Shown: piece by piece, positions 1 to 64,000 of the stretch
Numbering within the stretch: the first letter of the stretch is position 1
Layout of the letters: each line of letters starts with the position of its first letter
NCBI GenBank assembly: GCA_000818095.1
Contig: CP009416.1
Location: 3,208,501 to 3,272,500 of the forward strand
Direction of reading: 5' to 3'
Length of the DNA stretch: 64,000 nt
Source of the DNA: Jeotgalibacillus malaysiensis
GTDB lineage: Bacteria > Bacillota > Bacilli > Bacillales > Jeotgalibacillaceae
Position numbers and translations under genes: made by a program
Notes under the pieces: generated by a model
The model's database searches: none
Told to the model about the DNA's origin: nothing
The model's input: the letters and a program-made list of their open reading frames with translations, nothing else

Positions 1-289
1 CAGCACCCTGATATAAAATCGGGTTAGCGCTTGCAACGAATGTCAGCGATGAGCAAAAAACGATGTCATCTTTCCCGACACCCAGCAGTTCAAGCGCCAG
101 GTGGATCGCTGCTGTGCCTGACTGAACAGCAAGCGCTGCTTTTACACCGATCAGTTGTGCCACTTCTTTTTCAAATGCATCTACATTCGGTCCAAGCGGT
201 GCGATCCAATTTGTGCGGAACGCTTCTTCTATATACGCTTCTTCCTGGCCGGTCATATGCGGAGGTGATAAGAATATTTTTTGTGCCAA
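1..289 (-). CDS. epsN: DegT/DnrJ/EryC1/StrS aminotransferase, EpsN-like (N-terminal part, cut by window edge)
   Basis: Only the first 96 codons are in the window. The translation contains GPNVDAFEKEVA and ALAVQSGTAAIHLAL, typical of the N-terminus of PLP-dependent sugar aminotransferases (PglE/EpsN type), which aminate a UDP-4-keto-sugar at C4. The start is a TTG at 289, chosen because a strong AAGGAGG lies about 8 nt upstream and no ATG fits. It follows the EpsM-like acetyltransferase by 13 nt and is the last visible gene of the eps operon. Neighbours EpsC, EpsM and EpsL place it in UDP-diacetylbacillosamine-type sugar synthesis. Family is confident; exact substrate is inferred. Confidence 0.85.
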   Translation of the reverse strand, partial: MAQKIFLSPPHMTGQEEAYIEEAFRTNWIAPLGPNVDAFEKEVAQLIGVKAALAVQSGTAAIHLALELLGVGKDDIVFCSSLTFVASANPILYQGA

Positions 290-302
290 TGAAAGTTCCT
301 CC

Positions 303-944
303 TTATCCGTTTAACTGAATTGGTGTATATGTCTTCACAACCCTCCCTGGATTGCCAACGACTGTTTCATAATTACCTGTGTTGCGTATGATCACTGCAC
401 CTGCTCCAACTGTTGACCATTCACCAACGATGATCCCTGGAATGACCACCGCTGAAGCACCAACATGAGTGCCGGTACCAATTGTGACATTACCTGTCAT
501 TGTGGCTTTTGGTGATAAATGAACAAAGGGTTCAATTTTGTTATCATGCTCTACGATTGCACCTGTATTGATGATCACATGCCGCCCGACTACTGACCCC
601 TGATTAATGACGGTGTGCGGCATACAAACTGTGCCGGCTCTGACTTCTGCCTGTTTACTGATCACTGCTGATGGATGGATCACCGTAGCGTAGTGTTCAT
701 CGTCAAGGTTCAGCTGATTAACGATTGACTGTCTGACTGTGTTACTTCCAATCCCTATTATCAATTGATTTCCTTTTCCGATAAAGTACTGTGCTGCACT
801 CACTGGACCCTTCAATACATCACGCTCAAAAGTCACTTCTTTATAGCGGTCATCCAGGATCGCTGAGACGCTCCAGCCGGCTGCTTCTGCTATATCCTTG
901 ATGACTTTCCCATGGCCGCCATCACCGATAATCACAAGCTTCAT
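303..944 (-). CDS. epsM: UDP-amino-sugar N-acetyltransferase, EpsM/PglD (NeuD) family
   Basis: The 213-residue protein has an N-terminal Rossmann-like nucleotide-sugar domain (VIIGDGGHGKV, residues 4-14) and a C-terminal left-handed beta-helix of hexapeptide repeats (about residues 85-205). The E132-H133-D134 stretch matches the catalytic His-Glu region of PglD as known for the family. The expected reaction is acetyl-CoA-dependent N-acetylation of a UDP-4-amino-4,6-dideoxysugar. Its ATG overlaps the TGA of the upstream sugar-phosphate transferase (ATGA), which argues for coupled translation. Length is usual for the family. Confidence 0.9.
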   Translation of the reverse strand: MKLVIIGDGGHGKVIKDIAEAAGWSVSAILDDRYKEVTFERDVLKGPVSAAQYFIGKGNQLIIGIGSNTVRQSIVNQLNLDDEHYATVIHPSAVISKQAEVRAGTVCMPHTVINQGSVVGRHVIINTGAIVEHDNKIEPFVHLSPKATMTGNVTIGTGTHVGASAVVIPGIIVGEWSTVGAGAVIIRNTGNYETVVGNPGRVVKTYTPIQLNG

Positions 945-1540
945 TTAGCCACCTCTTTTCTGCTGAACTTTTCAACAGTGGCATAGCCTTCCTGAGAGAT
1001 TCCTTCTTTTTTGACCACTTTTTTGATTGTCATCAACAGGATTTTCAAATCAAGCCGTGTACTGATGTGCTTGACATACCAGGTATCAAGCTTGAACTTT
1101 TCTTCCCAGCTCAGGGTATTACGGCCATGGATTTGAGCCCATCCGGTAATGCCGGGCTTTACAAGATGCCTTTTCATTTGCTCCGGCGTATAGTACGCGA
1201 GATACTCTATGAGCAATGGCCTTGGTCCGACAAGGCTCATATCACCTTTGAATACATTGATGAGCTGAGGTAATTCATCCAGGCTTAATTCTCTGAGCAG
1301 GTTGCCAAAGGGTGTAAGCCTTTCTTCATCCGGCAGCAGCTCTCCTTTTCCATCTGTCTCAGCAGTCATGGTTCTGAATTTATAAAGTGTGAAGGCCGTT
1401 CCGTTTAGTCCAGCCCGTTCCTGTTTAAATAACACAGGAGATCCAAGCTTCACTTTAATTAGCACATATAAAGTCAGAAATAATGGGCTTAGCAGGATGA
1501 ATACGACAGATGCTGCAGTCAGATCGATCAGTCTCTTCAT
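941..1540 (-). CDS. epsL: Initiating phosphoglycosyl transferase, EpsL/PglC-like
   Basis: At 199 residues this is a small monotopic phosphoglycosyl transferase that transfers a sugar phosphate (family substrate UDP-diNAcBac) to undecaprenyl phosphate at the inner membrane face, the first membrane step of polymer synthesis. Visible features are an N-terminal re-entrant membrane helix (residues 9-30), the motif YKFRTM, the catalytic Asp88-Glu89 dyad in LSLDELPQL, and MSLVGPRP followed by KPGITGWAQ. It ends with an ATGA overlap to epsM and starts 18 nt after galE. Confidence 0.93.
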   Translation of the reverse strand: MKRLIDLTAASVVFILLSPLFLTLYVLIKVKLGSPVLFKQERAGLNGTAFTLYKFRTMTAETDGKGELLPDEERLTPFGNLLRELSLDELPQLINVFKGDMSLVGPRPLLIEYLAYYTPEQMKRHLVKPGITGWAQIHGRNTLSWEEKFKLDTWYVKHISTRLDLKILLMTIKKVVKKEGISQEGYATVEKFSRKEVAK

Positions 1541-1557
1541 CTCTTTCCCCTCCAGTC

Positions 1558-2607
1558 TTATGCACCGGATCGTTCTGTCTTATGAACCTCAGCCGGCTGC
1601 TGATAACCATCCGGGTTATGTCGCTGCCATCTCCAGGTATCACGGCACATATCATCAATTGTTTTAACTGTTTTCCATCCAAGTTCTTTTTCAGCTTTTG
1701 TGGGATCGGCATAACATACTGCAATATCTCCAGCTCTTCTGTCAGTAAATCTGTATGGCACCTTACGCCCACTCGCTTTTTCAAATGCAGCGACCATTTC
1801 CAGCACGCTGAAGCCTTTTCCAGTTCCAAGGTTAAAGGCATGTGCCCCTTTATTTTTGAGCATGTAATCCAGTGCTTTCACGTGACCTGTCGCAAGGTCT
1901 GTTACGTGAATATAATCTCTGATACCGGTTCCGTCACGGGTTGGATAATCACTACCGAAAACCGATAGCACTGCTCTTTTCCCTGTAGCAACCTGTGAAA
2001 TATAGGGCATCAGATTATTTGGTATACCATTTGGATCTTCACCAATTCGTCCGCTTTCATGAGCGCCTACCGGATTAAAGTACCTGAGAATCACTGCTCT
2101 CCACCGCTCTGAAGATGTGGCAAGATCTTTAATAATTCTCTCAGCCATCAGCTTCGTGCTTCCATATGGATTTACAGCTCCAGTCTGATCGGTCTCTTTT
2201 AAAGGCGATGTTCCTTCAGCGCCATAGACTGTAGCAGATGAGCTAAAGACAATATTTCTAACCTGATAATCATCCATCACGTCTAACAGATTCAGCAATG
2301 AAATAAGATTATTCTGATAATAAAGAAGAGAATGAGTGACTGACTCTCCTACCGCTTTCAGTGCTGCAAAATGAATCACGCCCTGGATATCAAATTGCTT
2401 AAAAAGTGCTTCAATCTCATTACGGTTTCTAAAATCAAGCTCGATCACCGGAAAGATTTTTCCCGTCAGCTCCGATACCCTTTTTAATGATTCTGGACTG
2501 CTGTTTGAAAAATTATCAGCGACAATGATCTCATGTCCGGCTTCGATCAGCTCTATACAGGTATGACTGCCGATATAGCCCGCTCCACCAGTGACTAAAA
2601 TACGCAT
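1558..2607 (-). CDS. galE: UDP-glucose 4-epimerase
   Basis: The 349-residue SDR protein opens with the NAD-binding motif VTGGAGYIGSH and carries the catalytic Ser and Tyr-x3-Lys in SSSATVYG and NPYGSTKLMAE. It interconverts UDP-glucose and UDP-galactose (or the N-acetyl forms), supplying precursors to the exopolysaccharide made by the surrounding genes. It is about 10 residues longer than most GalE proteins at the C-terminus. A palindromic repeat separates it from epsG, yet it keeps strand and operon position. A Bacillus eps operon does not normally carry galE, so this is a lineage-specific addition. Confidence 0.93.
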   Translation of the reverse strand: MRILVTGGAGYIGSHTCIELIEAGHEIIVADNFSNSSPESLKRVSELTGKIFPVIELDFRNRNEIEALFKQFDIQGVIHFAALKAVGESVTHSLLYYQNNLISLLNLLDVMDDYQVRNIVFSSSATVYGAEGTSPLKETDQTGAVNPYGSTKLMAERIIKDLATSSERWRAVILRYFNPVGAHESGRIGEDPNGIPNNLMPYISQVATGKRAVLSVFGSDYPTRDGTGIRDYIHVTDLATGHVKALDYMLKNKGAHAFNLGTGKGFSVLEMVAAFEKASGRKVPYRFTDRRAGDIAVCYADPTKAEKELGWKTVKTIDDMCRDTWRWQRHNPDGYQQPAEVHKTERSGA

Positions 2608-2645
2608 GTAACCCCTCCCTTAAAAATAATGCTGTGTCAAAGTGG

Positions 2646-2776
2646 GCTGTTAATTGCAGCTCCAGGAGGGACGCTTTCCGCAGGGCCGGCGGTAAGCCTC
2701 CTCGGCTTCGCCTGTGGGGTCTTACCTGTCCGGCTTTTCCTGCTGGAGTCGCCCTCCTTCCGCCACAATCAACAGC
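2646..2776. repeat. GC-rich palindromic intergenic repeat, copy 1
   Basis: A roughly 130-bp imperfect palindrome with the family core GACGCTTTCCG near the left end and GGAGTCGCC near the right. The outer arms are GCTGTTAATTG and CAATCAACAGC, which pair with a single A-C mismatch. It lies inside the eps operon, between epsG and galE, and would be transcribed as a large hairpin. Related copies occur at 9851, 17186, 19804, 25492, 48998 and 61492. Confidence 0.85.
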
Positions 2777-2838
2777 TGTGCAGATACAAAGTATGTCTTT
2801 AACACAGCGCAAAATAAAAAACATCCCTTCTAAGATGT

Positions 2839-3912
2839 TCAGAATGGAATGTAGTTGCTCTTATAGAGTATGTCCAGGCTTACAACATTTTCATAGTAGT
2901 AATAAAGTAAGTAACAGCAAAGGACTGCAAAATAAATCAGCTTCTGATCTTTCGGTCGGAATAGTGTAATGGCCCATGAAAGTAAGATCAATTGATATAA
3001 ATTAAAGTAAAGTGAGAATCTTGCAAAGATCCAGCTTTGTGTAGAAACAATTAGAAACACGAGTCCAAGCAGCGTCATATTAATAATAACGTCACTTCCA
3101 TACATCACATTCCTTAACTTTCCTCTGGCAAGGTAGGCAATGATCAGAGGCGGCAGAGCAACTGCTACCCGCAGAACATTTGCACCACCTTCATTGAAAT
3201 CTTTGTAGTCCGCATACTGCGTGTCATCAATTGCTGAAAATAAAACTGATGTGAACTGTTCAAATCCTAATACAATCACAATCGCAATCAGGATTAATCC
3301 CACCGTTGCTTTTGACCATGCCCTGGCTCCTACAATGAAGTAAATGGGAAGCATGACAAGCGCACTCTGATGGAAAAAGGATGCGAACACGACGATCAGA
3401 GCATATGGAATAAATTTGCGTTCGATTAAAAATTTTGTTGCCGTAAACATGATGGCTGCTGCAAGTGTCTGACGTATTCCGTTCATCGATACCAGGTAAA
3501 AACCGCCTGTGATATAAACAAATAAGCTGACTTCGATCATTCTGGAGTACTTAAATAAAACCAAAACAATTAATATGTTGGTGATCACACCCGTTGTAAA
3601 CAATAGAATCTGCGGGTCCTCTGATATCATTTTCAAATACCGCTGAAGAATTCCGAAAGCATAATCTTTTTCGCTGAATATATACTCCCAGGTAAAATCA
3701 TTTCTTTCATAAATATCTTTATAGTTAAAAGTATCACCAATATTGGATCTGAGACCTGACACGAGCGCAAGTATGAGACCAGCCATGGCGATCAGAAAAC
3801 GATTCGGAATCATGGGTACCGGGTAAAAGCTATGCCCTGCAGGTACTGCCGCATACCTTGCGAAAAACCCAAGTATAAAGACTGTAAGTAATGTCAGCCA
3901 AAATACCGTCAT
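2839..3912 (-). CDS. epsG: EpsG-family polysaccharide polymerase-like membrane protein
   Basis: The 357-residue protein is almost entirely hydrophobic with roughly ten membrane segments. It contains the FNYKDIYERNDFTWEYIF-type loop after a GLRSNIGDT segment, which is typical of EpsG/Wzy-like O-antigen polymerases. The expected role is joining lipid-linked repeat units on the outer face of the membrane. It sits directly downstream of a GT2 glycosyltransferase (21 nt gap). The ATG follows an AGGTGAGA ribosome binding site. Function is inferred from family and operon position. Confidence 0.85.
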   Translation of the reverse strand: MTVFWLTLLTVFILGFFARYAAVPAGHSFYPVPMIPNRFLIAMAGLILALVSGLRSNIGDTFNYKDIYERNDFTWEYIFSEKDYAFGILQRYLKMISEDPQILLFTTGVITNILIVLVLFKYSRMIEVSLFVYITGGFYLVSMNGIRQTLAAAIMFTATKFLIERKFIPYALIVVFASFFHQSALVMLPIYFIVGARAWSKATVGLILIAIVIVLGFEQFTSVLFSAIDDTQYADYKDFNEGGANVLRVAVALPPLIIAYLARGKLRNVMYGSDVIINMTLLGLVFLIVSTQSWIFARFSLYFNLYQLILLSWAITLFRPKDQKLIYFAVLCCYLLYYYYENVVSLDILYKSNYIPF

Positions 3913-3933
3913 GCCAGTCTCACCTCCAACTGT

Positions 3934-4821
3934 TTAATTTAAATGTGCGGTTTTCTTTTTTAAATAAACCGTTAGCAGATACCCAAAAGGAAGGGCCATC
4001 CACGTCATGGCTTTTCTCGGCGTTTCTTTCAGGAACTGTTTATCGTTACTGATCAGGCTGCTTGATACATAATGAATGGCCTGCCGAAATTTGAAAAATA
4101 CATTCCCACTTGGCAGCTTCATCAGTTCTTTTCTGTAGAAAGCAAAGCCTTTTGGGTTTTTCATATACTGTTTATACATATTAGAAGTTGAACCATCCTC
4201 CAGATACTCCACTTTGCATAAAATCTCATTCATGATAAGTAATGGATATTGCTGATCGAGACAATAATATTTATAAGCAAGACCAACATATTTTTCACCT
4301 TCGAACAACGGATAAGGATATTGAAGGGTAAGCTCGGTCCGATAAACAAGCTTTTTATCTCCCCGCACCTTATGTTTGCTGTACAGATCAAATAATGTAG
4401 AAGTCTTAACGTGCTGTGGCAGCTCCGTCCCGATAATTGAACCATCTCTGAATGCGTCAAGACCGATAATGCCACTCACATGATTACCTCCGTACCTCTT
4501 CCAGAATGAGATGATTTTCTCAACTGCATCTTCACCCATTTCATCATCAGAATCGATGCATACATTCAGTTCAGTTTTCATCAGTCTGTAAGCTGTGTTA
4601 TGAGCGCCATGCATGCCCTGGTTTTCTTGATAAAAGTAGTTGATCAGTACTTTATCTTCTTCTTTCCAACTGTCTACGAGCTCTGCTGTGTGATCTGTAG
4701 AACCGTCATCAATGATTAACCAGATGAAATCTTTATTCTGCTGATCTTTCAGACTGAGATACACTCTTTCAAGACAATAGGCACGGTTATAGGTTGGAGT
4801 AAAAACGGTCAGTGTTTTCAT
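3934..4821 (-). CDS. Family 2 glycosyltransferase
   Basis: The 295-residue GT-A fold protein starts with the GT2 hallmark TVFTPTYNRAYCLERVYLSL and continues with IIDDGSTDHT and the metal-binding CIDSDDEM. It should add one sugar from a nucleotide donor to the growing lipid-linked repeat unit in the cytoplasm. Its start overlaps the end of the GT4 gene upstream by 4 nt. It may fill the role of a GT2 in the Bacillus eps operon, but I do not see enough to equate it with EpsE, so no symbol is given. Confidence 0.9.
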   Translation of the reverse strand: MKTLTVFTPTYNRAYCLERVYLSLKDQQNKDFIWLIIDDGSTDHTAELVDSWKEEDKVLINYFYQENQGMHGAHNTAYRLMKTELNVCIDSDDEMGEDAVEKIISFWKRYGGNHVSGIIGLDAFRDGSIIGTELPQHVKTSTLFDLYSKHKVRGDKKLVYRTELTLQYPYPLFEGEKYVGLAYKYYCLDQQYPLLIMNEILCKVEYLEDGSTSNMYKQYMKNPKGFAFYRKELMKLPSGNVFFKFRQAIHYVSSSLISNDKQFLKETPRKAMTWMALPFGYLLTVYLKKKTAHLN

Positions 4822-5930
4822 TCCACACCTCCGAGTAGCAAATAATTTTTTTGCGTTCCATCAGCAGTTGTATGAATGTCGTATCCGTGAGCCCTGATCG
4901 CTTCAGGCTCTGATCTGCGTTCTGCTGTTGAGCCCGTCAAACGCTTAATTTTCCTAACCCATAATTCATGATCATGGATCGGAAGGAATGTCACCAGATT
5001 GAGTTTCAAGTCTACTTCTTTTGTTATTTGATCTGACACAAGACAAGGCACTCCGGCACTTTGCGCTTCAATTAATGTTAGCGGCAGCCCTTCGTGTAAT
5101 GACGGAAAAACGAATAGATCAATTACCTGCAACAATTCATGTATATCCTCTCTGACGCCGAGGAAATGAACATGCTGCGCAATCCCTTTGATTCGGACTT
5201 GTTCATAAATCCGATCTTTATACTCTCCGTCCCCAATCAGAAGTAAATAAACTTTTTTATGCTGTTGCAACAATCGTTCGAATGTTTCAATCAAAAACGA
5301 ATGATTTTTTTGTTTTTGAAAACGTCCGATATGGCCAAGGATGATATCTTCTTTCTCAAACCCTAACTGCTCACGAAGTCTGTTTCTCACGATGTCAGAG
5401 TAAAAGAACTTTTGAGCTTCAATTCCATTTTTCATCAGAGCTGCTTCTGCGTGCTTTTTACCAAATAACCATTTTCCCGCTTCTTCTGAACAAGCAAAAA
5501 GGTGAGTTGCTGAAGGACCAATAAGACTGCCAGTAAACTGCTTATAAAGCTTTACCGGAACAGAACCCTCACTGCTTGTATTGTGACTATGAGCAATTCT
5601 GACCGGCACCCCAGCCTGCTTAGCAGCCGCCAGTACCTGCCCACTCATTTTATCCATGTGAGCATGTACAATTGTATAATCGTTCTCATTAAAGAACGTT
5701 TTAAGTAAAAAAAAGTACCGTACAGGTCCGGCTTCAGTTACGTAGGGAATCCGGTGAATACGGCCACCCATCTGTCTGATTTCTTCATCAAAAACACCTG
5801 CTTTAGATGTCAGGAAATCAAACTGGATTTTTGTCCGGTCGATGTTTCTATAAAGGTTCATAATCATCGTCTCGGCTCCACCACGATTCATGTTGACGAC
5901 TGCATGTAATACTCTTAACGGGCGATCCAT
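4818..5930 (-). CDS. epsF: Family 4 glycosyltransferase, EpsF-like
   Basis: The 370-residue GT-B protein begins RVLHAVVNMNRGGAETMIMNLY, a common start of EpsF-type glycosyltransferases, and has the C-terminal donor-site motif FVFPSLHEGLPLTLIEAQSAG. The ATG at 5930 overlaps the end of the preceding GT4 gene by 16 nt and has GGAGGCG upstream. It would add a hexose or derivative to the exopolysaccharide repeat unit. Sugar donor and acceptor cannot be told from sequence. The symbol is by similarity and order only. Confidence 0.85.
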   Translation of the reverse strand: MDRPLRVLHAVVNMNRGGAETMIMNLYRNIDRTKIQFDFLTSKAGVFDEEIRQMGGRIHRIPYVTEAGPVRYFFLLKTFFNENDYTIVHAHMDKMSGQVLAAAKQAGVPVRIAHSHNTSSEGSVPVKLYKQFTGSLIGPSATHLFACSEEAGKWLFGKKHAEAALMKNGIEAQKFFYSDIVRNRLREQLGFEKEDIILGHIGRFQKQKNHSFLIETFERLLQQHKKVYLLLIGDGEYKDRIYEQVRIKGIAQHVHFLGVREDIHELLQVIDLFVFPSLHEGLPLTLIEAQSAGVPCLVSDQITKEVDLKLNLVTFLPIHDHELWVRKIKRLTGSTAERRSEPEAIRAHGYDIHTTADGTQKNYLLLGGVE

Positions 5931-7066
5931 TCGAACGCCTCCGTTTCCTGCATAAATCCTTTATAAAGATTTGTCTTTTCCTGTAGAACCCGCTGAAGAC
6001 TGTAGACACTCACGATTTTCTCTCTTGCATTAAAACCGAGAAGTTCTCTTCGACCGGCTTCTTTATGAAGATAAATGATTTTATCACTGAACCCTTTTAC
6101 ATCATCAGTTTCTGTCAGCCAGCCTGTTTTACCGGATTCGATTAGTTCGTTATGTCCTCTGTTTTTCACTGCCACGACCGGTAAGCCGGTTGCCATCATT
6201 TCCATTACGTTAACCGGCAGACCTTCTCTCAGACTAGAGGCAACACCGAGGTCACAGGCTTTTAACAGCTCCGGAATATCTTCTCTGAATCCAAGGAAAT
6301 GAACGTCTTTCTCCACTCCAAGTTCTGCTGAAAGTGATTTGCATTCTTTCAGCAAAGCGCCTTCACCTGCCAGCAGAAGCTTTGCATCTGGTATGTGTTT
6401 TTGGATTCGGCTGAACGCATTAATCAGAAACTGCTGATTTTTATTACGGTTAAATTCAGCTGCATAAAATAATAAAAAATCATCCGGGTTGTATCCGCAT
6501 GATTGCTTGAGATTCTTTCTTTCATTGGAACTGACAGGCGCGTATTTTACAGTATCTACTCCAACACCATGTACCCTCACAATTTTAGAAGCGTGCAGCT
6601 TTGTTCTTGATAGATGGTAGTCCTCCTGATTAATTGTAACCAGTCCGTCCGTTACGTAAGACATGACCCATTCAATCGGATAATAGACCAGCCAGTTCAT
6701 AACCGGTGCACCTTTGCAGAAGTGGTATCCGTGAGCTGTGTATAATACCTTTGTACCTTTTTTCCTGAATGCCATTCCCGCAAGCCTTCCCAGTATTCCT
6801 CCAACCGGTGTGTGGCAGTGAATAAGATCGTAATCATATTGACTCATCAATGATTTTAATTGCTGATAAGCTTTAACATTTCCGCTTGAAACCGGAGATC
6901 TTGATATGGATAACTCATGCTTATGGTCCGTAAAGGGTAAGTGCATCTGTCCTGCTGCTGCAACGTGAACCTCCCATCCCTGCTCCTTGAACCACTTCAT
7001 ATAGGGAAGGTGAAATGCCTTGAAATGATAGTCCACGGTTGCGCAAAATAGAATTTTTTTATTCAT
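5915..7066 (-). CDS. epsD: Family 4 glycosyltransferase, EpsD-like
   Basis: The 383-residue GT-B protein has an N-terminal acceptor domain (ILFCATVDYHFKAFHLPYMKW) and a C-terminal donor domain with GVASSLREGLPVNVMEMMATG. TAHGYHFCKGAP at about residue 114 is typical of EpsD and related capsular GT4 enzymes. It lies 12 nt after galU and overlaps the next GT4 gene, so the three are cotranscribed. It likely acts early in repeat-unit assembly. The specific linkage is unknown. Confidence 0.87.
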   Translation of the reverse strand: MNKKILFCATVDYHFKAFHLPYMKWFKEQGWEVHVAAAGQMHLPFTDHKHELSISRSPVSSGNVKAYQQLKSLMSQYDYDLIHCHTPVGGILGRLAGMAFRKKGTKVLYTAHGYHFCKGAPVMNWLVYYPIEWVMSYVTDGLVTINQEDYHLSRTKLHASKIVRVHGVGVDTVKYAPVSSNERKNLKQSCGYNPDDFLLFYAAEFNRNKNQQFLINAFSRIQKHIPDAKLLLAGEGALLKECKSLSAELGVEKDVHFLGFREDIPELLKACDLGVASSLREGLPVNVMEMMATGLPVVAVKNRGHNELIESGKTGWLTETDDVKGFSDKIIYLHKEAGRRELLGFNAREKIVSVYSLQRVLQEKTNLYKGFMQETEAFEWIAR

Positions 7067-7078
7067 TGTCTACCGCTC

Positions 7079-7960
7079 CTATCCTGTTGTCAGATTTCGA
7101 TCGAGTACTTCCTTTAAGTATTCTGTAAGCTGGTTTTTTAATTCAGGTCTTTGCAGCGCAAATTCAATGGTCGTCTGAATAAAGCCCATCTTCTCACCGA
7201 CATCATACCTTTTGCCTTCAAAATGATAGGCATATACAGCTTCAGCTTCATTGAGCGCTGCAATAGCATCTGTTAATTGAATCTCATCACCAGCGCCTGG
7301 CTTCTGATTTTCAAGCAGCTTCATAATGCCCGGTGTTAGAATATACCGGCCGAGGATAGCAAGATTGGATGGTGCTTCTTCTTTTGACGGCTTTTCGACC
7401 AGCTCTCTTACCTGATAGAGCCGTTCGTTCATTTGTTCCCCGTCTACGATCCCATATCTGGATACTTCATCTTCTTTAACCGGCTGTACACCGATAATCG
7501 ATGACCGGTAGCGGTTGAACTGATCAATGAGCTGCTTCAGGCACGGCTTTTCGGCTTGAACGATATCATCACCAAGTAATACGGCAAAAGGCTCGTCTCC
7601 AATGAACTTTCTTGCACACCAGATTGCATGCCCCAGTCCTTTTGGCTCCTTCTGACGAATATAGTGAATGTCTACCATTCGTGATGAATGCTGTACTGCA
7701 TCGAGTAATTCAAACTTTCCTTTATCGTATAGATTCTGTTCGAGTTCAAATGAATGATCAAAATGATCTTCAATTGCGCGCTTCCCTTTACCTGTAACAA
7801 TAATAATATCTTCAATACCCGCTTCAATTGCTTCTTCCACAATGTATTGAATCGTTGGCTTATCTACAATTGGCAGCATCTCTTTTGGCATTGCTTTAGT
7901 TGCCGGAAGAAACCTCGTACCAAGACCTGCAGCCGGAATAATAGCTTTTCTTACTCTCAT
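7079..7960 (-). CDS. galU: UTP-glucose-1-phosphate uridylyltransferase
   Basis: The 293-residue enzyme has the nucleotidyltransferase signature [21 protein letters not shown] at residues 10-30 and [10 protein letters not shown] for metal binding, and makes UDP-glucose from UTP and glucose-1-phosphate. Length and layout match GtaB/GalU. It sits between epsC and the glycosyltransferases, unlike the usual Bacillus eps operon. With galE in the same operon it gives the cluster its own UDP-glucose/UDP-galactose supply. Confidence 0.95.
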
Positions 7961-7975
7961 TCAATAAACACTCCC

Positions 7976-9793
7976 TTATCCTGTAATTTTAATGATTTTC
8001 TCTCTTCTATTTGCAAGCTCCAATACGAATTCCCTGATTTGATCGGCATTCATCTTGTCATAGGCTTCTGTCAGCTGATTAATTTCATCCATATAAAGCG
8101 ATGATGTGTTTCCGATATATATTTTTGGATATACCTGCTCTTGGCTCACCTCAGCTTCATTTAGCAACTCCTCGTAAAGCTTTTCACCCGGTCTCATACC
8201 AATGAACTCTATACCGATTTCTTCATATTGATAACCGGATAGTTTGATCATGTTCCGAGCCAAGTCGACAATCTTCACAGGCTCTCCCATGTCGAGTACA
8301 AAGATCTCTCCACCTTTAGCCAGAGCTCCCGCCTGAATCACAAGCCTTGATGCTTCAGGAATCGTCATAAAGTATCTAACCATATCAGGATGTGTTACTG
8401 TAATGGGTCCGCCCTGTTCAATCTGTCTTTTAAAATGAGGAATTACGCTCCCTCTACTTCCTAACACATTTCCAAACCTTACTGCTGCAAAGGTGGTCTC
8501 ACTCACTTGATTCATATACTGTACAACCATTTCAGACAGTCGTTTAGTTGCGCCCATGACGCTGGTCGGGTTCACGGCCTTATCAGTCGACACCATAATA
8601 AAGGTTTGTACACCTGCCTGATGAGCAGCCATGGCAACGTTCTTTGTACCGATCAGATTATTTTTTATCGCTTCTTCCGGATTCTGTTCCATAAGCGGTA
8701 CATGCTTGTGAGCGGCTGCATGGTAGATGATGTCCGGCTGATATTCACTCATGACTGTTACCATTTTCTTATAATCCTGGATATCTGCAATTTCTGCGTG
8801 AAGCTGAATCTCAGAGTCTTTTAAAAGAGGCTGGAGCTCCATATGAATTTTATAGATACTATTTTCACCGTGTCCGAGTAAGACAATCGTTTTCGGTTCA
8901 AAGCGGCTTACCTGACGGACAATTTCAGATCCAATTGATCCTCCTGCACCTGTGACTAAAACCGTTTTATGTTTCAGTTTTTCAGAAATTTGTTTGAGAT
9001 CCAGTTCAACTGGCTCCCGTCCAAGTAAATCCTCGACCTGAACGTCCCTTGCCTCGTGCACTGATACTTTTCCACTGACCAGATCTTCAATCATCGGAAG
9101 AATTTTTGTATCGGCATCCGTTTTAGAGCACTCCTGAAAGATTCGGTTCAATTGCTTCTTACTTAAGGAAGGAATTGCGATAATAATATTATCGATCCGA
9201 TATTCACTCACTGTTTTTTCGATATCTTCAACTCTTCCTGCAACCGGGATATCCATAATATCGAGCTGCTGCTTCCTCACATTATCATCTATAAATGCAA
9301 CTGGAAGCATGTCGCAATCTCTATTATGTTTTAACTGCCTGGCAATCATCGTCCCCGCTGACCCTGCACCGATAATGAGCGTTCTCTTTTTATTGACCCT
9401 CTGGCTGATCACCCGGTCTCTGAAAAGTCTCCAGGCAAATCTTGATCCACCGATAAAGAAAAGCATGAGCAGAAGTGTGACAGCAAGTAATCTGAAAGCA
9501 ACTTCTCCAAGTACCAGCTGTTGAGTAATCACTAACACAATCATGGACAAAAAGACTGTTTTACAGATCGCTGCAAGCTCACTGATACTCGCATACTCCC
9601 AGGCCTTTTTATACAAATGGTAGCGAAATGAAAACAATAGGTGTGATGTAACAAGTACGCCAGCCATTAAAATGATCGGAAAAGTAAAAACTTCTATACT
9701 GGCATTCACAAGGAAGCTGCTGAAAAAGATCGCCATACAAACGATCGAAGTATCAATTAAGATAAACAGGGACAACCTGTATTTATAAGACAT
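7976..9793 (-). CDS. epsC: UDP-N-acetylglucosamine 4,6-dehydratase, EpsC/PglF/CapD family
   Basis: The 605-residue protein has four N-terminal membrane helices (about residues 8-110), a CoA-binding-like Rossmann domain (TLIIGAGSAGTMIARQL near 140) and a C-terminal SDR domain starting VLVTGAGGSIGSEI near 285. STDKAVNPTSVMGATKR shows the family's Met in place of the usual SDR tyrosine. It catalyses the first step toward bacillosamine-type sugars and feeds EpsN and EpsM at the operon end. It follows the EAR RNA, a terminator and a palindromic repeat, which separate it from epsB. Confidence 0.93.
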   Translation of the reverse strand: MSYKYRLSLFILIDTSIVCMAIFFSSFLVNASIEVFTFPIILMAGVLVTSHLLFSFRYHLYKKAWEYASISELAAICKTVFLSMIVLVITQQLVLGEVAFRLLAVTLLLMLFFIGGSRFAWRLFRDRVISQRVNKKRTLIIGAGSAGTMIARQLKHNRDCDMLPVAFIDDNVRKQQLDIMDIPVAGRVEDIEKTVSEYRIDNIIIAIPSLSKKQLNRIFQECSKTDADTKILPMIEDLVSGKVSVHEARDVQVEDLLGREPVELDLKQISEKLKHKTVLVTGAGGSIGSEIVRQVSRFEPKTIVLLGHGENSIYKIHMELQPLLKDSEIQLHAEIADIQDYKKMVTVMSEYQPDIIYHAAAHKHVPLMEQNPEEAIKNNLIGTKNVAMAAHQAGVQTFIMVSTDKAVNPTSVMGATKRLSEMVVQYMNQVSETTFAAVRFGNVLGSRGSVIPHFKRQIEQGGPITVTHPDMVRYFMTIPEASRLVIQAGALAKGGEIFVLDMGEPVKIVDLARNMIKLSGYQYEEIGIEFIGMRPGEKLYEELLNEAEVSQEQVYPKIYIGNTSSLYMDEINQLTEAYDKMNADQIREFVLELANRREKIIKITG

Positions 9794-9850
9794 GATTCTC
9801 CTCCTTTCTATTAAACAAGCTTTGTTAAAGTCTTTTTATGATACTGCACA

Positions 9851-9977
9851 GCTGTTGATTGGAGTGTAAGGGGGCGACTCCTGCGGCAGGAAGGGACAGG
9901 TGAGACCGAGCATGGCGAAGCCTGCGGGCTCACTGCCCGGCCGCGGAAAGCGTCCCCCTGAAGCGGAGATCAACAGC
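9851..9977. repeat. GC-rich palindromic intergenic repeat, copy 2
   Basis: Second copy of the repeat family, in reverse orientation to copy 1. The outer arms GCTGTTGAT (9851-9859) and ATCAACAGC (9969-9977) pair perfectly. It lies in the transcribed leader of epsC, downstream of the EAR element and the terminator at 10002-10048. The arms differ from copy 3 by two base pairs that are changed on both sides. Confidence 0.88.
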
Positions 9978-10001
9978 CACATTTAACAAAACCATTACAT
10001 G

Positions 10002-10048
10002 AAAAAATAGATAGATAAAGTCCGGACCATCACTTTATCTATCTATTT
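10002..10048 (-). terminator. Perfect 17-bp stem intrinsic terminator inside the eps operon
   Basis: Read on the minus strand, a 17-bp perfect stem (arms at 10032-10048 and 10005-10021, sequence AAATAGATAGATAAAGT) with a 10-nt loop is followed by six T residues. It lies between the EAR RNA and epsC, with genes of the same operon on both sides. A terminator here makes sense if the EAR element lets RNA polymerase read through. Confidence 0.8.
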
Positions 10049-10057
10049 TATAAATAC

Positions 10058-10152
10058 AAGTGGGCATTTAACCCGCCCTCACTCCATACCAACGACGACT
10101 GGCGTCTAAGGTCTTTTAAAACCCACAGCATGAACGAGTGCCCCCATTGATA
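10058..10152 (-). ncRNA. EAR (eps-associated RNA) processive antitermination element
   Basis: The minus-strand sequence contains stretches such as GGCACTCGTTCATGCTGTGG and TTTTAAAAGACCTTAGACGC that resemble the EAR element found between epsB and epsC in Bacillus subtilis, and it has the same position here. Visible pairings are CACTC 10080-10084 with GAGTG 10136-10140, GTGGG 10060-10064 with CCCAC 10122-10126, and GACG 10094-10097 with CGTC 10103-10106, plus a GGGC/GCCC pairing at 10062-10065 and 10075-10078 that could form a pseudoknot. EAR is known to promote readthrough of distal terminators in the eps operon. Identification is from memory of the motif and synteny; an Rfam covariance search would decide. 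Confidence 0.85.
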
Positions 10153-10175
10153 ACAGTCAGGAGACATCACTGTTT

Positions 10176-10191
10176 ATTCTTAATAAAGAAC
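10176..10191. promoter_or_regulatory. Imperfect SinR-like palindrome downstream of epsB
   Basis: The minus strand reads GTTCTTTATTAAGAAT, two mismatches from the perfect palindrome at 11714-11729. It lies between the epsB stop and the EAR element. It may be a weak or decayed operator; no promoter is evident next to it. Confidence 0.4.
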
Positions 10192-10206
10192 ATTCTGATG
10201 AAAAAA

Positions 10207-10866
10207 TTAACGATTATTAATAATCGCACCAATGATATTTGCATGTGCTAATTCAAGGATCCGCTTCAGTTCAATCCCTCTGTCAATCAGTGTCTTGCCT
10301 CTTCTGACTACAATAATGACACCGTCTGAGATATGCGCCAGAACCCTTGTTTCTGTGTAATCAATCATATTCGGTCCATCAATAATGACTGCATCATAAT
10401 CCTGAGAAACCTTCTGGAGCAGTTGCTTCATCTGTTCCCCGCTCAACAGCTCTGCCGGATTGTATTCCCCCTGACCGCCTGTTAACACATCCAGCTTATT
10501 TAGATCATTTTTGATCAATACTTCATTTAAATGCTTTTTGCCTTTTAAAACAGCTGTTAGTCCTTCATTGTTTTCCAGCTGGAAATAATGATGGATCACT
10601 GGATTTCTTAAATTTGCATCAATCAGCAGCACTTTTTCTTTCTGCTGTGCTAATAGTGAAGCCAGATTAACAGCTGCTGTTGTTTTGCCGTCCTTCTTAG
10701 CTGATGAGGTAAATAAAACTGTTTTCACTGATTTATTTTCAGTTAAGAATTTAATATTGGTCCGCATCGTGTGAAACTGATCCGTCATGCCGGAATCCGG
10801 ATATAGGAATGTATAAAGCTTTCTCTTTTTATCTGCCGCTGTCGACTGCTTTTTTTGCAATATCAA
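10207..10866 (-). CDS. epsB: CpsD/CapB-family tyrosine-protein kinase, EpsB
   Basis: The cytoplasmic BY-kinase ATPase controls chain length and export together with its membrane activator EpsA. Motifs are DQFHTMRTNI, the Walker A segment SSAKKDGKTTAAVNLA, Walker A' LLIDANLRNP and Walker B AVIIDGPN. The C-terminus stops at IIGAIINNR without the tyrosine cluster that many BY-kinases autophosphorylate. Start chosen as TTG 10866 because AAAGGCGGTGA lies 5 nt upstream and it yields an N-terminus (MILQKKQ) like that of B. subtilis EpsB; GTG 10875 is also open. The gene overlaps epsA. Confidence 0.88.
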   Translation of the reverse strand: MILQKKQSTAADKKRKLYTFLYPDSGMTDQFHTMRTNIKFLTENKSVKTVLFTSSAKKDGKTTAAVNLASLLAQQKEKVLLIDANLRNPVIHHYFQLENNEGLTAVLKGKKHLNEVLIKNDLNKLDVLTGGQGEYNPAELLSGEQMKQLLQKVSQDYDAVIIDGPNMIDYTETRVLAHISDGVIIVVRRGKTLIDRGIELKRILELAHANIIGAIINNR

Positions 10867-11587
10867 TCGTTTCACCGCCTTTAATTGATGTTACTTTCTT
10901 TCTGGGTTGCTTTAGAACCTTTTTCTTTCTGCCGTCCGGGATTTCACCGATGACCGGGATGCCAAGATACGTTTCAATTTCTTCTTCTTTTCTGATTGCG
11001 TTATCTAAGGTATCCATAAAGAACGCAAGTCCAATTCCTAGAGCGAATCCTGCTGCTGCTGCAATATATACCAATCTGTTGCTTATAGGATTTATCGGTC
11101 CGTAATTTGGCTGTGCTTCTGTCAGTAATTGAACTGCTTCAAATGCTAATAAGCTTCGAGCCTGATTTTTAAAATTTTCTGCTGTGGCGTTTGCAATAGC
11201 TGCTGCAAGAACCGGATCCCCATCTGTTACTGACAAACTTAATACCTGTGACTCGTCCAACTGTTCTACTGTTACTTGTGAAGAAAGTGCCTGTGGAGAT
11301 CGCTCAATTCCTAAATCTGCGGCCACTTGTTCCATTACTGTGGGATCCTTCATCATGACCATTAATGTTTTCATCGATACGTCAGTAGATGCTGTGGATG
11401 TAATGATTACCCTTGTAGAAGTCTGATAAAGTGGTGAATAAGTCATATTATTGTAGTAATACGCCAGGCCTCCAAATGCAACTGCGAGAAGAATGATCAG
11501 GATCACCCTCTTTTTAATAACCTGAATATATTCCATCAGGTTAATATCCCGGGACCCTGGAGTGTAAGAGCTTTTATGATTCAACAT
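10829..11587 (-). CDS. epsA: Wzz-like chain-length modulator / kinase activator, EpsA
   Basis: This 252-residue protein has a Wzz N-terminal domain with one membrane helix near residues 30-45 and a second near residues 175-190 after the PINPISNRLVYIAAAAG stretch, with a short cytoplasmic C-terminal tail containing IETYLGIPVIGEIP. It should activate EpsB and help set polymer length. ATG 11587 is preceded by GGAAGG at 5 nt and is preferred over GTG 11593. Two SinR-like palindromes lie 23 and 127 nt upstream. It overlaps epsB by 38 nt. Confidence 0.9.
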   Translation of the reverse strand: MLNHKSSYTPGSRDINLMEYIQVIKKRVILIILLAVAFGGLAYYYNNMTYSPLYQTSTRVIITSTASTDVSMKTLMVMMKDPTVMEQVAADLGIERSPQALSSQVTVEQLDESQVLSLSVTDGDPVLAAAIANATAENFKNQARSLLAFEAVQLLTEAQPNYGPINPISNRLVYIAAAAGFALGIGLAFFMDTLDNAIRKEEEIETYLGIPVIGEIPDGRKKKVLKQPRKKVTSIKGGETIDIAKKAVDSGR

Positions 11588-11609
11588 TATCACCTTCCAA
11601 TCTTAGGTC

Positions 11610-11625
11610 ATTCTTTATAAAGAAC
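11610..11625. promoter_or_regulatory. SinR-like operator upstream of epsA
   Basis: The minus strand reads GTTCTTTATAAAGAAT, matching the SinR half-site GTTCTYT on one strand fully and 15 of 16 bases of the perfect palindrome 103 bp away. It ends 22 nt before the epsA start, where a repressor would block transcription. I did not find a convincing -35/-10 pair between the two operators; the site itself contains TATAAA. Confidence 0.65.
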
Positions 11626-11710
11626 AAAATGTGTAAAAAAATTAGACCTTTAGCCTTAGCGATTTAAAAATCTTATAAAGTTTATTCAGAGTTTTATATT
11701 CTCTATCATT

Positions 11711-12340
11711 TTAGTTCTTTATAAAGAACATGTCAATACGTTTTTTCAATTCTCTTATTTTTAAACCTGGCGTCCATTTTATTCTAAATTTTTTGTAACA
11801 AAGATATAAAAAGTATAAATAGATCTTCATGTAGTAAATATATTTCTTTTTTTGTGCTACCTCTTTAATTGGAAAATATGCTGGTATGAGCGCAGAATTC
11901 TTATGGCGCCAAACTGGACCGACTTTTTTTAAGTCATTGTCACAAAATCGCTTCAAACTGATAAAGAAATTCTTTTCAATTAAGCCTATATATGCATCAG
12001 GCAAATTATTTTTGTAGTGATGCCTAATTGTTTTGAAGATTAGTTTCATATTCCCTTTTTTTCTATACTCTTTTAATAGTGTGAGGCGGTCAATTTCCCA
12101 AATATCCCCATACTCGAAATTGATTGAGTGATATGTAGTTTTTAATTTTTTTTGAGGAATTATAGCACAGGGAATGAATTCTATTATGCCGATAATTTTT
12201 TTATGAGATGGATGCAATATGAAGTACCTAATAGATTCTTCATAATACGGATCATCTATCCAGCACCCTTCTATTGTAGTTTCTGTCCAAATTTCTCTGA
12301 ACCTGATTTCTTCTTCCGAAGTGGTGACAAGCTGAAACAT
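11711..12340 (-). CDS. AHL-synthase/FeeM-like GNAT acyltransferase (putative)
   Basis: The 209-residue protein is not a named family member I can fix. Its layout matches AHL-synthase and N-acyl-amino-acid-synthase (FeeM-like) GNAT folds: FREIWTE near residue 14, WIDDPYYEESIRYFIL at 27-42, GIIEFIPC at 51-58, then EIDRLTLLKEYRKKGNMKLIF near 81-101, where the E-R pair and R-x-x-G resemble the acyl carrier/CoA binding region, and a late VGPVWRHKNSALIPAYFPI. The C-terminal 50 residues are strongly basic. The ATG follows AAAGGGGTG. It lies 65 nt after a 43-codon peptide gene and its last codons contain a perfect SinR-like operator. It may acylate the peptide or make a small acylated signal; both are inference. 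Confidence 0.6.
   Translation of the reverse strand: MFQLVTTSEEEIRFREIWTETTIEGCWIDDPYYEESIRYFILHPSHKKIIGIIEFIPCAIIPQKKLKTTYHSINFEYGDIWEIDRLTLLKEYRKKGNMKLIFKTIRHHYKNNLPDAYIGLIEKNFFISLKRFCDNDLKKVGPVWRHKNSALIPAYFPIKEVAQKKKYIYYMKIYLYFLYLCYKKFRIKWTPGLKIRELKKRIDMFFIKN
11714..11729. promoter_or_regulatory. Perfect SinR-like palindrome overlapping the end of the GNAT gene
   Basis: GTTCTTTATAAAGAAC is a perfect 16-bp palindrome made of two GTTCTTT half-sites, the SinR recognition core. It also encodes the last residues (Phe-Phe-Ile-Lys-Asn) of the upstream gene and abuts its stop codon. Its centre is 103 bp (about ten helical turns) from the centre of the second site at 11610-11625, a geometry that would allow looping. 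Confidence 0.72.
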
Positions 12341-12362
12341 TTAAATTCACCCCTTTTATTGA

Positions 12363-12389
12363 AGCCGAAGACACTTTCACTCTTCGGCT
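12363..12389 (-). other. Intercistronic hairpin between peptide gene and GNAT gene
   Basis: Perfect 9-bp stem AGCCGAAGA/TCTTCGGCT with a 9-nt loop, 17 nt after the peptide stop codon and 22 nt before the GNAT ATG. No T tract follows on the minus strand, so it is not a standard terminator. It could protect the peptide message or lower downstream enzyme expression, an arrangement common between peptide precursor genes and their modifying enzymes. Confidence 0.6.
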
Positions 12390-12405
12390 CCTGCTAAGTA
12401 ACAAA

Positions 12406-12537
12406 TTACGATGTGCCACTGATGTCATCTTCACAGTCTTCGTCTTTCCATCCTCCGCCATGATCACTACCAGGAGACTTCATTGTTAAAGCTATTTCGA
12501 GGCAGTATAACGTAGGCTTAGACCATTCTTGTCGCAT
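12406..12537 (-). CDS. Small peptide (43 aa) with lasso-precursor-like leader
   Basis: An ATG at 12537 with a very strong GGGGGAGGAG binding site opens a 43-codon frame ending in TAA at 12406. It starts with EWSKPTLYCLEIALTM (residues 4-19), which resembles the leader pattern (W/Y)-x-x-P-x-L...T-M of paeninodin-type lasso peptides, followed by KSPG and a distinct acidic, glycine-rich tail with GGGWKDEDCEDD (27-38). The tail lacks the Gly/Ala1 and Asp/Glu at position 7-9 needed for a lasso ring, and no lasso synthetase or protease genes are nearby. The gene has its own sigma-A-like promoter with a SinR-like operator over the start site. It is followed by a hairpin and an AHL-synthase-like acyltransferase. 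Likely a ribosomal peptide or signal; function unknown. Confidence 0.68.
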   Translation of the reverse strand: MRQEWSKPTLYCLEIALTMKSPGSDHGGGWKDEDCEDDISGTS

Positions 12538-12561
12538 GTAACTCCTCCCCCTCAACATTTT

Positions 12562-12577
12562 GTTCTACATAAAGAAC
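12562..12577. promoter_or_regulatory. SinR-like operator at the peptide gene promoter
   Basis: The minus strand reads GTTCTTTATGTAGAAC, 14 of 16 bases of the perfect palindrome at 11714. It covers about +1 to +17 of the predicted transcript from the promoter at 12585-12613, a classical repressor position, and precedes the ribosome binding site. Confidence 0.62.
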
Positions 12578-12584
12578 AAAAAGA

Positions 12585-12613
12585 ATTTAACATAACTTTC
12601 AATCTACTGTCAA
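12585..12613 (-). promoter_or_regulatory. Sigma-A-type promoter of the peptide/GNAT/eps unit
   Basis: On the minus strand a perfect -35 TTGACA (12608-12613) is separated by 17 nt from TTAAAT (12585-12590), and TG directly precedes the -10. The predicted start lies next to the SinR-like operator. No clear terminator was seen between the GNAT gene and epsA, so this promoter could also drive the eps genes. Confidence 0.65.
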
Positions 12614-12671
12614 GTTTATTACTGAATATTCTAAATATTATATAATTATTTTAAGTAAAGTTGAGATACAG

Positions 12672-12704
12672 AAAATAAGCTGAAACATTTTCGCTTCAGC
12701 TTTT
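12672..12704 (-). terminator. Terminator after the beta-helix gene
   Basis: An 8-bp stem AAGCTGAA/TTCAGCTT (12695-12702 with 12677-12684) is followed on the minus strand by ATTTTC. It lies 20 nt after the stop codon of the beta-helix protein gene. The T tract is short, so termination may be partial. Confidence 0.6.
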
Positions 12705-12723
12705 AGACATTTTCTCTTAAGTT

Positions 12724-14847
12724 TTAAGGATTCCATTCTCTAAGTTTTGGGACCCGTTTATTTCTTGTATCTTCAGATGACTGAATTTTATCAGTTGGCT
12801 TTAATAAAGTTTTAGCATTATATACATTTAAATTTACTAAGGAATAAACTGGTGCATCTATACCTGAATTGGTTGTATCAATACCTATATTAACCCCTGA
12901 ATTAGGATTTCCATAAACATCTACATCTTTAATTGATACTTGATTAATTTCTGATGCCTTTTGTTCACCATATGGTCCAAACTTCATAATTGGTGTTGAT
13001 ATTTGATTAGTTACTGCCTGTATTTTTGAGTTATTTATTTTAAATGAATTTGTATCCTTAACAAAAATACCAGCTCCATAGCCTACATTACCAATTAAAT
13101 TAAAATTCATCCGACTCATTTCAACTGTGGCTTGATTACTTGTGTTCAATAGAGATTCTTTCGCATTTACAGTACAATTATCTATTGTTATAGGTACAGA
13201 ATGATTGATGTTTAGAGAGCTGTTTATACTACAGTTTTGATACTTACCTCCAGGAAGAGTTAAACCTTTTAACTCCTCAGTAGTAACTTTTGAATATTGA
13301 TTATCAACATTTCCTTTACCTGTTATATAAGTTTTTTCACCTTTTAACGTTAAGTTACTAATATTTACTGGATTAGAGCCAATATAGAAAGGTGAATTCA
13401 CAACTTCAAGCTCATCAATTTTTACTGTATGAGGCTTTTTGTTATTTAGACTAATGTTACCTCCTTTAACTAAAGTGTTTATCAAGCTAATGTTTTCTCC
13501 ACTTAAATTAATAGTAGAACCTGATAAATTATTATTTTTTAAGTCGATATTTTCTCCTAAAATTGTAATACCTGCAGTTTTAAATGTATTGCCTTCTATT
13601 AAAGCTTCACTAAAAGGTGGAGAAACAGCAAGACCTATTGATTTTGACTCTAATCGATTATTTACTACTTCAGCATTATAACCATCGAATAAAATAATGT
13701 CGTATCCATGGTTATTATGAAAATAATTGGATTCGATCCGGTTATTTTTATTTACAAAAAAGCCACCTTCTAGGTCTATTCCACTTTGGGGAGCAGTTCC
13801 TTTCACATGGTGGATTTCATTGTTTTTAACAAGAACGTTTTCTCCACCTACTATGCTGATGCCCTGTCTTCTGCTATAACCTAAATTTGAATTTGTAATT
13901 CTAATATTTTTACTAGTGTTTACATACATTGGGTTAATGCTTACCTTAGATGTATCAGATGCTCCAAATTCAGCACGATAATATTGCGCATTTTTTGGAG
14001 GCTTAACCTCTCCCCAGTAAAATTTAAGATTCTCCTGTTTAGAGATATGCTTTTTATTTTGATCATAATAATGAATATTGAATCGATTACTTTTTAAATT
14101 TTGAGGTAACCAGAAGTAAAGGCTAAATTCATTAAGCTTCTGATCAATTGAAATAAAGGTTGATCTGATTTTTTCCTCAGAATTTATTGGACCACCGGAT
14201 GCACTTAAACCGCCCTGCTCAAGGTCTTTTTCTTTAATATAATAACCTTTTTCAGTCGCTCCACCTATTTCAACGGAATCTCCTGCAAAATCTTGAATTT
14301 TCATGTCATTAATTATAATGTTTTGTGACCCTTTAATACTAATGCCGTTACCCCATTCATGAGTTCCGCTCGTAGCTTCTCCTACTTGAGAATAATCGTG
14401 AGTTAGTCGATCCCCTTTTAACGTACCGCCTTCCACAATCACATTCTCTAAATCACTCAAATAAAGAACACTATACATTTCCCAACCATTGGTCTCTTTC
14501 TCTAATATTACATCATCATCTAGGGATAGCTTCATATTACTAACCATCTTTATATGGTTATTAGGGCTATTCCATTTCTCGCCCTTCGCAATCAAATAAT
14601 GTCCATCCTCAACCCGGAAAGTTGTATACCCTTGCTCACCAGCCCATTTAAGCGCCTGGTTCCATCCAGCTGTTGTTTCTACAGGGTTGGATGCATCGTC
14701 GCTGATTCCCCAGCGTTTTTTTTCTTGATCTGTTAAGACATAAACCTTTTCCTGAATAGAAGATGTAATACCTTCTGCAGAAACAATAGTTGGAAGCATT
14801 GCAACAATTGTGAATGCCAATAGTGTAAAAAACAAATGTTTTTTCAT
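12724..14847 (-). CDS. Secreted right-handed parallel beta-helix protein
   Basis: The 707-residue protein has a clear signal peptide (MKKHLFFTLLAFTIVAMLPTIVSAEG, cut near residue 24 after SA; given here as a description of its first 26 residues in two parts: MKKHLFFTLLAF and TIVAMLPTIVSAEG). The rest is rich in short Asn/Ile/Gly repeats such as NIIINDMKIQDFAG, VLVKNNEIHHVKG and RIESNYFHNNHGYDIILFDG, typical of pectate-lyase-like beta-helices that bind or cleave polysaccharide. The ATG at 14847 has AAGGAG upstream; an in-frame ATG at 14889 lacks one. Its place beside the eps locus suggests action on exopolysaccharide or anchoring in the matrix. Catalytic residues could not be assigned. Confidence 0.75.
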   Translation of the reverse strand: MKKHLFFTLLAFTIVAMLPTIVSAEGITSSIQEKVYVLTDQEKKRWGISDDASNPVETTAGWNQALKWAGEQGYTTFRVEDGHYLIAKGEKWNSPNNHIKMVSNMKLSLDDDVILEKETNGWEMYSVLYLSDLENVIVEGGTLKGDRLTHDYSQVGEATSGTHEWGNGISIKGSQNIIINDMKIQDFAGDSVEIGGATEKGYYIKEKDLEQGGLSASGGPINSEEKIRSTFISIDQKLNEFSLYFWLPQNLKSNRFNIHYYDQNKKHISKQENLKFYWGEVKPPKNAQYYRAEFGASDTSKVSINPMYVNTSKNIRITNSNLGYSRRQGISIVGGENVLVKNNEIHHVKGTAPQSGIDLEGGFFVNKNNRIESNYFHNNHGYDIILFDGYNAEVVNNRLESKSIGLAVSPPFSEALIEGNTFKTAGITILGENIDLKNNNLSGSTINLSGENISLINTLVKGGNISLNNKKPHTVKIDELEVVNSPFYIGSNPVNISNLTLKGEKTYITGKGNVDNQYSKVTTEELKGLTLPGGKYQNCSINSSLNINHSVPITIDNCTVNAKESLLNTSNQATVEMSRMNFNLIGNVGYGAGIFVKDTNSFKINNSKIQAVTNQISTPIMKFGPYGEQKASEINQVSIKDVDVYGNPNSGVNIGIDTTNSGIDAPVYSLVNLNVYNAKTLLKPTDKIQSSEDTRNKRVPKLREWNP

Positions 14848-15223
14848 TGTTAAAGCTCCTTCGTAATATTTCACATGACAGCGCAACAAATGTAACCCAT
14901 TTCACATTACCGAAAATACATATGTAAATAAAGGTTATAAATACACATTTTTTCATAATAAAAATAGTTATTTGTTATTATAAAATAACCTTTAATATGT
15001 AATTTAAAGTGATTAATTAATCAATAATTATATCTTTATAATTAAACCCATCTATTTATTACTCTGAATTCAAAATAGTTTTCTGATAGAAAATAAAAAA
15101 TGCTATTTATCATGATTATTTGTCTTTTTTTATTTCGTTTTGTTCTTCATAATGAATTTTAAACATTATCTCAAGAAAATTAGTCCTAACAACTATTATC
15201 TCCATTTTTTAATCAGTCCATAC
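14848..15223. other. AT-rich intergenic region, no gene seen
   Basis: About 375 nt of strongly AT-rich DNA upstream of the beta-helix gene. It should hold that gene's promoter, but I could not choose a convincing -35/-10 pair. GTTCTTCATAATGAAT at 15142-15157 weakly resembles the SinR-like palindrome. No open reading frame with a ribosome binding site was found. Confidence 0.5.
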
Positions 15224-15254
15224 AAAAAATCCGCCTGATATAATCAGACGGATT
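15224..15254 (-). terminator. Terminator after the S9 peptidase gene
   Basis: AATCCGTCTGATT pairs with its near-complement AATCAGGCGGATT around a short loop, followed by a T run on the minus strand, just after the peptidase stop codon. Confidence 0.85.
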
Positions 15255-15259
15255 CAACA

Positions 15260-17041
15260 TTAAATATATTGATCAAAAAATTCGAGCACTTCCTCATAAA
15301 CCCTCATCTCATTCGCCTTCTTCGAAAACCCGTGCCCCTCATCATCTAATACAAGGTACTTCACTTCACGCCCTTTACCTTTGAGCGCTTCAACAATCTG
15401 ATCAGATTCCGCCTTTACAACACGCGGATCCTTTGCACCCTGGATCACGAACATTGGTTTTGTCATGGAATCGAGGTATTCGATCGGTGAATCTTTTGTG
15501 AGCCTTTCTTTATCTTCTACCGGGTCACCAACCCATTGCTTCATGACCGGCTTCCAGTGTTCAGGCACTGATTCGATAAAGCTGAACAGGTTACAAGGTC
15601 CAAAAATGTCTACGACTGCTTTGAAGTAGTCTGCATGACGGCCGTGCAGGAGCAGTGCCATGTAGCCGCCGTAGCTTCCGCCCATGAGCAGTACTTTGTC
15701 GCGGTCTGCAAGTCCCTGTTTAAATAGATATTCAAGTCCTTCAATGTTATCAAGACGCGGCCCGTGACCCCAGTCACCTTCGACCATTTTGGAGAACTTT
15801 AGCCCGTAACCCGTTGAGCCACGGAAGTTCGGTGCAAAGATGCTGTAGCCACGGTAGACAAGGAACTGGAACAGTGAACGGAATGTTGCACGTTCTGCCG
15901 CCTGTGGTCCGCCGTGAGGCCATAATATGACGTGACCATTGCTATTTTCAGGCTTCGCTTTGAAGAACTGCGCTTCGATTTCGAGACCATCGAATGATTT
16001 GTAAGTGTGAAGCTCAGGTTCTGCCATATCCTCTTCCTTAACACCCGGCACATTATACTTTGTCAGCTGCTTCCACTGACCGTCTTTTCTCATATAAATG
16101 TTTGCCGGTCTGACAGCAGTCCTGCCTGCAAGATAAAGGTTCCCGGAATCAGCTACCTTCAGTCCTGCAATTTCAGTTGTCGGAATATCAATTTCATTTA
16201 ACGATTCTTCTTTTAAATCAAATTGATAAAGCTTGTCTTTCACACCTTTTTCAGCTCTGATATAAAGGCTGTTTGATGATTGATCGTAGTAAACGTCATC
16301 GAAATCTTCCTTTTCAATTGCAGCAACCTTTTCGAATGTTTCATCCTCTAGGTTAAATCTAGCCAGATAAGAAAAATCTTCTCCATAGTTCGTTGTAAAA
16401 TAGATCAGTGTATCTGAGACGAATTCTATACCTGAAACTGTATGCTGCTCTTCACGGTCCGGCGTCAGATACACTTCCTGACCGTCCTTTTTTACAAAAG
16501 CCAGCACGTATGTATTTGCATAGTGTTTTACATAAACAATTGCCTGTTCATCCGGGCTTTTTGCTGTAAGGTACGTTGCTGCATCCTTTCCTTCATGAAT
16601 GACCTTTTCTTCTTGTTCTTTCAGCTCATAGCAATAAGACTTCAGGTAAGTCTGATCTTCTTTAGTCGAAGTATAATACAGTCGCTCACCATCTTTACTC
16701 AGGTTCAATCCCATATGACGTGCGCCTTCATGCGTACGCAACGGTTCAAGACTTCCACCCGTTGGCGACACAGCATAGATCTGACCATTCTCATCGCCAT
16801 CCTGATCCATAATTGCAAGAATGTAGCGTCCCTGCTTGTCATATGCAAGCTCTGAACAGCTTTGATTATGAAAGCTGAGCGGATATGGAAAAGCATTTGG
16901 CAGATCCACCGCCCAAAGATTATATTTCCCGTTCAGATTTGTACTGAAAACAAGCTGTGTTTCCTCTTTATTCACTGTAAATGTCTGAATGCCAAATGTC
17001 TGAAAAAAATTCTCAACATCTGGCTGTCTGAAATTAATCAT
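15260..17041 (-). CDS. S9-family (prolyl oligopeptidase-like) serine peptidase
   Basis: The 593-residue cytoplasmic protein has an N-terminal beta-propeller-like domain (about residues 1-330; TolB-type repeats such as LSKDGERLYYTS) and a C-terminal alpha/beta hydrolase domain. The nucleophile is in LLMGGSYGGYMALL, the acid in IQGAKDPRV and the histidine in DDEGHGF, the complete S9 triad. It likely removes acyl-amino acids or dipeptides from peptides. It has its own terminator and no operon partner. The exact peptidase subtype is unsettled. Confidence 0.88.
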   Translation of the reverse strand: MINFRQPDVENFFQTFGIQTFTVNKEETQLVFSTNLNGKYNLWAVDLPNAFPYPLSFHNQSCSELAYDKQGRYILAIMDQDGDENGQIYAVSPTGGSLEPLRTHEGARHMGLNLSKDGERLYYTSTKEDQTYLKSYCYELKEQEEKVIHEGKDAATYLTAKSPDEQAIVYVKHYANTYVLAFVKKDGQEVYLTPDREEQHTVSGIEFVSDTLIYFTTNYGEDFSYLARFNLEDETFEKVAAIEKEDFDDVYYDQSSNSLYIRAEKGVKDKLYQFDLKEESLNEIDIPTTEIAGLKVADSGNLYLAGRTAVRPANIYMRKDGQWKQLTKYNVPGVKEEDMAEPELHTYKSFDGLEIEAQFFKAKPENSNGHVILWPHGGPQAAERATFRSLFQFLVYRGYSIFAPNFRGSTGYGLKFSKMVEGDWGHGPRLDNIEGLEYLFKQGLADRDKVLLMGGSYGGYMALLLHGRHADYFKAVVDIFGPCNLFSFIESVPEHWKPVMKQWVGDPVEDKERLTKDSPIEYLDSMTKPMFVIQGAKDPRVVKAESDQIVEALKGKGREVKYLVLDDEGHGFSKKANEMRVYEEVLEFFDQYI

Positions 17042-17185
17042 TTAAAAAATCCTCCCTGTTTGTTTCGTTCTACGTAATATTCTACTAAATGTACCAATAA
17101 TCCTTTATTTTATTATTTAAATAGGGCATATTTCACTTTCTTATTAAGTTTGTTATTTATTAATATCCATATTAGTTTTTGCACA

Positions 17186-17312
17186 GCAGGTGATTGAAGT
17201 GGAAGGGGGCGACTCCTGCGGCAGGAAGGGACGTGTGAGACCGAGCATGGCGAAGCCTGCGGGCTCACCGCCCGGCCGCGGAAAGCGTCCCCCTGAAACG
17301 GAAATCACCTGC
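17186..17312. repeat. GC-rich palindromic intergenic repeat, copy 3
   Basis: Very similar to copy 2 internally, but the outer 10-bp arms are GCAGGTGATT (17186-17195) and AATCACCTGC (17303-17312), a perfect inverted pair with a different sequence from copy 2. It lies between the S9 peptidase and the ribU promoter. Confidence 0.9.
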
Positions 17313-17338
17313 CAGATTTCCAGAGCAAAACTTTTAAA

Positions 17339-17367
17339 TTGAATACTGATTCACTCTGCGCTATACT
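17339..17367 (+). promoter_or_regulatory. Sigma-A promoter for the FMN riboswitch/ribU
   Basis: TTGAAT (17339-17344), a 17-nt spacer and TATACT (17362-17367), 25 nt before the riboswitch begins. Confidence 0.75.
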
Positions 17368-17391
17368 AAAATCCTAAACTAAATATCGTTC

Positions 17392-17520
17392 CATCTTCAG
17401 GGCAGGGTGAAATTCCCGACCGGCGGTAAATGTAAGAGTGAGCCCGCGAGCGAATAGGGAGCTATTTGCTGACTCCGTGAGAACCGGAGGCCGACAGTAT
17501 AGTCTGGATGGGAGAAGATG
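17392..17520 (+). promoter_or_regulatory. FMN riboswitch (RFN element)
   Basis: Contains the conserved blocks AGGGCAGGGTGAAATTCCCG, ACCGGCGGTA, GAGAACCGGAGGCC and AGTCTGGATGGGAG, closed by CATCTTC (17392-17398) pairing with GAAGATG (17514-17520). It senses FMN and lowers riboflavin uptake or synthesis. About 140 nt of expression platform follows before ribU, including CCCTGC 17576-17581 paired with GCAGGG 17598-17603 and a short T-rich stretch, which may be the terminator. Confidence 0.97.
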
Positions 17521-17658
17521 GAGGCAAGAATAAGGGATTTGCGTATAGCTGACCCTTTATTTCGTGCTGAATTCTCCCTGCTGATTGCGCCGAATCTGCA
17601 GGGTTTATTTGTGTACACTTGCCGAAACTTCTGTGTGGAACGAGGACAGGAGCTACTC

Positions 17659-18237
17659 ATGTTAAAAAACACACAACTTTTAGTTAAGCTATCCATGCTT
17701 AGCGCAGTGGCATTTTTACTGATGATGCTCAATTTTCCACTTCCGTTTTTACCGGATTTCCTGAAAATTGACTTCAGTGACGTACCTGCATTACTTGCAG
17801 CAATCATGTTTTCGCCAATGGCTGGTGTGATTGTGGAAGCACTTAAAAACATTTTGTACTACCTTTTCAAAGGAAGCGGCGTACCGATCGGCGAATTGTC
17901 GAACTTTATCGCAGGATGTGCATTTATCCTGCCAGTCGCATTCTTCTATCACAAGCGTAAAACGAAAGGTGCACTTGCTAAAGGACTTGTTGCAGGAACT
18001 GTTTTAATGGTTCTGCTGCTTGCAGTACTCAATTACTTCTTGATTCTGCCTGCATACGCATGGTTCTTTGGAATGGATTACATGCTTGATCCAGCTGTTA
18101 AGTTAGGACTGACAACCGGCGCAATTATTCCATTTAACTTAATTAAATCAGCATGTGTTGCAGCACTGTTTATCCCTTTATTCGTAAAATTAAAGCCGTG
18201 GATCCGTCAGCAGTCTCTGCAGACCGGACCCGTTTAA
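17659..18237 (+). CDS. ribU: Riboflavin ECF transporter substrate-binding subunit RibU
   Basis: The 192-residue membrane protein has about six helices and the S-component segments FPLPFLPDFLKIDFSDVPAL and the loop KNILYYLFKGSGVPIGELSNF, which match RibU. It captures riboflavin and works with a shared ECF module encoded elsewhere. The ATG at 17659 has AGGAG upstream; the frame is open further 5' into the riboswitch, but that extension is not coding. Regulation by the FMN riboswitch just upstream confirms the substrate. Confidence 0.95.
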   Translation: MLKNTQLLVKLSMLSAVAFLLMMLNFPLPFLPDFLKIDFSDVPALLAAIMFSPMAGVIVEALKNILYYLFKGSGVPIGELSNFIAGCAFILPVAFFYHKRKTKGALAKGLVAGTVLMVLLLAVLNYFLILPAYAWFFGMDYMLDPAVKLGLTTGAIIPFNLIKSACVAALFIPLFVKLKPWIRQQSLQTGPV

Positions 18238-18244
18238 CAGATAA

Positions 18245-18278
18245 GCACCAGTCGGGCCTTTTCCTGACTGGTGCTTTT
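18245..18278 (+). terminator. Terminator of ribU
   Basis: GCACCAGTC pairs with GACTGGTGC around a 12-nt loop and is followed by TTTT, directly after the ribU stop codon. Confidence 0.88.
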
Positions 18279-18315
18279 ACATGCTATAATAAAGAAAAAT
18301 GCTGGAGGTTGACTC

Positions 18316-19542
18316 ATGCAACAGAAATTGATGGACCGTTTAATTACATATGCAAAAATTGATACACAGTCTGACCCAAATTCACCTTCCACTCCTTCTA
18401 CTGAAAAGCAGTGGGATCTGCTCAGACATTTAGAAACTGAGCTAAAAGAAATTGGTATGGAAGAAGTCGAAGTCGATGATCACGGCTACCTGATGGCTAC
18501 TCTTCCTGCAAATATTGAAGGTGATATTCCAACGATCGGATTTCTTGCGCACGTTGATACTGCAACTGATTTTACAGGAACAAATGTAAATCCTCAGGTA
18601 GTTGAGTATAACGGTGGAGATATTCAGTTAAACGATAAAGTGACAATGTCTCCTGCTGAGTTTCCTGAGCTCAGCAAATATAAAGGTCATACACTCATCA
18701 CAACTGATGGCACAACGCTGTTAGGCGCTGATAATAAAGCAGGGATTGCTGAGATTGTGACTGCAATGGAGCACCTGATCCAGAACCCTGATATTAAGCA
18801 CGGTAGAATCCGCATTGCTTTCACACCTGACGAAGAAATTGGCCGTGGTCCTCACAAGTTTAATGTAAAACGCTTTGATGCTGACTATGCCTACACGATT
18901 GATGGCGGTCCAATAGGAGAGCTTCAATATGAAAGCTTTAATGCAGCCGGCGCCAAACTGACGATTCATGGGACGAACGTTCACCCGGGCACAGCTAAAA
19001 ACAAAATGGTTAACTCATTAAAGATTGCAATGGAGTTAAATCAGATGCTTCCTTTAGATGAAGCGCCTGAATTTACTGCCGGTTATGAGGGCTTCTTCCA
19101 TTTAATGCAGATGAATGGGGATGTTGAAAAAACGGAGCTTCAATATATCATCCGTGACCATGACCGCGATAAATTCGAAAAACGCAAATCCATTCTCCAG
19201 CGTGTAGCAGATGAAGTAAACGCGAAGCATGGTGATGGGACTGTAGAAATCACAATTGAAGACCAGTACTACAATATGCGTGAAAAAATTGAACCTGTGC
19301 GACACATCGTGGATATTGCTGAAGAAGCAATGAATTCACTCGGCATCGATGCGATCATTGAGCCAATCCGCGGCGGTACAGATGGTTCCCAGCTGTCATA
19401 TATGGGGCTGCCAACACCGAACGTTTTCACTGGCGGAGAGAATTTCCACGGGAAATTTGAGTATATCTCTGTGGATAACATGGAAAAAGCGTCTCATGTG
19501 ATTGTTGAAATCGCCAAACGTTTTCCACATGTGGATAAGTGA
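18316..19542 (+). CDS. pepT: Peptidase T (aminotripeptidase)
   Basis: The 408-residue M20B metallopeptidase has zinc-binding motifs [22 protein letters not shown] and [14 protein letters not shown], and the late [17 protein letters not shown]. It releases the N-terminal residue from tripeptides in the cytoplasm. Length is standard for PepT. The ATG has GGAGGTTG upstream. A 66-codon membrane protein follows after 19 nt. Confidence 0.97.
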
Positions 19543-19561
19543 TTTTTGAAAGGGGTACATT

Positions 19562-19762
19562 GTGGACTTAAGAAAACTTGATTTGATTTTAAGTGTTGTT
19601 TTACTGATTAATTCAGTCAGAATTTTTTATCTGATTGTTACGAAAGATGATCCGGTACCGTTTGATTATATGGTATTGTTTTTCTCTACAGTCGGAGCTG
19701 TGATTTTGTTTATGAACAGCCGCCGCAGGAAGATGAAAGAAGAGGGTCGTTTGGAGGAATAG
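19562..19762 (+). CDS. Small two-helix membrane protein, unknown function
   Basis: The 66-residue protein starts at GTG with AAAGGGG upstream and has two hydrophobic segments (residues 7-25 and 36-53) with a basic tail NSRRRKMKEEG. It follows pepT by 19 nt and shares its terminator, so it is probably cotranscribed. No family was recognised. Confidence 0.65.
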   Translation: MDLRKLDLILSVVLLINSVRIFYLIVTKDDPVPFDYMVLFFSTVGAVILFMNSRRRKMKEEGRLEE

Positions 19763-19771
19763 ATTTTGATG

Positions 19772-19800
19772 GCGAGACATATTTAATGTCTCGCTTTTTT
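19772..19800 (+). terminator. Terminator after pepT and the small membrane gene
   Basis: GCGAGACAT pairs with ATGTCTCGC around a 5-nt loop and is followed by six T residues. Confidence 0.92.
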
Positions 19801-19803
19801 AAT

Positions 19804-19933
19804 CGTTTCACTGCGCTTCAGGCGGACGCTTTCCGCGGGGACGGCGGTGAGCCTCCTCATCGCTACGCGCTTGCGGGGTCTCACCTGTCCGTCACATCCC
19901 GCTGGAGTCGCCGCCTTACACTCCGTTACACTT
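19804..19933. repeat. GC-rich palindromic intergenic repeat, copy 4
   Basis: Starts at CGTTTCACTGCGCTTCAGG and shares GCGGACGCTTTCCG and GGAGTCGCCGCCTTA with the family. The ends look like direct repeats (CGTTTCACT and CGTTACACT) rather than the inverted arms of copies 1-3. Confidence 0.88.
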
Positions 19934-20025
19934 AGTATTTATTTTATCAATTTAATAACCTTTCATTTCTCACACAAAATAACATATTAATATTTTTTAA
20001 AAATATGTAAATTAATTAATAAATT

Positions 20026-20057
20026 AAAAAGGAACCTATTCCAATAGATTCCTTTTT
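20026..20057 (-). terminator. Terminator of the parM-parR operon
   Basis: AAAAAGGAA and TTCCTTTTT arms with an inner CTATT/AATAG pairing, followed by T residues in either direction, just after the stop codon of the ParR-like gene. Confidence 0.85.
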
Positions 20058-20063
20058 AATCAT

Positions 20064-20603
20064 TTATTTATTCATTTTATCCAAGAAACTTCCTAAAAGG
20101 TCATCTAAATCTTCTTCTTTTTCTTCCTGAATTTCTTCACGCTCAATTTCAATGGAATCAATAGAGTCCAGATCATCAAATTCAGGCTCCTGTTGTACAG
20201 TTCGTGTTGGTTGAGGTGCTTCTGCAGGCTGATCTTCTTCCTGCAGGTAAAGTGCCTCGTCAACTGATAAAGAAGTACTGTTCATCGATGCCAGAATCGC
20301 TGTTGCTCTGACAGGATCATTCAACAGCTGATAAACGATATTCCCGAGCAATGCTTCAGAGTGTGCATGTCTGAGCCATGCCCGCTGTTCTTTGGATAGC
20401 TGCTTTGGGATTGGAACGGTAATTGTTTCTCTTTCTTTCTGAGAATTTTTACCGAGGCCCTCAAGTGCAAATTCTGCAATTTTACTTGAGAAGTTTCTTT
20501 TCTCAGCTTCTTTCAGCCTTTGCAATTCCCTCAGCAAATGATCCGGTGTATCAGAAGGCAGGCGAAAAGTGATCGCCTGTCCCTTCTTGATCGTACCACT
20601 CAT
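20064..20603 (-). CDS. parR: ParR-like DNA-binding adaptor protein
   Basis: The 179-residue protein starts with a strand-helix-helix pattern (QAITFRLPSDTPDHLLREL, then a basic helix) like ribbon-helix-helix ParR proteins. After an acidic, Gln/Glu-rich linker it ends in EEDLDDLLGSFLDKMNK, a short amphipathic tail of the kind ParR uses to touch the end of a ParM filament. It follows the ParM-like gene by 10 nt and shares its terminator. The DNA target is probably the GTNTAC repeat cluster at 21899-22037. Sequence similarity to known ParR is weak, so the role rests on context. Confidence 0.7.
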   Translation of the reverse strand: MSGTIKKGQAITFRLPSDTPDHLLRELQRLKEAEKRNFSSKIAEFALEGLGKNSQKERETITVPIPKQLSKEQRAWLRHAHSEALLGNIVYQLLNDPVRATAILASMNSTSLSVDEALYLQEEDQPAEAPQPTRTVQQEPEFDDLDSIDSIEIEREEIQEEKEEDLDDLLGSFLDKMNK

Positions 20604-20613
20604 TTAATACACC

Positions 20614-21792
20614 TTATTTTGAAGCTGCTTTCGCTTCAGTTTTCTTAGGAGCAGCTTCCTTACTGTTTCTGCGCACAAAGTCATTGATCAGCTTGTGATA
20701 AGCGTTTGCCATCATCCAGATGCTTTCTTTCTCGTCTTCAAAGAAGTCGATGTTATAACCGTCAAGGTTGTTATTAAGCGTTTTAAGGTAATCTTTAAGC
20801 ACCATTGAGCCGCCGCCAACGAAGTAGCAGATCTCTGTCTGTGAGTTCTTTGCCCATACGTTGCGAAGGTGACGGTATTCTTTTTTCGCAAGGTCAAGCA
20901 GAATACGGTCAGTAATATCATGGACGCTTGTACGTGACCCTTTAACCATGATGTGGTTGCGGTCATTTTTCTTTGTGATGATATCTACTACGTCACGGCG
21001 CGTATCAAGCTCTACACCGTGGCGTGAACGGATTTCTTCACGGATTGCTTCAAGTGATTCAGATACACCAAGGTTAAAGCCCTGCGCTTTGTCATCATCA
21101 ACGTTTCTATTACGAATGACAGCGATATCTGTTGATAATCCGCCGATATCCTGAATCAGGATCTGCTTATCGATCAGGTCACGGTTGATGATCTTGCCCT
21201 CATTGTCCATAACCAGGTTAATAAACGCCGCAAAGCCCTCGGGATATACCTTTACTTCTTCAAATTTAATATTTACTTTCTTGCCTTGGAATTTTGGTGT
21301 CACAAGGAATTCAACCTGATGAACTGATCCAAGGAGCTGTGAACGGAAACCAACGTCCTTGCCTTCTTTTACTTCTCTAAGAGGTAGACCTGTTCCAAGT
21401 GTATAAGTTGCATCAATCACGTTATTTTTAGCTTCAAAGCCGCTTTCAGCACGTGCTGCATCAAGTGCGATACTTGCAAATAATAATACAAGTGACTGGT
21501 CTTCTTCTGATTTACTGCTGCCAGGGTCCAATTCTGTCGCGTTATCACTCTTTGTTGCAAGGTTACCCACACGGTAAATTGCGTTGTTATCCTGCAGAGC
21601 AGGGGAGTGAACACGAATATGTAAGCCGTCTAACGGATCTTTTTCGTGAAGATCCTCAATTCCGATTACCGGACGATCTTCGCGATCTCTTGCAATTACA
21701 TTAGGGATATTAAGTTCATAGTCTGATTGGCCAAATAAAGCTTTTACTGAATCATTTCCAACATCAACTGCTGCAATTCTTGTCTTAGTCAT
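20614..21792 (-). CDS. parM: ParM/StbA-family actin-like ATPase
   Basis: The 392-residue protein carries actin-fold motifs: phosphate 1 AAVDVGNDSVKALFG at residues 7-21, phosphate 2 IQDIGGLSTDIAVI and adenosine motif CYFVGGGSMVLKDYL. Such proteins form ATP-driven filaments that push plasmids apart. Here it sits between pepT and iadA, in what looks like a chromosome. It leads a two-gene operon with the ParR-like adaptor, with a repeat cluster upstream. The ATG has AGGAGG at a good distance. A plasmid origin of the locus is possible but no plasmid replication gene is present. Confidence 0.88.
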   Translation of the reverse strand: MTKTRIAAVDVGNDSVKALFGQSDYELNIPNVIARDREDRPVIGIEDLHEKDPLDGLHIRVHSPALQDNNAIYRVGNLATKSDNATELDPGSSKSEEDQSLVLLFASIALDAARAESGFEAKNNVIDATYTLGTGLPLREVKEGKDVGFRSQLLGSVHQVEFLVTPKFQGKKVNIKFEEVKVYPEGFAAFINLVMDNEGKIINRDLIDKQILIQDIGGLSTDIAVIRNRNVDDDKAQGFNLGVSESLEAIREEIRSRHGVELDTRRDVVDIITKKNDRNHIMVKGSRTSVHDITDRILLDLAKKEYRHLRNVWAKNSQTEICYFVGGGSMVLKDYLKTLNNNLDGYNIDFFEDEKESIWMMANAYHKLINDFVRRNSKEAAPKKTEAKAASK

Positions 21793-21840
21793 AATAAACC
21801 TCCTGAAATATATCTACGGATTGATTCCGCTCCTATTAAC

Positions 21841-21867
21841 TTTATATAAGAGATATCAAAACGTCAA
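21841..21867 (-). promoter_or_regulatory. Possible parM promoter
   Basis: On the minus strand TTGACG (21862-21867) and TATAAA (21841-21846) are 15 nt apart, shorter than ideal. It lies between the repeat cluster and parM. Confidence 0.4.
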
Positions 21868-21898
21868 TCAATCTTAAGTACTGAAAAATCTGACTCAT

Positions 21899-22037
21899 TG
21901 TTTACAAAACCGTATACTTGTTTACTAAAATGTATACATACTGTTATCACAACATGTATGCATAATTGTATACATGTTTACGTTAATGTAAACATATTGT
22001 TTACAATTTGTTTACAAGTACACGTTTTTGTATACAT
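21899..22037. repeat. parC: Cluster of about 13 GTNTAC-type repeats (candidate centromere/operator)
   Basis: Short units of the form TGTTTACA or TGTATACA recur with their G at 21900, 21912, 21920, 21932, 21956, 21968, 21976, 21988, 21999, 22010 and 22030, with degenerate units at 21943 and 22018. Spacings follow 12, 8, 12, 11, 13, 12, 8, 12, 11, 11, 8, 12, close to helical phasing. Many units are palindromic. The cluster is directly upstream of parM, where parC centromeres of ParMRC loci lie and where ParR binds to segregate and autoregulate. No other gene explains it. Confidence 0.75.
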
Positions 22038-22120
22038 AGTTCATTTCCTCTACTTTCAGGAAAAAATATGAAACTAATTGTAAGTTCAATCGTATTAAAA
22101 TTTAAAGGAGGCGATCAAAA

Positions 22121-22732
22121 ATGAATCCACTTTTATCAGTTTGGCTCAAGCCAAAAAGCACAGCAGAATATGTGATGGAAAATAAAACTGTCAGATTCTC
22201 AATCATCCTATTTATATTGTCTTCATATTCAAATATTTTAAATGCATTGCAGGAGTCAGGTTTTATAGAGGGCTGGTCATCGTGGTTAGTGGCAATCTTA
22301 ATCATAATAGCGGGACCCATCTTTGGGTTAATAGGATTTTACATAGGGAGCTGGCTTTATACGATTGTTGGTAAATGGATGAACGGAAGTGGAACGTTAG
22401 AGAATATGAGGAAAGCAATAGGTGTAACAGCTATACCTAACCTTGTACTGATCCCTGTTTCATTGATCTATATCATGATTTATGGAGATCTCTTCTTTCA
22501 AAGACCAGAATGGAATGAATTTACTTCACTGCCAACAGGTCCCTCAATGATATTAAACCTGATCACACTTGCAATTGGTATTTGGAATGTAGTTGTTGTT
22601 AGTAAAGTGATAGGCGTTGTACATGGCTTTTCTAGCTGGAGAGGGCTTGGGGTATCACTTGTCATCGCGGTTTCGTTAGGTATTCTCATGGTTCCGATCG
22701 TCTTTATTATTACTGGTTTCATGTTAGCTTAA
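22121..22732 (+). CDS. YIP1-family membrane protein
   Basis: The 203-residue protein has about five membrane helices and starts MNPLLSVWLKPKSTAEYVMEN, a common opening of bacterial YIP1-domain proteins. AAAGGAGG lies upstream of the ATG. It is divergent from the parM operon, with the repeat cluster in between, so both could be affected by proteins bound there. No specific role is known. Confidence 0.75.
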   Translation: MNPLLSVWLKPKSTAEYVMENKTVRFSIILFILSSYSNILNALQESGFIEGWSSWLVAILIIIAGPIFGLIGFYIGSWLYTIVGKWMNGSGTLENMRKAIGVTAIPNLVLIPVSLIYIMIYGDLFFQRPEWNEFTSLPTGPSMILNLITLAIGIWNVVVVSKVIGVVHGFSSWRGLGVSLVIAVSLGILMVPIVFIITGFMLA

Positions 22733-22738
22733 ACCCAC

Positions 22739-22782
22739 AGAAAAAAGAGTTTCTGAAGACTAATTCAGAAGCTCTTTTTCTA
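22739..22782. terminator. Bidirectional terminator between the YIP1 gene and iadA
   Basis: AGAAAAAAGAG and CTCTTTTTCT with inner TTCTGAA/TTCAGAA arms. The A and T tracts on both sides let it serve both converging genes. Confidence 0.88.
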
Positions 22783-23952
22783 TTCAAACGTACCTTTAAT
22801 CACTGCTTGATGATGATCCACCATTAACTGTCCCATCGCTAACACACTGTCAATTGAATAATCACTTTGTTGTAAAAGGACAATATCAGCGTCTTTTCCT
22901 ACAGTAATTTCTCCCTTTTGTGAAAGCTTTAGAATCTTAGCAGGGTTTTTGGTGATTACCTGAATCGCTGTACTAAGGGCAATATCTTTGTTCATTACAG
23001 CGTCACGGACCGCCTCAAATAGCGATGTTACTTTACCTAATTGCAGCCCGATTAATTCACCGTTTTCATCAAAATCAGGAAGGCTTGCCTGGCCGTCAGA
23101 TGTAAATGTAATAAGGTCTGGACCTACTCCTGCTTCAAGCATCTTTTTTAGTGCCAATGAGGCCTTTACTTCCCCTTCTTCAAGAAACTTAGGAATTGTA
23201 CTTGTTGTGAAGTCGACATACCCACCCTTTTTCGCAAACTCAATACCAGCTTCAAACAAATGAGAGTTTCGGTTTATATGCGTCGGGTAAAACTGTTTAA
23301 TTGGTAGATCTGTTGTTTCAATGACTTTCTCAATCAGTGAAAGGTGATCATAGCTGTCTCCAACATGTATATTCACGATTCCAGCTTTACCTGATAACAT
23401 ACCGCCAATTCTAGCAGCAGATGCAATCTTAGCGAGCTCCTGCACAGTTGGCTGTGAGGAACGGTGGTCTGAGATCGCTATTTCACCCGCTCCAATGACG
23501 CGGTCAATCAGGATTAAATCATCTTCTATCTTTCCGGTCAGCGTTTTAACAGGGACCTGATATGAACCTGTATGCACGTAGCACGTGATTCCTTCTTCCT
23601 CCAGCGCTCTCGCTTTGGCAATCAGAGATGGCATAGTACGCGTTGTGCCATCCGTACCGATGACACCTACAAGCGTTGTGACTCCACCCAGTGTGGCATC
23701 TGTTAATTTAAGTTCAGGCGTACGCGTTTTATAGCTGCCTTCTCCTCCTCCACCCATTATATGAACGTGTGAGTCTATAAAGCCCGGAACTGCAATCTTC
23801 CCATTAGCCTCGATGACTGACAGCCCAGGTGTTTGAGGAGGTAAGTCAATGTGATCTTCTATTGCTGCTATGCGTTTATCAGCTATTAAAATATCTTTTA
23901 ATCCAAGATGCTCCGGATTATATACATCTGCCTGTTTAACTAGGGTTAACAT
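22780..23952 (-). CDS. iadA: Isoaspartyl dipeptidase (beta-aspartyl peptidase)
   Basis: The 390-residue amidohydrolase has metal-binding SHVHIMGGGGEGSYKTRTPE at residues 62-81, GIVNIHVGD and FYPTHINRN histidines and TFTSDGQASLPDF aspartate. It cleaves beta-aspartyl dipeptides from damaged proteins. Length matches IadA. It begins 10 nt after the helicase gene, so they probably share a transcript. Confidence 0.93.
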   Translation of the reverse strand: MLTLVKQADVYNPEHLGLKDILIADKRIAAIEDHIDLPPQTPGLSVIEANGKIAVPGFIDSHVHIMGGGGEGSYKTRTPELKLTDATLGGVTTLVGVIGTDGTTRTMPSLIAKARALEEEGITCYVHTGSYQVPVKTLTGKIEDDLILIDRVIGAGEIAISDHRSSQPTVQELAKIASAARIGGMLSGKAGIVNIHVGDSYDHLSLIEKVIETTDLPIKQFYPTHINRNSHLFEAGIEFAKKGGYVDFTTSTIPKFLEEGEVKASLALKKMLEAGVGPDLITFTSDGQASLPDFDENGELIGLQLGKVTSLFEAVRDAVMNKDIALSTAIQVITKNPAKILKLSQKGEITVGKDADIVLLQQSDYSIDSVLAMGQLMVDHHQAVIKGTFE

Positions 23953-23962
23953 AAAATCCCTC

Positions 23963-25396
23963 CTACTTCTTCGCAGGATATACCTTAAGCTTTTTGCCTT
24001 TAATCGTCGTTTCTTTTAAAGCACTGATTACCTTATGACCTTTACCATTATGAATTTCGATAAATGAGCAGGTCGGTTCGATCGTGATAATACCAATGTC
24101 ATCTGCCGTCACACCATCAATCGCTGTAATGGTACCGACAAAATCCCCCGCTCTCAGCTTTTTCTTCTTACCGCCATTCACGTAAATCTTCAGTATATCT
24201 TCACTTACTTTTTCAATCGCAGCTGTCTTACGTTCCTGCTGCTCCTCCATTTTAGACCAGAAAGCACCAACGTCAGCAGGTAGTACGGAATGAAGTTCAA
24301 TCAGATTAGCATTTGTGTACTCGATAATGGCTTCCAGACGGTCATCTTCCCGGCCTGTCTCAACAAACGAGACTACTTTACCGTTCTGACCAGCTCTGCC
24401 CGTTCTGCCGCTTCTGTGCGTATATGCAGGCAGTTCGAGTGGCAGATCATAGTTTACAACTAATGATACGTTGGCTACGTCAATTCCGCGTGCTGCAATA
24501 TCCGTTGCAATAAGATAACGGAAGTCTCCGCGTTTGAATTCATTCATCACGTCAAAGCGCTCTTCCTGAACCATGCCGCCATGGATTTTGTCGCAGGAAT
24601 ATCCCGCGCGGTCGAGCCGCTCTGTTAATTCATCTGTCCGATCCTGTGTACGGCAGAAGATCATACATGTATCAGGGTTCTCGCTCATTGTTACCTGCTT
24701 TAACAGCTCAAATTTCTGTTCTTCTTCTGATTTCATATAGTAATGCTGAATCAGATCTTCTACCTTATGCTGAGAAGCGATTTCGAAGCGCTCAGGCGTT
24801 TTTAGCCATTTAGCAGCCAATGACTCTACTTCCTCAGAGAAAGTCGCTGAGAAGAGCGCTGTGAGCCTCTCTTTTGGCATGAAGGCCATAATTGCTTCAA
24901 CCTGTTCAATAAATCCTCTGTTAAACAGTTCATCTGCTTCATCAATGATGACATATTTTAGTATAGAAGGATCCAGCGTACCTTTTTCCAGATGATCGAG
25001 CAGTCTGCCGGGTGTCCCGGATATAATATGTGTTTTTTGCTTGAGTTCAAGTTTTTGTTTCGCAAAAGGCTGTCTTCCATAGAGTGCTGCTGCTTTTAGA
25101 CGTTTGAAACGGCCGATTGCCAGTGCATCAAGGCGGACCTGGTCTGCCAGTTCACGTGTTGGGGTGATGATCAGTGCCTGAGGTTTATTTTCCTCCCAGA
25201 CGACTTTATCGCTGATCGGAATGGCATAAGCAGCTGTTTTACCGCTTCCTGTCTGCGCTTTTGCCATCAGGTCATGTCCGGCTTTTATGGCAGGGATGAC
25301 CTGCTCCTGTACTTCTGTTGGTGCTGTATATGAAAGCTTCTCAAGTGCTTCTAAAATAGAAGGGCTGAGATTAAATTGTTGCCAGGTGTTTGTCAT
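23963..25396 (-). CDS. dbpA: DEAD-box RNA helicase, DbpA/YxiN type
   Basis: The 477-residue protein has the DEAD-box series AKAQTGSGKTAAY (Walker A), PTRELADQV, IIDEADELFNRGF, SATFS and HRSGRTGRAGQ. The C-terminal 75 residues (KIYVNGGKKKKLRAGDFVGTI to the end) match the DbpA/YxiN RNA-binding domain that targets hairpin 92 of 23S rRNA. It assists 50S ribosome assembly. In Bacillus the orthologue is called yxiN or dbpA. It leads the operon with iadA. Confidence 0.93.
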   Translation of the reverse strand: MTNTWQQFNLSPSILEALEKLSYTAPTEVQEQVIPAIKAGHDLMAKAQTGSGKTAAYAIPISDKVVWEENKPQALIITPTRELADQVRLDALAIGRFKRLKAAALYGRQPFAKQKLELKQKTHIISGTPGRLLDHLEKGTLDPSILKYVIIDEADELFNRGFIEQVEAIMAFMPKERLTALFSATFSEEVESLAAKWLKTPERFEIASQHKVEDLIQHYYMKSEEEQKFELLKQVTMSENPDTCMIFCRTQDRTDELTERLDRAGYSCDKIHGGMVQEERFDVMNEFKRGDFRYLIATDIAARGIDVANVSLVVNYDLPLELPAYTHRSGRTGRAGQNGKVVSFVETGREDDRLEAIIEYTNANLIELHSVLPADVGAFWSKMEEQQERKTAAIEKVSEDILKIYVNGGKKKKLRAGDFVGTITAIDGVTADDIGIITIEPTCSFIEIHNGKGHKVISALKETTIKGKKLKVYPAKK

Positions 25397-25447
25397 GTGT
25401 TGCTCCTTTATTGAGTGATGCTGTTTAGTATACCACGGAGTGAACAG

Positions 25448-25485
25448 AAAAAAGAGGCTCCCACATATTAAATGTCAGAGCCTCT
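25448..25485 (-). terminator. Terminator between katE and dbpA
   Basis: AGAGGCTC/GAGCCTCT arms around CATATTAAATG with a T run on the minus strand. It lies beyond repeat copy 5, downstream of katE and 50 nt before dbpA. Confidence 0.82.
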
Positions 25486-25491
25486 AAAATT

Positions 25492-25615
25492 CGTTCCGCT
25501 GCGCTTCAGGCGGATGCTTTCCGGACGGAGGTTGCTGAGCCTCCTCGCCTTCGGCTGCGGGGTCTCAGCTTCCCTCTATTCGTCCCGGAGTCACCGCCTT
25601 ACGCTCCGCTACACT
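25492..25615. repeat. GC-rich palindromic intergenic repeat, copy 5
   Basis: Almost identical to copy 6: CGTTCCGCTGCGCTTCAGG, GATGCTTTCCGGACGGAGG, then GTCCCGGAGTCACCGCCTTA. It lies between katE and its terminator and so is part of the katE transcript. Confidence 0.9.
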
Positions 25616-25685
25616 TATCATCTCTATATTAAGAAATCATACTATTCCAGGCCTATAGAAATACATCAACCTCTATTAAGAGTTT

Positions 25686-27719
25686 TTATACTTCACGGCT
25701 CCAATGACGGTGCGCTTTGATTGCTTCAACAAATGAATGTGTAAAGCTGTCTGCGTCATTGCCATGCACGACACCAGGGCTGTCTGCAATGTCATTTGCT
25801 TCAAGCCACTTGGTTCCTTCATGCGTTGCACCAATTGGCTTGAAGTGCATGAACGCTTCATTCAGGAAGTAAGAAGTCGTCTGAACAAATTTTTTGCTGA
25901 GGTCCTTACCACCTACTGCGTATAGTGCATCATAGAGTACTGAGTCAGCAATCAGGAAAGTCTGATCCACTTTCAGTTCAGAACCATCTGTGCCTTTCAA
26001 CACACCCATTGACTCACTTACGATTTCCACTTCCACACCTTCACCTTCGAGCTTTTCGATGATTGAAGGTACGTCACCCTCAAAGCCGTCACCTGCAATC
26101 AACAGCACTTTACGTGTCTTCGCAGATTTAACGGTATTTTCCTGGCTTAGTGCTGGAGATGACTTCGTCACACCTGAATCACTGCCCTGAGGTGCTTCAA
26201 GACCGATGTTTTTCGCCACTGCACTTGCAAGCTCTGTGCTGACATTTGCAAACATATCAACGACCTGACGCCTTACTGATTCACTTTCACATTTACCAAG
26301 CTCAAAGCTGAAGGCATTTGTCAGATGCTCTTTTTCAGGCGCACTCATACTGTTATAGAAAAGCGTTGCCTGTGAGAAGTGGTCTTTAAAGCTATCGCTT
26401 CTTGCGCGGACCTTACGTCCTTCCATCTTCTCCTGATAATGCTCAAAGCCGCCTTCTTCCGGCGCTGCAGGTTCAGGCGTGTTATTCTCAAGCGAATTCT
26501 TATGGTAGGCCACTTTACCTTTGTTAATGGTTTGTCTGCCATAGCCGTCACGCTGATTGTTAAAGAACGGGCATACAGGACGGTTGATCGGAAGCTCATG
26601 GAAGTTAGGACCGCCAAGACGGATCAGCTGCGTGTCTGTATAAGAGAACAGACGTCCCTGAAGCAGTGGATCGTTTGTAAAATCAATCCCGGGCACAAGA
26701 TGTCCAGGGTGGAATGCAACCTGTTCCGTTTCTGCAAAGAAATTATCCGGATTACGGTTCAGTGTCATTTTACCAACGATTCGTACTGGTACATCTTCTT
26801 CCGGCCATAGCTTAGTAGGGTCCAGTACGTCAAAATCAAACTTGAATTCATCTTCTTCAGAAACCAGCTGAACGCCAAGCTCATACTCAGGGTAGTCGCC
26901 GTTTTCAATGGATTCAAACAGATCCGCTTTATGGAAGTCAGGGTTCTTACCGTTCAGCTTCTGTGCTTCGTCCCATACGACTGAATGTGTACCAAGTACT
27001 GGCTTCCAGTGGAATTTCACAAAATGCGCTTTCCCTTCTGCGTTAATAAAGCGGAACGTATGCACGCCGAAACCTTCCATCATCCGGTAGCTTCGTGGAA
27101 TGGCACGGTCAGACATTGTCCACATGACCATATGGGCCGATTCCTGATTATTTGCTACGAAATCCCAGAATGTATCATGGGCAGAAGCCGCCTGTGGAAT
27201 TTCATTATGCGGCTCAGGTTTAACTGCATGAACAAGATCCGGGAATTTAATTGCATCCTGAATAAAGAAAACAGGAATGTTGTTTCCAACAAGATCGTAG
27301 TTTCCTTCATCCGTATAGAATTTCGTCGCAAATCCACGTGCATCACGTGCAAGGTCTGCTGACCCTTTTGATCCTGCTACGGTTGAGAAACGGACAAATA
27401 CAGGTGTTTTTCGTGAAGTATCAGTTAAAAACCCAGCCTTTGTCACATCTTCAAGTGATTCATATAATTCAAATTCACCGTGGGCACCTGCCCCCCGCGC
27501 GTGAACAATTCGTTCCGGAATACGCTCATGGTCAAAGTGGGTCATTTTTTCTCTGAAGTGAAAGTCTTCGAGGAGGGTCGGGCCTCTGACGCCTGCTTTT
27601 AATGAAAATTCATCTTCTGATATTTTAAGCCCCTGATTGGTTGTCATCTTTTTACCGGAGTCATCTGTTTTGAACTGTTCGAGCTGCTGCTGCTTTTTGT
27701 TCGTGTTTTCGTTACTCAA
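25686..27719 (-). CDS. katE: Large-subunit (clade 2) catalase, HPII type
   Basis: The 677-residue protein has catalase motifs [11 protein letters not shown] (active His), [12 protein letters not shown] and [15 protein letters not shown], with the heme-tyrosine region [15 protein letters not shown]-terminal flavodoxin/DJ-1-like domain (about 530-677, starting [13 protein letters not shown]) defines the large-subunit class. It breaks down hydrogen peroxide. A sigma-B-like promoter lies upstream, as for katE in B. subtilis. The ATG has AAGGAGG. Length fits the family. Confidence 0.96.
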
Positions 27720-27765
27720 TGTAGTTCCTCCTTATGTAAATTTGTGATGAAACTGCCTTTATCTG

Positions 27766-27791
27766 TTTCCCTTTTAGTTGTTATGACAAAC
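27766..27791 (-). promoter_or_regulatory. Sigma-B-like promoter of katE
   Basis: On the minus strand GTTTGT (27786-27791), a 14-nt spacer and GGGAAA (27766-27771) match the sigma-B pattern GTTTAA-N12-15-GGGWAW in 9 or 10 of 12 positions, 46 nt before the katE start codon. Confidence 0.6.
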
Positions 27792-27817
27792 AGTTTTTTG
27801 CGAAAAATTTCGAAAAT

Positions 27818-27847
27818 AAAAAACACCCCACTTCAAAAGTGAGGTGC
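27818..27847 (-). terminator. Terminator of the glutamate synthase operon
   Basis: CACCTCACTTTTGAAGTGGGGTG forms a stem (arms CACCTCACTT and AAGTGGGGTG) followed by a T run on the minus strand, just after the small-subunit gene. Confidence 0.9.
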
Positions 27848-27854
27848 CTGCTAT

Positions 27855-29345
27855 TTAAGGTAAAACTGTCGAGCCCATCAGGTAGCGGTCGCATTCGCGT
27901 GCCGCTTCACGGCCTTCGTTGATTGCCCAGACAATCAGACTCTGTCCGCGTCTCATATCGCCTGCTGAGAATACGCCTTCTACGTTTGTACGGTAGTCGC
28001 CGTATTCTGCTTTAACAGTAGAACGTTCAGTTGTTTCAAGCTCAAGCTGCTGGATGAGTCCCTGCTCCGGTCCGCTGAAGCCGATTGCAAGCAGCACAAG
28101 GTCTGCTTTCCAGACTTTTTCTGTACCTGGAATCGTTTCACGGATACGGTTGCCGTTTTCATCAATGCGAAGCTTAACGTTGATTGTGTGTACTTCTTTT
28201 ACGTTGCCATCTTCATCACCGACAAATTTAGTTGTCTGTACAGCAAAGGCACGCGGGTCAGAGCCGAATTTTGCCGCTCCTTCTTTTTGACCGTATTCGA
28301 TACGGTGTACGATCGGATATTGCGGCCATGGATTACCCATTGCATCACGGATTGAGCCTTTTTTATCATAGATATCAAACTGCGTCAGGCTGCTGCATTC
28401 ATGACGGATCGCAGTTGCCAGACAGTCCGTTCCTGTATCTCCCCCACCGATAACGATGACATCTTTTCCTTTAGCGGAAATGTAATTACCGTCTTCAAGG
28501 TTAGAATCAAGAAGGCTCTTTGTATTGGCATGAAGGAAATCCATTGCATAATGAATGCCTTTCAGGTCACGGCCTTCTACAGGGATATTACGGTGTACCT
28601 GAGCACCGCCGCAGAGAATAATTGAATCAAATTCATCACGCAACTTCTGTACCGGTACATTTCCGCCGATTTCAGCGTTCGTTTCAAATTGAATACCTTC
28701 TTCTTTCAGGATATTGACGCGTCGTTCAACAACTGCGTAAGGCAGCTTCATTTCAGGAATACCATATGTCAGAAGACCACCTACGCGGTCACTCTTTTCA
28801 AATACAGTGACCCAGTGTCCTGCTTTGTTCAGCTGTGCCGCTGCTGCAAGACCTGCTGGCCCTGAACCGACAACAGCAACCTTTTTGCCGGTACGCTGCT
28901 CAGGTGGTTCCGGTACAACCCATCCTTCGTCAAAACCGCGCTCAATGATTGAACGCTCAACTGTACGAATCGCGACAGGGTCTTCATTGATTCCAAGTAC
29001 ACATGCGCCTTCACATGGTGCGGGACATGCAATACCTGTGAATTCAGGGAAGTTGTTTTTCTCGTGTTCACGCTCAAGCGCTTCTTTCCACTTCCCCTGA
29101 TAGACAAGGTCGTTCCATTCAGGAATTAAGTGGTTAACAGGACACCCTGTTGTCTGTCCGTTGATTTCTGTACCTGTGTGGCAGGTAGGCACGCCGCAGT
29201 CCATGCAGCGCGCTCCCTCAAGCTTCACTTCTTGTTCAGGCATCCGCGCAGTGTAGTCTTTCCAATCCTTAATTCGTTCTTTAGGATCCCGCTCACGCTG
29301 CGAATGACGTTCATATTCCATGAATCCAGTAGCTTTCCCCATCAA
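27855..29345 (-). CDS. gltB: Glutamate synthase small (beta) subunit
   Basis: The 496-residue flavoprotein has the cysteine cluster [18 protein letters not shown] at about residues 46-63 plus [11 protein letters not shown] for iron-sulfur binding, FAD motif [17 protein letters not shown] and NADPH motif [13 protein letters not shown]. It passes electrons from NADPH to the large subunit to make glutamate from glutamine and 2-oxoglutarate. It starts 15 nt after the large-subunit gene. Bacillus naming is used (gltB small subunit; gltD in E. coli). Confidence 0.96.
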
Positions 29346-29360
29346 ATCCCTCCTTAAAGA

Positions 29361-32300
29361 TTAGTGCGCAACGGCTTCACGCTTACTTTCTTCGAATGCA
29401 GTCATTTCTGCCTCTTCTTTTGTTGAGCCGCTCTCAATCAGTTCTGTGATACGTGTATTAATCTTCAGATACGCTTTCGGTACAACGCGGATAAACTGTT
29501 CTGAGTACTTCTCCCAGTAAGTTAAAATTCGCTTACCGTGACCGCTCTCTGTATAGTCAACGTGCTTTTCAATCATGTTATAAACGTCCTGTTTCTCCTG
29601 TGGATCCACTAGTGGTTCAACAAGGACAAGTTCTTCGTTACAGCGCTCTCTGAATGAGCCGCTTTCATCGAAAATGTATGCGACACCACCGGACATACCG
29701 GCTGCAAAGTTACGACCGGTTTCTCCGAGCACAACGACCCGTCCGCCAGTCATATATTCACACGCATGGTCTCCTACACCTTCAACGACTACTTCCGCTC
29801 CACTGTTACGGACGCAGAAACGCTCTCCTGCTACCCCATGAATGTAAGCTTCACCATCAGAAGCACCGTAGAATGCAACGTTTCCGATGATGATGTTCTT
29901 CTCAGGCGGGAATGTAACAACCGGATCCGGATGAACGATGATTTTACCGCCGGATAATCCTTTTCCAACGAAATCATTGGCATCCCCAACGAGACGAAGC
30001 GTCATGCCTTTAGGGATAAAAGCACCAAAGCTCTGTCCTGCTGATCCTTTAAACGTAAAGTTGATTGTATCCTCAGGCAGTCCTTCAGCTCCGTAGCGGC
30101 GTGAAATTTCACTTCCGAGCATTGATCCGGTTACACGGTTAATGTTACGGATTGCCGTTGTAAAGAAGACTTTCTCCCCTTCTTCAATCGCTTTTCTTGC
30201 CTGTGGAATCAGCTCTTGGTAATCAAGCGTCTTTTCAAGTCCGTGATCCTGGTTTTGCATATGATAACGGCCCACTTTTGCCGGAAGGTCCGGTGAGTAA
30301 AGCAGTGGAGAAAGATCAATATCTCCAGCTTTCCAGTGATCAATGTTCGGGTTACGCTCAAGGAAATCTGTGCGTCCGATCATTTCATTTACTGTTCTGA
30401 AACCAAGCTCTGCCATGATTTCACGTGTTTCCATCGCAATAAATCGCATGAAGTTTTCCACATGGTCAGCATCACCCGTGAACTTTTTACGAAGCTCAGG
30501 GTTCTGCGTTGCAACGCCCACCGGACAAGTATCCAGGTGACATACACGCATCATGATACAGCCAAGCACAACGAGTGGTGCTGTTGAGAAGCCGTATTCT
30601 TCTGCGCCAAGCAGAGAAGCCATGACAACGTCGCGTCCTGTCATCATTTTTCCATCTGTCTCAATGACAATTCTGTCGCGCAGCCCATTTAACAGTAGTG
30701 TCTGATGCGTTTCTGCAAGGCCGATTTCCCAAGGAAGGCCTGTATGCTTCAGACTTGTTCTTGGTGCAGCACCAGTACCACCGTCATATCCGCTGATCAG
30801 AACAAGGTCAGCACGCCCTTTTGCAACACCGGCTGCAATTGTGCCGACTCCTACAGCTGACACAAGCTTCACGCTGATACGTGCGCTCGGATTTGCGTTT
30901 TTCAGGTTATGGATCAATTCTGCAAGGTCTTCAATTGAATAAATATCATGGTGCGGCGGAGGTGAGATCAGTTCAACGCCCGTTGTAGATCCACGCACTT
31001 CTGCAATCCATGGATATACTTTCTTACCCGGCAGGTGTCCACCTTCACCAGGCTTCGCGCCCTGTGCTACTTTAATCTGAATCTCATCTGCATTGACAAG
31101 ATAATGACTCGTTACACCAAAGCGGCCTGATGCAACCTGCTTGATCGCACTTCTGCGTGAGTCTCCATTTGGTGACGGCTTAAAGCGTTCAGGAGATTCC
31201 CCACCTTCACCGGAGTTACTGCGTCCGCCAATACGGTTCATCGCAATCGCAAGTGCTTCGTGCGCTTCCTGTGAGATAGACCCGTAAGACATCGCACCCG
31301 TTTTAAATCTGCGGCAGATCGCTTCTACAGATTCAACTTCTTCGATCGGGATGGATTGTCCCTTTTTAAATCTCATTAAGCCTCTGAGCGATTGAAGGTT
31401 TGCCCCTTCTCCTGCAAGCAGCTGTGAATATTTCTTATATGTCTTGTAGTCATTCGTACGGCAGGCATGCTGCAGCGTATGAATTGTGCTCGGGTTATAC
31501 GTATGATGTTCTCCATCTGCACGGTACTGATATTCATCACCGGATTCCAGACTTGGTGTACCCGCACGCTTATCTTTATAGGCGCGCTCATGACGAAGAA
31601 GCACTTCTTTTTCGATCATATCCATCTTAATTCCGCCGATTCTTGATGGCGTTCTTGTAAAGTATTTATCTACTACTTCAGGGTGGATACCGAATGCTTC
31701 AAAGATCTGTGCCCCTCTGTAACTCTGAATCGTTGAAATACCGATTTTAGAAAGCACTTTAATGACACCATCTGTCGCTGCACTAATATAGCTTTCAACT
31801 GCTTCATCGTATGTCTTGCCTTCAATTTCGCCTGTTTTGATCAGGTCGCGCACCGTTTCAAATGCAAGGTATGGGTTAATGCCTTCAGCACCATAACCAA
31901 GAAGGGTCGCAAAATGATGAACTTCTCTTGGTTCACCTGATTCGATTAAAATGCTTACCTTTGTCCGCGTGCCCTGGCGGATCAGATGGTGATGCAGACC
32001 CGCTACTGCCAGTAATGCAGGAATCGCGGCCTGATCAGCAGTAACACCGCGGTCAGAAAGGATAAATAATACCTTCCCTTCTTCAACAGCTTTGTCAGCC
32101 TTCTCAAAGATTGCTTCCATCGCAGGCTCAAGACTGCCTTCTTTAGCGTCAAACAATGTTGAAATGGTCACTGCACCAAAGCCATCGAGATTTTGCTGGC
32201 GCAGAGATTCAAGCTCTTTATTATTTAATATTGGTGTCTTTAATCGGATATGCTTGCAGCTTTCAGGTCCCGGTGCAACAAGATTTCCTTCAGGTCCGAT

Positions 32301-33938
32301 TGTCGTTTCCACCATCGTAATCAGTTTTTCACGGATTGCGTCAATGGCAGGGTTTGTAACCTGTGCAAACAGCTGCTTGAAATAGTTATATAAAAGCTGA
32401 GGCTTTTTAGACAATACAGCGATTGGCGAATCATAGCCCATTGACCCGACAGGATCCTTACCCTCTGAGACAAGCGGCTTGATAATTTTATTTAATTCTT
32501 CACGTGTGTAACCAAAAGCAACCTGCTGTTCAGCCAGTACTTCTCCAGTAATTTCAGGTGCAATTTCTTTCGGTTCCTCAAGCTCTTCAAGATCCTTCAG
32601 ATTCGTCAGCCATTCTTTATATGGCTGCTCAGAAGCAATTTGCAGCTTCACTTCTTCATCCGGAATAATCGTTCCTTTTTCGAGGTCAACAAGCAGCATC
32701 TTCCCTGGTGTCAGACGCTCTTTGTATTCAATATCATCAGCGAAAATATCCAGCGCACCTACTTCAGAACCAAGTACAATCATCCCGCTCTTCGTCACGT
32801 AATAACGTGCAGGGCGCAGTCCGTTACGGTCAAGGAATGCACAGATCTGGTTCCCATCTGTCGTCACAAGCGCAGCAGGTCCGTCCCACGGCTCCATTAA
32901 CGTACTGTGGTACTGATAGAAATCGCGCTTTTCTTCGCGGATCGTATTGTCATTTGACCATGGCTCAGGCACCATCATCATTGCTGTATGCGCAAGTGAA
33001 CGTCCTGAGAGATGCAGGAATTCAAATGCATTATCAAACATTGAAGAGTCACTTCCGTCGTCATCAATAACCGGCAGGATTTTTTGCAGTTCATCCTCGT
33101 TAAAGTGTTCAGAAGCACACATTTTCTCACGTGCTCTCATCCAGTTCACATTTCCCCTGAGCGTATTAAATTCTCCATTATGGATCGTATAACGGTTCGG
33201 GTGGGAACGTTTCCAGCTTGGGAAGGTGTTCGTACTGAAACGTGAGTGGACTAGCGCTAACGCGGATTTGAAGTCTGGGTGATTCAAGTCAATGTAGAAA
33301 GAATCCAGCTGTTCCGGGATCAGCATCCCTTTGTACACGATGGTTCTTGTTGAAAGACTGCTCACATACACATCTTCAAAGCCTTCAATCACAGGGAGTT
33401 CACGTTCAATTCTGCGGCGGATCACAAACAGCTTACGCTCAAAATCCATTTGATCCTGCAGATCTTCAGAAGCTTCAACAAATACCTGGCGAATCGCCGG
33501 CTTTGATTTTGTTGCGACCTTACCTACAAATGAATCGTTGATCGGAACCGGTCTCCAGCCAAGAAAGCCCTGTCCCTCTTCCTGAATAATCTGTTCAATT
33601 AACTCTTTACTTTTCATTCTCGTGTTATGTTCCTGAGGCAGGAAAACCATTCCTACGCCGTACTTACCTGAGTCAGGGAGAAATATATTTTCTTTTTCAC
33701 ATTGTTTTTGGAAGAAACGGTGTGGGATCTGTGTCAGGATTCCGGCTCCGTCACCGGTACTTGTATCGGCTGACTGACCTCCACGGTGTTCGAGGTTACA
33801 TAGAATGTTAATCGCATTCTGAACGATATTATGCGTCTTTTCCCCATTAATATTGGCAATCATACCAATACCGCATGCTTCATGTTCGAGATCCGGGCTA
33901 TATAAACCCTGCGGATCCGGATAACCAGTCTTTTTCAT
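29361..33938 (-). CDS. gltA: Glutamate synthase large (alpha) subunit
   Basis: The 1525-residue protein has an N-terminal propeptide followed by the nucleophile Cys22 in [12 protein letters not shown], a class II glutamine amidotransferase domain, a central domain, an FMN-binding domain with [19 protein letters not shown], the 3Fe-4[20 protein letters not shown] region and a GXGXG beta-helix at the C-terminus. It makes two glutamates per cycle. No gltC regulator is in the window. The message leader can pair with its ribosome binding site (see findings). Confidence 0.97.
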
Positions 33939-34239
33939 CTAAACGTCCCCTCTCTTTTTTAAAAGTGTGAAAGTCGTTCTTCATTTGTGGTGAAGAGAGG
34001 CATTTGCCCATAGTACTTTCATTTTCGAACTAGTATATCATGAAAATGACATTCACATAAAATTCAGATAACGATTTTTATTGCATTTTTATGAATAAAA
34101 ATGAATGAAAACGCTGTCATAAAAGGATTTCGGGTATTCATAAAACCCTTTTACCCCTTGATATGTATACGTTTCTTTTAAATATGAAGAAAAATTAGAA
34201 AAAAAGATAATTTTTTATAAAAAAACACTCTTCCAATAC
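33939..34239 (-). promoter_or_regulatory. gltA leader and promoter region
   Basis: About 300 nt without a gene. On the minus strand TATACT (34032-34037) preceded by TTTATG at an 18-nt spacing is a possible promoter. In the leader, CCTCTCTT (complement of 33993-34000) can pair with AAGAGAGG (complement of 33949-33956), which contains the gltA ribosome binding site. Nothing else was recognised; a GltC or TnrA box was not identified. Confidence 0.45.
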
Positions 34240-34280
34240 AAAACAGCGCCTTCCCAATTCCTGATTGTGGGAAGACGCTG
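34240..34280 (-). terminator. Terminator after the DUF4956 gene
   Basis: CAGCGTCTTCCCACAAT pairs with ATTGGGAAGGCGCTG (small bulges), followed by TTTTG on the minus strand, 11 nt after the stop codon. Confidence 0.85.
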
Positions 34281-34290
34281 GATGGATTTG

Positions 34291-34977
34291 TTAGTCAACA
34301 GCCTGCAAATAAGCCAGAGATACTTTTAAGTTTGCATTTTTTTCTCTTAATCTATCCAGAAGATCCTGATCCTTTGTCTCATTTTTACTTCTGATTGCAA
34401 AGGTGTATTGGATCATTGTTCCGAGATTAGTTGTTTCGAATTGCCTCAGTTCATAGCTTTCAGTATAGCGCTTTAATATATCATCAAACATTTGCTCATG
34501 GTTCAGATTTTCAGGTACAGTTACTTTTAGAAGCTGCGTATCTTTGCCTTTTCCATAATCAAATTTATACAGAAGATAAAATATTAGACTTGCAAAAATT
34601 GTTAACATAAATGCCAGACCAATCTGATACAGGCCACAAGTCATGCCAACACATAAACCAAAGAAAATATAAGCAATGTCTTTAGCATTAGTAACAGCAC
34701 TTCTAAAACGGATCAAAGAGAATACCGCAAATAATCCGAATGCTACACCTGCGTTACCACTCACAACATTCATTACCACTGAAACAACGACGCTCATCAT
34801 AATGATGGTGTGCACAAAATCCTGCGAATAACGCTCTCCTGTGAACGTTTTCTGATAGACCATTGTAATAACAAAACTCAGTAGTGCTGCAGTAGCCATT
34901 GCAATAAATGTCATACTGAATGACGACCCCTCTGCTGCACCAAACGTAAATAACTGATCTAATTGATTCCCCATCAT
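34291..34977 (-). CDS. DUF4956-family membrane protein
   Basis: The 228-residue protein has four or five membrane helices, including the conserved AFGLFAVFSLIRFRSAVTNAKDIAYIF stretch (key FSLIRFR), and a soluble C-terminal ferredoxin-like domain (TVPENLNHEQMFDDIL). DUF4956 proteins often lie beside VTC-domain proteins, as here with a 4-nt overlap. They may together handle polyphosphate, but this is inference from gene association. Confidence 0.85.
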   Translation of the reverse strand: MMGNQLDQLFTFGAAEGSSFSMTFIAMATAALLSFVITMVYQKTFTGERYSQDFVHTIIMMSVVVSVVMNVVSGNAGVAFGLFAVFSLIRFRSAVTNAKDIAYIFFGLCVGMTCGLYQIGLAFMLTIFASLIFYLLYKFDYGKGKDTQLLKVTVPENLNHEQMFDDILKRYTESYELRQFETTNLGTMIQYTFAIRSKNETKDQDLLDRLREKNANLKVSLAYLQAVD

Positions 34978-35738
34978 TCCACTCCTCCAAATTTAATTTT
35001 TTCCAGTTCCCCATACCCCGGAATTAAGTCTCCCTTTAAAAGCTCCATACTTGTACAGAATTTTGATGCACTCCGCTGTTCGCATGAGAGGTTTTGCAAT
35101 ATTTTTGTCAGCCATAATGGTACGCTATGCGTTACTTTAACCTCCATTACGACCAGTTCCCGGTCAACGAACAAATCTCCATGTGGACCGTTCTCAATTT
35201 TCAAATCATCGTTTCTGCATCTCAGATTTAAATCAAATGTAATTCTCAGATCCGGATCCCATGTACAGTGAAAAGCGTGACGGTCATAACTGACAACCAT
35301 TTCAGGTTGCAGCCGGTAATAACGCTTAAAATGATCAATCTCCTTAAACACCTGAATATTTGTAGTTCGATAAGTTGAAAGATCCCCCGGATTACGCCTG
35401 TTAAGATATTCGTATGCTTCCTTGAGCGGTATCAGCACCCGCCTTTTATTGACTACGTTGTTATGCTTTTGTTTCACCTCAAAAAAAGCATTGCTGTTTA
35501 ACGTCGCATCATCATATACTCTGAGCCTCAGCTTTTGTCTAAAACGCAGTTTGTTTTTTGTTTCAAAGTAAATTTGCTGATCTGGAGAGTCGAAATAGAG
35601 ACTTGTTACCGTGTATTTACCGTCTGTTCCATTTTTATCTGCTCTCATATAAGGAGACATTTTTTTAACTAAAGATAAGTACTGCTGAGTAGTGATTAAG
35701 TATTTTTGTTCACGTCTGCTAAAAATTTCGATAGCCAT
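34974..35738 (-). CDS. VTC-domain (polyphosphate polymerase-like) protein
   Basis: The 254-residue protein shows the VTC tunnel pattern: SRREQKYLIT near the start, YTVTSLYFDSPD, KLRFRQKLRLRVYDD, FFEVKQKHNNVVNKRR, and a late VVMEVKVTH, alternating Arg/Lys and Glu along beta strands. In yeast VTC4 this domain makes polyphosphate from ATP. It overlaps the DUF4956 gene and may form a membrane complex with it. No CotH neighbour is seen. Confidence 0.85.
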   Translation of the reverse strand: MAIEIFSRREQKYLITTQQYLSLVKKMSPYMRADKNGTDGKYTVTSLYFDSPDQQIYFETKNKLRFRQKLRLRVYDDATLNSNAFFEVKQKHNNVVNKRRVLIPLKEAYEYLNRRNPGDLSTYRTTNIQVFKEIDHFKRYYRLQPEMVVSYDRHAFHCTWDPDLRITFDLNLRCRNDDLKIENGPHGDLFVDRELVVMEVKVTHSVPLWLTKILQNLSCEQRSASKFCTSMELLKGDLIPGYGELEKIKFGGVE

Positions 35739-35918
35739 CTTCCAGTTTTCCTCCTTCCTTGATTGTTATTGATCCATATTTTTAAAGGAATATTCATATC
35801 ATAGTTTCGTAATATGACAGAAAGGTGAGAGAATTATGAGAAAGAGATTAGAAAAGTGCGACAAGTTTCTAATTTTGCTATGCTAAAGGAAGTGAAGACT
35901 TTAAAGGAGGTTATACAT

Positions 35919-36383
35919 ATGAATAAAGTTTATGATTATACGGTGCGTAAAACCAACGGGGATGTTATGTCGCTGGATGCTTATAAAGGTCAGCCGCTCC
36001 TCATTGTGAATACAGCAAGTAAATGCGGGTATACGCCTCAATTCAAAGGGCTTCAGGAGCTCTATGAAGCATACAAGACAGACGGATTAGTCGTACTCGG
36101 CTTTCCGTGTGATCAGTTTGCGAATCAGGAGTTTGAAAATATCGAGGAAACAACAGAATTCTGTCAGGTAAACTATGGCGTTACATTTCCACTCATGGCA
36201 AAAGTAAAAGTGAACGGTGAAGAAGCTGAGAACCTGTTTAGATTTCTGAAAGAAGAAAACGGCGGAGATATTAAGTGGAATTTCACAAAGTTCCTTGTAG
36301 ACCGCAACGGACACGTCACAGGTCGTTACGAACCTGCTGTAGAGCCTGCTGAAATGAAGAAGGATATTGAGAAGGTTTTGTAA
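35919..36383 (+). CDS. bsaA: Glutathione peroxidase family protein (thiol peroxidase)
   Basis: The 154-residue protein has NTASKCGYTPQ with peroxidatic Cys in place of selenocysteine, LGFPCDQFANQEF with the resolving-Cys region, and KWNFTKFLVDRNG. It reduces peroxides, in bacilli probably using thioredoxin. The ATG at 35919 has AAAGGAGG at 8 nt; upstream in-frame ATGs lack a ribosome binding site. It is a single-gene unit. The name bsaA is used for the Bacillus homologue. Confidence 0.92.
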   Translation: MNKVYDYTVRKTNGDVMSLDAYKGQPLLIVNTASKCGYTPQFKGLQELYEAYKTDGLVVLGFPCDQFANQEFENIEETTEFCQVNYGVTFPLMAKVKVNGEEAENLFRFLKEENGGDIKWNFTKFLVDRNGHVTGRYEPAVEPAEMKKDIEKVL

Positions 36384-36391
36384 GAACACTG

Positions 36392-36441
36392 AAAAAAACA
36401 CTTGGGCGGCACGCTCATCATGTGCTGCCCAAGTGTTTTTT
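36392..36441. terminator. Bidirectional terminator between converging genes
   Basis: AAAAAACACTTGGGC and GCCCAAGTGTTTTTT arms with further inner GGCAC/GTGC pairing. It serves the peroxidase on the plus strand and the phosphodiesterase on the minus strand. Confidence 0.92.
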
Positions 36442-37288
36442 ATTCCGTCACTGTCTGAACTTCCTCTTCCACCGGCCATCTCGAAAAGTCGGTAATAATT
36501 CCATCCACTCCATAAGAAACCGCCTTTTGAATTAATCTCTTATCTTTCTTGGACCATACCAGCACTTTCCCGCCGCGCGCGTGAATCTCATCAACGGTTC
36601 TTTTAGCGACAGAAGAAATATTAAAATTAATGTAGGTTGCAAATGAGGTCAAATCATCTAATTGCCATAATGATACGGGTACAAAAGAGGCTTTCATGAG
36701 GACTGCGATTTGGAGGTCCGGGTCCAGTTCATGGATACGCTTCATTGCGTCAATATCAAAGGACTGTACGATGACACTTTCCGTTGCGGGATATTGTGAT
36801 AGCACTTCCACAACCTTTTCTTCAATACCTGGATATAATGCAGGGTGCTTCACTTCAATCAGGAGGCCAACCTGCCCATAAAATGATTCCATCAATTCAT
36901 TTAATGTAATAACCGGTTCCCCGTGATAGTCAGGATGAAAATGTGAGCCTGCTTCAAGTGTTTTCAGTTCTTCGAGCGTCATATTTTTAATAAGACCGCT
37001 CCCATTGGTCGTTCTGTCGACTGATTCATCATGCATAATAATAAGTTCGCCATCCCTGGATAAATGCACGTCCGCTTCTATAAAGTCTGCTCCAAGCTCG
37101 ATTCCTTTTTGAAATGCTGCATACGTATTTTCCGGCGCATAGCTTGCTGCGCCTCTGTGTGCGACTGAAATCATCCCTTCAACACTTACATCTTTCACCG
37201 GCTGGCTGATGTACCCTACCAGCAGGATCAGACAGGCACCGAGGAATGTAACGAAGGTCAGTCGCCTTCGCTTCCACATCCCAAACAT
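36440..37288 (-). CDS. Glycerophosphodiester phosphodiesterase, membrane-anchored
   Basis: The 282-residue protein has a basic N-terminus and one membrane helix (residues 10-28), then the GDPD motif SVAHRGAASYAPENTYAAF and ADFIEADVHLSRDGELIIMHD with catalytic His, Glu, Asp and His. It cleaves glycerophosphodiesters, probably outside the cell, to glycerol-3-phosphate. The start is set at ATG 37288, since GAGGGGGG lies just upstream; the ATG six codons before it lies upstream of this site. Confidence 0.92.
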   Translation of the reverse strand: MFGMWKRRRLTFVTFLGACLILLVGYISQPVKDVSVEGMISVAHRGAASYAPENTYAAFQKGIELGADFIEADVHLSRDGELIIMHDESVDRTTNGSGLIKNMTLEELKTLEAGSHFHPDYHGEPVITLNELMESFYGQVGLLIEVKHPALYPGIEEKVVEVLSQYPATESVIVQSFDIDAMKRIHELDPDLQIAVLMKASFVPVSLWQLDDLTSFATYINFNISSVAKRTVDEIHARGGKVLVWSKKDKRLIQKAVSYGVDGIITDFSRWPVEEEVQTVTE

Positions 37289-37396
37289 ATTCGGTTCCCC
37301 CCTCATTCAATTAGTCTGAATTTTCTATTTATATAATAGTATATCATATTCAGAGAAAGGTGGAGGGGGTATTTGCCTCAGAATGCACATATTTTA

Positions 37397-37430
37397 ACCC
37401 CTGCAGTATGGTGACTGCAGGGGTACTTTT
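37397..37430. terminator. Hairpin after the DUF3100-like gene pair
   Basis: An 11-bp perfect stem ACCCCTGCAGT/ACTGCAGGGGT with a 6-nt loop. The T-rich side is on the plus strand; on the minus strand only TTAAAAT follows, so its use as terminator for the minus genes is less certain. Confidence 0.6.
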
Positions 37431-37463
37431 ATTTATATTTAATAACCCTCTCAAACTCTTTTT

Positions 37464-37916
37464 TTATATAATGCCCTGGAAACGCAGGACTACTTCTGCA
37501 ATGATGGCAGATCCTAAGAATGTCCCAAGCAGTACAAACACCGCAACAACAATTGTTCTCCAGCCAAGCTTCACAAAATCTGTCCACGAACGGCCAATCG
37601 CAATGCCTGCATACGCTAGTATTGGCGTTGTCAGTGCGAGCAGCTGGACTTCCGATGTCCATTCAACCACGATTGAAGATCCAGGCATCCAGGGCATTGA
37701 AAGTATAATTCCAATGATCGCAATATATGCAACGCTTGGAATTTTATATGGAAGTGCTTTTTGAATGATCAGCCCTGCTAGACAAATCGCAACAAGAATG
37801 AGCATTCCAGGCAGTGCCGAAAGCGGCATTACATCATACCCTATCCAGTTGGCAGCTAATGAAACGACTGCAAAGATACTCAATAAAATGATCCACTCCT
37901 GAATATTTTTTAACAT
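37464..37916 (-). CDS. Small membrane protein, partner of the DUF3100 protein
   Basis: The 150-residue protein has five hydrophobic segments and little else. GIAIGRSWTDFVKLGWRTIVVAVFV near the C-terminus resembles the end of transporter half-proteins. Its ATG overlaps the stop of the DUF3100 gene (TAATG), so the two are probably made in fixed ratio and act together. Substrate is unknown; location next to a TRAP system and an amidohydrolase suggests a small organic acid or amide. Confidence 0.72.
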   Translation of the reverse strand: MLKNIQEWIILLSIFAVVSLAANWIGYDVMPLSALPGMLILVAICLAGLIIQKALPYKIPSVAYIAIIGIILSMPWMPGSSIVVEWTSEVQLLALTTPILAYAGIAIGRSWTDFVKLGWRTIVVAVFVLLGTFLGSAIIAEVVLRFQGII

Positions 37917-38716
37917 TAGGACTGCCCCTTTCCTGCTTTATTTCTTGTCATAAGCTGATACATTTTTTCTGTCAGCGGCAGTCCGATCAGCATACTCATG
38001 TAAAGACCTGTTGAGAGTGATAACAGGTTACTAGCACCTGCAAATGCAATAATATCATTCTCAAATTCAGGAAAGGCCCCAATGAGTGACCCACTTGCTG
38101 CAGCCATCATGCTGCCGCTCCCGATACCGGATGCCATAGCAAACGACAGTGGATGCAAAGGCGTCAGGGTAGCCAGAAAACCTGCGATCAATCCCATAAA
38201 AACTGCGCCAAATACAGTTCCGAAGATGTAGATAGCCATGACTCCCCTTCCTTCAGGTGAGTTAAATCCATACTTGTCCATGATCAGACCGACGTTAGGC
38301 TCTCTTGCAACGGAGTGTGTCATACCAATACTTTCACGCTTGAGTCCAAGAAGAACCGCTAGAGGAAGCGCGAGCAGAATCGTACCCAGGTTACCGAACT
38401 CCTGCAGTAAAAGTGCAGGACCCGCTTCTATGATCTGTGGAAGCGACGGGCCAATTACAACACCGATTTTCGCAATCAGAAGTGTCACCCCAAGCACAAT
38501 TAAAGGCTCAGCGTTTTTAGACTGTTTCTCTTTTACAGCCGGCGTGAAGTAAAGTCCAAGCCCGATCAGCAAAGCATAAAGCATTGGTAAGAGGAGTACG
38601 ACACCGGGGCCTACCGAAAACTGGTGGGTACCGATAAATTCAGCAAAAACAACAATTAAAAATACGATGACGTGAAGACGCCAATCTTTCCAGATACCTA
38701 GATGAACCTGACTCAT
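37916..38716 (-). CDS. DUF3100-domain membrane protein
   Basis: The 266-residue protein has about eight membrane helices and the stretch MASGIGSGSMMAAASGSLIGAFPEFENDIIAFAGASN, whose key part is GSGSMMAAASG, like the substrate loops of carboxylate transporters. I recall this layout as DUF3100. It starts 12 nt after the TRAP large permease and overlaps the next gene. Likely a second transport system in the same catabolic cluster. Confidence 0.78.
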   Translation of the reverse strand: MSQVHLGIWKDWRLHVIVFLIVVFAEFIGTHQFSVGPGVVLLLPMLYALLIGLGLYFTPAVKEKQSKNAEPLIVLGVTLLIAKIGVVIGPSLPQIIEAGPALLLQEFGNLGTILLALPLAVLLGLKRESIGMTHSVAREPNVGLIMDKYGFNSPEGRGVMAIYIFGTVFGAVFMGLIAGFLATLTPLHPLSFAMASGIGSGSMMAAASGSLIGAFPEFENDIIAFAGASNLLSLSTGLYMSMLIGLPLTEKMYQLMTRNKAGKGQS

Positions 38717-38727
38717 ATTGCTCCCCC

Positions 38728-39999
38728 TTATTCAAATAACGATGGAAGACCCAGCGTTAAAAATGGAATATATGCGAGAAGTAAGACGACAATAACACCT
38801 GATACAAAATAAGGCAGTATGTCTTTAATTGTTTTTTCAATGCCTACCTTTGCGATATAGCATGAAATGAATAATGTAGCGCCTACCGGTGGTGTAAACA
38901 TCCCAAGTGCCAGTGAAACAAGCATGACAATTGAGAACTGAATTGGATCCATCCCGATCTCTGCTGCAATCGGGAAAAAGATAGGAATAAATAAAAACAG
39001 GTTAGGTACAAGTTCCATGATCATTCCGGCAATCAGCATAATGGCAATCAGCACTAATATCAGTGCCCACCCTGGCAGACCAAGACCGTTCAATGCATCT
39101 GCAATCATACGTGGAATCCCTTCAGAGATCAGCACCCACGTAAAGATCATCGAGGTACAGACTGTTACCATCACGACACTCGTTCCATGAACAGTTTCTT
39201 TTAATGACTGGTAAATATTCTTCCAAGTAAGGCTTTTATATACAAATAATCCCACAAGTAGTGCATAAACAACTGAAATTGCAGCTGCTTCAGTAGCAGT
39301 GGCGATCCCAAGTACAATTGACCCTAACAGAATCACAGGTAACAGCAGCGCCCATGAAGCTTTACGAATATGATATAAAAACTCTTTGAAAGTAGGCTTT
39401 TCCTCTCTTGGATATCCGCGTTTAACAGACAAGATGACTGTCGTGATTAAATAGATAATACCAACGAGAATCCCAGGGATAATACCCGCAATAAACATTT
39501 CAGCAATTGATAAATTTGCGAGCCATGCAATAATGATCATCGTGCTGCTCGGCGGTATGATAATGCCTACAACCGAGCTTGAGGCATTAATTGATGCAGC
39601 AAATGATGCACTGTACCCTCTTTTTTTCATCTCAGGGATCAAGACACTACCTGTCGATGCAGCGTCAGCAACTGATGAACCTGACACACCTGCCATCCCC
39701 ATACTTGTCACGACCGATACACATCCAAGACCCCCGGGCAGCTGTCTAACCATAGAGTCAGCAACATTAATAATACGCTGTGCAATTTTCCCGTGGATCA
39801 TCAGGTTCCCTGCAAGAATGAAAAACGGAATCGCCAGAAACGCGAACGACTGCGTATTTGAGAAGAATCGTTGTGAGAACATTTCAAGCGGAATACCCGC
39901 TACAAGAATATACATAAGTGCTGAAGCACCCATTGCAAATGCAATTGGCACGCCAAACACGATCAACAGAAAAAAACTAATGACCATGATCCAGATCAT
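38728..39999 (-). CDS. dctM: TRAP transporter large permease (DctM)
   Basis: About 423 residues with twelve or so membrane helices and the DctM patterns GVPIAFAMGASALMYI, FAFLAIPFFILAGNLM and ASSSVVGIIIPPSSTMIII. It forms the sodium-driven transport channel with the small permease and the binding protein. ATG 39999 follows GAGGAGGAG and overlaps the small permease gene by 23 nt; the open frame extends to 40044. Confidence 0.93.
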   Translation of the reverse strand: MIWIMVISFFLLIVFGVPIAFAMGASALMYILVAGIPLEMFSQRFFSNTQSFAFLAIPFFILAGNLMIHGKIAQRIINVADSMVRQLPGGLGCVSVVTSMGMAGVSGSSVADAASTGSVLIPEMKKRGYSASFAASINASSSVVGIIIPPSSTMIIIAWLANLSIAEMFIAGIIPGILVGIIYLITTVILSVKRGYPREEKPTFKEFLYHIRKASWALLLPVILLGSIVLGIATATEAAAISVVYALLVGLFVYKSLTWKNIYQSLKETVHGTSVVMVTVCTSMIFTWVLISEGIPRMIADALNGLGLPGWALILVLIAIMLIAGMIMELVPNLFLFIPIFFPIAAEIGMDPIQFSIVMLVSLALGMFTPPVGATLFISCYIAKVGIEKTIKDILPYFVSGVIVVLLLAYIPFLTLGLPSLFE

Positions 40000-40507
40000 C
40001 GAGCATCTCCTCCTCATCTGGAACTTCAAGCTTACCAAGTACAATCATTACAAACTGATAAATTAAAATTAGTGAAATGACTGCAAACGAAATACTGACT
40101 GATGTAATCAGCCACGTTTTCGAAATCCTTAACACCGGCATAACCTGACTGGCTGTATTTTCTCCCATACGATAGGCTGAAAATGACATATATACAGAGA
40201 AAAACAGCATGACTAATTTTGAAAAAGCAAACATCCATCTCTGAACAGCTTTGGGCATAAGACTTCTAAAAAAATTAATTGATAAGTGTCCCTCATTTTT
40301 TGTTACTGCAATCGCAGCGATGAAAATAACCCACGGAAATAATAAAAGTGTTAATTCATTTGAAAAAACCAATGGGAGGTCAAATACATAGCGGCTTAAC
40401 ACTTCTCCAAATACGACAATTGTCAAGACGACCATCATAATAGAAGCGATAAAATCCAGACCATCAACCACCCGGTCAATCCAAGTTTTTTTATGAACAG
40501 CTGACAT
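39977..40507 (-). CDS. dctQ: TRAP transporter small permease (DctQ)
   Basis: The 176-residue protein has four membrane helices and the DctQ patterns MMVVLTIVVFGEVLSRYVFD and ELTLLLFPWVIFIAAI. It pairs with the large permease. It lies 57 nt after the binding-protein gene; a small GC-rich hairpin (GCGGGGCCAGCTAAGCTGCCCCGC, arms GCGGGGC and GCCCCGC) lies in between and could raise binding-protein levels over permeases. Confidence 0.92.
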   Translation of the reverse strand: MSAVHKKTWIDRVVDGLDFIASIMMVVLTIVVFGEVLSRYVFDLPLVFSNELTLLLFPWVIFIAAIAVTKNEGHLSINFFRSLMPKAVQRWMFAFSKLVMLFFSVYMSFSAYRMGENTASQVMPVLRISKTWLITSVSISFAVISLILIYQFVMIVLGKLEVPDEEEMLDDLDHGH

Positions 40508-40564
40508 ATGTCTGCCTCCTTTTGCAGAAAAAGCGGGGCCAGCTAAGCTGCCCCGCTCCTGGCT

Positions 40565-41587
40565 TTATTGACGATATTCCTCTAGGAAGCTTTGAATATC
40601 CTGAATGATCTCTTCTCCCATAACATCTTCAACTTCCTTATAAACCGGTTGAGCTGCTTCCTGGAAAGCTGCAAGGTCCGGTTCAGTTACTTCTACAAAC
40701 TCTTCCTGTGCACGCTCGAAATATTCCTGCTCACTTTCTGCCACCACTTCACGTGAAGCATCACGTGCTTTTTCAGCACCCTCCATGACAATCTGCTGAA
40801 GGTCTTCATCAAGGCTGTTAAACACATCCTGATTCAAAATCATATAGCAGTAATAGTAAGTGAAGTTTGTCATTGCAAGATAATCCTGCACTTCATGCAT
40901 ATTTTGATCAAAAATATTTAATAATGGGTTAAACTGTCCGTCGATGACTCCCTGCGAGAGACCACTGTACAGCTCTGTATAAGCCATGGTAGAAACTGAA
41001 GAGCCGAACGCTTTAAATGTTTCGATCAGGCTCACATCGTTTGGTGAACGCATGCTTAATCCTTCAAGATCTGAAGGCTCGTTAATCGGGCGGACATCAT
41101 TAGTGATATGAGTAAATCCGAGTTCTGTATCAGTTAATGCGACAAACCCCTGGTCAGTTGCTTTTTCTCTTAATTCAGTACCAATGTCACTATCAAGTAC
41201 AGCGTGTGCCTCTTCAGCTGTTTCTACAATAAAAGGTAATGAAAGTGCTGCATATTCAGGCACCACATTTGCAAGCTCATTTGCTCCCGGGATCGCCATT
41301 TCAAGTGCACCTACCTGAACAGCTTCAATCATTTCAGGAGATGAAGCGTATGTTTCATTCGGGAAAAATTCAATTTCAATTCTCCCATCAGATTCTGCTT
41401 CTACATATTCTTTAAATGCAATCGCTGCTTCGCCTTTTGAATCACCTTCTTCACCTGAGTTCCAGCCAAGCTTCCACTGGTATTCAGCTTCTCCTGAGCC
41501 ACCTGCACTATCTTCACTTCCGCATGCCGATAAAGCGGCCACGCTTCCAATTAACATTGTTGCTCCAACTAATTTCAACTTTTTCAT
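40565..41587 (-). CDS. dctP: TRAP transporter substrate-binding lipoprotein (DctP)
   Basis: The 340-residue protein has a lipoprotein signal ending ALSAC22 followed by GSEDSAGGSG, then the DctP fold with SLPFIVETAEEAHAVLD, PSDLEGLSMRSPN and YSGLSQGVIDGQFNPLLNIF. The arginine of SMRSP in such proteins binds a carboxylate group, so the ligand is likely an organic acid or N-carbamoyl acid. It overlaps the amidohydrolase gene upstream by 4 nt, tying uptake to hydrolysis. Confidence 0.94.
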   Translation of the reverse strand: MKKLKLVGATMLIGSVAALSACGSEDSAGGSGEAEYQWKLGWNSGEEGDSKGEAAIAFKEYVEAESDGRIEIEFFPNETYASSPEMIEAVQVGALEMAIPGANELANVVPEYAALSLPFIVETAEEAHAVLDSDIGTELREKATDQGFVALTDTELGFTHITNDVRPINEPSDLEGLSMRSPNDVSLIETFKAFGSSVSTMAYTELYSGLSQGVIDGQFNPLLNIFDQNMHEVQDYLAMTNFTYYYCYMILNQDVFNSLDEDLQQIVMEGAEKARDASREVVAESEQEYFERAQEEFVEVTEPDLAAFQEAAQPVYKEVEDVMGEEIIQDIQSFLEEYRQ

Positions 41588-42918
41588 TCAAGGTCACTCC
41601 TGTCTGTTTGATCAATTTTTTCAAGCATATGTTTCAATACGTGAATTGTTTCTACACAATGTTCCAGTGACGACCATTCTTTCGGGTTATGACTGACACC
41701 ATCTTTACTATTTGTGAAAAGCATTGCAGTAGGCACATACCGTCCCAGCACCATTGCATCATGTCCGGCTCCACTTGGCAGATGAAAGGCTTCTTTGCCC
41801 GTTACGTAAGCTGTACTTTCAGCTGCAATCTGCTGCATAGTTTCTGACAGTTTTACAGGAGTCACATTCAATGTTTCTTGCACATCAATTTGAACCCCAT
41901 GTTTTTCTTCAATCTCAGTAATCATTTCTCTTGCCTTTTCGACAATCCGGTCTTTTAAATCCATGTCTATATCCCTGATATCAGCAGTCAGCTTCACCTG
42001 ACCCGGTATAACATTAACGCCGTTCGGTAACACTTCAAGCTTTCCGACAGTCGCAACACCTGAACTGCTGATTTGACCAGGGATATCCTTTAGCTTTGAT
42101 ACAAATTCTCCAGCGGCGACGAGGGGATCCTTCCTTCCAATCATTGGTGTATTACCAGCATGTCCTGCATCACCTTTAAATGTAATCGTGAGCCATGATG
42201 GGCCCGCGATACCTGTTACAACACCTGTGGAAAGATTTCTTTCCTCCAGCTGTTTGCCCTGTTCGATATGAACTTCTACATAAGCTTTCACTTTATCAAG
42301 AGAACGCTTCGACTCGCTAAAGTTTTTGAGCGAGAGACCACACTGTTTGAGCACTTCTTCAAAAGGGGTACCATTATAGTCCGTCAGCTTCACCTGTTTT
42401 GCCATGTCAACTTCCCCGGCCATTGCTCTGCTGCCTGTCAGCCCCCCGTTAAAGCGTGCACCTTCTTCATCAGTAAAAATGACTACTTCATAATTTGTTT
42501 CAGGAACATAACCTGTTTCGTTCCAGGCTTGCGCTACTTCTAATGCTGCAAGTACACCGAGAGGCCCGTCAAAATGACCACCGTTTGGTACACTGTCTAC
42601 GTGAGATCCGGACATAATTGACTGGCTCTGATCTTTTCCCTGGAGAGTACCGAAAACATTACCTGCTCCATCTTCATATATAGATAATCCTGCTTCTTTC
42701 ATCCAGATTTTAATTAATTCCTTTGCTGCACGCTCTTCCTCAGAAAATGACATTCTGTTACTGCCTTGATCTTCTGTCAGACCGATTCTGGACAATTCAG
42801 AAAGCCTATGAGCTACTCTTTTCCCGGAAATACCTTCCCGATCGAGTGCTGCAGGATATTGATGTAGCAATCTTGATTGAAATAATTTAGAAAAACTGGT
42901 TGTAGCCTGCATCGCCAC
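41584..42918 (-). CDS. M20-family amidohydrolase (N-carbamoyl-L-amino-acid hydrolase / allantoate amidohydrolase type)
   Basis: The 444-residue metallohydrolase has GSHVDSVPNGGHFDGPLGVLAAL, FTDEEGARFNGGLTGSRAM and VEVHIEQGKQLEERN, where key metal ligands are His, Asp, Glu and His, and GDAGHAGNTPM. The group splits N-carbamoyl amino acids, ureidopropionate or allantoate. It leads an operon with the TRAP genes. Start is the GTG at 42918 (GAGGTGAT upstream) or the ATG two codons later. The true substrate is unknown. Confidence 0.9.
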   Translation of the reverse strand: MAMQATTSFSKLFQSRLLHQYPAALDREGISGKRVAHRLSELSRIGLTEDQGSNRMSFSEEERAAKELIKIWMKEAGLSIYEDGAGNVFGTLQGKDQSQSIMSGSHVDSVPNGGHFDGPLGVLAALEVAQAWNETGYVPETNYEVVIFTDEEGARFNGGLTGSRAMAGEVDMAKQVKLTDYNGTPFEEVLKQCGLSLKNFSESKRSLDKVKAYVEVHIEQGKQLEERNLSTGVVTGIAGPSWLTITFKGDAGHAGNTPMIGRKDPLVAAGEFVSKLKDIPGQISSSGVATVGKLEVLPNGVNVIPGQVKLTADIRDIDMDLKDRIVEKAREMITEIEEKHGVQIDVQETLNVTPVKLSETMQQIAAESTAYVTGKEAFHLPSGAGHDAMVLGRYVPTAMLFTNSKDGVSHNPKEWSSLEHCVETIHVLKHMLEKIDQTDRSDLE

Positions 42919-43036
42919 TTGATCACCTCTTTATCTTTGTAATAGTTGAAATTATAAAATAAGTCTGATTATTTTATAATGTCTATTACAGACAAAGTTT
43001 TTCTTTTTATTTTGTCTGCCAGCGACAATTAAGGCA
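42919..43036 (-). promoter_or_regulatory. Control region of the amidohydrolase-TRAP operon
   Basis: This 118-nt gap holds TTGTC...GACAA (about 43013-43029) and GTCTATTACAGAC (42982-42994) dyads that could bind the neighbouring PucR-type regulator. A promoter could not be fixed. Confidence 0.4.
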
Positions 43037-44812
43037 TTAATTTTCTAGAAAGCTGTCTATATTAACTGCCAGCTGAAGTTCAAAGGCCTCTTTCCCTTGA
43101 ATCGCATTTAATTCCAGCACTTCTTTGATCAGTTTTAAACGGTACTTTACAGTGTTCACGTGAATAAATAAGGCTTCGGCAGTCTGTTTCATATTCTGAT
43201 TCAACTCAAGATAGACACTGAGTGTAATCATCAGGCTGCCATTATGAGCCTGATCAAATGCTTTCAATTTCCCGATTGTTTCTTCCACGTACGCTTCGAG
43301 TTCTCTTGCTTCTGTTTTTAAAAAGAGTCGCTGAAATCCAAGCTCAAAGTACGCTAAAATAGAACTGTCTTTATTTTTCGTCAGAAGGTAATCTACACAC
43401 TTGGATGCGTCATTAGCCGACACCCTCACTTCTTCCAGCTGTTTAACAGCTCTTCCGATACCAATCAGGATTGACAGACCAGCCACTTGTCTGACTTCCT
43501 CCACCAACTGAGCAAACAAAATTCTTACACGTTCGTAAGCTGACGATTCATTTATGTATTCCGGGTATGCAAACATAAAAATCATGTCCAGATTCTGATC
43601 AAGAATGAACGCTTTATAAGGAAATTGTGATAATTTCCTTGTTATGACACGCAGTACTGTCTCTTTTTTCACAGAAATTTCTTTCAGGGACAGCAGTGAT
43701 TCTTCAATAGTCAATTGAACCAGAAGAAACTGCCGGCCTTCAGTAACGCCTGATGTTGTACGCGCAACCTCCTTAACAGTCAGCTTATCAAGCTTTCCAT
43801 ATAACAGCTGATCAAGCACATAACCTGAGTAGGTCAAGGCCTCATAGGAACTTTTATCACGGCGATTCATTTCGAGTGCAAATATCATGGATGCCTGTTC
43901 AATCGCAAATTGATCCAGCGGGTCCAGTACATCTCTTTCATCCAGATAGATACAGATTAATCCCATCGCCCGTTGATCAGTACGTACCGGAAAGAAATAA
44001 ACCCTTTCCTGAATGTGATCATCACTGATGTTACAAACAGATCCTTTCTCCTGAGTCATTCCATTCGTCAATTCCTGCGGATATTGTTGTATCAATAGAC
44101 GACCTCTCGCGGAAGCATGTTCACTGGAAGCCTCAAGCAAGTCAAAAAACTCATTAAAAACAATGACCTCAGCATGGACAAGTGAAGCCAGTGTTTTTGT
44201 AATTTCCTCAAGACCTCCCTGTGAGAGCGACACCCTGCTCAGCGCTTCATGCACTCTTTGTGTTCTTTCACTTTTTGAAAAAAGCGTAGCGTTTTCAATT
44301 GCGATCACTGCCTGTACTGCAAATGTTTCGAGCAGCTTCAAATCCTGTGCATTAAAAACAACATTCTCATCATAGATGTCTACAGTCAGGACACCGATAC
44401 AGCCCTTTTTTGTCATTAACGGCACGCAAATCGCACTTGCTGGATACTCCATATCTCCGCGCGCTTTTGAGTAATACCCTTTGGTTTCTTCGTTTATATT
44501 CGTCATTCCCTTTAATGTATCGTCATGTGTTGAAAAAATCCTGCCCTGCTGGGACACAAATGTTTTCCCGCTCATCCCCTCACCAGGCTCGAGCAATGCA
44601 TGTTTCAGATATTTCATATCAAATCCTGCTGCAGCTTTGGCATAGAGCTTTCCGATTTTCTCATCATACAGGAAAAGAACACTGGCATTTGATCCGTCAA
44701 TGACATTTAGTACTTCCTTAATTAATTGATCAAGCACTTCATCTATATGAAGTGTAGAAGTCATTGCCTGAACTGAATTAATTAAGCTTCGAAGTTGTTT
44801 TTCAGTATCCAT
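43037..44812 (-). CDS. GAF-domain, PucR-type helix-turn-helix transcriptional activator
   Basis: The 591-residue protein has an N-terminal GAF domain (about residues 20-165, with SVLFLYDEKIGKLYAKAAAG and GVLTVDIYDENV), a middle region, and a C-terminal PucR/CdaR-type DNA-binding domain with NMKQTAEALFIHVNTVKYRLKLI. It probably senses a small molecule and activates the downstream amidohydrolase and TRAP operon 118 nt away on the same strand. ATG 44812 has GGAGGG at 6 nt; the frame is open to 44857. Confidence 0.87.
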   Translation of the reverse strand: MDTEKQLRSLINSVQAMTSTLHIDEVLDQLIKEVLNVIDGSNASVLFLYDEKIGKLYAKAAAGFDMKYLKHALLEPGEGMSGKTFVSQQGRIFSTHDDTLKGMTNINEETKGYYSKARGDMEYPASAICVPLMTKKGCIGVLTVDIYDENVVFNAQDLKLLETFAVQAVIAIENATLFSKSERTQRVHEALSRVSLSQGGLEEITKTLASLVHAEVIVFNEFFDLLEASSEHASARGRLLIQQYPQELTNGMTQEKGSVCNISDDHIQERVYFFPVRTDQRAMGLICIYLDERDVLDPLDQFAIEQASMIFALEMNRRDKSSYEALTYSGYVLDQLLYGKLDKLTVKEVARTTSGVTEGRQFLLVQLTIEESLLSLKEISVKKETVLRVITRKLSQFPYKAFILDQNLDMIFMFAYPEYINESSAYERVRILFAQLVEEVRQVAGLSILIGIGRAVKQLEEVRVSANDASKCVDYLLTKNKDSSILAYFELGFQRLFLKTEARELEAYVEETIGKLKAFDQAHNGSLMITLSVYLELNQNMKQTAEALFIHVNTVKYRLKLIKEVLELNAIQGKEAFELQLAVNIDSFLEN

Positions 44813-44915
44813 CCTCATCCCTCCGTTACTTCCGATAACTTTTGAATTATCATACACGGAAGGTTACAAAGTGAACAGTTGATTTTTACCAGCCGCACTC
44901 ATCACGGGTATAATA

Positions 44916-44978
44916 TAAAAACTGCCTAAGCAGGAGGGGTATCCAACGATGTAAACACCCTCTCATACTTAGGCAGTT
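44916..44978 (-). terminator. Terminator after the MDR reductase gene
   Basis: AACTGCCTAAG/CTTAGGCAGTT arms with inner GAGAGGGTG/CCCTC pairing, followed by TTTTATATT on the minus strand. Confidence 0.87.
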
Positions 44979-44992
44979 AAATAATGATCAAT

Positions 44993-45994
44993 TTATTCGC
45001 TAACCTTAAAACCAATCTTACCAAGCTGTTCAGCCTTTTCAATCCGATCAAACGCAGACTTGTAATCCGCTAAATCATACACCTGGTCCATCACCGGATG
45101 AATCTGATGCTTTTCAATAAAAGCAATCATCTCATCCAGCTCTTCAGCACTTCCCATTGTTGATCCGAGCAGATTTTGCTGACCGTAGAAAAAGTCGCGC
45201 AGGTTGATCGTTACTTCATCTCCGGCTGAAGCACCGAATGTCACGATTGTACCGCCTTTTCTAAGCTGTTTTAATGACTTGTTAAAAGTTGTTGCTCCGA
45301 CGCATTCGATGACAAGGTCCATCTTTGTTCCTTCAAGTGCCTCTTCCCAGTCTCCTTCACTGTCAATGGCGTGATCAGCTCCAAGTTCAAGTGCTTTTTT
45401 GCGCTTTTCTTCAGAGCGCGAAGTGACATATACTGTTGCGCCGGCTGCTTTAGCAAATTGAAGAAGAAATGTTGCTACACCACTCCCGATACCAGGGATC
45501 AGCACTTTCATTCCTTCTTTCACCTGGCCGCGGGTGAAGAGTGCACGATAGGCAGTCAGTCCCGCCAGTGCAACAACGCCTGCTTCTTCCCAGCTAAGGT
45601 GCCCAGGCTTCTTTACAGCGTTCTCTGCCGGCAGAACAATACTCTCAGCAAACGTCCCGTGCCCCGGCAGCCCGACGATATCAAACTCCGGTGGCGGAGC
45701 ATCTGTATTATGTTTCCAGTTAATACCCGGATTCACTATGACTTCATCACCTTCACTTACATTCGTTACGCCTTCACCCACCTCATCTACAATGCCCGCT
45801 CCATCAGATCCTACAACGAGTGCCGGATCCTCTTCTCCATGACGTTTGAGGACAAATAAATCTCTATGATTCAGGCCCGCTGTTTTCAGCCTGATTCTGA
45901 CTTCCCCTGCTTTCACTTCCGCCTGATCCAGTTCTCCGTATGTAAGACCTTCCATTCCTTTTTGTCCTTTATGATACACAGCTTTCATCATCAA
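44993..45994 (-). CDS. Zinc-type alcohol dehydrogenase-like / quinone oxidoreductase (MDR family)
   Basis: The 333-residue protein has the MDR patterns GLNHRDLFVLKRHGEEDPALVVGSDGAGIVDEVGEG, shown here by HRDLFVLK and GSDGAGIVDEVG, and the cofactor motif VLIPGIGSGVATFLLQFAKAAGA with a Y/S-specific NADPH pocket (TSRSEEKR). The catalytic zinc Cys is replaced in the first motif, as in YogA-like or quinone reductase relatives. It has its own terminator. Substrate is unknown. Confidence 0.88.
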   Translation of the reverse strand: MMMKAVYHKGQKGMEGLTYGELDQAEVKAGEVRIRLKTAGLNHRDLFVLKRHGEEDPALVVGSDGAGIVDEVGEGVTNVSEGDEVIVNPGINWKHNTDAPPPEFDIVGLPGHGTFAESIVLPAENAVKKPGHLSWEEAGVVALAGLTAYRALFTRGQVKEGMKVLIPGIGSGVATFLLQFAKAAGATVYVTSRSEEKRKKALELGADHAIDSEGDWEEALEGTKMDLVIECVGATTFNKSLKQLRKGGTIVTFGASAGDEVTINLRDFFYGQQNLLGSTMGSAEELDEMIAFIEKHQIHPVMDQVYDLADYKSAFDRIEKAEQLGKIGFKVSE

Positions 45995-46008
45995 AACCCC
46001 TTTCAGTA

Positions 46009-46455
46009 TTAAGTATTTACTTCAATCGTTAAGCACTCTTTCCCTTTACGTATAACTGACTTTCCATCTAAAAATGAATACGGTCCACCCTTACCTTCTA
46101 CTGTCATAATCAGCAATTGACCTGTCCCGTAATTCAATTCAACAAGGTCAAATTCAGCAGACAAAGACGGTTTTGTCTCCTCATAGATCCGGTCATGAAA
46201 TGATTCAATATCCAAGTCGACAGGCACACCCAGAATGGTTTTGCCATGCCCTTTTACGCGGTCAGCAATACCAAAGACGACACTGCCGCCCCCGCCATTT
46301 GCCATGCAGATTGCGTATTCAACCATTTTGCGGACGTTATCTTCTGTCTTATTACTCCACTGTTTAAAATCCAGGTCCTGCCCTTCAAAATCATCTGCAA
46401 CATGAGCGTCTAAACGTCCGATCAGCTGCATAATCTGATGAATGGATTTCATCAT
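46009..46455 (-). CDS. AlbA_2/Schlafen-type nucleic-acid-binding domain protein
   Basis: The 148-residue protein matches the AlbA_2 domain (DFKQWSNKTEDNVRKMVEYAICMANGGGGSVVFGIAD, key FANxxGG-like MANGGGGSVVFGI) that often forms the N-terminal part of larger ATP-binding regulators. Here it stands alone; the C-terminal helicase or HTH parts are missing. ATG 46455 follows GAGGGTGATA; the open frame reaches 46578 but overlaps the upstream gene and lacks a binding site. Confidence 0.75.
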   Translation of the reverse strand: MMKSIHQIMQLIGRLDAHVADDFEGQDLDFKQWSNKTEDNVRKMVEYAICMANGGGGSVVFGIADRVKGHGKTILGVPVDLDIESFHDRIYEETKPSLSAEFDLVELNYGTGQLLIMTVEGKGGPYSFLDGKSVIRKGKECLTIEVNT

Positions 46456-46471
46456 TATCACCCTCAGCCAT

Positions 46472-46771
46472 TTAAAATAACGGAATAACAAAGCTTGCAA
46501 TGAGCAGAATGACTGCAGCGGCAAGTGATGGGGTAAAAAATACGGCCGCTTTTTCAAAACGCGGAGTATAATGCCCATTACTCTCAGTCACTGCATGCGC
46601 TTCTCCCATATTAGAAGAAAGGCCGCCCGAGGAACTGAAAAAGAATGCTGCTGCTAAAAATACAAGCCCGGAAAACTGCCATTCCATAAAAGTAAACCTG
46701 ACCAGTAAATAAGCGCCTACTGTCATCAGCACAAGAAACACAATAAGCCAAATTAAATAATTTTCATTCAA
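46472..46771 (-). CDS. Small membrane protein, unknown
   Basis: The 99-residue protein has three hydrophobic segments (residues 6-26, 31-47, 76-98) separated by a polar loop GLSSNMGEAHAVTESNGH. The ATG follows AAAGGGG. It lies 16 nt before the AlbA_2 gene, so they are probably cotranscribed. No family was recognised. Confidence 0.65.
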   Translation of the reverse strand: MNENYLIWLIVFLVLMTVGAYLLVRFTFMEWQFSGLVFLAAAFFFSSSGGLSSNMGEAHAVTESNGHYTPRFEKAAVFFTPSLAAAVILLIASFVIPLF

Positions 46772-46889
46772 ACCCCTTTCAAATTACCTTATGTTCTATC
46801 CTTCCCTTTCTAGTTTAACAAAAACCTGTTCAGATTCTTCAGTAAAATAGGTTATGATGGAAGAAATAATGAAAAGGAGTGAAGGCCGT

Positions 46890-47684
46890 ATGAATAATCA
46901 CGAAATTGATTTCAAGCTTTATGGAGACGACATGCAGTTTGTAGAAGTGGAGCTTGATCCTCAGGAAACGGTCATAGCAGAAGCTGGCAGTCTGATGATG
47001 ATGGATGATTCGATCAAAATGGAAACGATCTTCGGGGATGGCGCTGCATCATCAGGTGGGCTGATGGGCAAGCTGTTAGGCGCAGGAAAACGTGTGTTAA
47101 CCGGTGAAAGCTTATTTATGACTGCCTTCACAAACGAAGGAAGCGGTAAAAAGCACGTCAGCTTTGCGTCCCCTTATCCGGGCAAGATTATTCCACTTGA
47201 TCTTAGTACAATTGATGGCAAACTGATCTGTCAGAAGGACGCTTTTTTAGCCGCTGCTAAAGGGGTTTCAATAGGTATTGAATTTCAGCGGAAGATCGGC
47301 ACCGGCTTTTTCGGCGGTGAAGGCTTTATCATGCAAAAGCTTGAAGGCGATGGTATGGCATTTGTGCATGCAGGCGGCACCATTCATAAAAAAGAGCTGG
47401 GTCCCGGCGAAATGCTGCGGCTTGATACAGGCTGTCTTGTTGCGATGACAGGCGGCATTGACTACAATATCGAAATGGTCGGCGGAATCAAAACAGCGAT
47501 GTTTGGCGGAGAAGGCTTATTCCTCGCTACGCTGCGCGGTCCCGGCACAGTATGGGTTCAATCACTGCCATTCAGCCGTCTTGCAAGCCGTGTCTTTTCA
47601 GCGATGCCGCGCAATGGCGGATCAAAAGGTGAAGGCAGCGCAGCAAGCGGACTGTTCGATATTCTTGGTGGTGACAGAAGATAA
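46890..47684 (+). CDS. AIM24/TIGR00266-family protein
   Basis: The 264-residue beta-rich protein has the family pattern [45 protein letters not shown] and [18 protein letters not shown]. It resembles the TRAP-like-domain family that also includes mitochondrial AIM24. The cellular role is not settled. ATG 46890 is preceded by AAAAGGAG; the frame is open further 5' to 46854. It stands alone with its own terminator. Confidence 0.88.
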
Positions 47685-47688
47685 TACA

Positions 47689-47722
47689 AAAGCCTTTCAG
47701 GGGGATCCCTTGAAAGGCTTTA
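47689..47722. terminator. Bidirectional terminator after the AIM24-family gene
   Basis: AAAGCCTTTCA and TGAAAGGCTTT arms with a GGGGATCCC-like loop region, serving both converging genes. Confidence 0.88.
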
Positions 47723-47723
47723 A

Positions 47724-48152
47724 TTATTCTCCATATATTTCTTTATAAGCGAGTACTTTCAGTGCTTTTAATTCTTCCTCTGTTAAAGACTGTTCAAGCT
47801 TACTGATCACTTCCTGCTCAGAAAGGTTACCGGATTCTGCATCCGCCTGGATCTTTTGAAGTTCTCCGATCCCTACTTTCTGAATCATCACACGGGTAGC
47901 TTCAGCTCTTGTTGTAAAAGCCAGGTCTTCATCATCCTGTGCTGCTTTCGCTTCTTCAAGATAGCTGCTCAGAACCGGATCCTGCTCAATATAGGTTTGC
48001 ACCTGATCCATCTCACCAGTCTGCTCTAAATCAGCTGTAACGGATTCAACAACCTGATCCGCAGCCATCTCTGTTCCGAAATAATAAACTGCATATAAGC
48101 CTCCGCCAATCACTGCAGCGAAGACAATCAAACCAATTAATAGTTTTTTCAT
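47724..48152 (-). CDS. Membrane-anchored small protein, unknown
   Basis: The 142-residue protein has an N-terminal hydrophobic anchor or signal (residues 4-25) with no lipobox Cys, then an acidic helical domain with EEELKALKVLAYKEIYGE at the C-terminus. Similar short proteins occur in other bacilli, but no role is known to me. The ATG is preceded by GAGGTGAAAT. Single gene. Confidence 0.65.
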   Translation of the reverse strand: MKKLLIGLIVFAAVIGGGLYAVYYFGTEMAADQVVESVTADLEQTGEMDQVQTYIEQDPVLSSYLEEAKAAQDDEDLAFTTRAEATRVMIQKVGIGELQKIQADAESGNLSEQEVISKLEQSLTEEELKALKVLAYKEIYGE

Positions 48153-48262
48153 TATTTCACCTCAACAGCCATTATACAGAAAAACCCTTTTTCCTGCATG
48201 TTTTCTATAAAGGGATTACGTGAATAGTAGTAAGAGAAATTGAATTGGAGAGGATGTTTCAT

Positions 48263-48979
48263 ATGCAAACGTTAAAAGGTAAAAAAGCGATTATTACAGG
48301 CGGGAGCCGCGGAATCGGGGCTGCTACTGCCATTGAACTGGCAAAAGAAGGCGTTGATCTCGGAATTGTCGGAAGATCTGAAGAGCATCTGAATAAAATA
48401 AAGGACCAGTTAGATCAATACGGGGTACAGGTTTTAACCGCTGCAGCAGATGTCAGCTATGAAGCAGATATTCAGCACGCCATTCAGGAACTGACTAATC
48501 AGCTAGGTCATGTTGATATCCTGATTAATAATGCAGGAATTGGTGCTTACGGAGAATTTCTCGAGTTATCAACTGAGGATTGGAATAAAGTACTGCAAAC
48601 TAATGTAATGGGGATCGTTCATACTACAAAAGCAGTACTGCCGGGTATGATTGAACGGAAAAAAGGTGATATTATCAACATTTCATCCATGTCAGGACTA
48701 AAGGGCACAAAAGGCTCAAGTGCCTACAGCGCATCAAAATTCGCTGTTAACGGTCTGACTGAGTCACTCATGCAGGAGGTCCGCCCGCATAATATCCGCG
48801 TCTCTACCATTACACCGAGTCTCGTTGAAACTGACTTAACCCGCGGACAGGACGGAGAACGGAACCCTGATAAATTCACACAGGCAGAAGACCTTGCGGA
48901 ATACATTGTCAGCCTGCTGAAGCTTGAACAGCGCTCATTCATCAAAACCTCAGCGATTTGGGCGACAAATCCGTTTTAA
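48263..48979 (+). CDS. Short-chain dehydrogenase/reductase (3-ketoacyl reductase-like)
   Basis: The 238-residue SDR has GGSRGIGAATAIELAKEG for cofactor binding, INNAGIGAYGEF and the catalytic SSMSGLKGTKGSSAYSASK with Ser, Tyr and Lys. It resembles FabG-type ketoacyl reductases, but is probably an accessory enzyme because it stands alone, away from other fatty acid genes. ATG 48263 is chosen because GGAGAGG lies 9 nt upstream, between it and earlier in-frame starts. Confidence 0.88.
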   Translation: MQTLKGKKAIITGGSRGIGAATAIELAKEGVDLGIVGRSEEHLNKIKDQLDQYGVQVLTAAADVSYEADIQHAIQELTNQLGHVDILINNAGIGAYGEFLELSTEDWNKVLQTNVMGIVHTTKAVLPGMIERKKGDIINISSMSGLKGTKGSSAYSASKFAVNGLTESLMQEVRPHNIRVSTITPSLVETDLTRGQDGERNPDKFTQAEDLAEYIVSLLKLEQRSFIKTSAIWATNPF

Positions 48980-48997
48980 TTCAGGAGAGAAAATAAC

Positions 48998-49122
48998 CGT
49001 TCCGCTACGCTTCAGGCGGACGCTTTCCGGACGGAGGTTGCTGAGCCTCCTCGCCTTCGGCTGTGGGGTCTCAGCTTCCCTCTAATCGTCCCGGAGTCGC
49101 CGCCTTACGCTCCGCTGCACTG
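48998..49122. repeat. GC-rich palindromic intergenic repeat, copy 6
   Basis: CGTTCCGCTACGCTTCAGG to CCGCCTTACGCTCCGCTGC; differs from copy 5 at only a handful of positions. It lies between two converging genes and could serve as a terminator. Confidence 0.9.
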
Positions 49123-49170
49123 AAATATCAATTAAATCCGCTCTTGATTTACCGAGTTTGATCCTGTCAT

Positions 49171-49779
49171 TTAAACATCGTTTGGCTCTCTGTACTCAAA
49201 TACCACAAATCGCTCATTATGATTATTCTCAACCAGACCCGGAACCGGAATCTGCTGCATCAGATAAAAAGCAGAACGCTCTTCTATATGATGAATATAT
49301 TCGACCGTCGGATAATACAGGATAATTGTCGCACGCCTAGGATGCTTCTCAAGTGATTTTGAAATCCTGCTCAGCACAGCCGAAAAGACCTGGAGTGAAA
49401 ATGGATTAAAGAAGTAAAATACATCCTGATCAGCTCTCACCTCATAGCTTTCTGCAAAGGCACGTTCAAACTGAATACTGCCTTTTTTCAGCTTTCGTTT
49501 TGCAAGATAGGAAGATTGATTTTCAAGCGCTGCCTGATATAGTCTTGGATTCATTTCAATTCCTGTGACATCAATGCCAAAACGGTGATGCAGATAAAAC
49601 GAAACTCTGCCTTTGCCGCATCCGTAATCCACTACGCTTCTCCCCTTCAGAGAGTAAGCATCACCCAAAGCTTTAAGCCCCTCATAAGGTGTTGCTTCAT
49701 ACCGGTTATGGTGAATCGATGAGCTGACCGTTTCTAGCAGGCTTGATGTATGGATAGAAAGCTGTTGGTCCTGTATCAT
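49171..49779 (-). CDS. SAM-dependent methyltransferase
   Basis: The 202-residue class I methyltransferase has motif I VVDYGCGKGRVSFYLHHRFG and the acidic post-motif IEMNP. The late part FNPFSLQVFSAVL and IILYYPTVEYIHHIEE fits a small-molecule or rRNA-type methyltransferase. ATG 49779 follows AAAGAGGTGA. It follows a membrane-anchored protein by 19 nt. The substrate is unknown. Confidence 0.85.
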   Translation of the reverse strand: MIQDQQLSIHTSSLLETVSSSIHHNRYEATPYEGLKALGDAYSLKGRSVVDYGCGKGRVSFYLHHRFGIDVTGIEMNPRLYQAALENQSSYLAKRKLKKGSIQFERAFAESYEVRADQDVFYFFNPFSLQVFSAVLSRISKSLEKHPRRATIILYYPTVEYIHHIEERSAFYLMQQIPVPGLVENNHNERFVVFEYREPNDV

Positions 49780-49798
49780 AGATTCACCTCTTTCTGAA

Positions 49799-50299
49799 TC
49801 AATCAATCATTTTTTCTGCTTTAAATTGCATTTTATGAAAGACTTCTTCTTTGATTTCAAGCAGGGTATTTGGGTTACTGGCGATGTAAGAACTGACTAT
49901 TAAATATTCTGTATCAGATAAATGGGATTCTGAAGAAAGGCGATCGAGCGTCGGAAGCCGAAAATCTTTAATCGGCAGATACGCAAGATCAAACGGATGG
50001 CTTCCTTTTGTCACGATCACTTTTACACCTTTCAATCTAGGAAAAAACATGGAGTGATAGTCAAGTTTCAGTGTAATATCACTGATGTCAGCCTGCTTCA
50101 ACTGAGGCAGGTGACTTGGCAGTGCCGTAAAAAAGACCATTTGTTCATAAGAATACACCAGGTCATTTAAAGATAAGCCTAGCCGCTTTGACACCCGTTC
50201 AGCTTTTATTCTTAACGAACGTAAATAAAGCGGTCTGGTAGTCACTAAAAAGACGGTCGTAAACGCAATGATATTTAATAATAATAACGCATAGTCCAT
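49799..50299 (-). CDS. Membrane-anchored protein of unknown function
   Basis: The 166-residue protein has one N-terminal membrane helix (residues 3-21), then a helical stretch and a soluble part with SDITLKLDYHSMFFPRLKGVKVIVTKGSHPFDL, key LDYHSMFFPRLKGVKV. It starts 3 nt after the diguanylate cyclase gene, which suggests translational coupling and perhaps a role in the same pathway. No family was recognised. Confidence 0.65.
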   Translation of the reverse strand: MDYALLLLNIIAFTTVFLVTTRPLYLRSLRIKAERVSKRLGLSLNDLVYSYEQMVFFTALPSHLPQLKQADISDITLKLDYHSMFFPRLKGVKVIVTKGSHPFDLAYLPIKDFRLPTLDRLSSESHLSDTEYLIVSSYIASNPNTLLEIKEEVFHKMQFKAEKMID

Positions 50300-50301
50300 C
50301 T

Positions 50302-51795
50302 CTACGCCTCCTGACCGACTGCTACACGGTTTTTACCGTGCTCTTTTGCTTCATACAACGCCTGATCCGCAAGTTCTACTACATCAAATGGATCCACTGA
50401 ACCGTCAGATGAAGCGACACCAAGACTGATCGTCAGTTTTCCACCCGGCTGTAATTCTCCCTTTGAAAAAGACGTCTCCTCCACCCTTTTACGTATTCTT
50501 TCCGCTACTGTCATTGCTTGATTTTTATCGGTGCCCGGCAGCAGGATCACAAACTCTTCCCCTCCGAAGCGATAAGCAAGGTCATCACCACGAAGGCTGC
50601 CCGCGATGACTGAAGCAAGCTGGACAAGCACTTCATTTCCGAGCATATGCCCATTTGTATCATTGTAATTTTTAAAAAAATCAATATCGAGGAGAATAAT
50701 CGAAAAAGACCGATTGCAAAATTCCTCGGATAACGACTGCTGGAAGGCACGCTGATTAAACAGATTGGTCAGCCCATCCTTTAACGCCATCCGTTCAACT
50801 GATTCATACTGGCTCGCCTGCTGAAGCGCAATTGCTGCCTGAGTGGCAAGTGGTGTGACGATATCAACATCATGCATATTAAGCGGTTTTTGATTAACAA
50901 GGTTATCAATAATGACAACACCGGACTTTTCGCCGTGATGAATCAGCGGGATCACAGCAAACTCTGTTAAATTAAGTTTATGATGAAAATGCTTCATCAG
51001 CTCATCATTTTCATCAATTTCTTTAACGAGCAGTGGATGCCCTGTATCCATGACCTCCGTCAGGAAGCTTTCTTCTGTAAGCTGAATTGTCATGTCCTGT
51101 ACAATCTCATTTAGCAGCTGATCTGATGATTCCGCTTCCTTTCTTTCAATTAAATCCGCAAGTCCATACCGGTTCACCGTGATGTTTTCCCAGATTTCAA
51201 AGCCTTCTTCCGCCTGAAGCGGTCCTGTAGCCATGATCCCTTTTAACAAGTGACGGTCATCTCCCAGGAGAAAGATCATCGCACGGTTATAGCCGAGGCC
51301 GTGCCCTGCCGTCATGGAAGTGAGAATCGTTTCGAGCAGCCGCTTTGTATTGAATGTCTGCTGCATTGCCTGACTGACGTCTTTCGTTACGTTCAGCTGC
51401 TTTGAATTAATGGTCAGTATCTCCAGCCAGTGATCCCGCTGCTGACGGATTTTTCTGACATAGAACCTGACAACATAAATCGATAGCGCAAATAAATAAT
51501 AAGCTGCATAGACATTGAATTCAAATTGTCCTGTAGTCATCCATAGATAGACTGAAGCCAGCCCTGCTGCAATCATTCCTCCGCTGAAGTGAAAGCTGAT
51601 CACAGTGGCGGCAATTACAAATAATAAAAGCCAATGCGTATGTGAAGGTGACACGAGCCATTGCTCAAGAAGAACAAGCAGCACTATTGCTAAAACGAAT
51701 ATTAATCTATTTATGTATCCATTGACAAAAAAGCGAAACGTATTAGCTAAAAAAGCTACAATGATAAAGGCTGCCGTTATCAATAGTTCTTCCAT
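50302..51795 (-). CDS. Diguanylate cyclase with GAF domain and membrane region
   Basis: The 497-residue protein has an N-terminal membrane region of about five helices (residues 5-125), a GAF domain (about 150-320) and a C-terminal GGDEF domain with YRFGGEEFVILLPG. The active-site GGEEF is intact, and an RGDD five residues upstream is the RxxD product-inhibition site. It makes cyclic di-GMP, which in bacilli curbs motility and promotes matrix formation, relevant to the eps locus in this window. ATG 51795 follows GGAGG. No EAL or HD-GYP domain is nearby. Confidence 0.93.
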   Translation of the reverse strand: MEELLITAAFIIVAFLANTFRFFVNGYINRLIFVLAIVLLVLLEQWLVSPSHTHWLLLFVIAATVISFHFSGGMIAAGLASVYLWMTTGQFEFNVYAAYYLFALSIYVVRFYVRKIRQQRDHWLEILTINSKQLNVTKDVSQAMQQTFNTKRLLETILTSMTAGHGLGYNRAMIFLLGDDRHLLKGIMATGPLQAEEGFEIWENITVNRYGLADLIERKEAESSDQLLNEIVQDMTIQLTEESFLTEVMDTGHPLLVKEIDENDELMKHFHHKLNLTEFAVIPLIHHGEKSGVVIIDNLVNQKPLNMHDVDIVTPLATQAAIALQQASQYESVERMALKDGLTNLFNQRAFQQSLSEEFCNRSFSIILLDIDFFKNYNDTNGHMLGNEVLVQLASVIAGSLRGDDLAYRFGGEEFVILLPGTDKNQAMTVAERIRKRVEETSFSKGELQPGGKLTISLGVASSDGSVDPFDVVELADQALYEAKEHGKNRVAVGQEA

Positions 51796-51888
51796 CACCG
51801 AACCTCCAAATAGGTAATTTGTCACAAATTAATTATAATACATGGAAGCGCTATATTTCAAATGAAATAAGATATGAACTTTCATATG

Positions 51889-51914
51889 AAAAAAAGCCTG
51901 GAAAATTCCAGGCT
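51889..51914 (-). terminator. Terminator of rlmN
   Basis: AGCCTGGAA/TTCCAGGCT stem followed by a run of T on the minus strand, directly after rlmN. Confidence 0.92.
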
Positions 51915-51919
51915 CTATC

Positions 51920-52981
51920 TTATACTGCTGATTTTTTAATCTGCTTACTGCGCAGCTGTCCGCAGGCTGCATCGATGTCAGTCCCGTGTTCCTGACGTAC
52001 AACACAGTTGATACCGCCTTTTTTGAGCGTATCATAAAACTTCATGATATTTTCCTGCTTGCTTCGCTCATACTGGATATGCTCATCAACCGGATTATAA
52101 GGAATCAGGTTCACGTATGCAAGATGACGCTTGTTGTAAAGCATTTTCGCAAGCTGCTGCGCTTCTTCCACATGATCATTCACGTCATGTAAAAGAATGT
52201 ACTCAAACGTAATTCTACGATTTGTCTTTTCAAGATAGTAGTCGATCGCTTTCATCAGCGGCTCTATTGGGTATGCACGGTTAATCTTCATAATACGCGT
52301 ACGCAGTTCATCGTTCGGCGCATGTAGAGATAGTGCAAGGTTTACCTGAAGGTCTTCATCTGCAAAGTCATAGATACGGTTCGCAAGACCACTTGTTGAA
52401 ACAGTGATATGACGTGCACCAATACCAAGACCTTTTGCAGAATTCACAACGCGCAGGAAGCTCATCAGATTATCATAGTTATCGAATGGTTCTCCGATTC
52501 CCATGACAACGATATGACTCACGCGGTCACCTTCGCCTTTTTCATCCATATACTTCTGAACACGCATAATCTGTTCAACGACTTCACCGCTTGTAAGGTC
52601 ACGGCTTTTCTTTAACAGACCACTAGCACAGAATGTACAACCGATATTACAGCCCACCTGTGTTGTTACACATACTGACTGACCATATTTCTGTCTCATC
52701 AGTACCGTTTCAATCAGGTTTCCATCATGCAATTTAAATAAAAACTTTACAGTGCCGTCCTGTGAGTCCTGACGAATCTGAAGATCCAGTGTCTCAATGA
52801 CAAAGTTCTCTTCAAGTAAATCAAGGCATTCTTTATTGACGTTTTTCATATCTTCAAAAGTTGTGACTCTCTTACGATAAAGCCAGTCCCAAATCTGTTC
52901 TGCACGAAACTTCTTTTGACCATGTTCCATAAGCCAGGCAACAAGTTGCTCCAACGTTAATCCATAAATGGAAGTTTTCAT
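51920..52981 (-). CDS. rlmN: Dual-specificity 23S rRNA/tRNA adenine-C2 methyltransferase RlmN
   Basis: The 353-residue radical SAM enzyme has the CX3CX2C iron-sulfur motif in [20 protein letters not shown], the GEPFDNYDN region and a C-terminal cysteine in [10 protein letters not shown] that forms the methylation intermediate. It methylates A2503 of 23S rRNA and A37 of some tRNAs. ATG 52981 follows GAGGGTAAAA; the open frame extends upstream but has no binding site. Length is standard. Confidence 0.95.
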
Positions 52982-53175
52982 TTTTACCCTCATTTCGAAA
53001 ATGACATTCATCCTTCATTGTACGACGGATGGACTCATAATTGCAAGAGAATATCAAAAACAAATCACAAAACCTTTGGATTTTCAAGTGAAAAATGATT
53101 ATAATCAGAAATTTCTTTTTATGACATACAGCTGATACAATGAAGCCAACTGATTGGAAGAGGAGCTGGATCATA

Positions 53176-54285
53176 ATGAATATTGTTATCGCCCCGGATT
53201 CATTTAAAGGCAGCCTGAGTGCTTCAGAAGCAGCACTCGCAATGAAAAAAGGGTTTCAGTCTGTCTACCCTGACGCTGACTATACGCTGATTCCTATGGC
53301 TGATGGTGGAGAAGGAATGCTTGAACCTTTTGCTTTTAAAAAAGGCATGCTGCCCGCTGACATCAAGGTGAAAAATACATATGGAGATGAGAAGACAGCG
53401 AAGATCTGTATTGATGGACACACAGCCTATCTTGAATCCGCACAGGCCGTCGGGCTCCCTGACTTTATACCGGAAGAGCTGAACCCGATTCAATCCACTT
53501 CATATGGTGTAGGGGAAATGATTCGCTATGCACTTGATCAGGGATGTAAGAAAGTGTTGATTGGCCTGGGCGGAAGTGCAGTAAATGATGGCGGCGCCGG
53601 TCTTCTAGAAGCGCTTGGAGCCCGCTATTCTTATACAGAAGAAATTGAAGGTCCGGTCACACTCGGCCGCCTCCCTTTTATTCAACGGGTAGATCTGACA
53701 ACGCTTGATCCGAGACTGAAAGAGATTGAGCTCAACATTGCTTCTGATGTAAATAACCCTTTAACAGGTGAAGAGGGTGCTACTGCAATCTTTGGTCCGC
53801 AAAAAGGTGTACGGCCTGAAGATATTCACGTATATGATCAGTGGATTGCACAATTCGCTGCACTGACTGCTGCTGAATGGATTGATTCTCCTGGTGCAGG
53901 TGCTGCCGGTGGTATGGGATTTGCACTCCTTGCTGCAGGCGGCAGGTTCTCTCAGGGCGCAAAATTGATTGGAGAAGAACTCGGTCTTCCAAAGGCTGTT
54001 CAAAAAGCAGATCTGATTCTGACAGGCGAAGGCAAAAGTGATCGTCAGACGCTTTATGGTAAAGTTGCGCATTATACAGCTCAACTGGCTGCACAACATC
54101 AAAAGCCTGTCATTTTATTATCAGGCAGCCTGGACCACGAAGCAGAAGAGCTGTTCAACTTATTCAAAGCAAGCTTTTCTGTCATGCACAGCCCGTGTAC
54201 GCTTGAGTACGCAATCGAACACGCACACACCCTTACCGCTAAAAGAGCAGCTGAAATCGCAAAATTGATTCAGCTCAGAGTATGA
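53176..54285 (+). CDS. glxK: Glycerate kinase (GlxK/GarK family)
   Basis: The 369-residue protein starts IVIAPDSFKGSLSASEAA and has PMADGGEGMLEPF, IGLGGSAVNDGGAGLLEALGA and LTGEGKSDRQTLYGKV, all conserved in type II glycerate kinases. It phosphorylates D-glycerate to 2- or 3-phosphoglycerate. ATG 53176 follows AGAGGAG at 10 nt. It is followed after 70 nt by a luciferase-like gene with a separate ribosome binding site. Confidence 0.93.
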   Translation: MNIVIAPDSFKGSLSASEAALAMKKGFQSVYPDADYTLIPMADGGEGMLEPFAFKKGMLPADIKVKNTYGDEKTAKICIDGHTAYLESAQAVGLPDFIPEELNPIQSTSYGVGEMIRYALDQGCKKVLIGLGGSAVNDGGAGLLEALGARYSYTEEIEGPVTLGRLPFIQRVDLTTLDPRLKEIELNIASDVNNPLTGEEGATAIFGPQKGVRPEDIHVYDQWIAQFAALTAAEWIDSPGAGAAGGMGFALLAAGGRFSQGAKLIGEELGLPKAVQKADLILTGEGKSDRQTLYGKVAHYTAQLAAQHQKPVILLSGSLDHEAEELFNLFKASFSVMHSPCTLEYAIEHAHTLTAKRAAEIAKLIQLRV

Positions 54286-54355
54286 GCAAACCTGATGCAG
54301 ACAAAAAGCAGCTCATGGCATAATTGAGTCATTGAATGATGAGGAGGACTAAGTC

Positions 54356-55342
54356 ATGAAGCTTGGTATTTTAGATCAGGTCCCGATGCCTCAGGGAACA
54401 CAACCGACAGATGTTTTAACTCACACAGTCGAATTAGCTCAATTTGCTGAACAGCTGGGATATAGCCGTTACTGGCTTGCTGAGCATCACAATACAAACG
54501 GATTACTAAGTGCAGCTCCGGAAATTCTGATGACACGGATTGCTTCAGCTACTGAATCAATTCGTGTTGGGTCCGGCGGTGTACTTTTACCGCAATACAG
54601 TCCTTTAAAGGTTGCAGAAACATTTAAAACAATGGAAGCTTTATTCCCAGGTCGCGTTGACCTCGGTGTCGGAAGATCTCCCGGCGGCACAGAGCGCACT
54701 CGCGCAGCATTAACTGACAGCCGGGAGAGTATGATGGGTGCATTTCCCCGACACCTGGATGAATTACATGGATTTATGCATAATCAGCTGCCTAAGCAGC
54801 ATGAATACAGAATGGTGAAGGTTACACCAAGGACAGGCAGCGCTCCCCCGATGTGGGTGCTCGGCCTCTCTCCCCGCAGCGCAAAGCTTGCAGCAGAACG
54901 CGGTCTTGGTCTGACTTTTGGCCATTTCATCAATCCTGATAAATGGGAAGAAACACTGCGCACATACCGTGAGCATTTCAAGCCAGGTCAATTTAATGAA
55001 CCTGCTGTTAACGTGACGGTATTCGTTGTATGTGCCGAAACGCAGGAAGAAGCTGAACGGCTGGCACTGACACAGGATATGTGGCTGCTCGGGATTGAAA
55101 AAGGAGATTCACAGGTTCATTCTCCTGAGATTTTAAAAGATCGCAGACTCACTACTGGTGACCTTGAAAAAATCCGCCATAACCGCAGAAGAATGATCGT
55201 TGGAACACCCGAGAAAATAAAAGCTTCTCTTGAAGAGCTTAGTGAACGTTATCAGACGGATGACTTTTTATTGATCACAAATATACATTCCCACGAGAAT
55301 AAGAAGAAATCCTACGAACTTATTGCCCGGGAAATCCTGTGA
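54356..55342 (+). CDS. Luciferase-like (LLM class) flavin-dependent oxidoreductase
   Basis: The 328-residue TIM-barrel protein starts KLGILDQVPMPQG and has SRYWLAEHHNTNGLLSAAPE, ESIRVGSGGVLLPQYSPLKVAE and the FMN-binding LGVGRSPGGTERTR. It belongs to the bacterial luciferase-alpha-like monooxygenases. GAGGAGG precedes the ATG. The physiological substrate is unknown. Confidence 0.92.
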   Translation: MKLGILDQVPMPQGTQPTDVLTHTVELAQFAEQLGYSRYWLAEHHNTNGLLSAAPEILMTRIASATESIRVGSGGVLLPQYSPLKVAETFKTMEALFPGRVDLGVGRSPGGTERTRAALTDSRESMMGAFPRHLDELHGFMHNQLPKQHEYRMVKVTPRTGSAPPMWVLGLSPRSAKLAAERGLGLTFGHFINPDKWEETLRTYREHFKPGQFNEPAVNVTVFVVCAETQEEAERLALTQDMWLLGIEKGDSQVHSPEILKDRRLTTGDLEKIRHNRRRMIVGTPEKIKASLEELSERYQTDDFLLITNIHSHENKKKSYELIAREIL

Positions 55343-55364
55343 ACCGCCTTCATGGCGGTTTTTC
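55342..55364 (+). terminator. Terminator after the luciferase-like gene
   Basis: AACCGCC/GGCGGTT stem with a 5-nt loop followed by TTT, directly after the stop codon. Confidence 0.85.
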
Positions 55365-55484
55365 TATGGGATCTATACAACTGCCCATTAATTTTATATA
55401 TTTTCCATATTAAAGTTGCTATTATAGTAAAATATAACTATAATCATGATATAAAAGAATTACTTATCAAAGGGGGATGAGTAA

Positions 55485-56968
55485 ATGTACTGTCAAAAAT
55501 GCGGGAGCTCCATCGGTACAGATGCTAAATTTTGTGGCGGATGCGGGATACGAACGACTAAAAAAGCAAACCCATTTCTTGTAGCAGCGGTCATTTTTTC
55601 AGCTTAATCGCTTCAGGCGTTTTATACTTTGTCGGACTTGAATACATAGCCGGTCAGAAAATAAAAGATCCACCAGTAGAAGTAGCTGTGATTGAAAAAG
55701 AACAGGAATCTGAAAACGAAAAAATAATTGAAACAGCCGCTGTTAAGAAAGAGACAGTACAGGAAAAAGTGATTGTTCAATCTCAAAGTGAGGATCGTGA
55801 AGTAGCTGACATCATTGAAGATGCCCAGACCCGCGTATATACCATTTTCAGTGATTATGGTCAGGGTTCAGGATTTCTCATTAACGAGCAGGGCGATATC
55901 ATGACCAATGCCCACGTTGTTGAAGGCAGCTTATACGTAACTGTAAAAGATTCTAACGGCACGGAATACGACGGCCAACTAATCGGTTATAGCAATGATA
56001 TTGATCTGGCGATTATCAGGGTTCCATCTCTGGCAGGCACTACGCCTCTCCCGCTTGAATTACAAGAGAAATCAGCACTTGGAGATGAAGTAATTGCCCT
56101 TGGCAGCCCTCATGGATATGAAAATACGGCAACACTAGGAAATATAAGTGGCGTAGATCGTACATTTACAATCGATCCTCATTACTATGAAAATATTTAT
56201 CAGATCTCAGCACCCATTGCACCCGGCAGCAGCGGAGGACCGTTACTCGATCAGGCAACCGAAAAAGTAATCGGAATTAATTCTGCAAGACATGGTGAAG
56301 AAGCAACAATCGGTTTTAGTATTCCTATGTTTAAAATCACTCACCTTATGAATGAATGGGTTTCTAATCCGATGAGCGAAGATGCGATTTATGAGCTTTT
56401 TTATAATCAATATGGAAATTATTTTTACGATGATCTTTATAGCGGCGATTATTATTTTGATGGCGGTTCTTACGAAGATACTGAAGAATACTATTATTAC
56501 GATGCTTATACCGACACTTATTACTTTTATGACCCTTACGCAGGCGAGTTTTATTACTATGATGAAGAGCTCGGGGATTTTTATTATTATGACGGCGGTT
56601 ATGAGTATGAAGACTGGTATGGGGACGACACTTATTACAGTGACGAGGAATATTATGAGTATGAAGATGAGTATGATAACGATGAAGAGTACTACGAATA
56701 TGAAGACGAATACTATAGCGATGAAGAGTACTATGAATATGAAGACGAATACTATAGTGAAGATGAATATTACGAAGATGAGTACTACAGCGAAGAAGAA
56801 TATTATGAAGACGAAGACGAGTACTACAGTGATGAAGAGTACTATTCTGATGAAGAAATGGACAGTGAAGAAACCTATAATGGCAGCTCTATAGAAGATG
56901 AACCGGAATTGAACGATGAAGAAGAAAGTGATGAAACAACGGACTCAGCTTTATCTGAGGGTGCATAA
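55485..56968 (+). pseudogene. Zinc-ribbon/membrane HtrA-like serine protease with Tyr/Asp/Glu-rich tail, frameshifted
   Basis: ATG 55485 (AAAGGGGGATGA upstream) opens a frame with a double-CxxC zinc ribbon (YCQKCG and FCGGCG) and the start of a membrane helix, then stops at 55607. One extra T in the T6 run at 55594-55599 would join it to the +2 frame through the helix (SLIASGVLYFVGLEYIAGQ) into the long frame at 55688-56968. That frame holds a trypsin-like domain with His76, Asp106 and Ser182 (TNAHVV, NDIDLAII, PGSSGGP), and a tail of about 200 residues made almost only of Tyr, Asp, Glu and Ser. The whole would be one membrane-anchored protease. It may be a real mutation, a homopolymer sequencing error, or a slippage site. 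Confidence 0.75.
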
Positions 56969-56972
56969 TCTA

Positions 56973-57012
56973 AAGACCCCCAAAACCGCACAGGCGATTT
57001 CGGGGGTTTTCA
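56973..57012. terminator. Bidirectional terminator between protease and nuclease genes
   Basis: GACCCCC and GGGGGTTTTC arms with an inner CCG/CGG pairing, between converging genes. Confidence 0.82.
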
Positions 57013-60000
57013 TTATGATGCTTTCTTGCCTTTACCTTTGCCCTTACCAGGCTTTTCATTTTCAAGCTCAATTTCGTTTCCATCTGTGTCATAAAGCATG
57101 ACGCCGGATTTCTTTGCAGATCCGCGAAGCTCAAGCTTCTGGATGTTTTCTGCTCCGTTGATGACTTCAACGTTTTTGTGCTGGACAACAACTGTTTTCA
57201 CTTCATTTCCTTCAAAATCATATGCTGCACCCGCATTCTTTGCGTGAAGATTAACTTCAAGATCTTCAAGTCCTTCACCTTCAAAGCTTACGTTTGTACC
57301 GCGAACCATAATCTTATCTGCGTCCATACCTTTTTCAGCCACGATGTGCACATCGTCTTCAAAGATATTCACTTTCTTTTGCTTAAAGTCAGCTAAGTTA
57401 ATTACTTTCTTTTCAGGCTGTGGTTCTTCAGTTTCGAAGCTGATCTGTGCCAACAGCGGATCGTGGTCAGATGCGCGTCCATGTACTTCCATAAAGTCAG
57501 AGTTGATATGAACAATATCAAATACTGTCTGGTCTGCCAGGTTGTTACTCACAAGAATGTGGTCAAGTACCTGTGCATTGCCTTCATAGTTGTAAGTGTA
57601 ACGCTCTTCTTTTTCCACTCCGTCAATCAGGTTTGTCAGCTCTTCACCCTTCAGTGCTTCAAGTGGTGCTGAGAATTCAAAGTCGTTCATATCACCAGCG
57701 ACTACAATGTTTGCATCAGGCGTCTGTGACTGTACGTCCTGTACAAAGCTATTGATGATTGTTGCAAGTTCTACACGCTCAGCTTCACTGCCAAGGAATG
57801 GCGGCTGATTTTGACCGAATAGCGGCTGGTCTCCACCTTTAGAATTCAGGTGAGTACCAACTACAATCACTTCTTCACCGTTAAATTCGAATTCAGCTAC
57901 AACCGGCTTACGCGTGTTAGGGAATTCTGATGGTGCAATTCGTCCAGGGTTCAGCGTCAGTTCGCCGTCCACTACATCGATTGCATCATTTGCTCCACCC
58001 TGCTCTCCTTCAGTCAGTTGAACGCGCTCAGGGTTGTAAAGGAAGCCGTTACGGATGTTTCCGCCTGGCTGTCCGCCGTCCTGCTTATCTTCAGGAATCA
58101 CCTCAGTATAAGCATATTCAGGACCGCCAAGTGCGATAATGTCATTGATCAGGCGCTGATAGCTTCCCTCACCTGAAACTGTACCATCATCAGTTGGACC
58201 ATTTGTATCCTGCACCTCTGTCAGTGCAATGATATCCGGTGATCCAAGGTCATTAATAAATGAATCTGCAATACGCTGTGCTTTTTCATCACTTGTATTT
58301 GAAACATTCGCTGAGAAATTCTCAATGTTATAAGAAGCAATCGTCAGCTCATCTTCTTTGTATTCAATTGTTGTAGAGTCAGGTTCAAGCCCGCCATCTG
58401 TAAATTCAGGCAGCTGACCTTTACCTGCAAGCACTTTATACTTACCAAAGCCATAGCTCATTACACCAATTGCTGAGGTTGTCAGCTCATCACCTGTTTT
58501 GACAACAAAGTCTTCGTCATCTACATCGATAAATACACGCTCTGGATTAAAGTCATCAGGCTTTACGATTGCTCCGCCTGCCTGCGTATACACTTCATCT
58601 CCCTTATTCGGAAGCACAGCGATTTCACCGTACTTCTGAGGACCGCTCGCTGTACCGTCAGCTACCTCAACGCGCATACCTTCAATGCTTTCATAAAAAT
58701 CAATGCCATCTTCTTCAGGGTCAAATTGTGCAAAGTTGTCATTATCGATCACTTCAGTCGGTACTTCAATTCCGTTTTCCCCGCCAATCACGACCGGTTC
58801 AGGAAGCTCAAGACCTGATGCGATTTCATTAATGTTTGTTGATTCGATCTGTGTAACCGGAAGATCCGTTTCAGCTCTTTCAGCGTAACCTTCCACATAA
58901 TATTCAAGCACCGTTCCGCTTACTTCTACGTGATCTCCTTCAGATAGTCCGTGGTTTCTCTGATAAACAAGGATTCCTTCTGACGTACGCGGATCATCAT
59001 CCGGTGTCAGTGACTGCATGTAGAAGCTGCTGCCATTTACAACGTAAGTAACAACGCCTTCCACGTTTGGAACAGAAAGTCCTTCATAAGGCGAGAAGTG
59101 TTCCGCTGCCTGGATATCATGAATCTCAATATCGTCTGTCTGAATGACATAGCTGAATTCCGCTACATCACTTGCTGTCATACCATCTTTTACAGCTACA
59201 GCTTTAAGATCAGTGTTTTCAGTGATCGTTACGCCACCTTCATAAAGTGTGCTATCTTCAGTCGGCTCAGAGCCGTCAGTTGTGTAATAAATGGATGCAC
59301 CTTCAGTTTCAGTTGAAAGTGTAACCGTGCCGCCTTCTTCTACAAACCCGCCTGCAGGGTCAGCCTTAACCGGGCGAACCTGATTTGTATCAAAAATAAT
59401 ATCGTCTGTTGAACGTGGAACGAGTTGATAAGTCCCTCTGAATTCACCTACTACGCCATTTACGACTTCATACGTACGGCCAGTTTGGATCTCCATATCT
59501 GTTGCCGGACGAATCACAATCTCATTTCCAAATTCATCTGTTCCATAATAATTACCGCTGCCTGAAGAAGCGATATTCACATTTGAAACAGTCACAAGTG
59601 TTCCTTCAAGCGCTTCACTTAAGCCCGTTTCAGGAACCTGCTGCGGTGCCGGCGGTTCTTCCTGACCAGTCACAACAACACTATCAGCCTCAGCTGCGAT
59701 TTGTGCCAGTCCATTGTAATCCTGAAGCTCACCGTATACAGAAATGATATCGCCAGGGGCAACGTCTGCTGTTGATCTGACAACAATACCAGTTCCTGCA
59801 TTCTGCATGTAAATGTTGTTTGCGCCACCCTGGTTAAATACAGCACTTACTGTACCAGTCGTTGACACAATCGAACCAACTTCCTGATTTCTTACATCTG
59901 CGATACTTTCTTCAGTGACAACTGAATACTCGTACGTTCTCACGTCACTGTCATCCAGCCCGTCTGCAGAAGCGTATACGTCAAATGTAATATCTTCAGT

Positions 60001-60675
60001 TAGTGTAAATGGAGCTATATAAGCTTCATACTCGCCGCCATTTTGAGAAACAAAGATCTCTGCATCAGCAGTTGACGTTGAAAACGCCACTTCTGTTCCC
60101 TCAGCTATCTGACCTGCAGGTACGCTTGACTGAACTGAAGATACTTTTGTTGGATCGTCGTAGGACGTCCAAGTGATGTTGTCGACAGTCAGCTGACTGT
60201 TAGATCCGACTTTCTTAAATTGAAGAACAAATGGTCCTTCAACATCCAGATCGTCTAAACTATAATTTATTTTTTCACTACCAGCCGCTACATTTGGAGT
60301 AGTCCCCACCAATACATCGTTAATATAAACTTCCAGTTGACGTGGGTTGGTTGTAGTAAAATCTGCTTTTACATCTAATGATAGTGATGAAATTCCTCCG
60401 TCAATCTCAGAAGAAACTAAAACACTTCCAGCATCACGGAACATCATCCCCTTCCCATCAATCGAAGTCGATGCCCGTCCACCTGTATAATCCCAAGTCA
60501 CGCCGTTATTACCCTCAAATGAACCGTCCAGATAAGAAGATCCAGTCTGAGTCCAATTATCAAAAGTCTCTGTAAAGCTTTCTGCCGCTTTTGACACAGA
60601 TGAAAAAGGTGTCAGCAGGCTGAATACCATGACTAAAGCTACAAAAACAGCAAAGTGCTTTTTGTAAGGCTGCAT
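57013..60675 (-). CDS. Large secreted endonuclease/exonuclease/phosphatase-domain protein (extracellular nuclease)
   Basis: The 1220-residue protein has a signal peptide (KKHFAVFVALVMVFSLLTPF, cut near residue 31), then a carbohydrate-binding-like domain, two chitobiase-C-type domains (about 190-250 and 450-510), two OB-fold domains (255-345 and 530-640), and a C-terminal endonuclease/exonuclease/phosphatase domain (about 780-1090) with SYNIENFSANV, LTEVQDTNGP, VVVAGDMNDFEFS and GRASDHDPLLAQI. It ends in a basic KPGKGKGKGKKAS tail. It likely degrades extracellular DNA, giving phosphate or nucleotides, and could remodel biofilm. No sortase motif is seen. Confidence 0.9.
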   Translation of the reverse strand: MQPYKKHFAVFVALVMVFSLLTPFSSVSKAAESFTETFDNWTQTGSSYLDGSFEGNNGVTWDYTGGRASTSIDGKGMMFRDAGSVLVSSEIDGGISSLSLDVKADFTTTNPRQLEVYINDVLVGTTPNVAAGSEKINYSLDDLDVEGPFVLQFKKVGSNSQLTVDNITWTSYDDPTKVSSVQSSVPAGQIAEGTEVAFSTSTADAEIFVSQNGGEYEAYIAPFTLTEDITFDVYASADGLDDSDVRTYEYSVVTEESIADVRNQEVGSIVSTTGTVSAVFNQGGANNIYMQNAGTGIVVRSTADVAPGDIISVYGELQDYNGLAQIAAEADSVVVTGQEEPPAPQQVPETGLSEALEGTLVTVSNVNIASSGSGNYYGTDEFGNEIVIRPATDMEIQTGRTYEVVNGVVGEFRGTYQLVPRSTDDIIFDTNQVRPVKADPAGGFVEEGGTVTLSTETEGASIYYTTDGSEPTEDSTLYEGGVTITENTDLKAVAVKDGMTASDVAEFSYVIQTDDIEIHDIQAAEHFSPYEGLSVPNVEGVVTYVVNGSSFYMQSLTPDDDPRTSEGILVYQRNHGLSEGDHVEVSGTVLEYYVEGYAERAETDLPVTQIESTNINEIASGLELPEPVVIGGENGIEVPTEVIDNDNFAQFDPEEDGIDFYESIEGMRVEVADGTASGPQKYGEIAVLPNKGDEVYTQAGGAIVKPDDFNPERVFIDVDDEDFVVKTGDELTTSAIGVMSYGFGKYKVLAGKGQLPEFTDGGLEPDSTTIEYKEDELTIASYNIENFSANVSNTSDEKAQRIADSFINDLGSPDIIALTEVQDTNGPTDDGTVSGEGSYQRLINDIIALGGPEYAYTEVIPEDKQDGGQPGGNIRNGFLYNPERVQLTEGEQGGANDAIDVVDGELTLNPGRIAPSEFPNTRKPVVAEFEFNGEEVIVVGTHLNSKGGDQPLFGQNQPPFLGSEAERVELATIINSFVQDVQSQTPDANIVVAGDMNDFEFSAPLEALKGEELTNLIDGVEKEERYTYNYEGNAQVLDHILVSNNLADQTVFDIVHINSDFMEVHGRASDHDPLLAQISFETEEPQPEKKVINLADFKQKKVNIFEDDVHIVAEKGMDADKIMVRGTNVSFEGEGLEDLEVNLHAKNAGAAYDFEGNEVKTVVVQHKNVEVINGAENIQKLELRGSAKKSGVMLYDTDGNEIELENEKPGKGKGKGKKAS

Positions 60676-60943
60676 TAATGTATTACCTCCTGGTTATGTA
60701 ATCGTGCAAATTTAATACTAAAAGAAAAGTTTGGATTTCTCTACAATATTTAGAATCTTTACAAACAATTAATAAGAAAGTCCTTGTAAGCGGATTCAAA
60801 ATACATTCTTTTTACTTATGTAACATCTCCTTTTCAATTCGAATACTTTGTGTAATCTTTAAATATTTCGTAGTTACAATCCAACTTTTGGGGGTGACGA
60901 TCAAATATAACTCAATTAAAATAACAATAAGGAGGCTGATAGA

Positions 60944-61309
60944 ATGGCAGATTTAACAGCAATTATGAACTGGACATTTATCGAAGAAGTCGCAGTCCCC
61001 ACTGATCTCGAGGCACTGCTTGTTGAAGGTGAAGAAGCAAAGGTCGCATACAAAACTGTTCGTGATACTGCAGTGATCACAAACAAACGCCTGCTCATCG
61101 CCGACAAACAGGGCATTACAGGTAAGAAAGTTGAAATCTATACAATTCCTTTTAAATCGATTGATATGTATTCCTCTGAAAACGGCGGCACATTCGATCT
61201 GAATGCAGAGCTTGAGCTGTGGACACGCTCCGGACGCTTTAAGCTGAATGTGAATAAAAAAGTTGATATTAGAAAGCTTGACCGGATTTTAGCGGAAGCG
61301 ATTCTATAA
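60944..61309 (+). CDS. Bacterial PH-domain protein
   Basis: The 121-residue protein matches bacterial pleckstrin-homology domains (PF08000 type): DTAVITNKRLLIADKQG, GKKVEIYTIPFKSIDMYSSE and a C-terminal helix VDIRKLDRILAEAIL. It starts after AGGAGG. Such proteins are common singletons in bacilli, with no firm role. The gene stands alone between the nuclease and a long hairpin. Confidence 0.87.
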   Translation: MADLTAIMNWTFIEEVAVPTDLEALLVEGEEAKVAYKTVRDTAVITNKRLLIADKQGITGKKVEIYTIPFKSIDMYSSENGGTFDLNAELELWTRSGRFKLNVNKKVDIRKLDRILAEAIL

Positions 61310-61416
61310 AAATAAGCCCCGGCATCAGCCTAAAGTACAGAATATGGACTTAAATTTAAGGACTGTTGTCTCGAAATCATGTATTCACCCGCTTTCAATT
61401 CGTTATGATTATTATA

Positions 61417-61468
61417 AACAAAAAGAAAGATGACGCTCTGTTTCTTAAGCGTCATCTTTCTTTTTGTT
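61417..61468. terminator. Perfect 21-bp hairpin, bidirectional terminator
   Basis: Arms 61417-61437 and 61448-61468 are perfectly complementary over 21 bp with a 10-nt loop. A tracts and T tracts at the ends permit termination on both strands. It lies 108 nt after the PH-domain gene. Confidence 0.85.
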
Positions 61469-61491
61469 CTATCAGTGTTACTGAAAACTTA

Positions 61492-61616
61492 GGTTCATTG
61501 TAGCGGAAGGCGTGGACTCCGGGACGATTAGCGGGATAGCTGAGATCCCGCAACCGAAGGTGAGGAGGCTCAGCGACCGCCGTCCGGAAAGCCTACGCCT
61601 GGAGCGTAAATGAACC
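61492..61616. repeat. GC-rich palindromic intergenic repeat, copy 7
   Basis: Reverse-oriented copy with outer arms GGTTCATT (61492-61499) and AATGAACC (61609-61616), a perfect inverted pair unlike those of the other copies. Core GTCCGGAAAGC and GTGGACTCCGGGACG are conserved. It lies between the PH-domain gene and the TetR regulator gene. Confidence 0.9.
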
Positions 61617-61666
61617 GGCCCCTTTTAGAGACTTTTTCAGTGCCCTCGCAGCAGCCTGGGCTTATT

Positions 61667-62251
61667 TTATGATTTCTTACCAATAATGCCGTAAAAAAAT
61701 ATATTCGTAATGTCTTCAGTCAAAGGAAGAATCCGCTCGTAAATATCTTCTCGCTGCAGATAATCCTTCATCATTTGGATATAAAATAAAATCGCCTCAT
61801 CTGACAGACTTTGATCCACATACCCCTCTTTTTTTCCCTCATCAAATAACTGAATAAAATAGGGTAGCGCTTTTTCAGCATAAACCTGCTCGATATAGTT
61901 ACCTTCTTCTGCGTATTCCTTCATCAAATACTGATAAAACTCCGGATGTATATTAGTTGATACCTGTTTTTTGTTAAAAATAAGACCTTTAATTTTGTCA
62001 GGAAAACTTTTATCACTTCGGACAATCTCTTCAAATTGATTAGATGCCTGATCTACATAATAAATGAATACCTCATGAATCAGGTTATGCTTGCTTTCAA
62101 AATAATTGTAAATCGTTACTTGTGATACCTGAGCTTTTTTAGCGATATCTGCGATTGATACTTTCTGAATGCCAAGCTCACTGAACAGCTCCATTGCCGC
62201 CTGGAGAATATGCTGCTTCTTCAGTTCACGCCTTCGTTCAAAACCATTCAT
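61667..62251 (-). CDS. TetR-family transcriptional regulator
   Basis: The 194-residue protein has an N-terminal helix-turn-helix (LQAAMELFSELGIQKVSIADIAKKAQVSQVTIYNYF, key IADIAKKAQVSQVTIYNYFESK) and a variable ligand domain. It is divergent from an ABC exporter operon, with 159 nt between starts, and most likely represses it. ATG 62251 follows AGAGGTGACAGC. The gap contains repeated ATATTT/AAATAT-type dyads that could be its operator (TATGAAATATATAAACATAA region near 62358). Confidence 0.88.
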   Translation of the reverse strand: MNGFERRRELKKQHILQAAMELFSELGIQKVSIADIAKKAQVSQVTIYNYFESKHNLIHEVFIYYVDQASNQFEEIVRSDKSFPDKIKGLIFNKKQVSTNIHPEFYQYLMKEYAEEGNYIEQVYAEKALPYFIQLFDEGKKEGYVDQSLSDEAILFYIQMMKDYLQREDIYERILPLTEDITNIFFYGIIGKKS

Positions 62252-62410
62252 GCTGTCACCTCTTTTTCTCTGGCGTACTATCATTATTTTATCAAAAATA
62301 TGAAATATAACAACGAAATGGGTTCATAAAGTATTGTATTTTTGTTTAGATAGGTATATTATGAAATATATAAACATAAATATTTCATAACTTTCAAAGG
62401 AGGGTCTCTT

Positions 62411-63307
62411 ATGACCATTCTTCAAATTAACCACTTATCTAAAAGCTTTGGTAAATTCCAGGCACTGAATGATGTAAATCTTTCTATTCAAAAAGGTGAA
62501 ATTTTTGGCTTTATCGGTCCGAATGGCGCCGGGAAATCAACTACGATTCGGATACTGCTAGGAATTTTAAAGCCCACAGCAGGCAGCGCCTCTATATTCG
62601 GTATGAATGTATGGAAGGAATCTGTCGACATTCATAAACGGATTGCTTATGTGCCGGGTGATGCTAACCTCTGGCCGAACCTGACAGGCGGAGAAGTAAT
62701 TGATCTATTTTTAAAGCTGAGAGGCAGTAAAAATCCGGATAAAAAACAGGAGTTGATTGAAAAGTTTCAGCTGGACCCGACGAAGAAGTGCCGTACCTAC
62801 TCAAAGGGAAACCGTCAGAAGGTAGCACTTGTAGCTGCTTTTGCTTCAGATGCTGAACTCTTCATTCTTGATGAGCCGACTTCCGGGCTCGATCCATTAA
62901 TGGAACGTGTATTTCAGGAGTATGTACTAAAAGCAAAAGCAGAAGGAAAAAGCGTCCTGCTCTCGAGTCATATTCTTTCTGAGGTAGAGCGTCTGTGCGA
63001 CCGTGTTGCGATTATCAGGCAGGGGGAAATTATTGAATCCGGTTCACTCGATGATATGCGGCATTTAACAAGAACAAATTTAATTGTAGAAACAAAAGAG
63101 CCGCTGAATGGCATCAGGGATGTCCAGGGCGTTCATGAAGTAGTCGAAACGGAGAAAGGTACATCTTTGCAGGTAGATGCTGAAGCGCTGGATCTTGTGA
63201 TAAAAAAAGTGAGTTCACTTGGCATTCTCAGGCTTGAAAGCACCCCGCCAACACTTGAGGACCTGTTTATGCGCCACTATGAGGGGACAGGAAGTGATCG
63301 GACATGA
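62411..63307 (+). CDS. ABC transporter ATP-binding protein
   Basis: The 298-residue ATPase has Walker A GPNGAGKSTT, signature YSKGNRQKVALVAAFASD, Walker B ELFILDEPTSGLD and an H-loop LLSSHILSEVERLCD. Family context is drug, lipid or antibiotic export (ABC-2 type). AAAGGAGGG precedes the ATG. Its TGA overlaps the ATG of the permease gene. Regulation by the divergent TetR protein is likely. Confidence 0.94.
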   Translation: MTILQINHLSKSFGKFQALNDVNLSIQKGEIFGFIGPNGAGKSTTIRILLGILKPTAGSASIFGMNVWKESVDIHKRIAYVPGDANLWPNLTGGEVIDLFLKLRGSKNPDKKQELIEKFQLDPTKKCRTYSKGNRQKVALVAAFASDAELFILDEPTSGLDPLMERVFQEYVLKAKAEGKSVLLSSHILSEVERLCDRVAIIRQGEIIESGSLDDMRHLTRTNLIVETKEPLNGIRDVQGVHEVVETEKGTSLQVDAEALDLVIKKVSSLGILRLESTPPTLEDLFMRHYEGTGSDRT

Positions 63308-64000
63308 ACCGGAAATCCTTTCATCAGACCGGTGCGTTAATCAAGTTTTATTTGCGGACTGACCTTCTTAGATTAGTTATCTGGATTCTTTCCATTACTG
63401 CTCTAACCCTTCTGACTGCATGGGCATTTGAAGATCTGTATCAGTCAGAGGCTGAACGGATGGCAGTAGCTGAAACGATGAGAAACCCTGCAATGACTGC
63501 GATGGTAGGACCTGGTTATGGACTTGAAAATTATACAACCGGCCCAATGATGGCTCATCAGATGCTGCTTTTTACAGCGATTTTAGCTGCAGTGATGACC
63601 ATTCTTTTGACAGCCAGACACACACGCGGTGATGAAGAAGATGGCCGCCTGGAGATGATTGGATCACTACCAGCAGGCAGACTCGCACCATTAACCGCCG
63701 TACTGATCACAATCGGACTCTCTCAGCTGATTCTAGCGCTGGCAATTGGCGCTTCTTTAACTGCGCTTGGCATTGATACCCTTCCCGCATCAGATTCATT
63801 TTTATATGGTGCAGCAATTGGCGCAACGGGTCTTTTTTTTGCAGGAGTGACCGCATTGTTTGCTCAGCTGGCAGAGAGCAGCCGTGGAACAACAGGATTC
63901 GCTTTCTTAATCCTTGGCGTCTCTTATATTGTAAGAGCACTTGGTGATGTCAGTAATGAAACGGTATCCTGGATTTCTCCACTTGGTTGGGCGCTTAAAA
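63304..64000 (+). CDS. ABC-2-type transporter permease (cut by window edge)
   Basis: ATG 63304 overlaps the stop of the ATPase gene (ATGA). The 232 codons in the window show a first membrane helix (LVIWILSITALTLLTAWAF), a periplasmic-type loop with NPAMTAMVGPGYGLENYTTGP, and three or more further helices; ARHTRGDEEDGRLEMIGSLP resembles large ABC-2 exporters of the tetronasin-resistance type. It forms the membrane part of the exporter. The C-terminal part lies beyond the window. Confidence 0.87.
   Translation, partial: MNRKSFHQTGALIKFYLRTDLLRLVIWILSITALTLLTAWAFEDLYQSEAERMAVAETMRNPAMTAMVGPGYGLENYTTGPMMAHQMLLFTAILAAVMTILLTARHTRGDEEDGRLEMIGSLPAGRLAPLTAVLITIGLSQLILALAIGASLTALGIDTLPASDSFLYGAAIGATGLFFAGVTALFAQLAESSRGTTGFAFLILGVSYIVRALGDVSNETVSWISPLGWALK

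Follow-up and report, generated by a model that had tools for sequence, protein, structure and literature searches.

The window, the whole 64,000-nucleotide stretch of Jeotgalibacillus malaysiensis DNA that was analysed, carries a small peptide gene and a GNAT gene at the head of an eps operon, the arrangement first noticed in a preliminary description of this DNA. Read along the minus strand in the order of transcription, the region begins with a right-handed beta-helix protein (12724..14889, PF13229) and a terminator-like hairpin (12702-12677), followed by a sigma-70-type promoter-like site (12584..12613, consensus match) and a SinR-type palindrome (12562..12577, exact, no strand assigned). 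The promoter-like match is weak, such sites numbering 18 in the region and 21.3 in shuffles. Next come the peptide gene (12406..12537), with a GGAGG ribosome site before it, and the GNAT gene (11711..12340), a real gene of 209 aa that starts with ATG and is preceded by a ribosome-site-like stretch, GGGGTGA. An exact palindrome, GTTCTTTATAAAGAAC (11714..11729), overlaps the 3' end of the GNAT gene and lies between it and epsA, and another with one mismatch (11610..11625) stands just upstream of epsA. The operon continues with an epsA-like Wzz chain-length protein (cluster 4; 10829..11593, PF02706), an epsB-like AAA_31 ATPase (10207..10875, profile match), the epsC (EAR) antitermination RNA (10061..10172, RF01735, 105.1 bits) and an epsC-like gene (cluster 7; 7976..9793).

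The SinR-like palindrome, GTTCTNNNTAAAGAAC, is found exactly at 5682-5697, 11714-11729 and 12562-12577. With up to two mismatches it gives 12 matches at 8 places compared with 2.41 expected, and none of 100 shuffles scored as high. We take GTTCTYT to be the SinR box; a literature search for this box found nothing. The window genome has two neighbouring frames with SinI/SinR domains (112 and 52 aa; G000:C1:1013.5k), which, with the exact palindromes, are consistent with the SinR-like control that had been suggested for the pair.

For comparison with other genomes, 53 stretches fit the pattern of a GNAT locus and 40 were confirmed as named loci, some of them from Cohnella. An eps head is the setting of the GNAT in 12 of these, with further genes intervening in L067. 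Eight loci place it in a lasso cluster where the cyclase is also in view, one (L044) with a kinase-B1-B2-ABC set lacking a cyclase, seven with an ABC exporter and beta-helix genes, and the remaining 12 elsewhere. A SinR-type palindrome follows the GNAT within 350 bases in 8 of the 12 eps loci. Within 300 bases upstream of the peptide, one is present in 4 of the 12 eps loci and in 4 of the 28 others (L047, L064, L066 and L073, where L064 and L066 are near copies), when base shuffles of the upstream stretch led us to expect 0.02 and 0.035 matches, respectively; at the four loci where the script had found no peptide a proxy start was used, and the stretch taken for L046 and L070 is displaced by stray frames upstream. 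As motif evidence, the palindromes point to matrix co-regulation even for pairs that lie away from eps. Beta-helix proteins also recur near the peptide-GNAT pair, in the window (12724-14889) and in L039, L044, L045, L046, L056, L060, L072 and L074. Elsewhere in the window, two similar intergenic stretches (9836-9982 and 17113-17308), whose translations share GRFPRPG.EPAGFAMLGLT..PFLPQESPP, are likely a dispersed repeat, and an FMN riboswitch (RF00050, 125.5 bits) occupies 17389-17523.

The peptide gene encodes a 43-aa RiPP precursor, MRQEWSKPTLYCLEIALTM-KSPGSDHGGGWKDEDCEDDISGTS, with a paeninodin-type leader (WSKPTLYCLEIALTM) of the pattern WxxPxL..TM and a core with Lys as its first residue and Ser as its last. 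It has no typical lasso core and, by reading, no Asp or Glu at core positions 7-9. Its score against NF033524, the paeninodin leader model, is 20.5-21.1 bits, below the cut-off of 27 bits that most GNAT-paired relatives among the matches listed exceed (41.7 bits in G003 and up to 50.9 bits in G096; the extra peptide of G330 is below). NF033524 was the sole NCBIfam match for the three peptides scanned, for which no Pfam match and, in NCBIfam and Pfam, no NHLP or Nif11 leader was found. The codon for Lys20 (12478..12480, minus strand) specifies core position 1, directly after T-M; a fixed-position test on relatives, given below, suggests this residue as the site of acylation.

Pairing with such a peptide is the rule among the named loci: a peptide lies near the GNAT in 38 of the 40 named loci (36 by script, L051 and L055 by reading), L042 and L063 having a GNAT and no peptide that we could find. 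Lys directly follows T[MLF] in all 38 (33 TMK, 4 TLK and 1 TFK), and the last residue is Ser in all 39 peptides counted, among them a second L075 peptide (TFF). The gene order is reversed in L046, where the peptide gene is downstream of the GNAT. GNAT-paired cores are composed of 21.6% Pro, 18.5% Gly and 13.6% Asp. Among the distant homologues L031, L032 and L034-L038, the peptide pattern found no such peptide. At L075:9593-9703, L029:1374-1484 and L028:1395-1499 the GNAT is followed by another small precursor, whose leader is short and whose core contains Cys (..TFFRCLPPLSVG.. and ..TYTHCLTPLS..) and has no Lys at position 1.

The link between Lys and the GNAT holds when precursors are gathered without regard to the GNAT. 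In 397 genomes of the order, NF033524 matches were listed at 140 sites spread over 89 genomes, of which 139 exceed the cut-off; the window and G002 peptides score too low to be among them. Counting from the leader Trp, the 15th following residue was taken as core position 1, and models derived from the named loci were used to look for a GNAT or a lasso cyclase no more than 1.5 kb away. Lys occupies this position in 21 of 23 GNAT-adjacent precursors and in none of 113 cyclase-adjacent ones, which carry Ala (61), Asn (21), Leu (18), Gly (10), Ser (2) or Trp (1). The two GNAT-adjacent precursors without Lys (Phe and Thr) are additional small peptides of G250 and G330, genomes that also have a Lys peptide. 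No lasso cyclase was found within 1.5 kb of the 23, and Asp or Glu at core positions 7-9, present in 98 of the 113 cyclase-adjacent precursors, occurs in only 3 of the 23. Acylation of the peptide itself, which the preliminary description had offered as its second possibility, is on this evidence the better supported of its two proposals.

Four precursors had neither gene within 1.5 kb, with Lys (G134), Asn (G127 and G060) or Gly (G208) at position 1. G134 is the exception to the association: its Lys-type precursor belongs to a lasso cluster and has a cyclase-like frame some 2.3 kb away, the stretch has frames resembling a cyclase, kinase, B1 and ABC and no GNAT, and no GNAT match was found in the genome. 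The sequences compared are related and several named loci and order genomes are the same strains; the counts are therefore not independent, and we give no p-value. The paeninodin-leader peptides of G208 (L177) and G060 (L188), whose core after TM reads [GN]NGRG.. and which have no GNAT or cyclase closer than 1.5 kb, are perhaps a further branch.

The protein encoded at 11711..12340 is a FeeM/AHL-synthase-like GNAT and a candidate peptide acyltransferase. Its structure model (pLDDT 84.7, pTM 0.75) matches GNATs in Foldseek, and among the best 50 matches listed the top TMq values belong to BjaI (0.56), FeeM (0.56) and TofI (0.55), with MesI at 0.48. For the GNAT of L044, a typical member (model pLDDT 87.6), the corresponding values among its best 50 are 0.56-0.59 for FeeM, 0.57-0.58 for BjaI and 0.56 for both TofI and MesI. 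FeeM is thus among the closest folds by TM-score for the two models (TMq 0.56-0.59, 50 matches listed each), and the AHL-synthase/FeeM type of fold first recognised from the residue layout is upheld. In both lists of 50, the smallest Foldseek E-values go to plain acetyltransferases.

Sequence profiles place the protein less sharply. The window GNAT has weak matches to PF00583 (E 0.1) and to the unrelated PH_12 (E 0.17), and PF21926 (FeeM) is absent from its matches at E<=10. Across 41 family members, Acetyltransf_5 is matched by 36, Acetyltransf_1 by 31 and FeeM by 22 at E<=1 (best FeeM E 2e-5). The members with a listed FeeM score reach 15.8 (L004), 18.0 (L007), 17.8 (L131) and 20.5 bits (L044), under the curated FeeM cut-off of 27 bits. 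PF00765 (AHL synthase) is not among the 23 families that the 41 members match at E<=1. A PDB sequence search found nothing relevant with the window GNAT and nothing with the family profile. Identity as an antibiotic or protein acetyltransferase was considered and rejected, there being no curated match and AAC(6') models matching weakly in 1-2 of the 41 members.

The GNAT gene is conserved, with homologues in 7 of the genus's 12 genomes. Across the order, homologues occur in 53 of 397 genomes at E<=0.001, 22 of them close (E<=1e-60). In a phylum sample of 398 genomes the family profile at E<=1e-20 matches only the window genome, although Cohnella GNAT loci exist in our separate collection. No copies were found on plasmids, phages or viral contigs. 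Several positions are kept in all 41 aligned rows (V5, F14, W18, W27, R38, G51, E54, W81-E82-I83-D84, H108, Y117 and L151), and the window GNAT retains W81-E82-I83-D84 and the other invariant columns.

Beyond these columns the window protein is the most divergent member of the family. Its mean identity to 11 eps relatives is 30.1%, compared with 53.7% among those relatives; for the neighbouring eps proteins the two figures are 45.9% and 55.5% (Wzz), 48.5% and 59.5% (EpsB), and 63.8% and 69.8% (EpsC). It keeps 22 of 34 near-invariant columns where, by a leave-one-out count, other members keep at least 82%. Its tree branch length is 7.84, and the four context groups need 13 changes on the tree; the window row is too long to place, so we propose no order of moves between contexts. 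In the congener G002 the GNAT is in pieces with stops and the peptide is without T-x-K; the broken GNATs of G002 and G127 both adjoin precursors without T-x-K, which speaks for the acylation model proposed below. As the window GNAT is an outlier and the G002 copy is broken, the window copy may be decaying or changed, and the mechanism proposed below is better supported for the GNAT family than for the window copy.

The genomes that carry the GNAT also carry lasso machinery. PF13471, the lasso B2 leader-protease family, is present in 39 of the 40 named GNAT genomes compared with 92 of 397 order genomes over the cut-off, and in 21 of the 22 close-GNAT genomes of the order (the exception is G013); within the genus, the 7 of 12 genomes with the GNAT (broken in G002) are also those with PF13471. 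A cyclase homologue (E<=1e-30) occurs in 20 of 21 tested GNAT genomes of the 40, one of them partial. In the L070 genome, where the pair is present, neither PF13471 nor a cyclase was found. The window genome has a lasso cluster with an Asn-synthase-type cyclase, precursor, HprK kinase, PqqD-type B1, B2, NTP_transf_5 and ABC genes, then an LPP-type set, both after polysaccharide genes on the same strand. These sets lie about 29-40 kb from the GNAT, outside the window, and the lasso cluster ends the polysaccharide cluster. The strong PF13471 match of this genome sits with the cyclase, about 29-30 kb from the GNAT; in the L044 genome the only PF13471 match adjoins the GNAT and the cyclase is about 40 kb off. 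From these placements, one B1/B2 set apparently serves both precursors, and the Lys precursor thus appears to share B1/B2 with the lasso precursor.

Lasso clusters also stand next to glycosyltransferases in G002, G003, G005, G007, G008, G010, G157, G216, G312 and G335, and in G005 the GNAT is 190 kb from the lasso cluster beside the glycosyltransferases. Outside the window, the window genome has an LPP-type precursor, MKMAYVAPEVKEHQMIQFETAQSWN.. (L117:4546-4749), which adjoins a second PqqD domain, ABC and NTP-transferase-like genes; in this genome a single polysaccharide cluster seems to be accompanied by three types of RiPP.

We propose a model where the peptide is the precursor of an acylated linear RiPP, the GNAT acylates core Lys1 and lasso leader processing is shared, and we consider it probable. 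The leader belongs to the class that paeninodin RREs (B1) bind, and the B2 protease would cut it after T(-2)-M(-1). The GNAT would move an acyl group to core Lys1, either to its side chain or to the alpha-amine freed by leader removal. A fatty acyl group is more likely than acetyl, because the modelled GNAT fold resembles FeeM and AHL synthases. The product would be linear and acylated, with a high content of Pro, Gly and Asp, and would be made along with the matrix polysaccharide under SinR-type control, with SinR presumably binding the palindromes and the peptide perhaps exported to serve in the matrix. The leader type, the association of Lys with the GNAT, the co-occurrence with the B2 family, the linkage and the operator-like motifs are seen in the sequences, from which the acylation, its site and chain length, the use of B1/B2, SinR binding, export and a matrix role are inferred. 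Such a model predicts a third RiPP branch in Bacilli polysaccharide loci, beside lasso peptides and LPPs, for which the enzyme, the precursor and the acceptor residue are all named. If it is true, GNAT modification of RiPPs would come to include peptides that have lasso-type leaders and are not true lassos, the biofilm matrix regulon would gain a concrete chemical link to RiPPs, and the product would be a gene-encoded lipopeptide of a kind for which we found no description in the literature.

Other readings of the same locus deserve weight. The GNAT might make a free signal (an N-acyl amino acid or AHL), akin to the signal suggested in the preliminary description, with the peptide a mere neighbour such as a sensor ligand or regulator. 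The fold matches to FeeM, BjaI, TofI and MesI and the weak FeeM profile matches in 22 of 41 members agree with this, yet the pairing with one RiPP precursor type in 38 of 40 loci and the association of Lys with the GNAT would be unexpected for a signal synthase, PF00765 is unmatched in all 41 members at E<=1 and the FeeM scores listed stay under the cut-off; we consider it quite improbable, and a diffusible AHL or acyl amino acid signal is unsupported by profiles or context. Were the GNAT instead merely to acetylate the peptide Lys, as a processing or protection mark with no lipidation, the difference from the acylated RiPP proposed here would be one of acyl length. AlbT, the acetyltransferase of albusnodin, gives a precedent in the available text of PMC9266682, and plain acetyltransferases have the smallest Foldseek E-values; the top TM-scores among the matches listed belong to the acyl-chain transferases FeeM and BjaI, which may argue for a longer chain; we regard simple acetylation as rather unlikely.

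A true lasso peptide, which the far-end cyclase would close in trans and the GNAT would decorate, is very improbable. The leader is of the same type and a cyclase is present in the window genome, as in nearly all tested GNAT genomes, but 29 of the 39 GNAT-paired peptides of the named loci are without Asp or Glu at core positions 7-9 (10 have one), when most cyclase-adjacent precursors carry such a residue and none of those carries Lys at position 1. As for the window pair itself, its long branch, its loss of near-invariant columns and the broken G002 copy would suit a decaying, functionless remnant of a system that works in relatives. The open 209-aa frame, the confident fold model and the invariant columns speak against decay, as do the TMK and terminal Ser of the precursor and the exact palindromes. 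We regard a remnant as somewhat unlikely, and it would be compatible with an acylated linear RiPP for the family. One can also imagine, as an improbable reading, a phospholipid-like peptide in which a Pro/Gly/Asp linker joins Lys1, acylated by the GNAT, to a final Ser that receives a phosphate or phospho-sugar through the HprK kinase and NTP transferase of the lasso cluster. Once exported, it would serve the operon's exopolysaccharide as a membrane anchor, primer or surfactant; lasso and LPP peptides would then be partner products of one matrix-linked RiPP island.

The acylated linear RiPP that we favour has relatives among known systems. The founding paper on selidamides reportedly appeared in PNAS in 2022. 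In selidamides and nostolysamides a GNAT likewise lies beside a RiPP precursor; according to the available text, core Lys1 is acylated by a GNAT in nostolysamide (PMC13060382), and further selidamide precedents are in PMC9505594. The selidamide hallmark of a GNAT beside a precursor with a conserved Lys or Orn acceptor is found here, with Lys at core position 1 in 38 of the 38 named loci that have a peptide. Leaders in those systems are of the NHLP or Nif11 type, a lanthionine synthetase is often present and NpuN is a tandem GNAT; the family described here is from Bacillota and pairs one FeeM-like GNAT with a leader of paeninodin type. With paeninodin lasso peptides it shares the leader motif, T(-2), the terminal Ser and, in the same genomes, the B1, B2, HprK kinase, NTP transferase and ABC genes; unlike in those clusters, the cyclase is not beside the precursor, the core is Lys-first and most cores lack a ring acid. 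Leader recognition by B2 involves the Thr at position -2, and AlbT acetylates a conserved Lys of albusnodin, as stated in the available text of PMC10368454 and PMC9266682, respectively (see also PMC11705953). Albusnodin thus resembles our proposal in coupling an acetyltransferase to a conserved Lys of a lasso-type precursor, and by the same text (PMC9266682) differs in that Lys10 of a true lasso receives acetyl, in Streptomyces.

Lasso and LPP clusters within Bacilli polysaccharide loci were described by Popov et al. 2026 (PMC13381572), whose available text calls their roles unknown. LPPs are, like the proposed product, linear RiPPs beside lasso clusters in polysaccharide loci; they have a YxxPxVLxHQxIxFET leader and a cut by a SipW-like peptidase, in place of WxxPxL..TM, and the words GNAT, acyltransferase, acetyltransferase, lipid and fatty are absent from the main text of PMC13381572. 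Among the matches listed in the paeninodin, lasso, selidamide, GNAT-RiPP and AHL-Bacillus literature, mostly non-subscription, we found no title or abstract opening on the GNAT-peptide pair. The presence of lasso and LPP peptides in polysaccharide loci is already published, and the GNAT branch is neither in the main text of PMC13381572 nor among what our literature search found.

The enzyme itself resembles FeeM, BjaI, TofI and MesI in fold (TMq 0.55-0.59, and 0.48 to MesI for the window model). It differs from FeeM and the AHL synthases in that its proposed substrate is a peptide, its FeeM scores are under the cut-off and PF00765 is unmatched. Another likeness is to TIGR03694, the PEP-CTERM/exosortase-associated acyltransferase family, which 5 of the 41 GNAT members match (best E 8.9e-6). 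TIGR03694 is part of the Gram-negative exosortase system, and we know of no paeninodin peptide in TIGR03694 systems; the idea of peptide acylation might extend to this family. Finally, a distant GNAT subfamily lies directly before a membrane protein with a GGDEF domain (L036:2-1459 and L037:2059-3600, with L038 alike by reading), where a link between an acyl product and c-di-GMP is possible.
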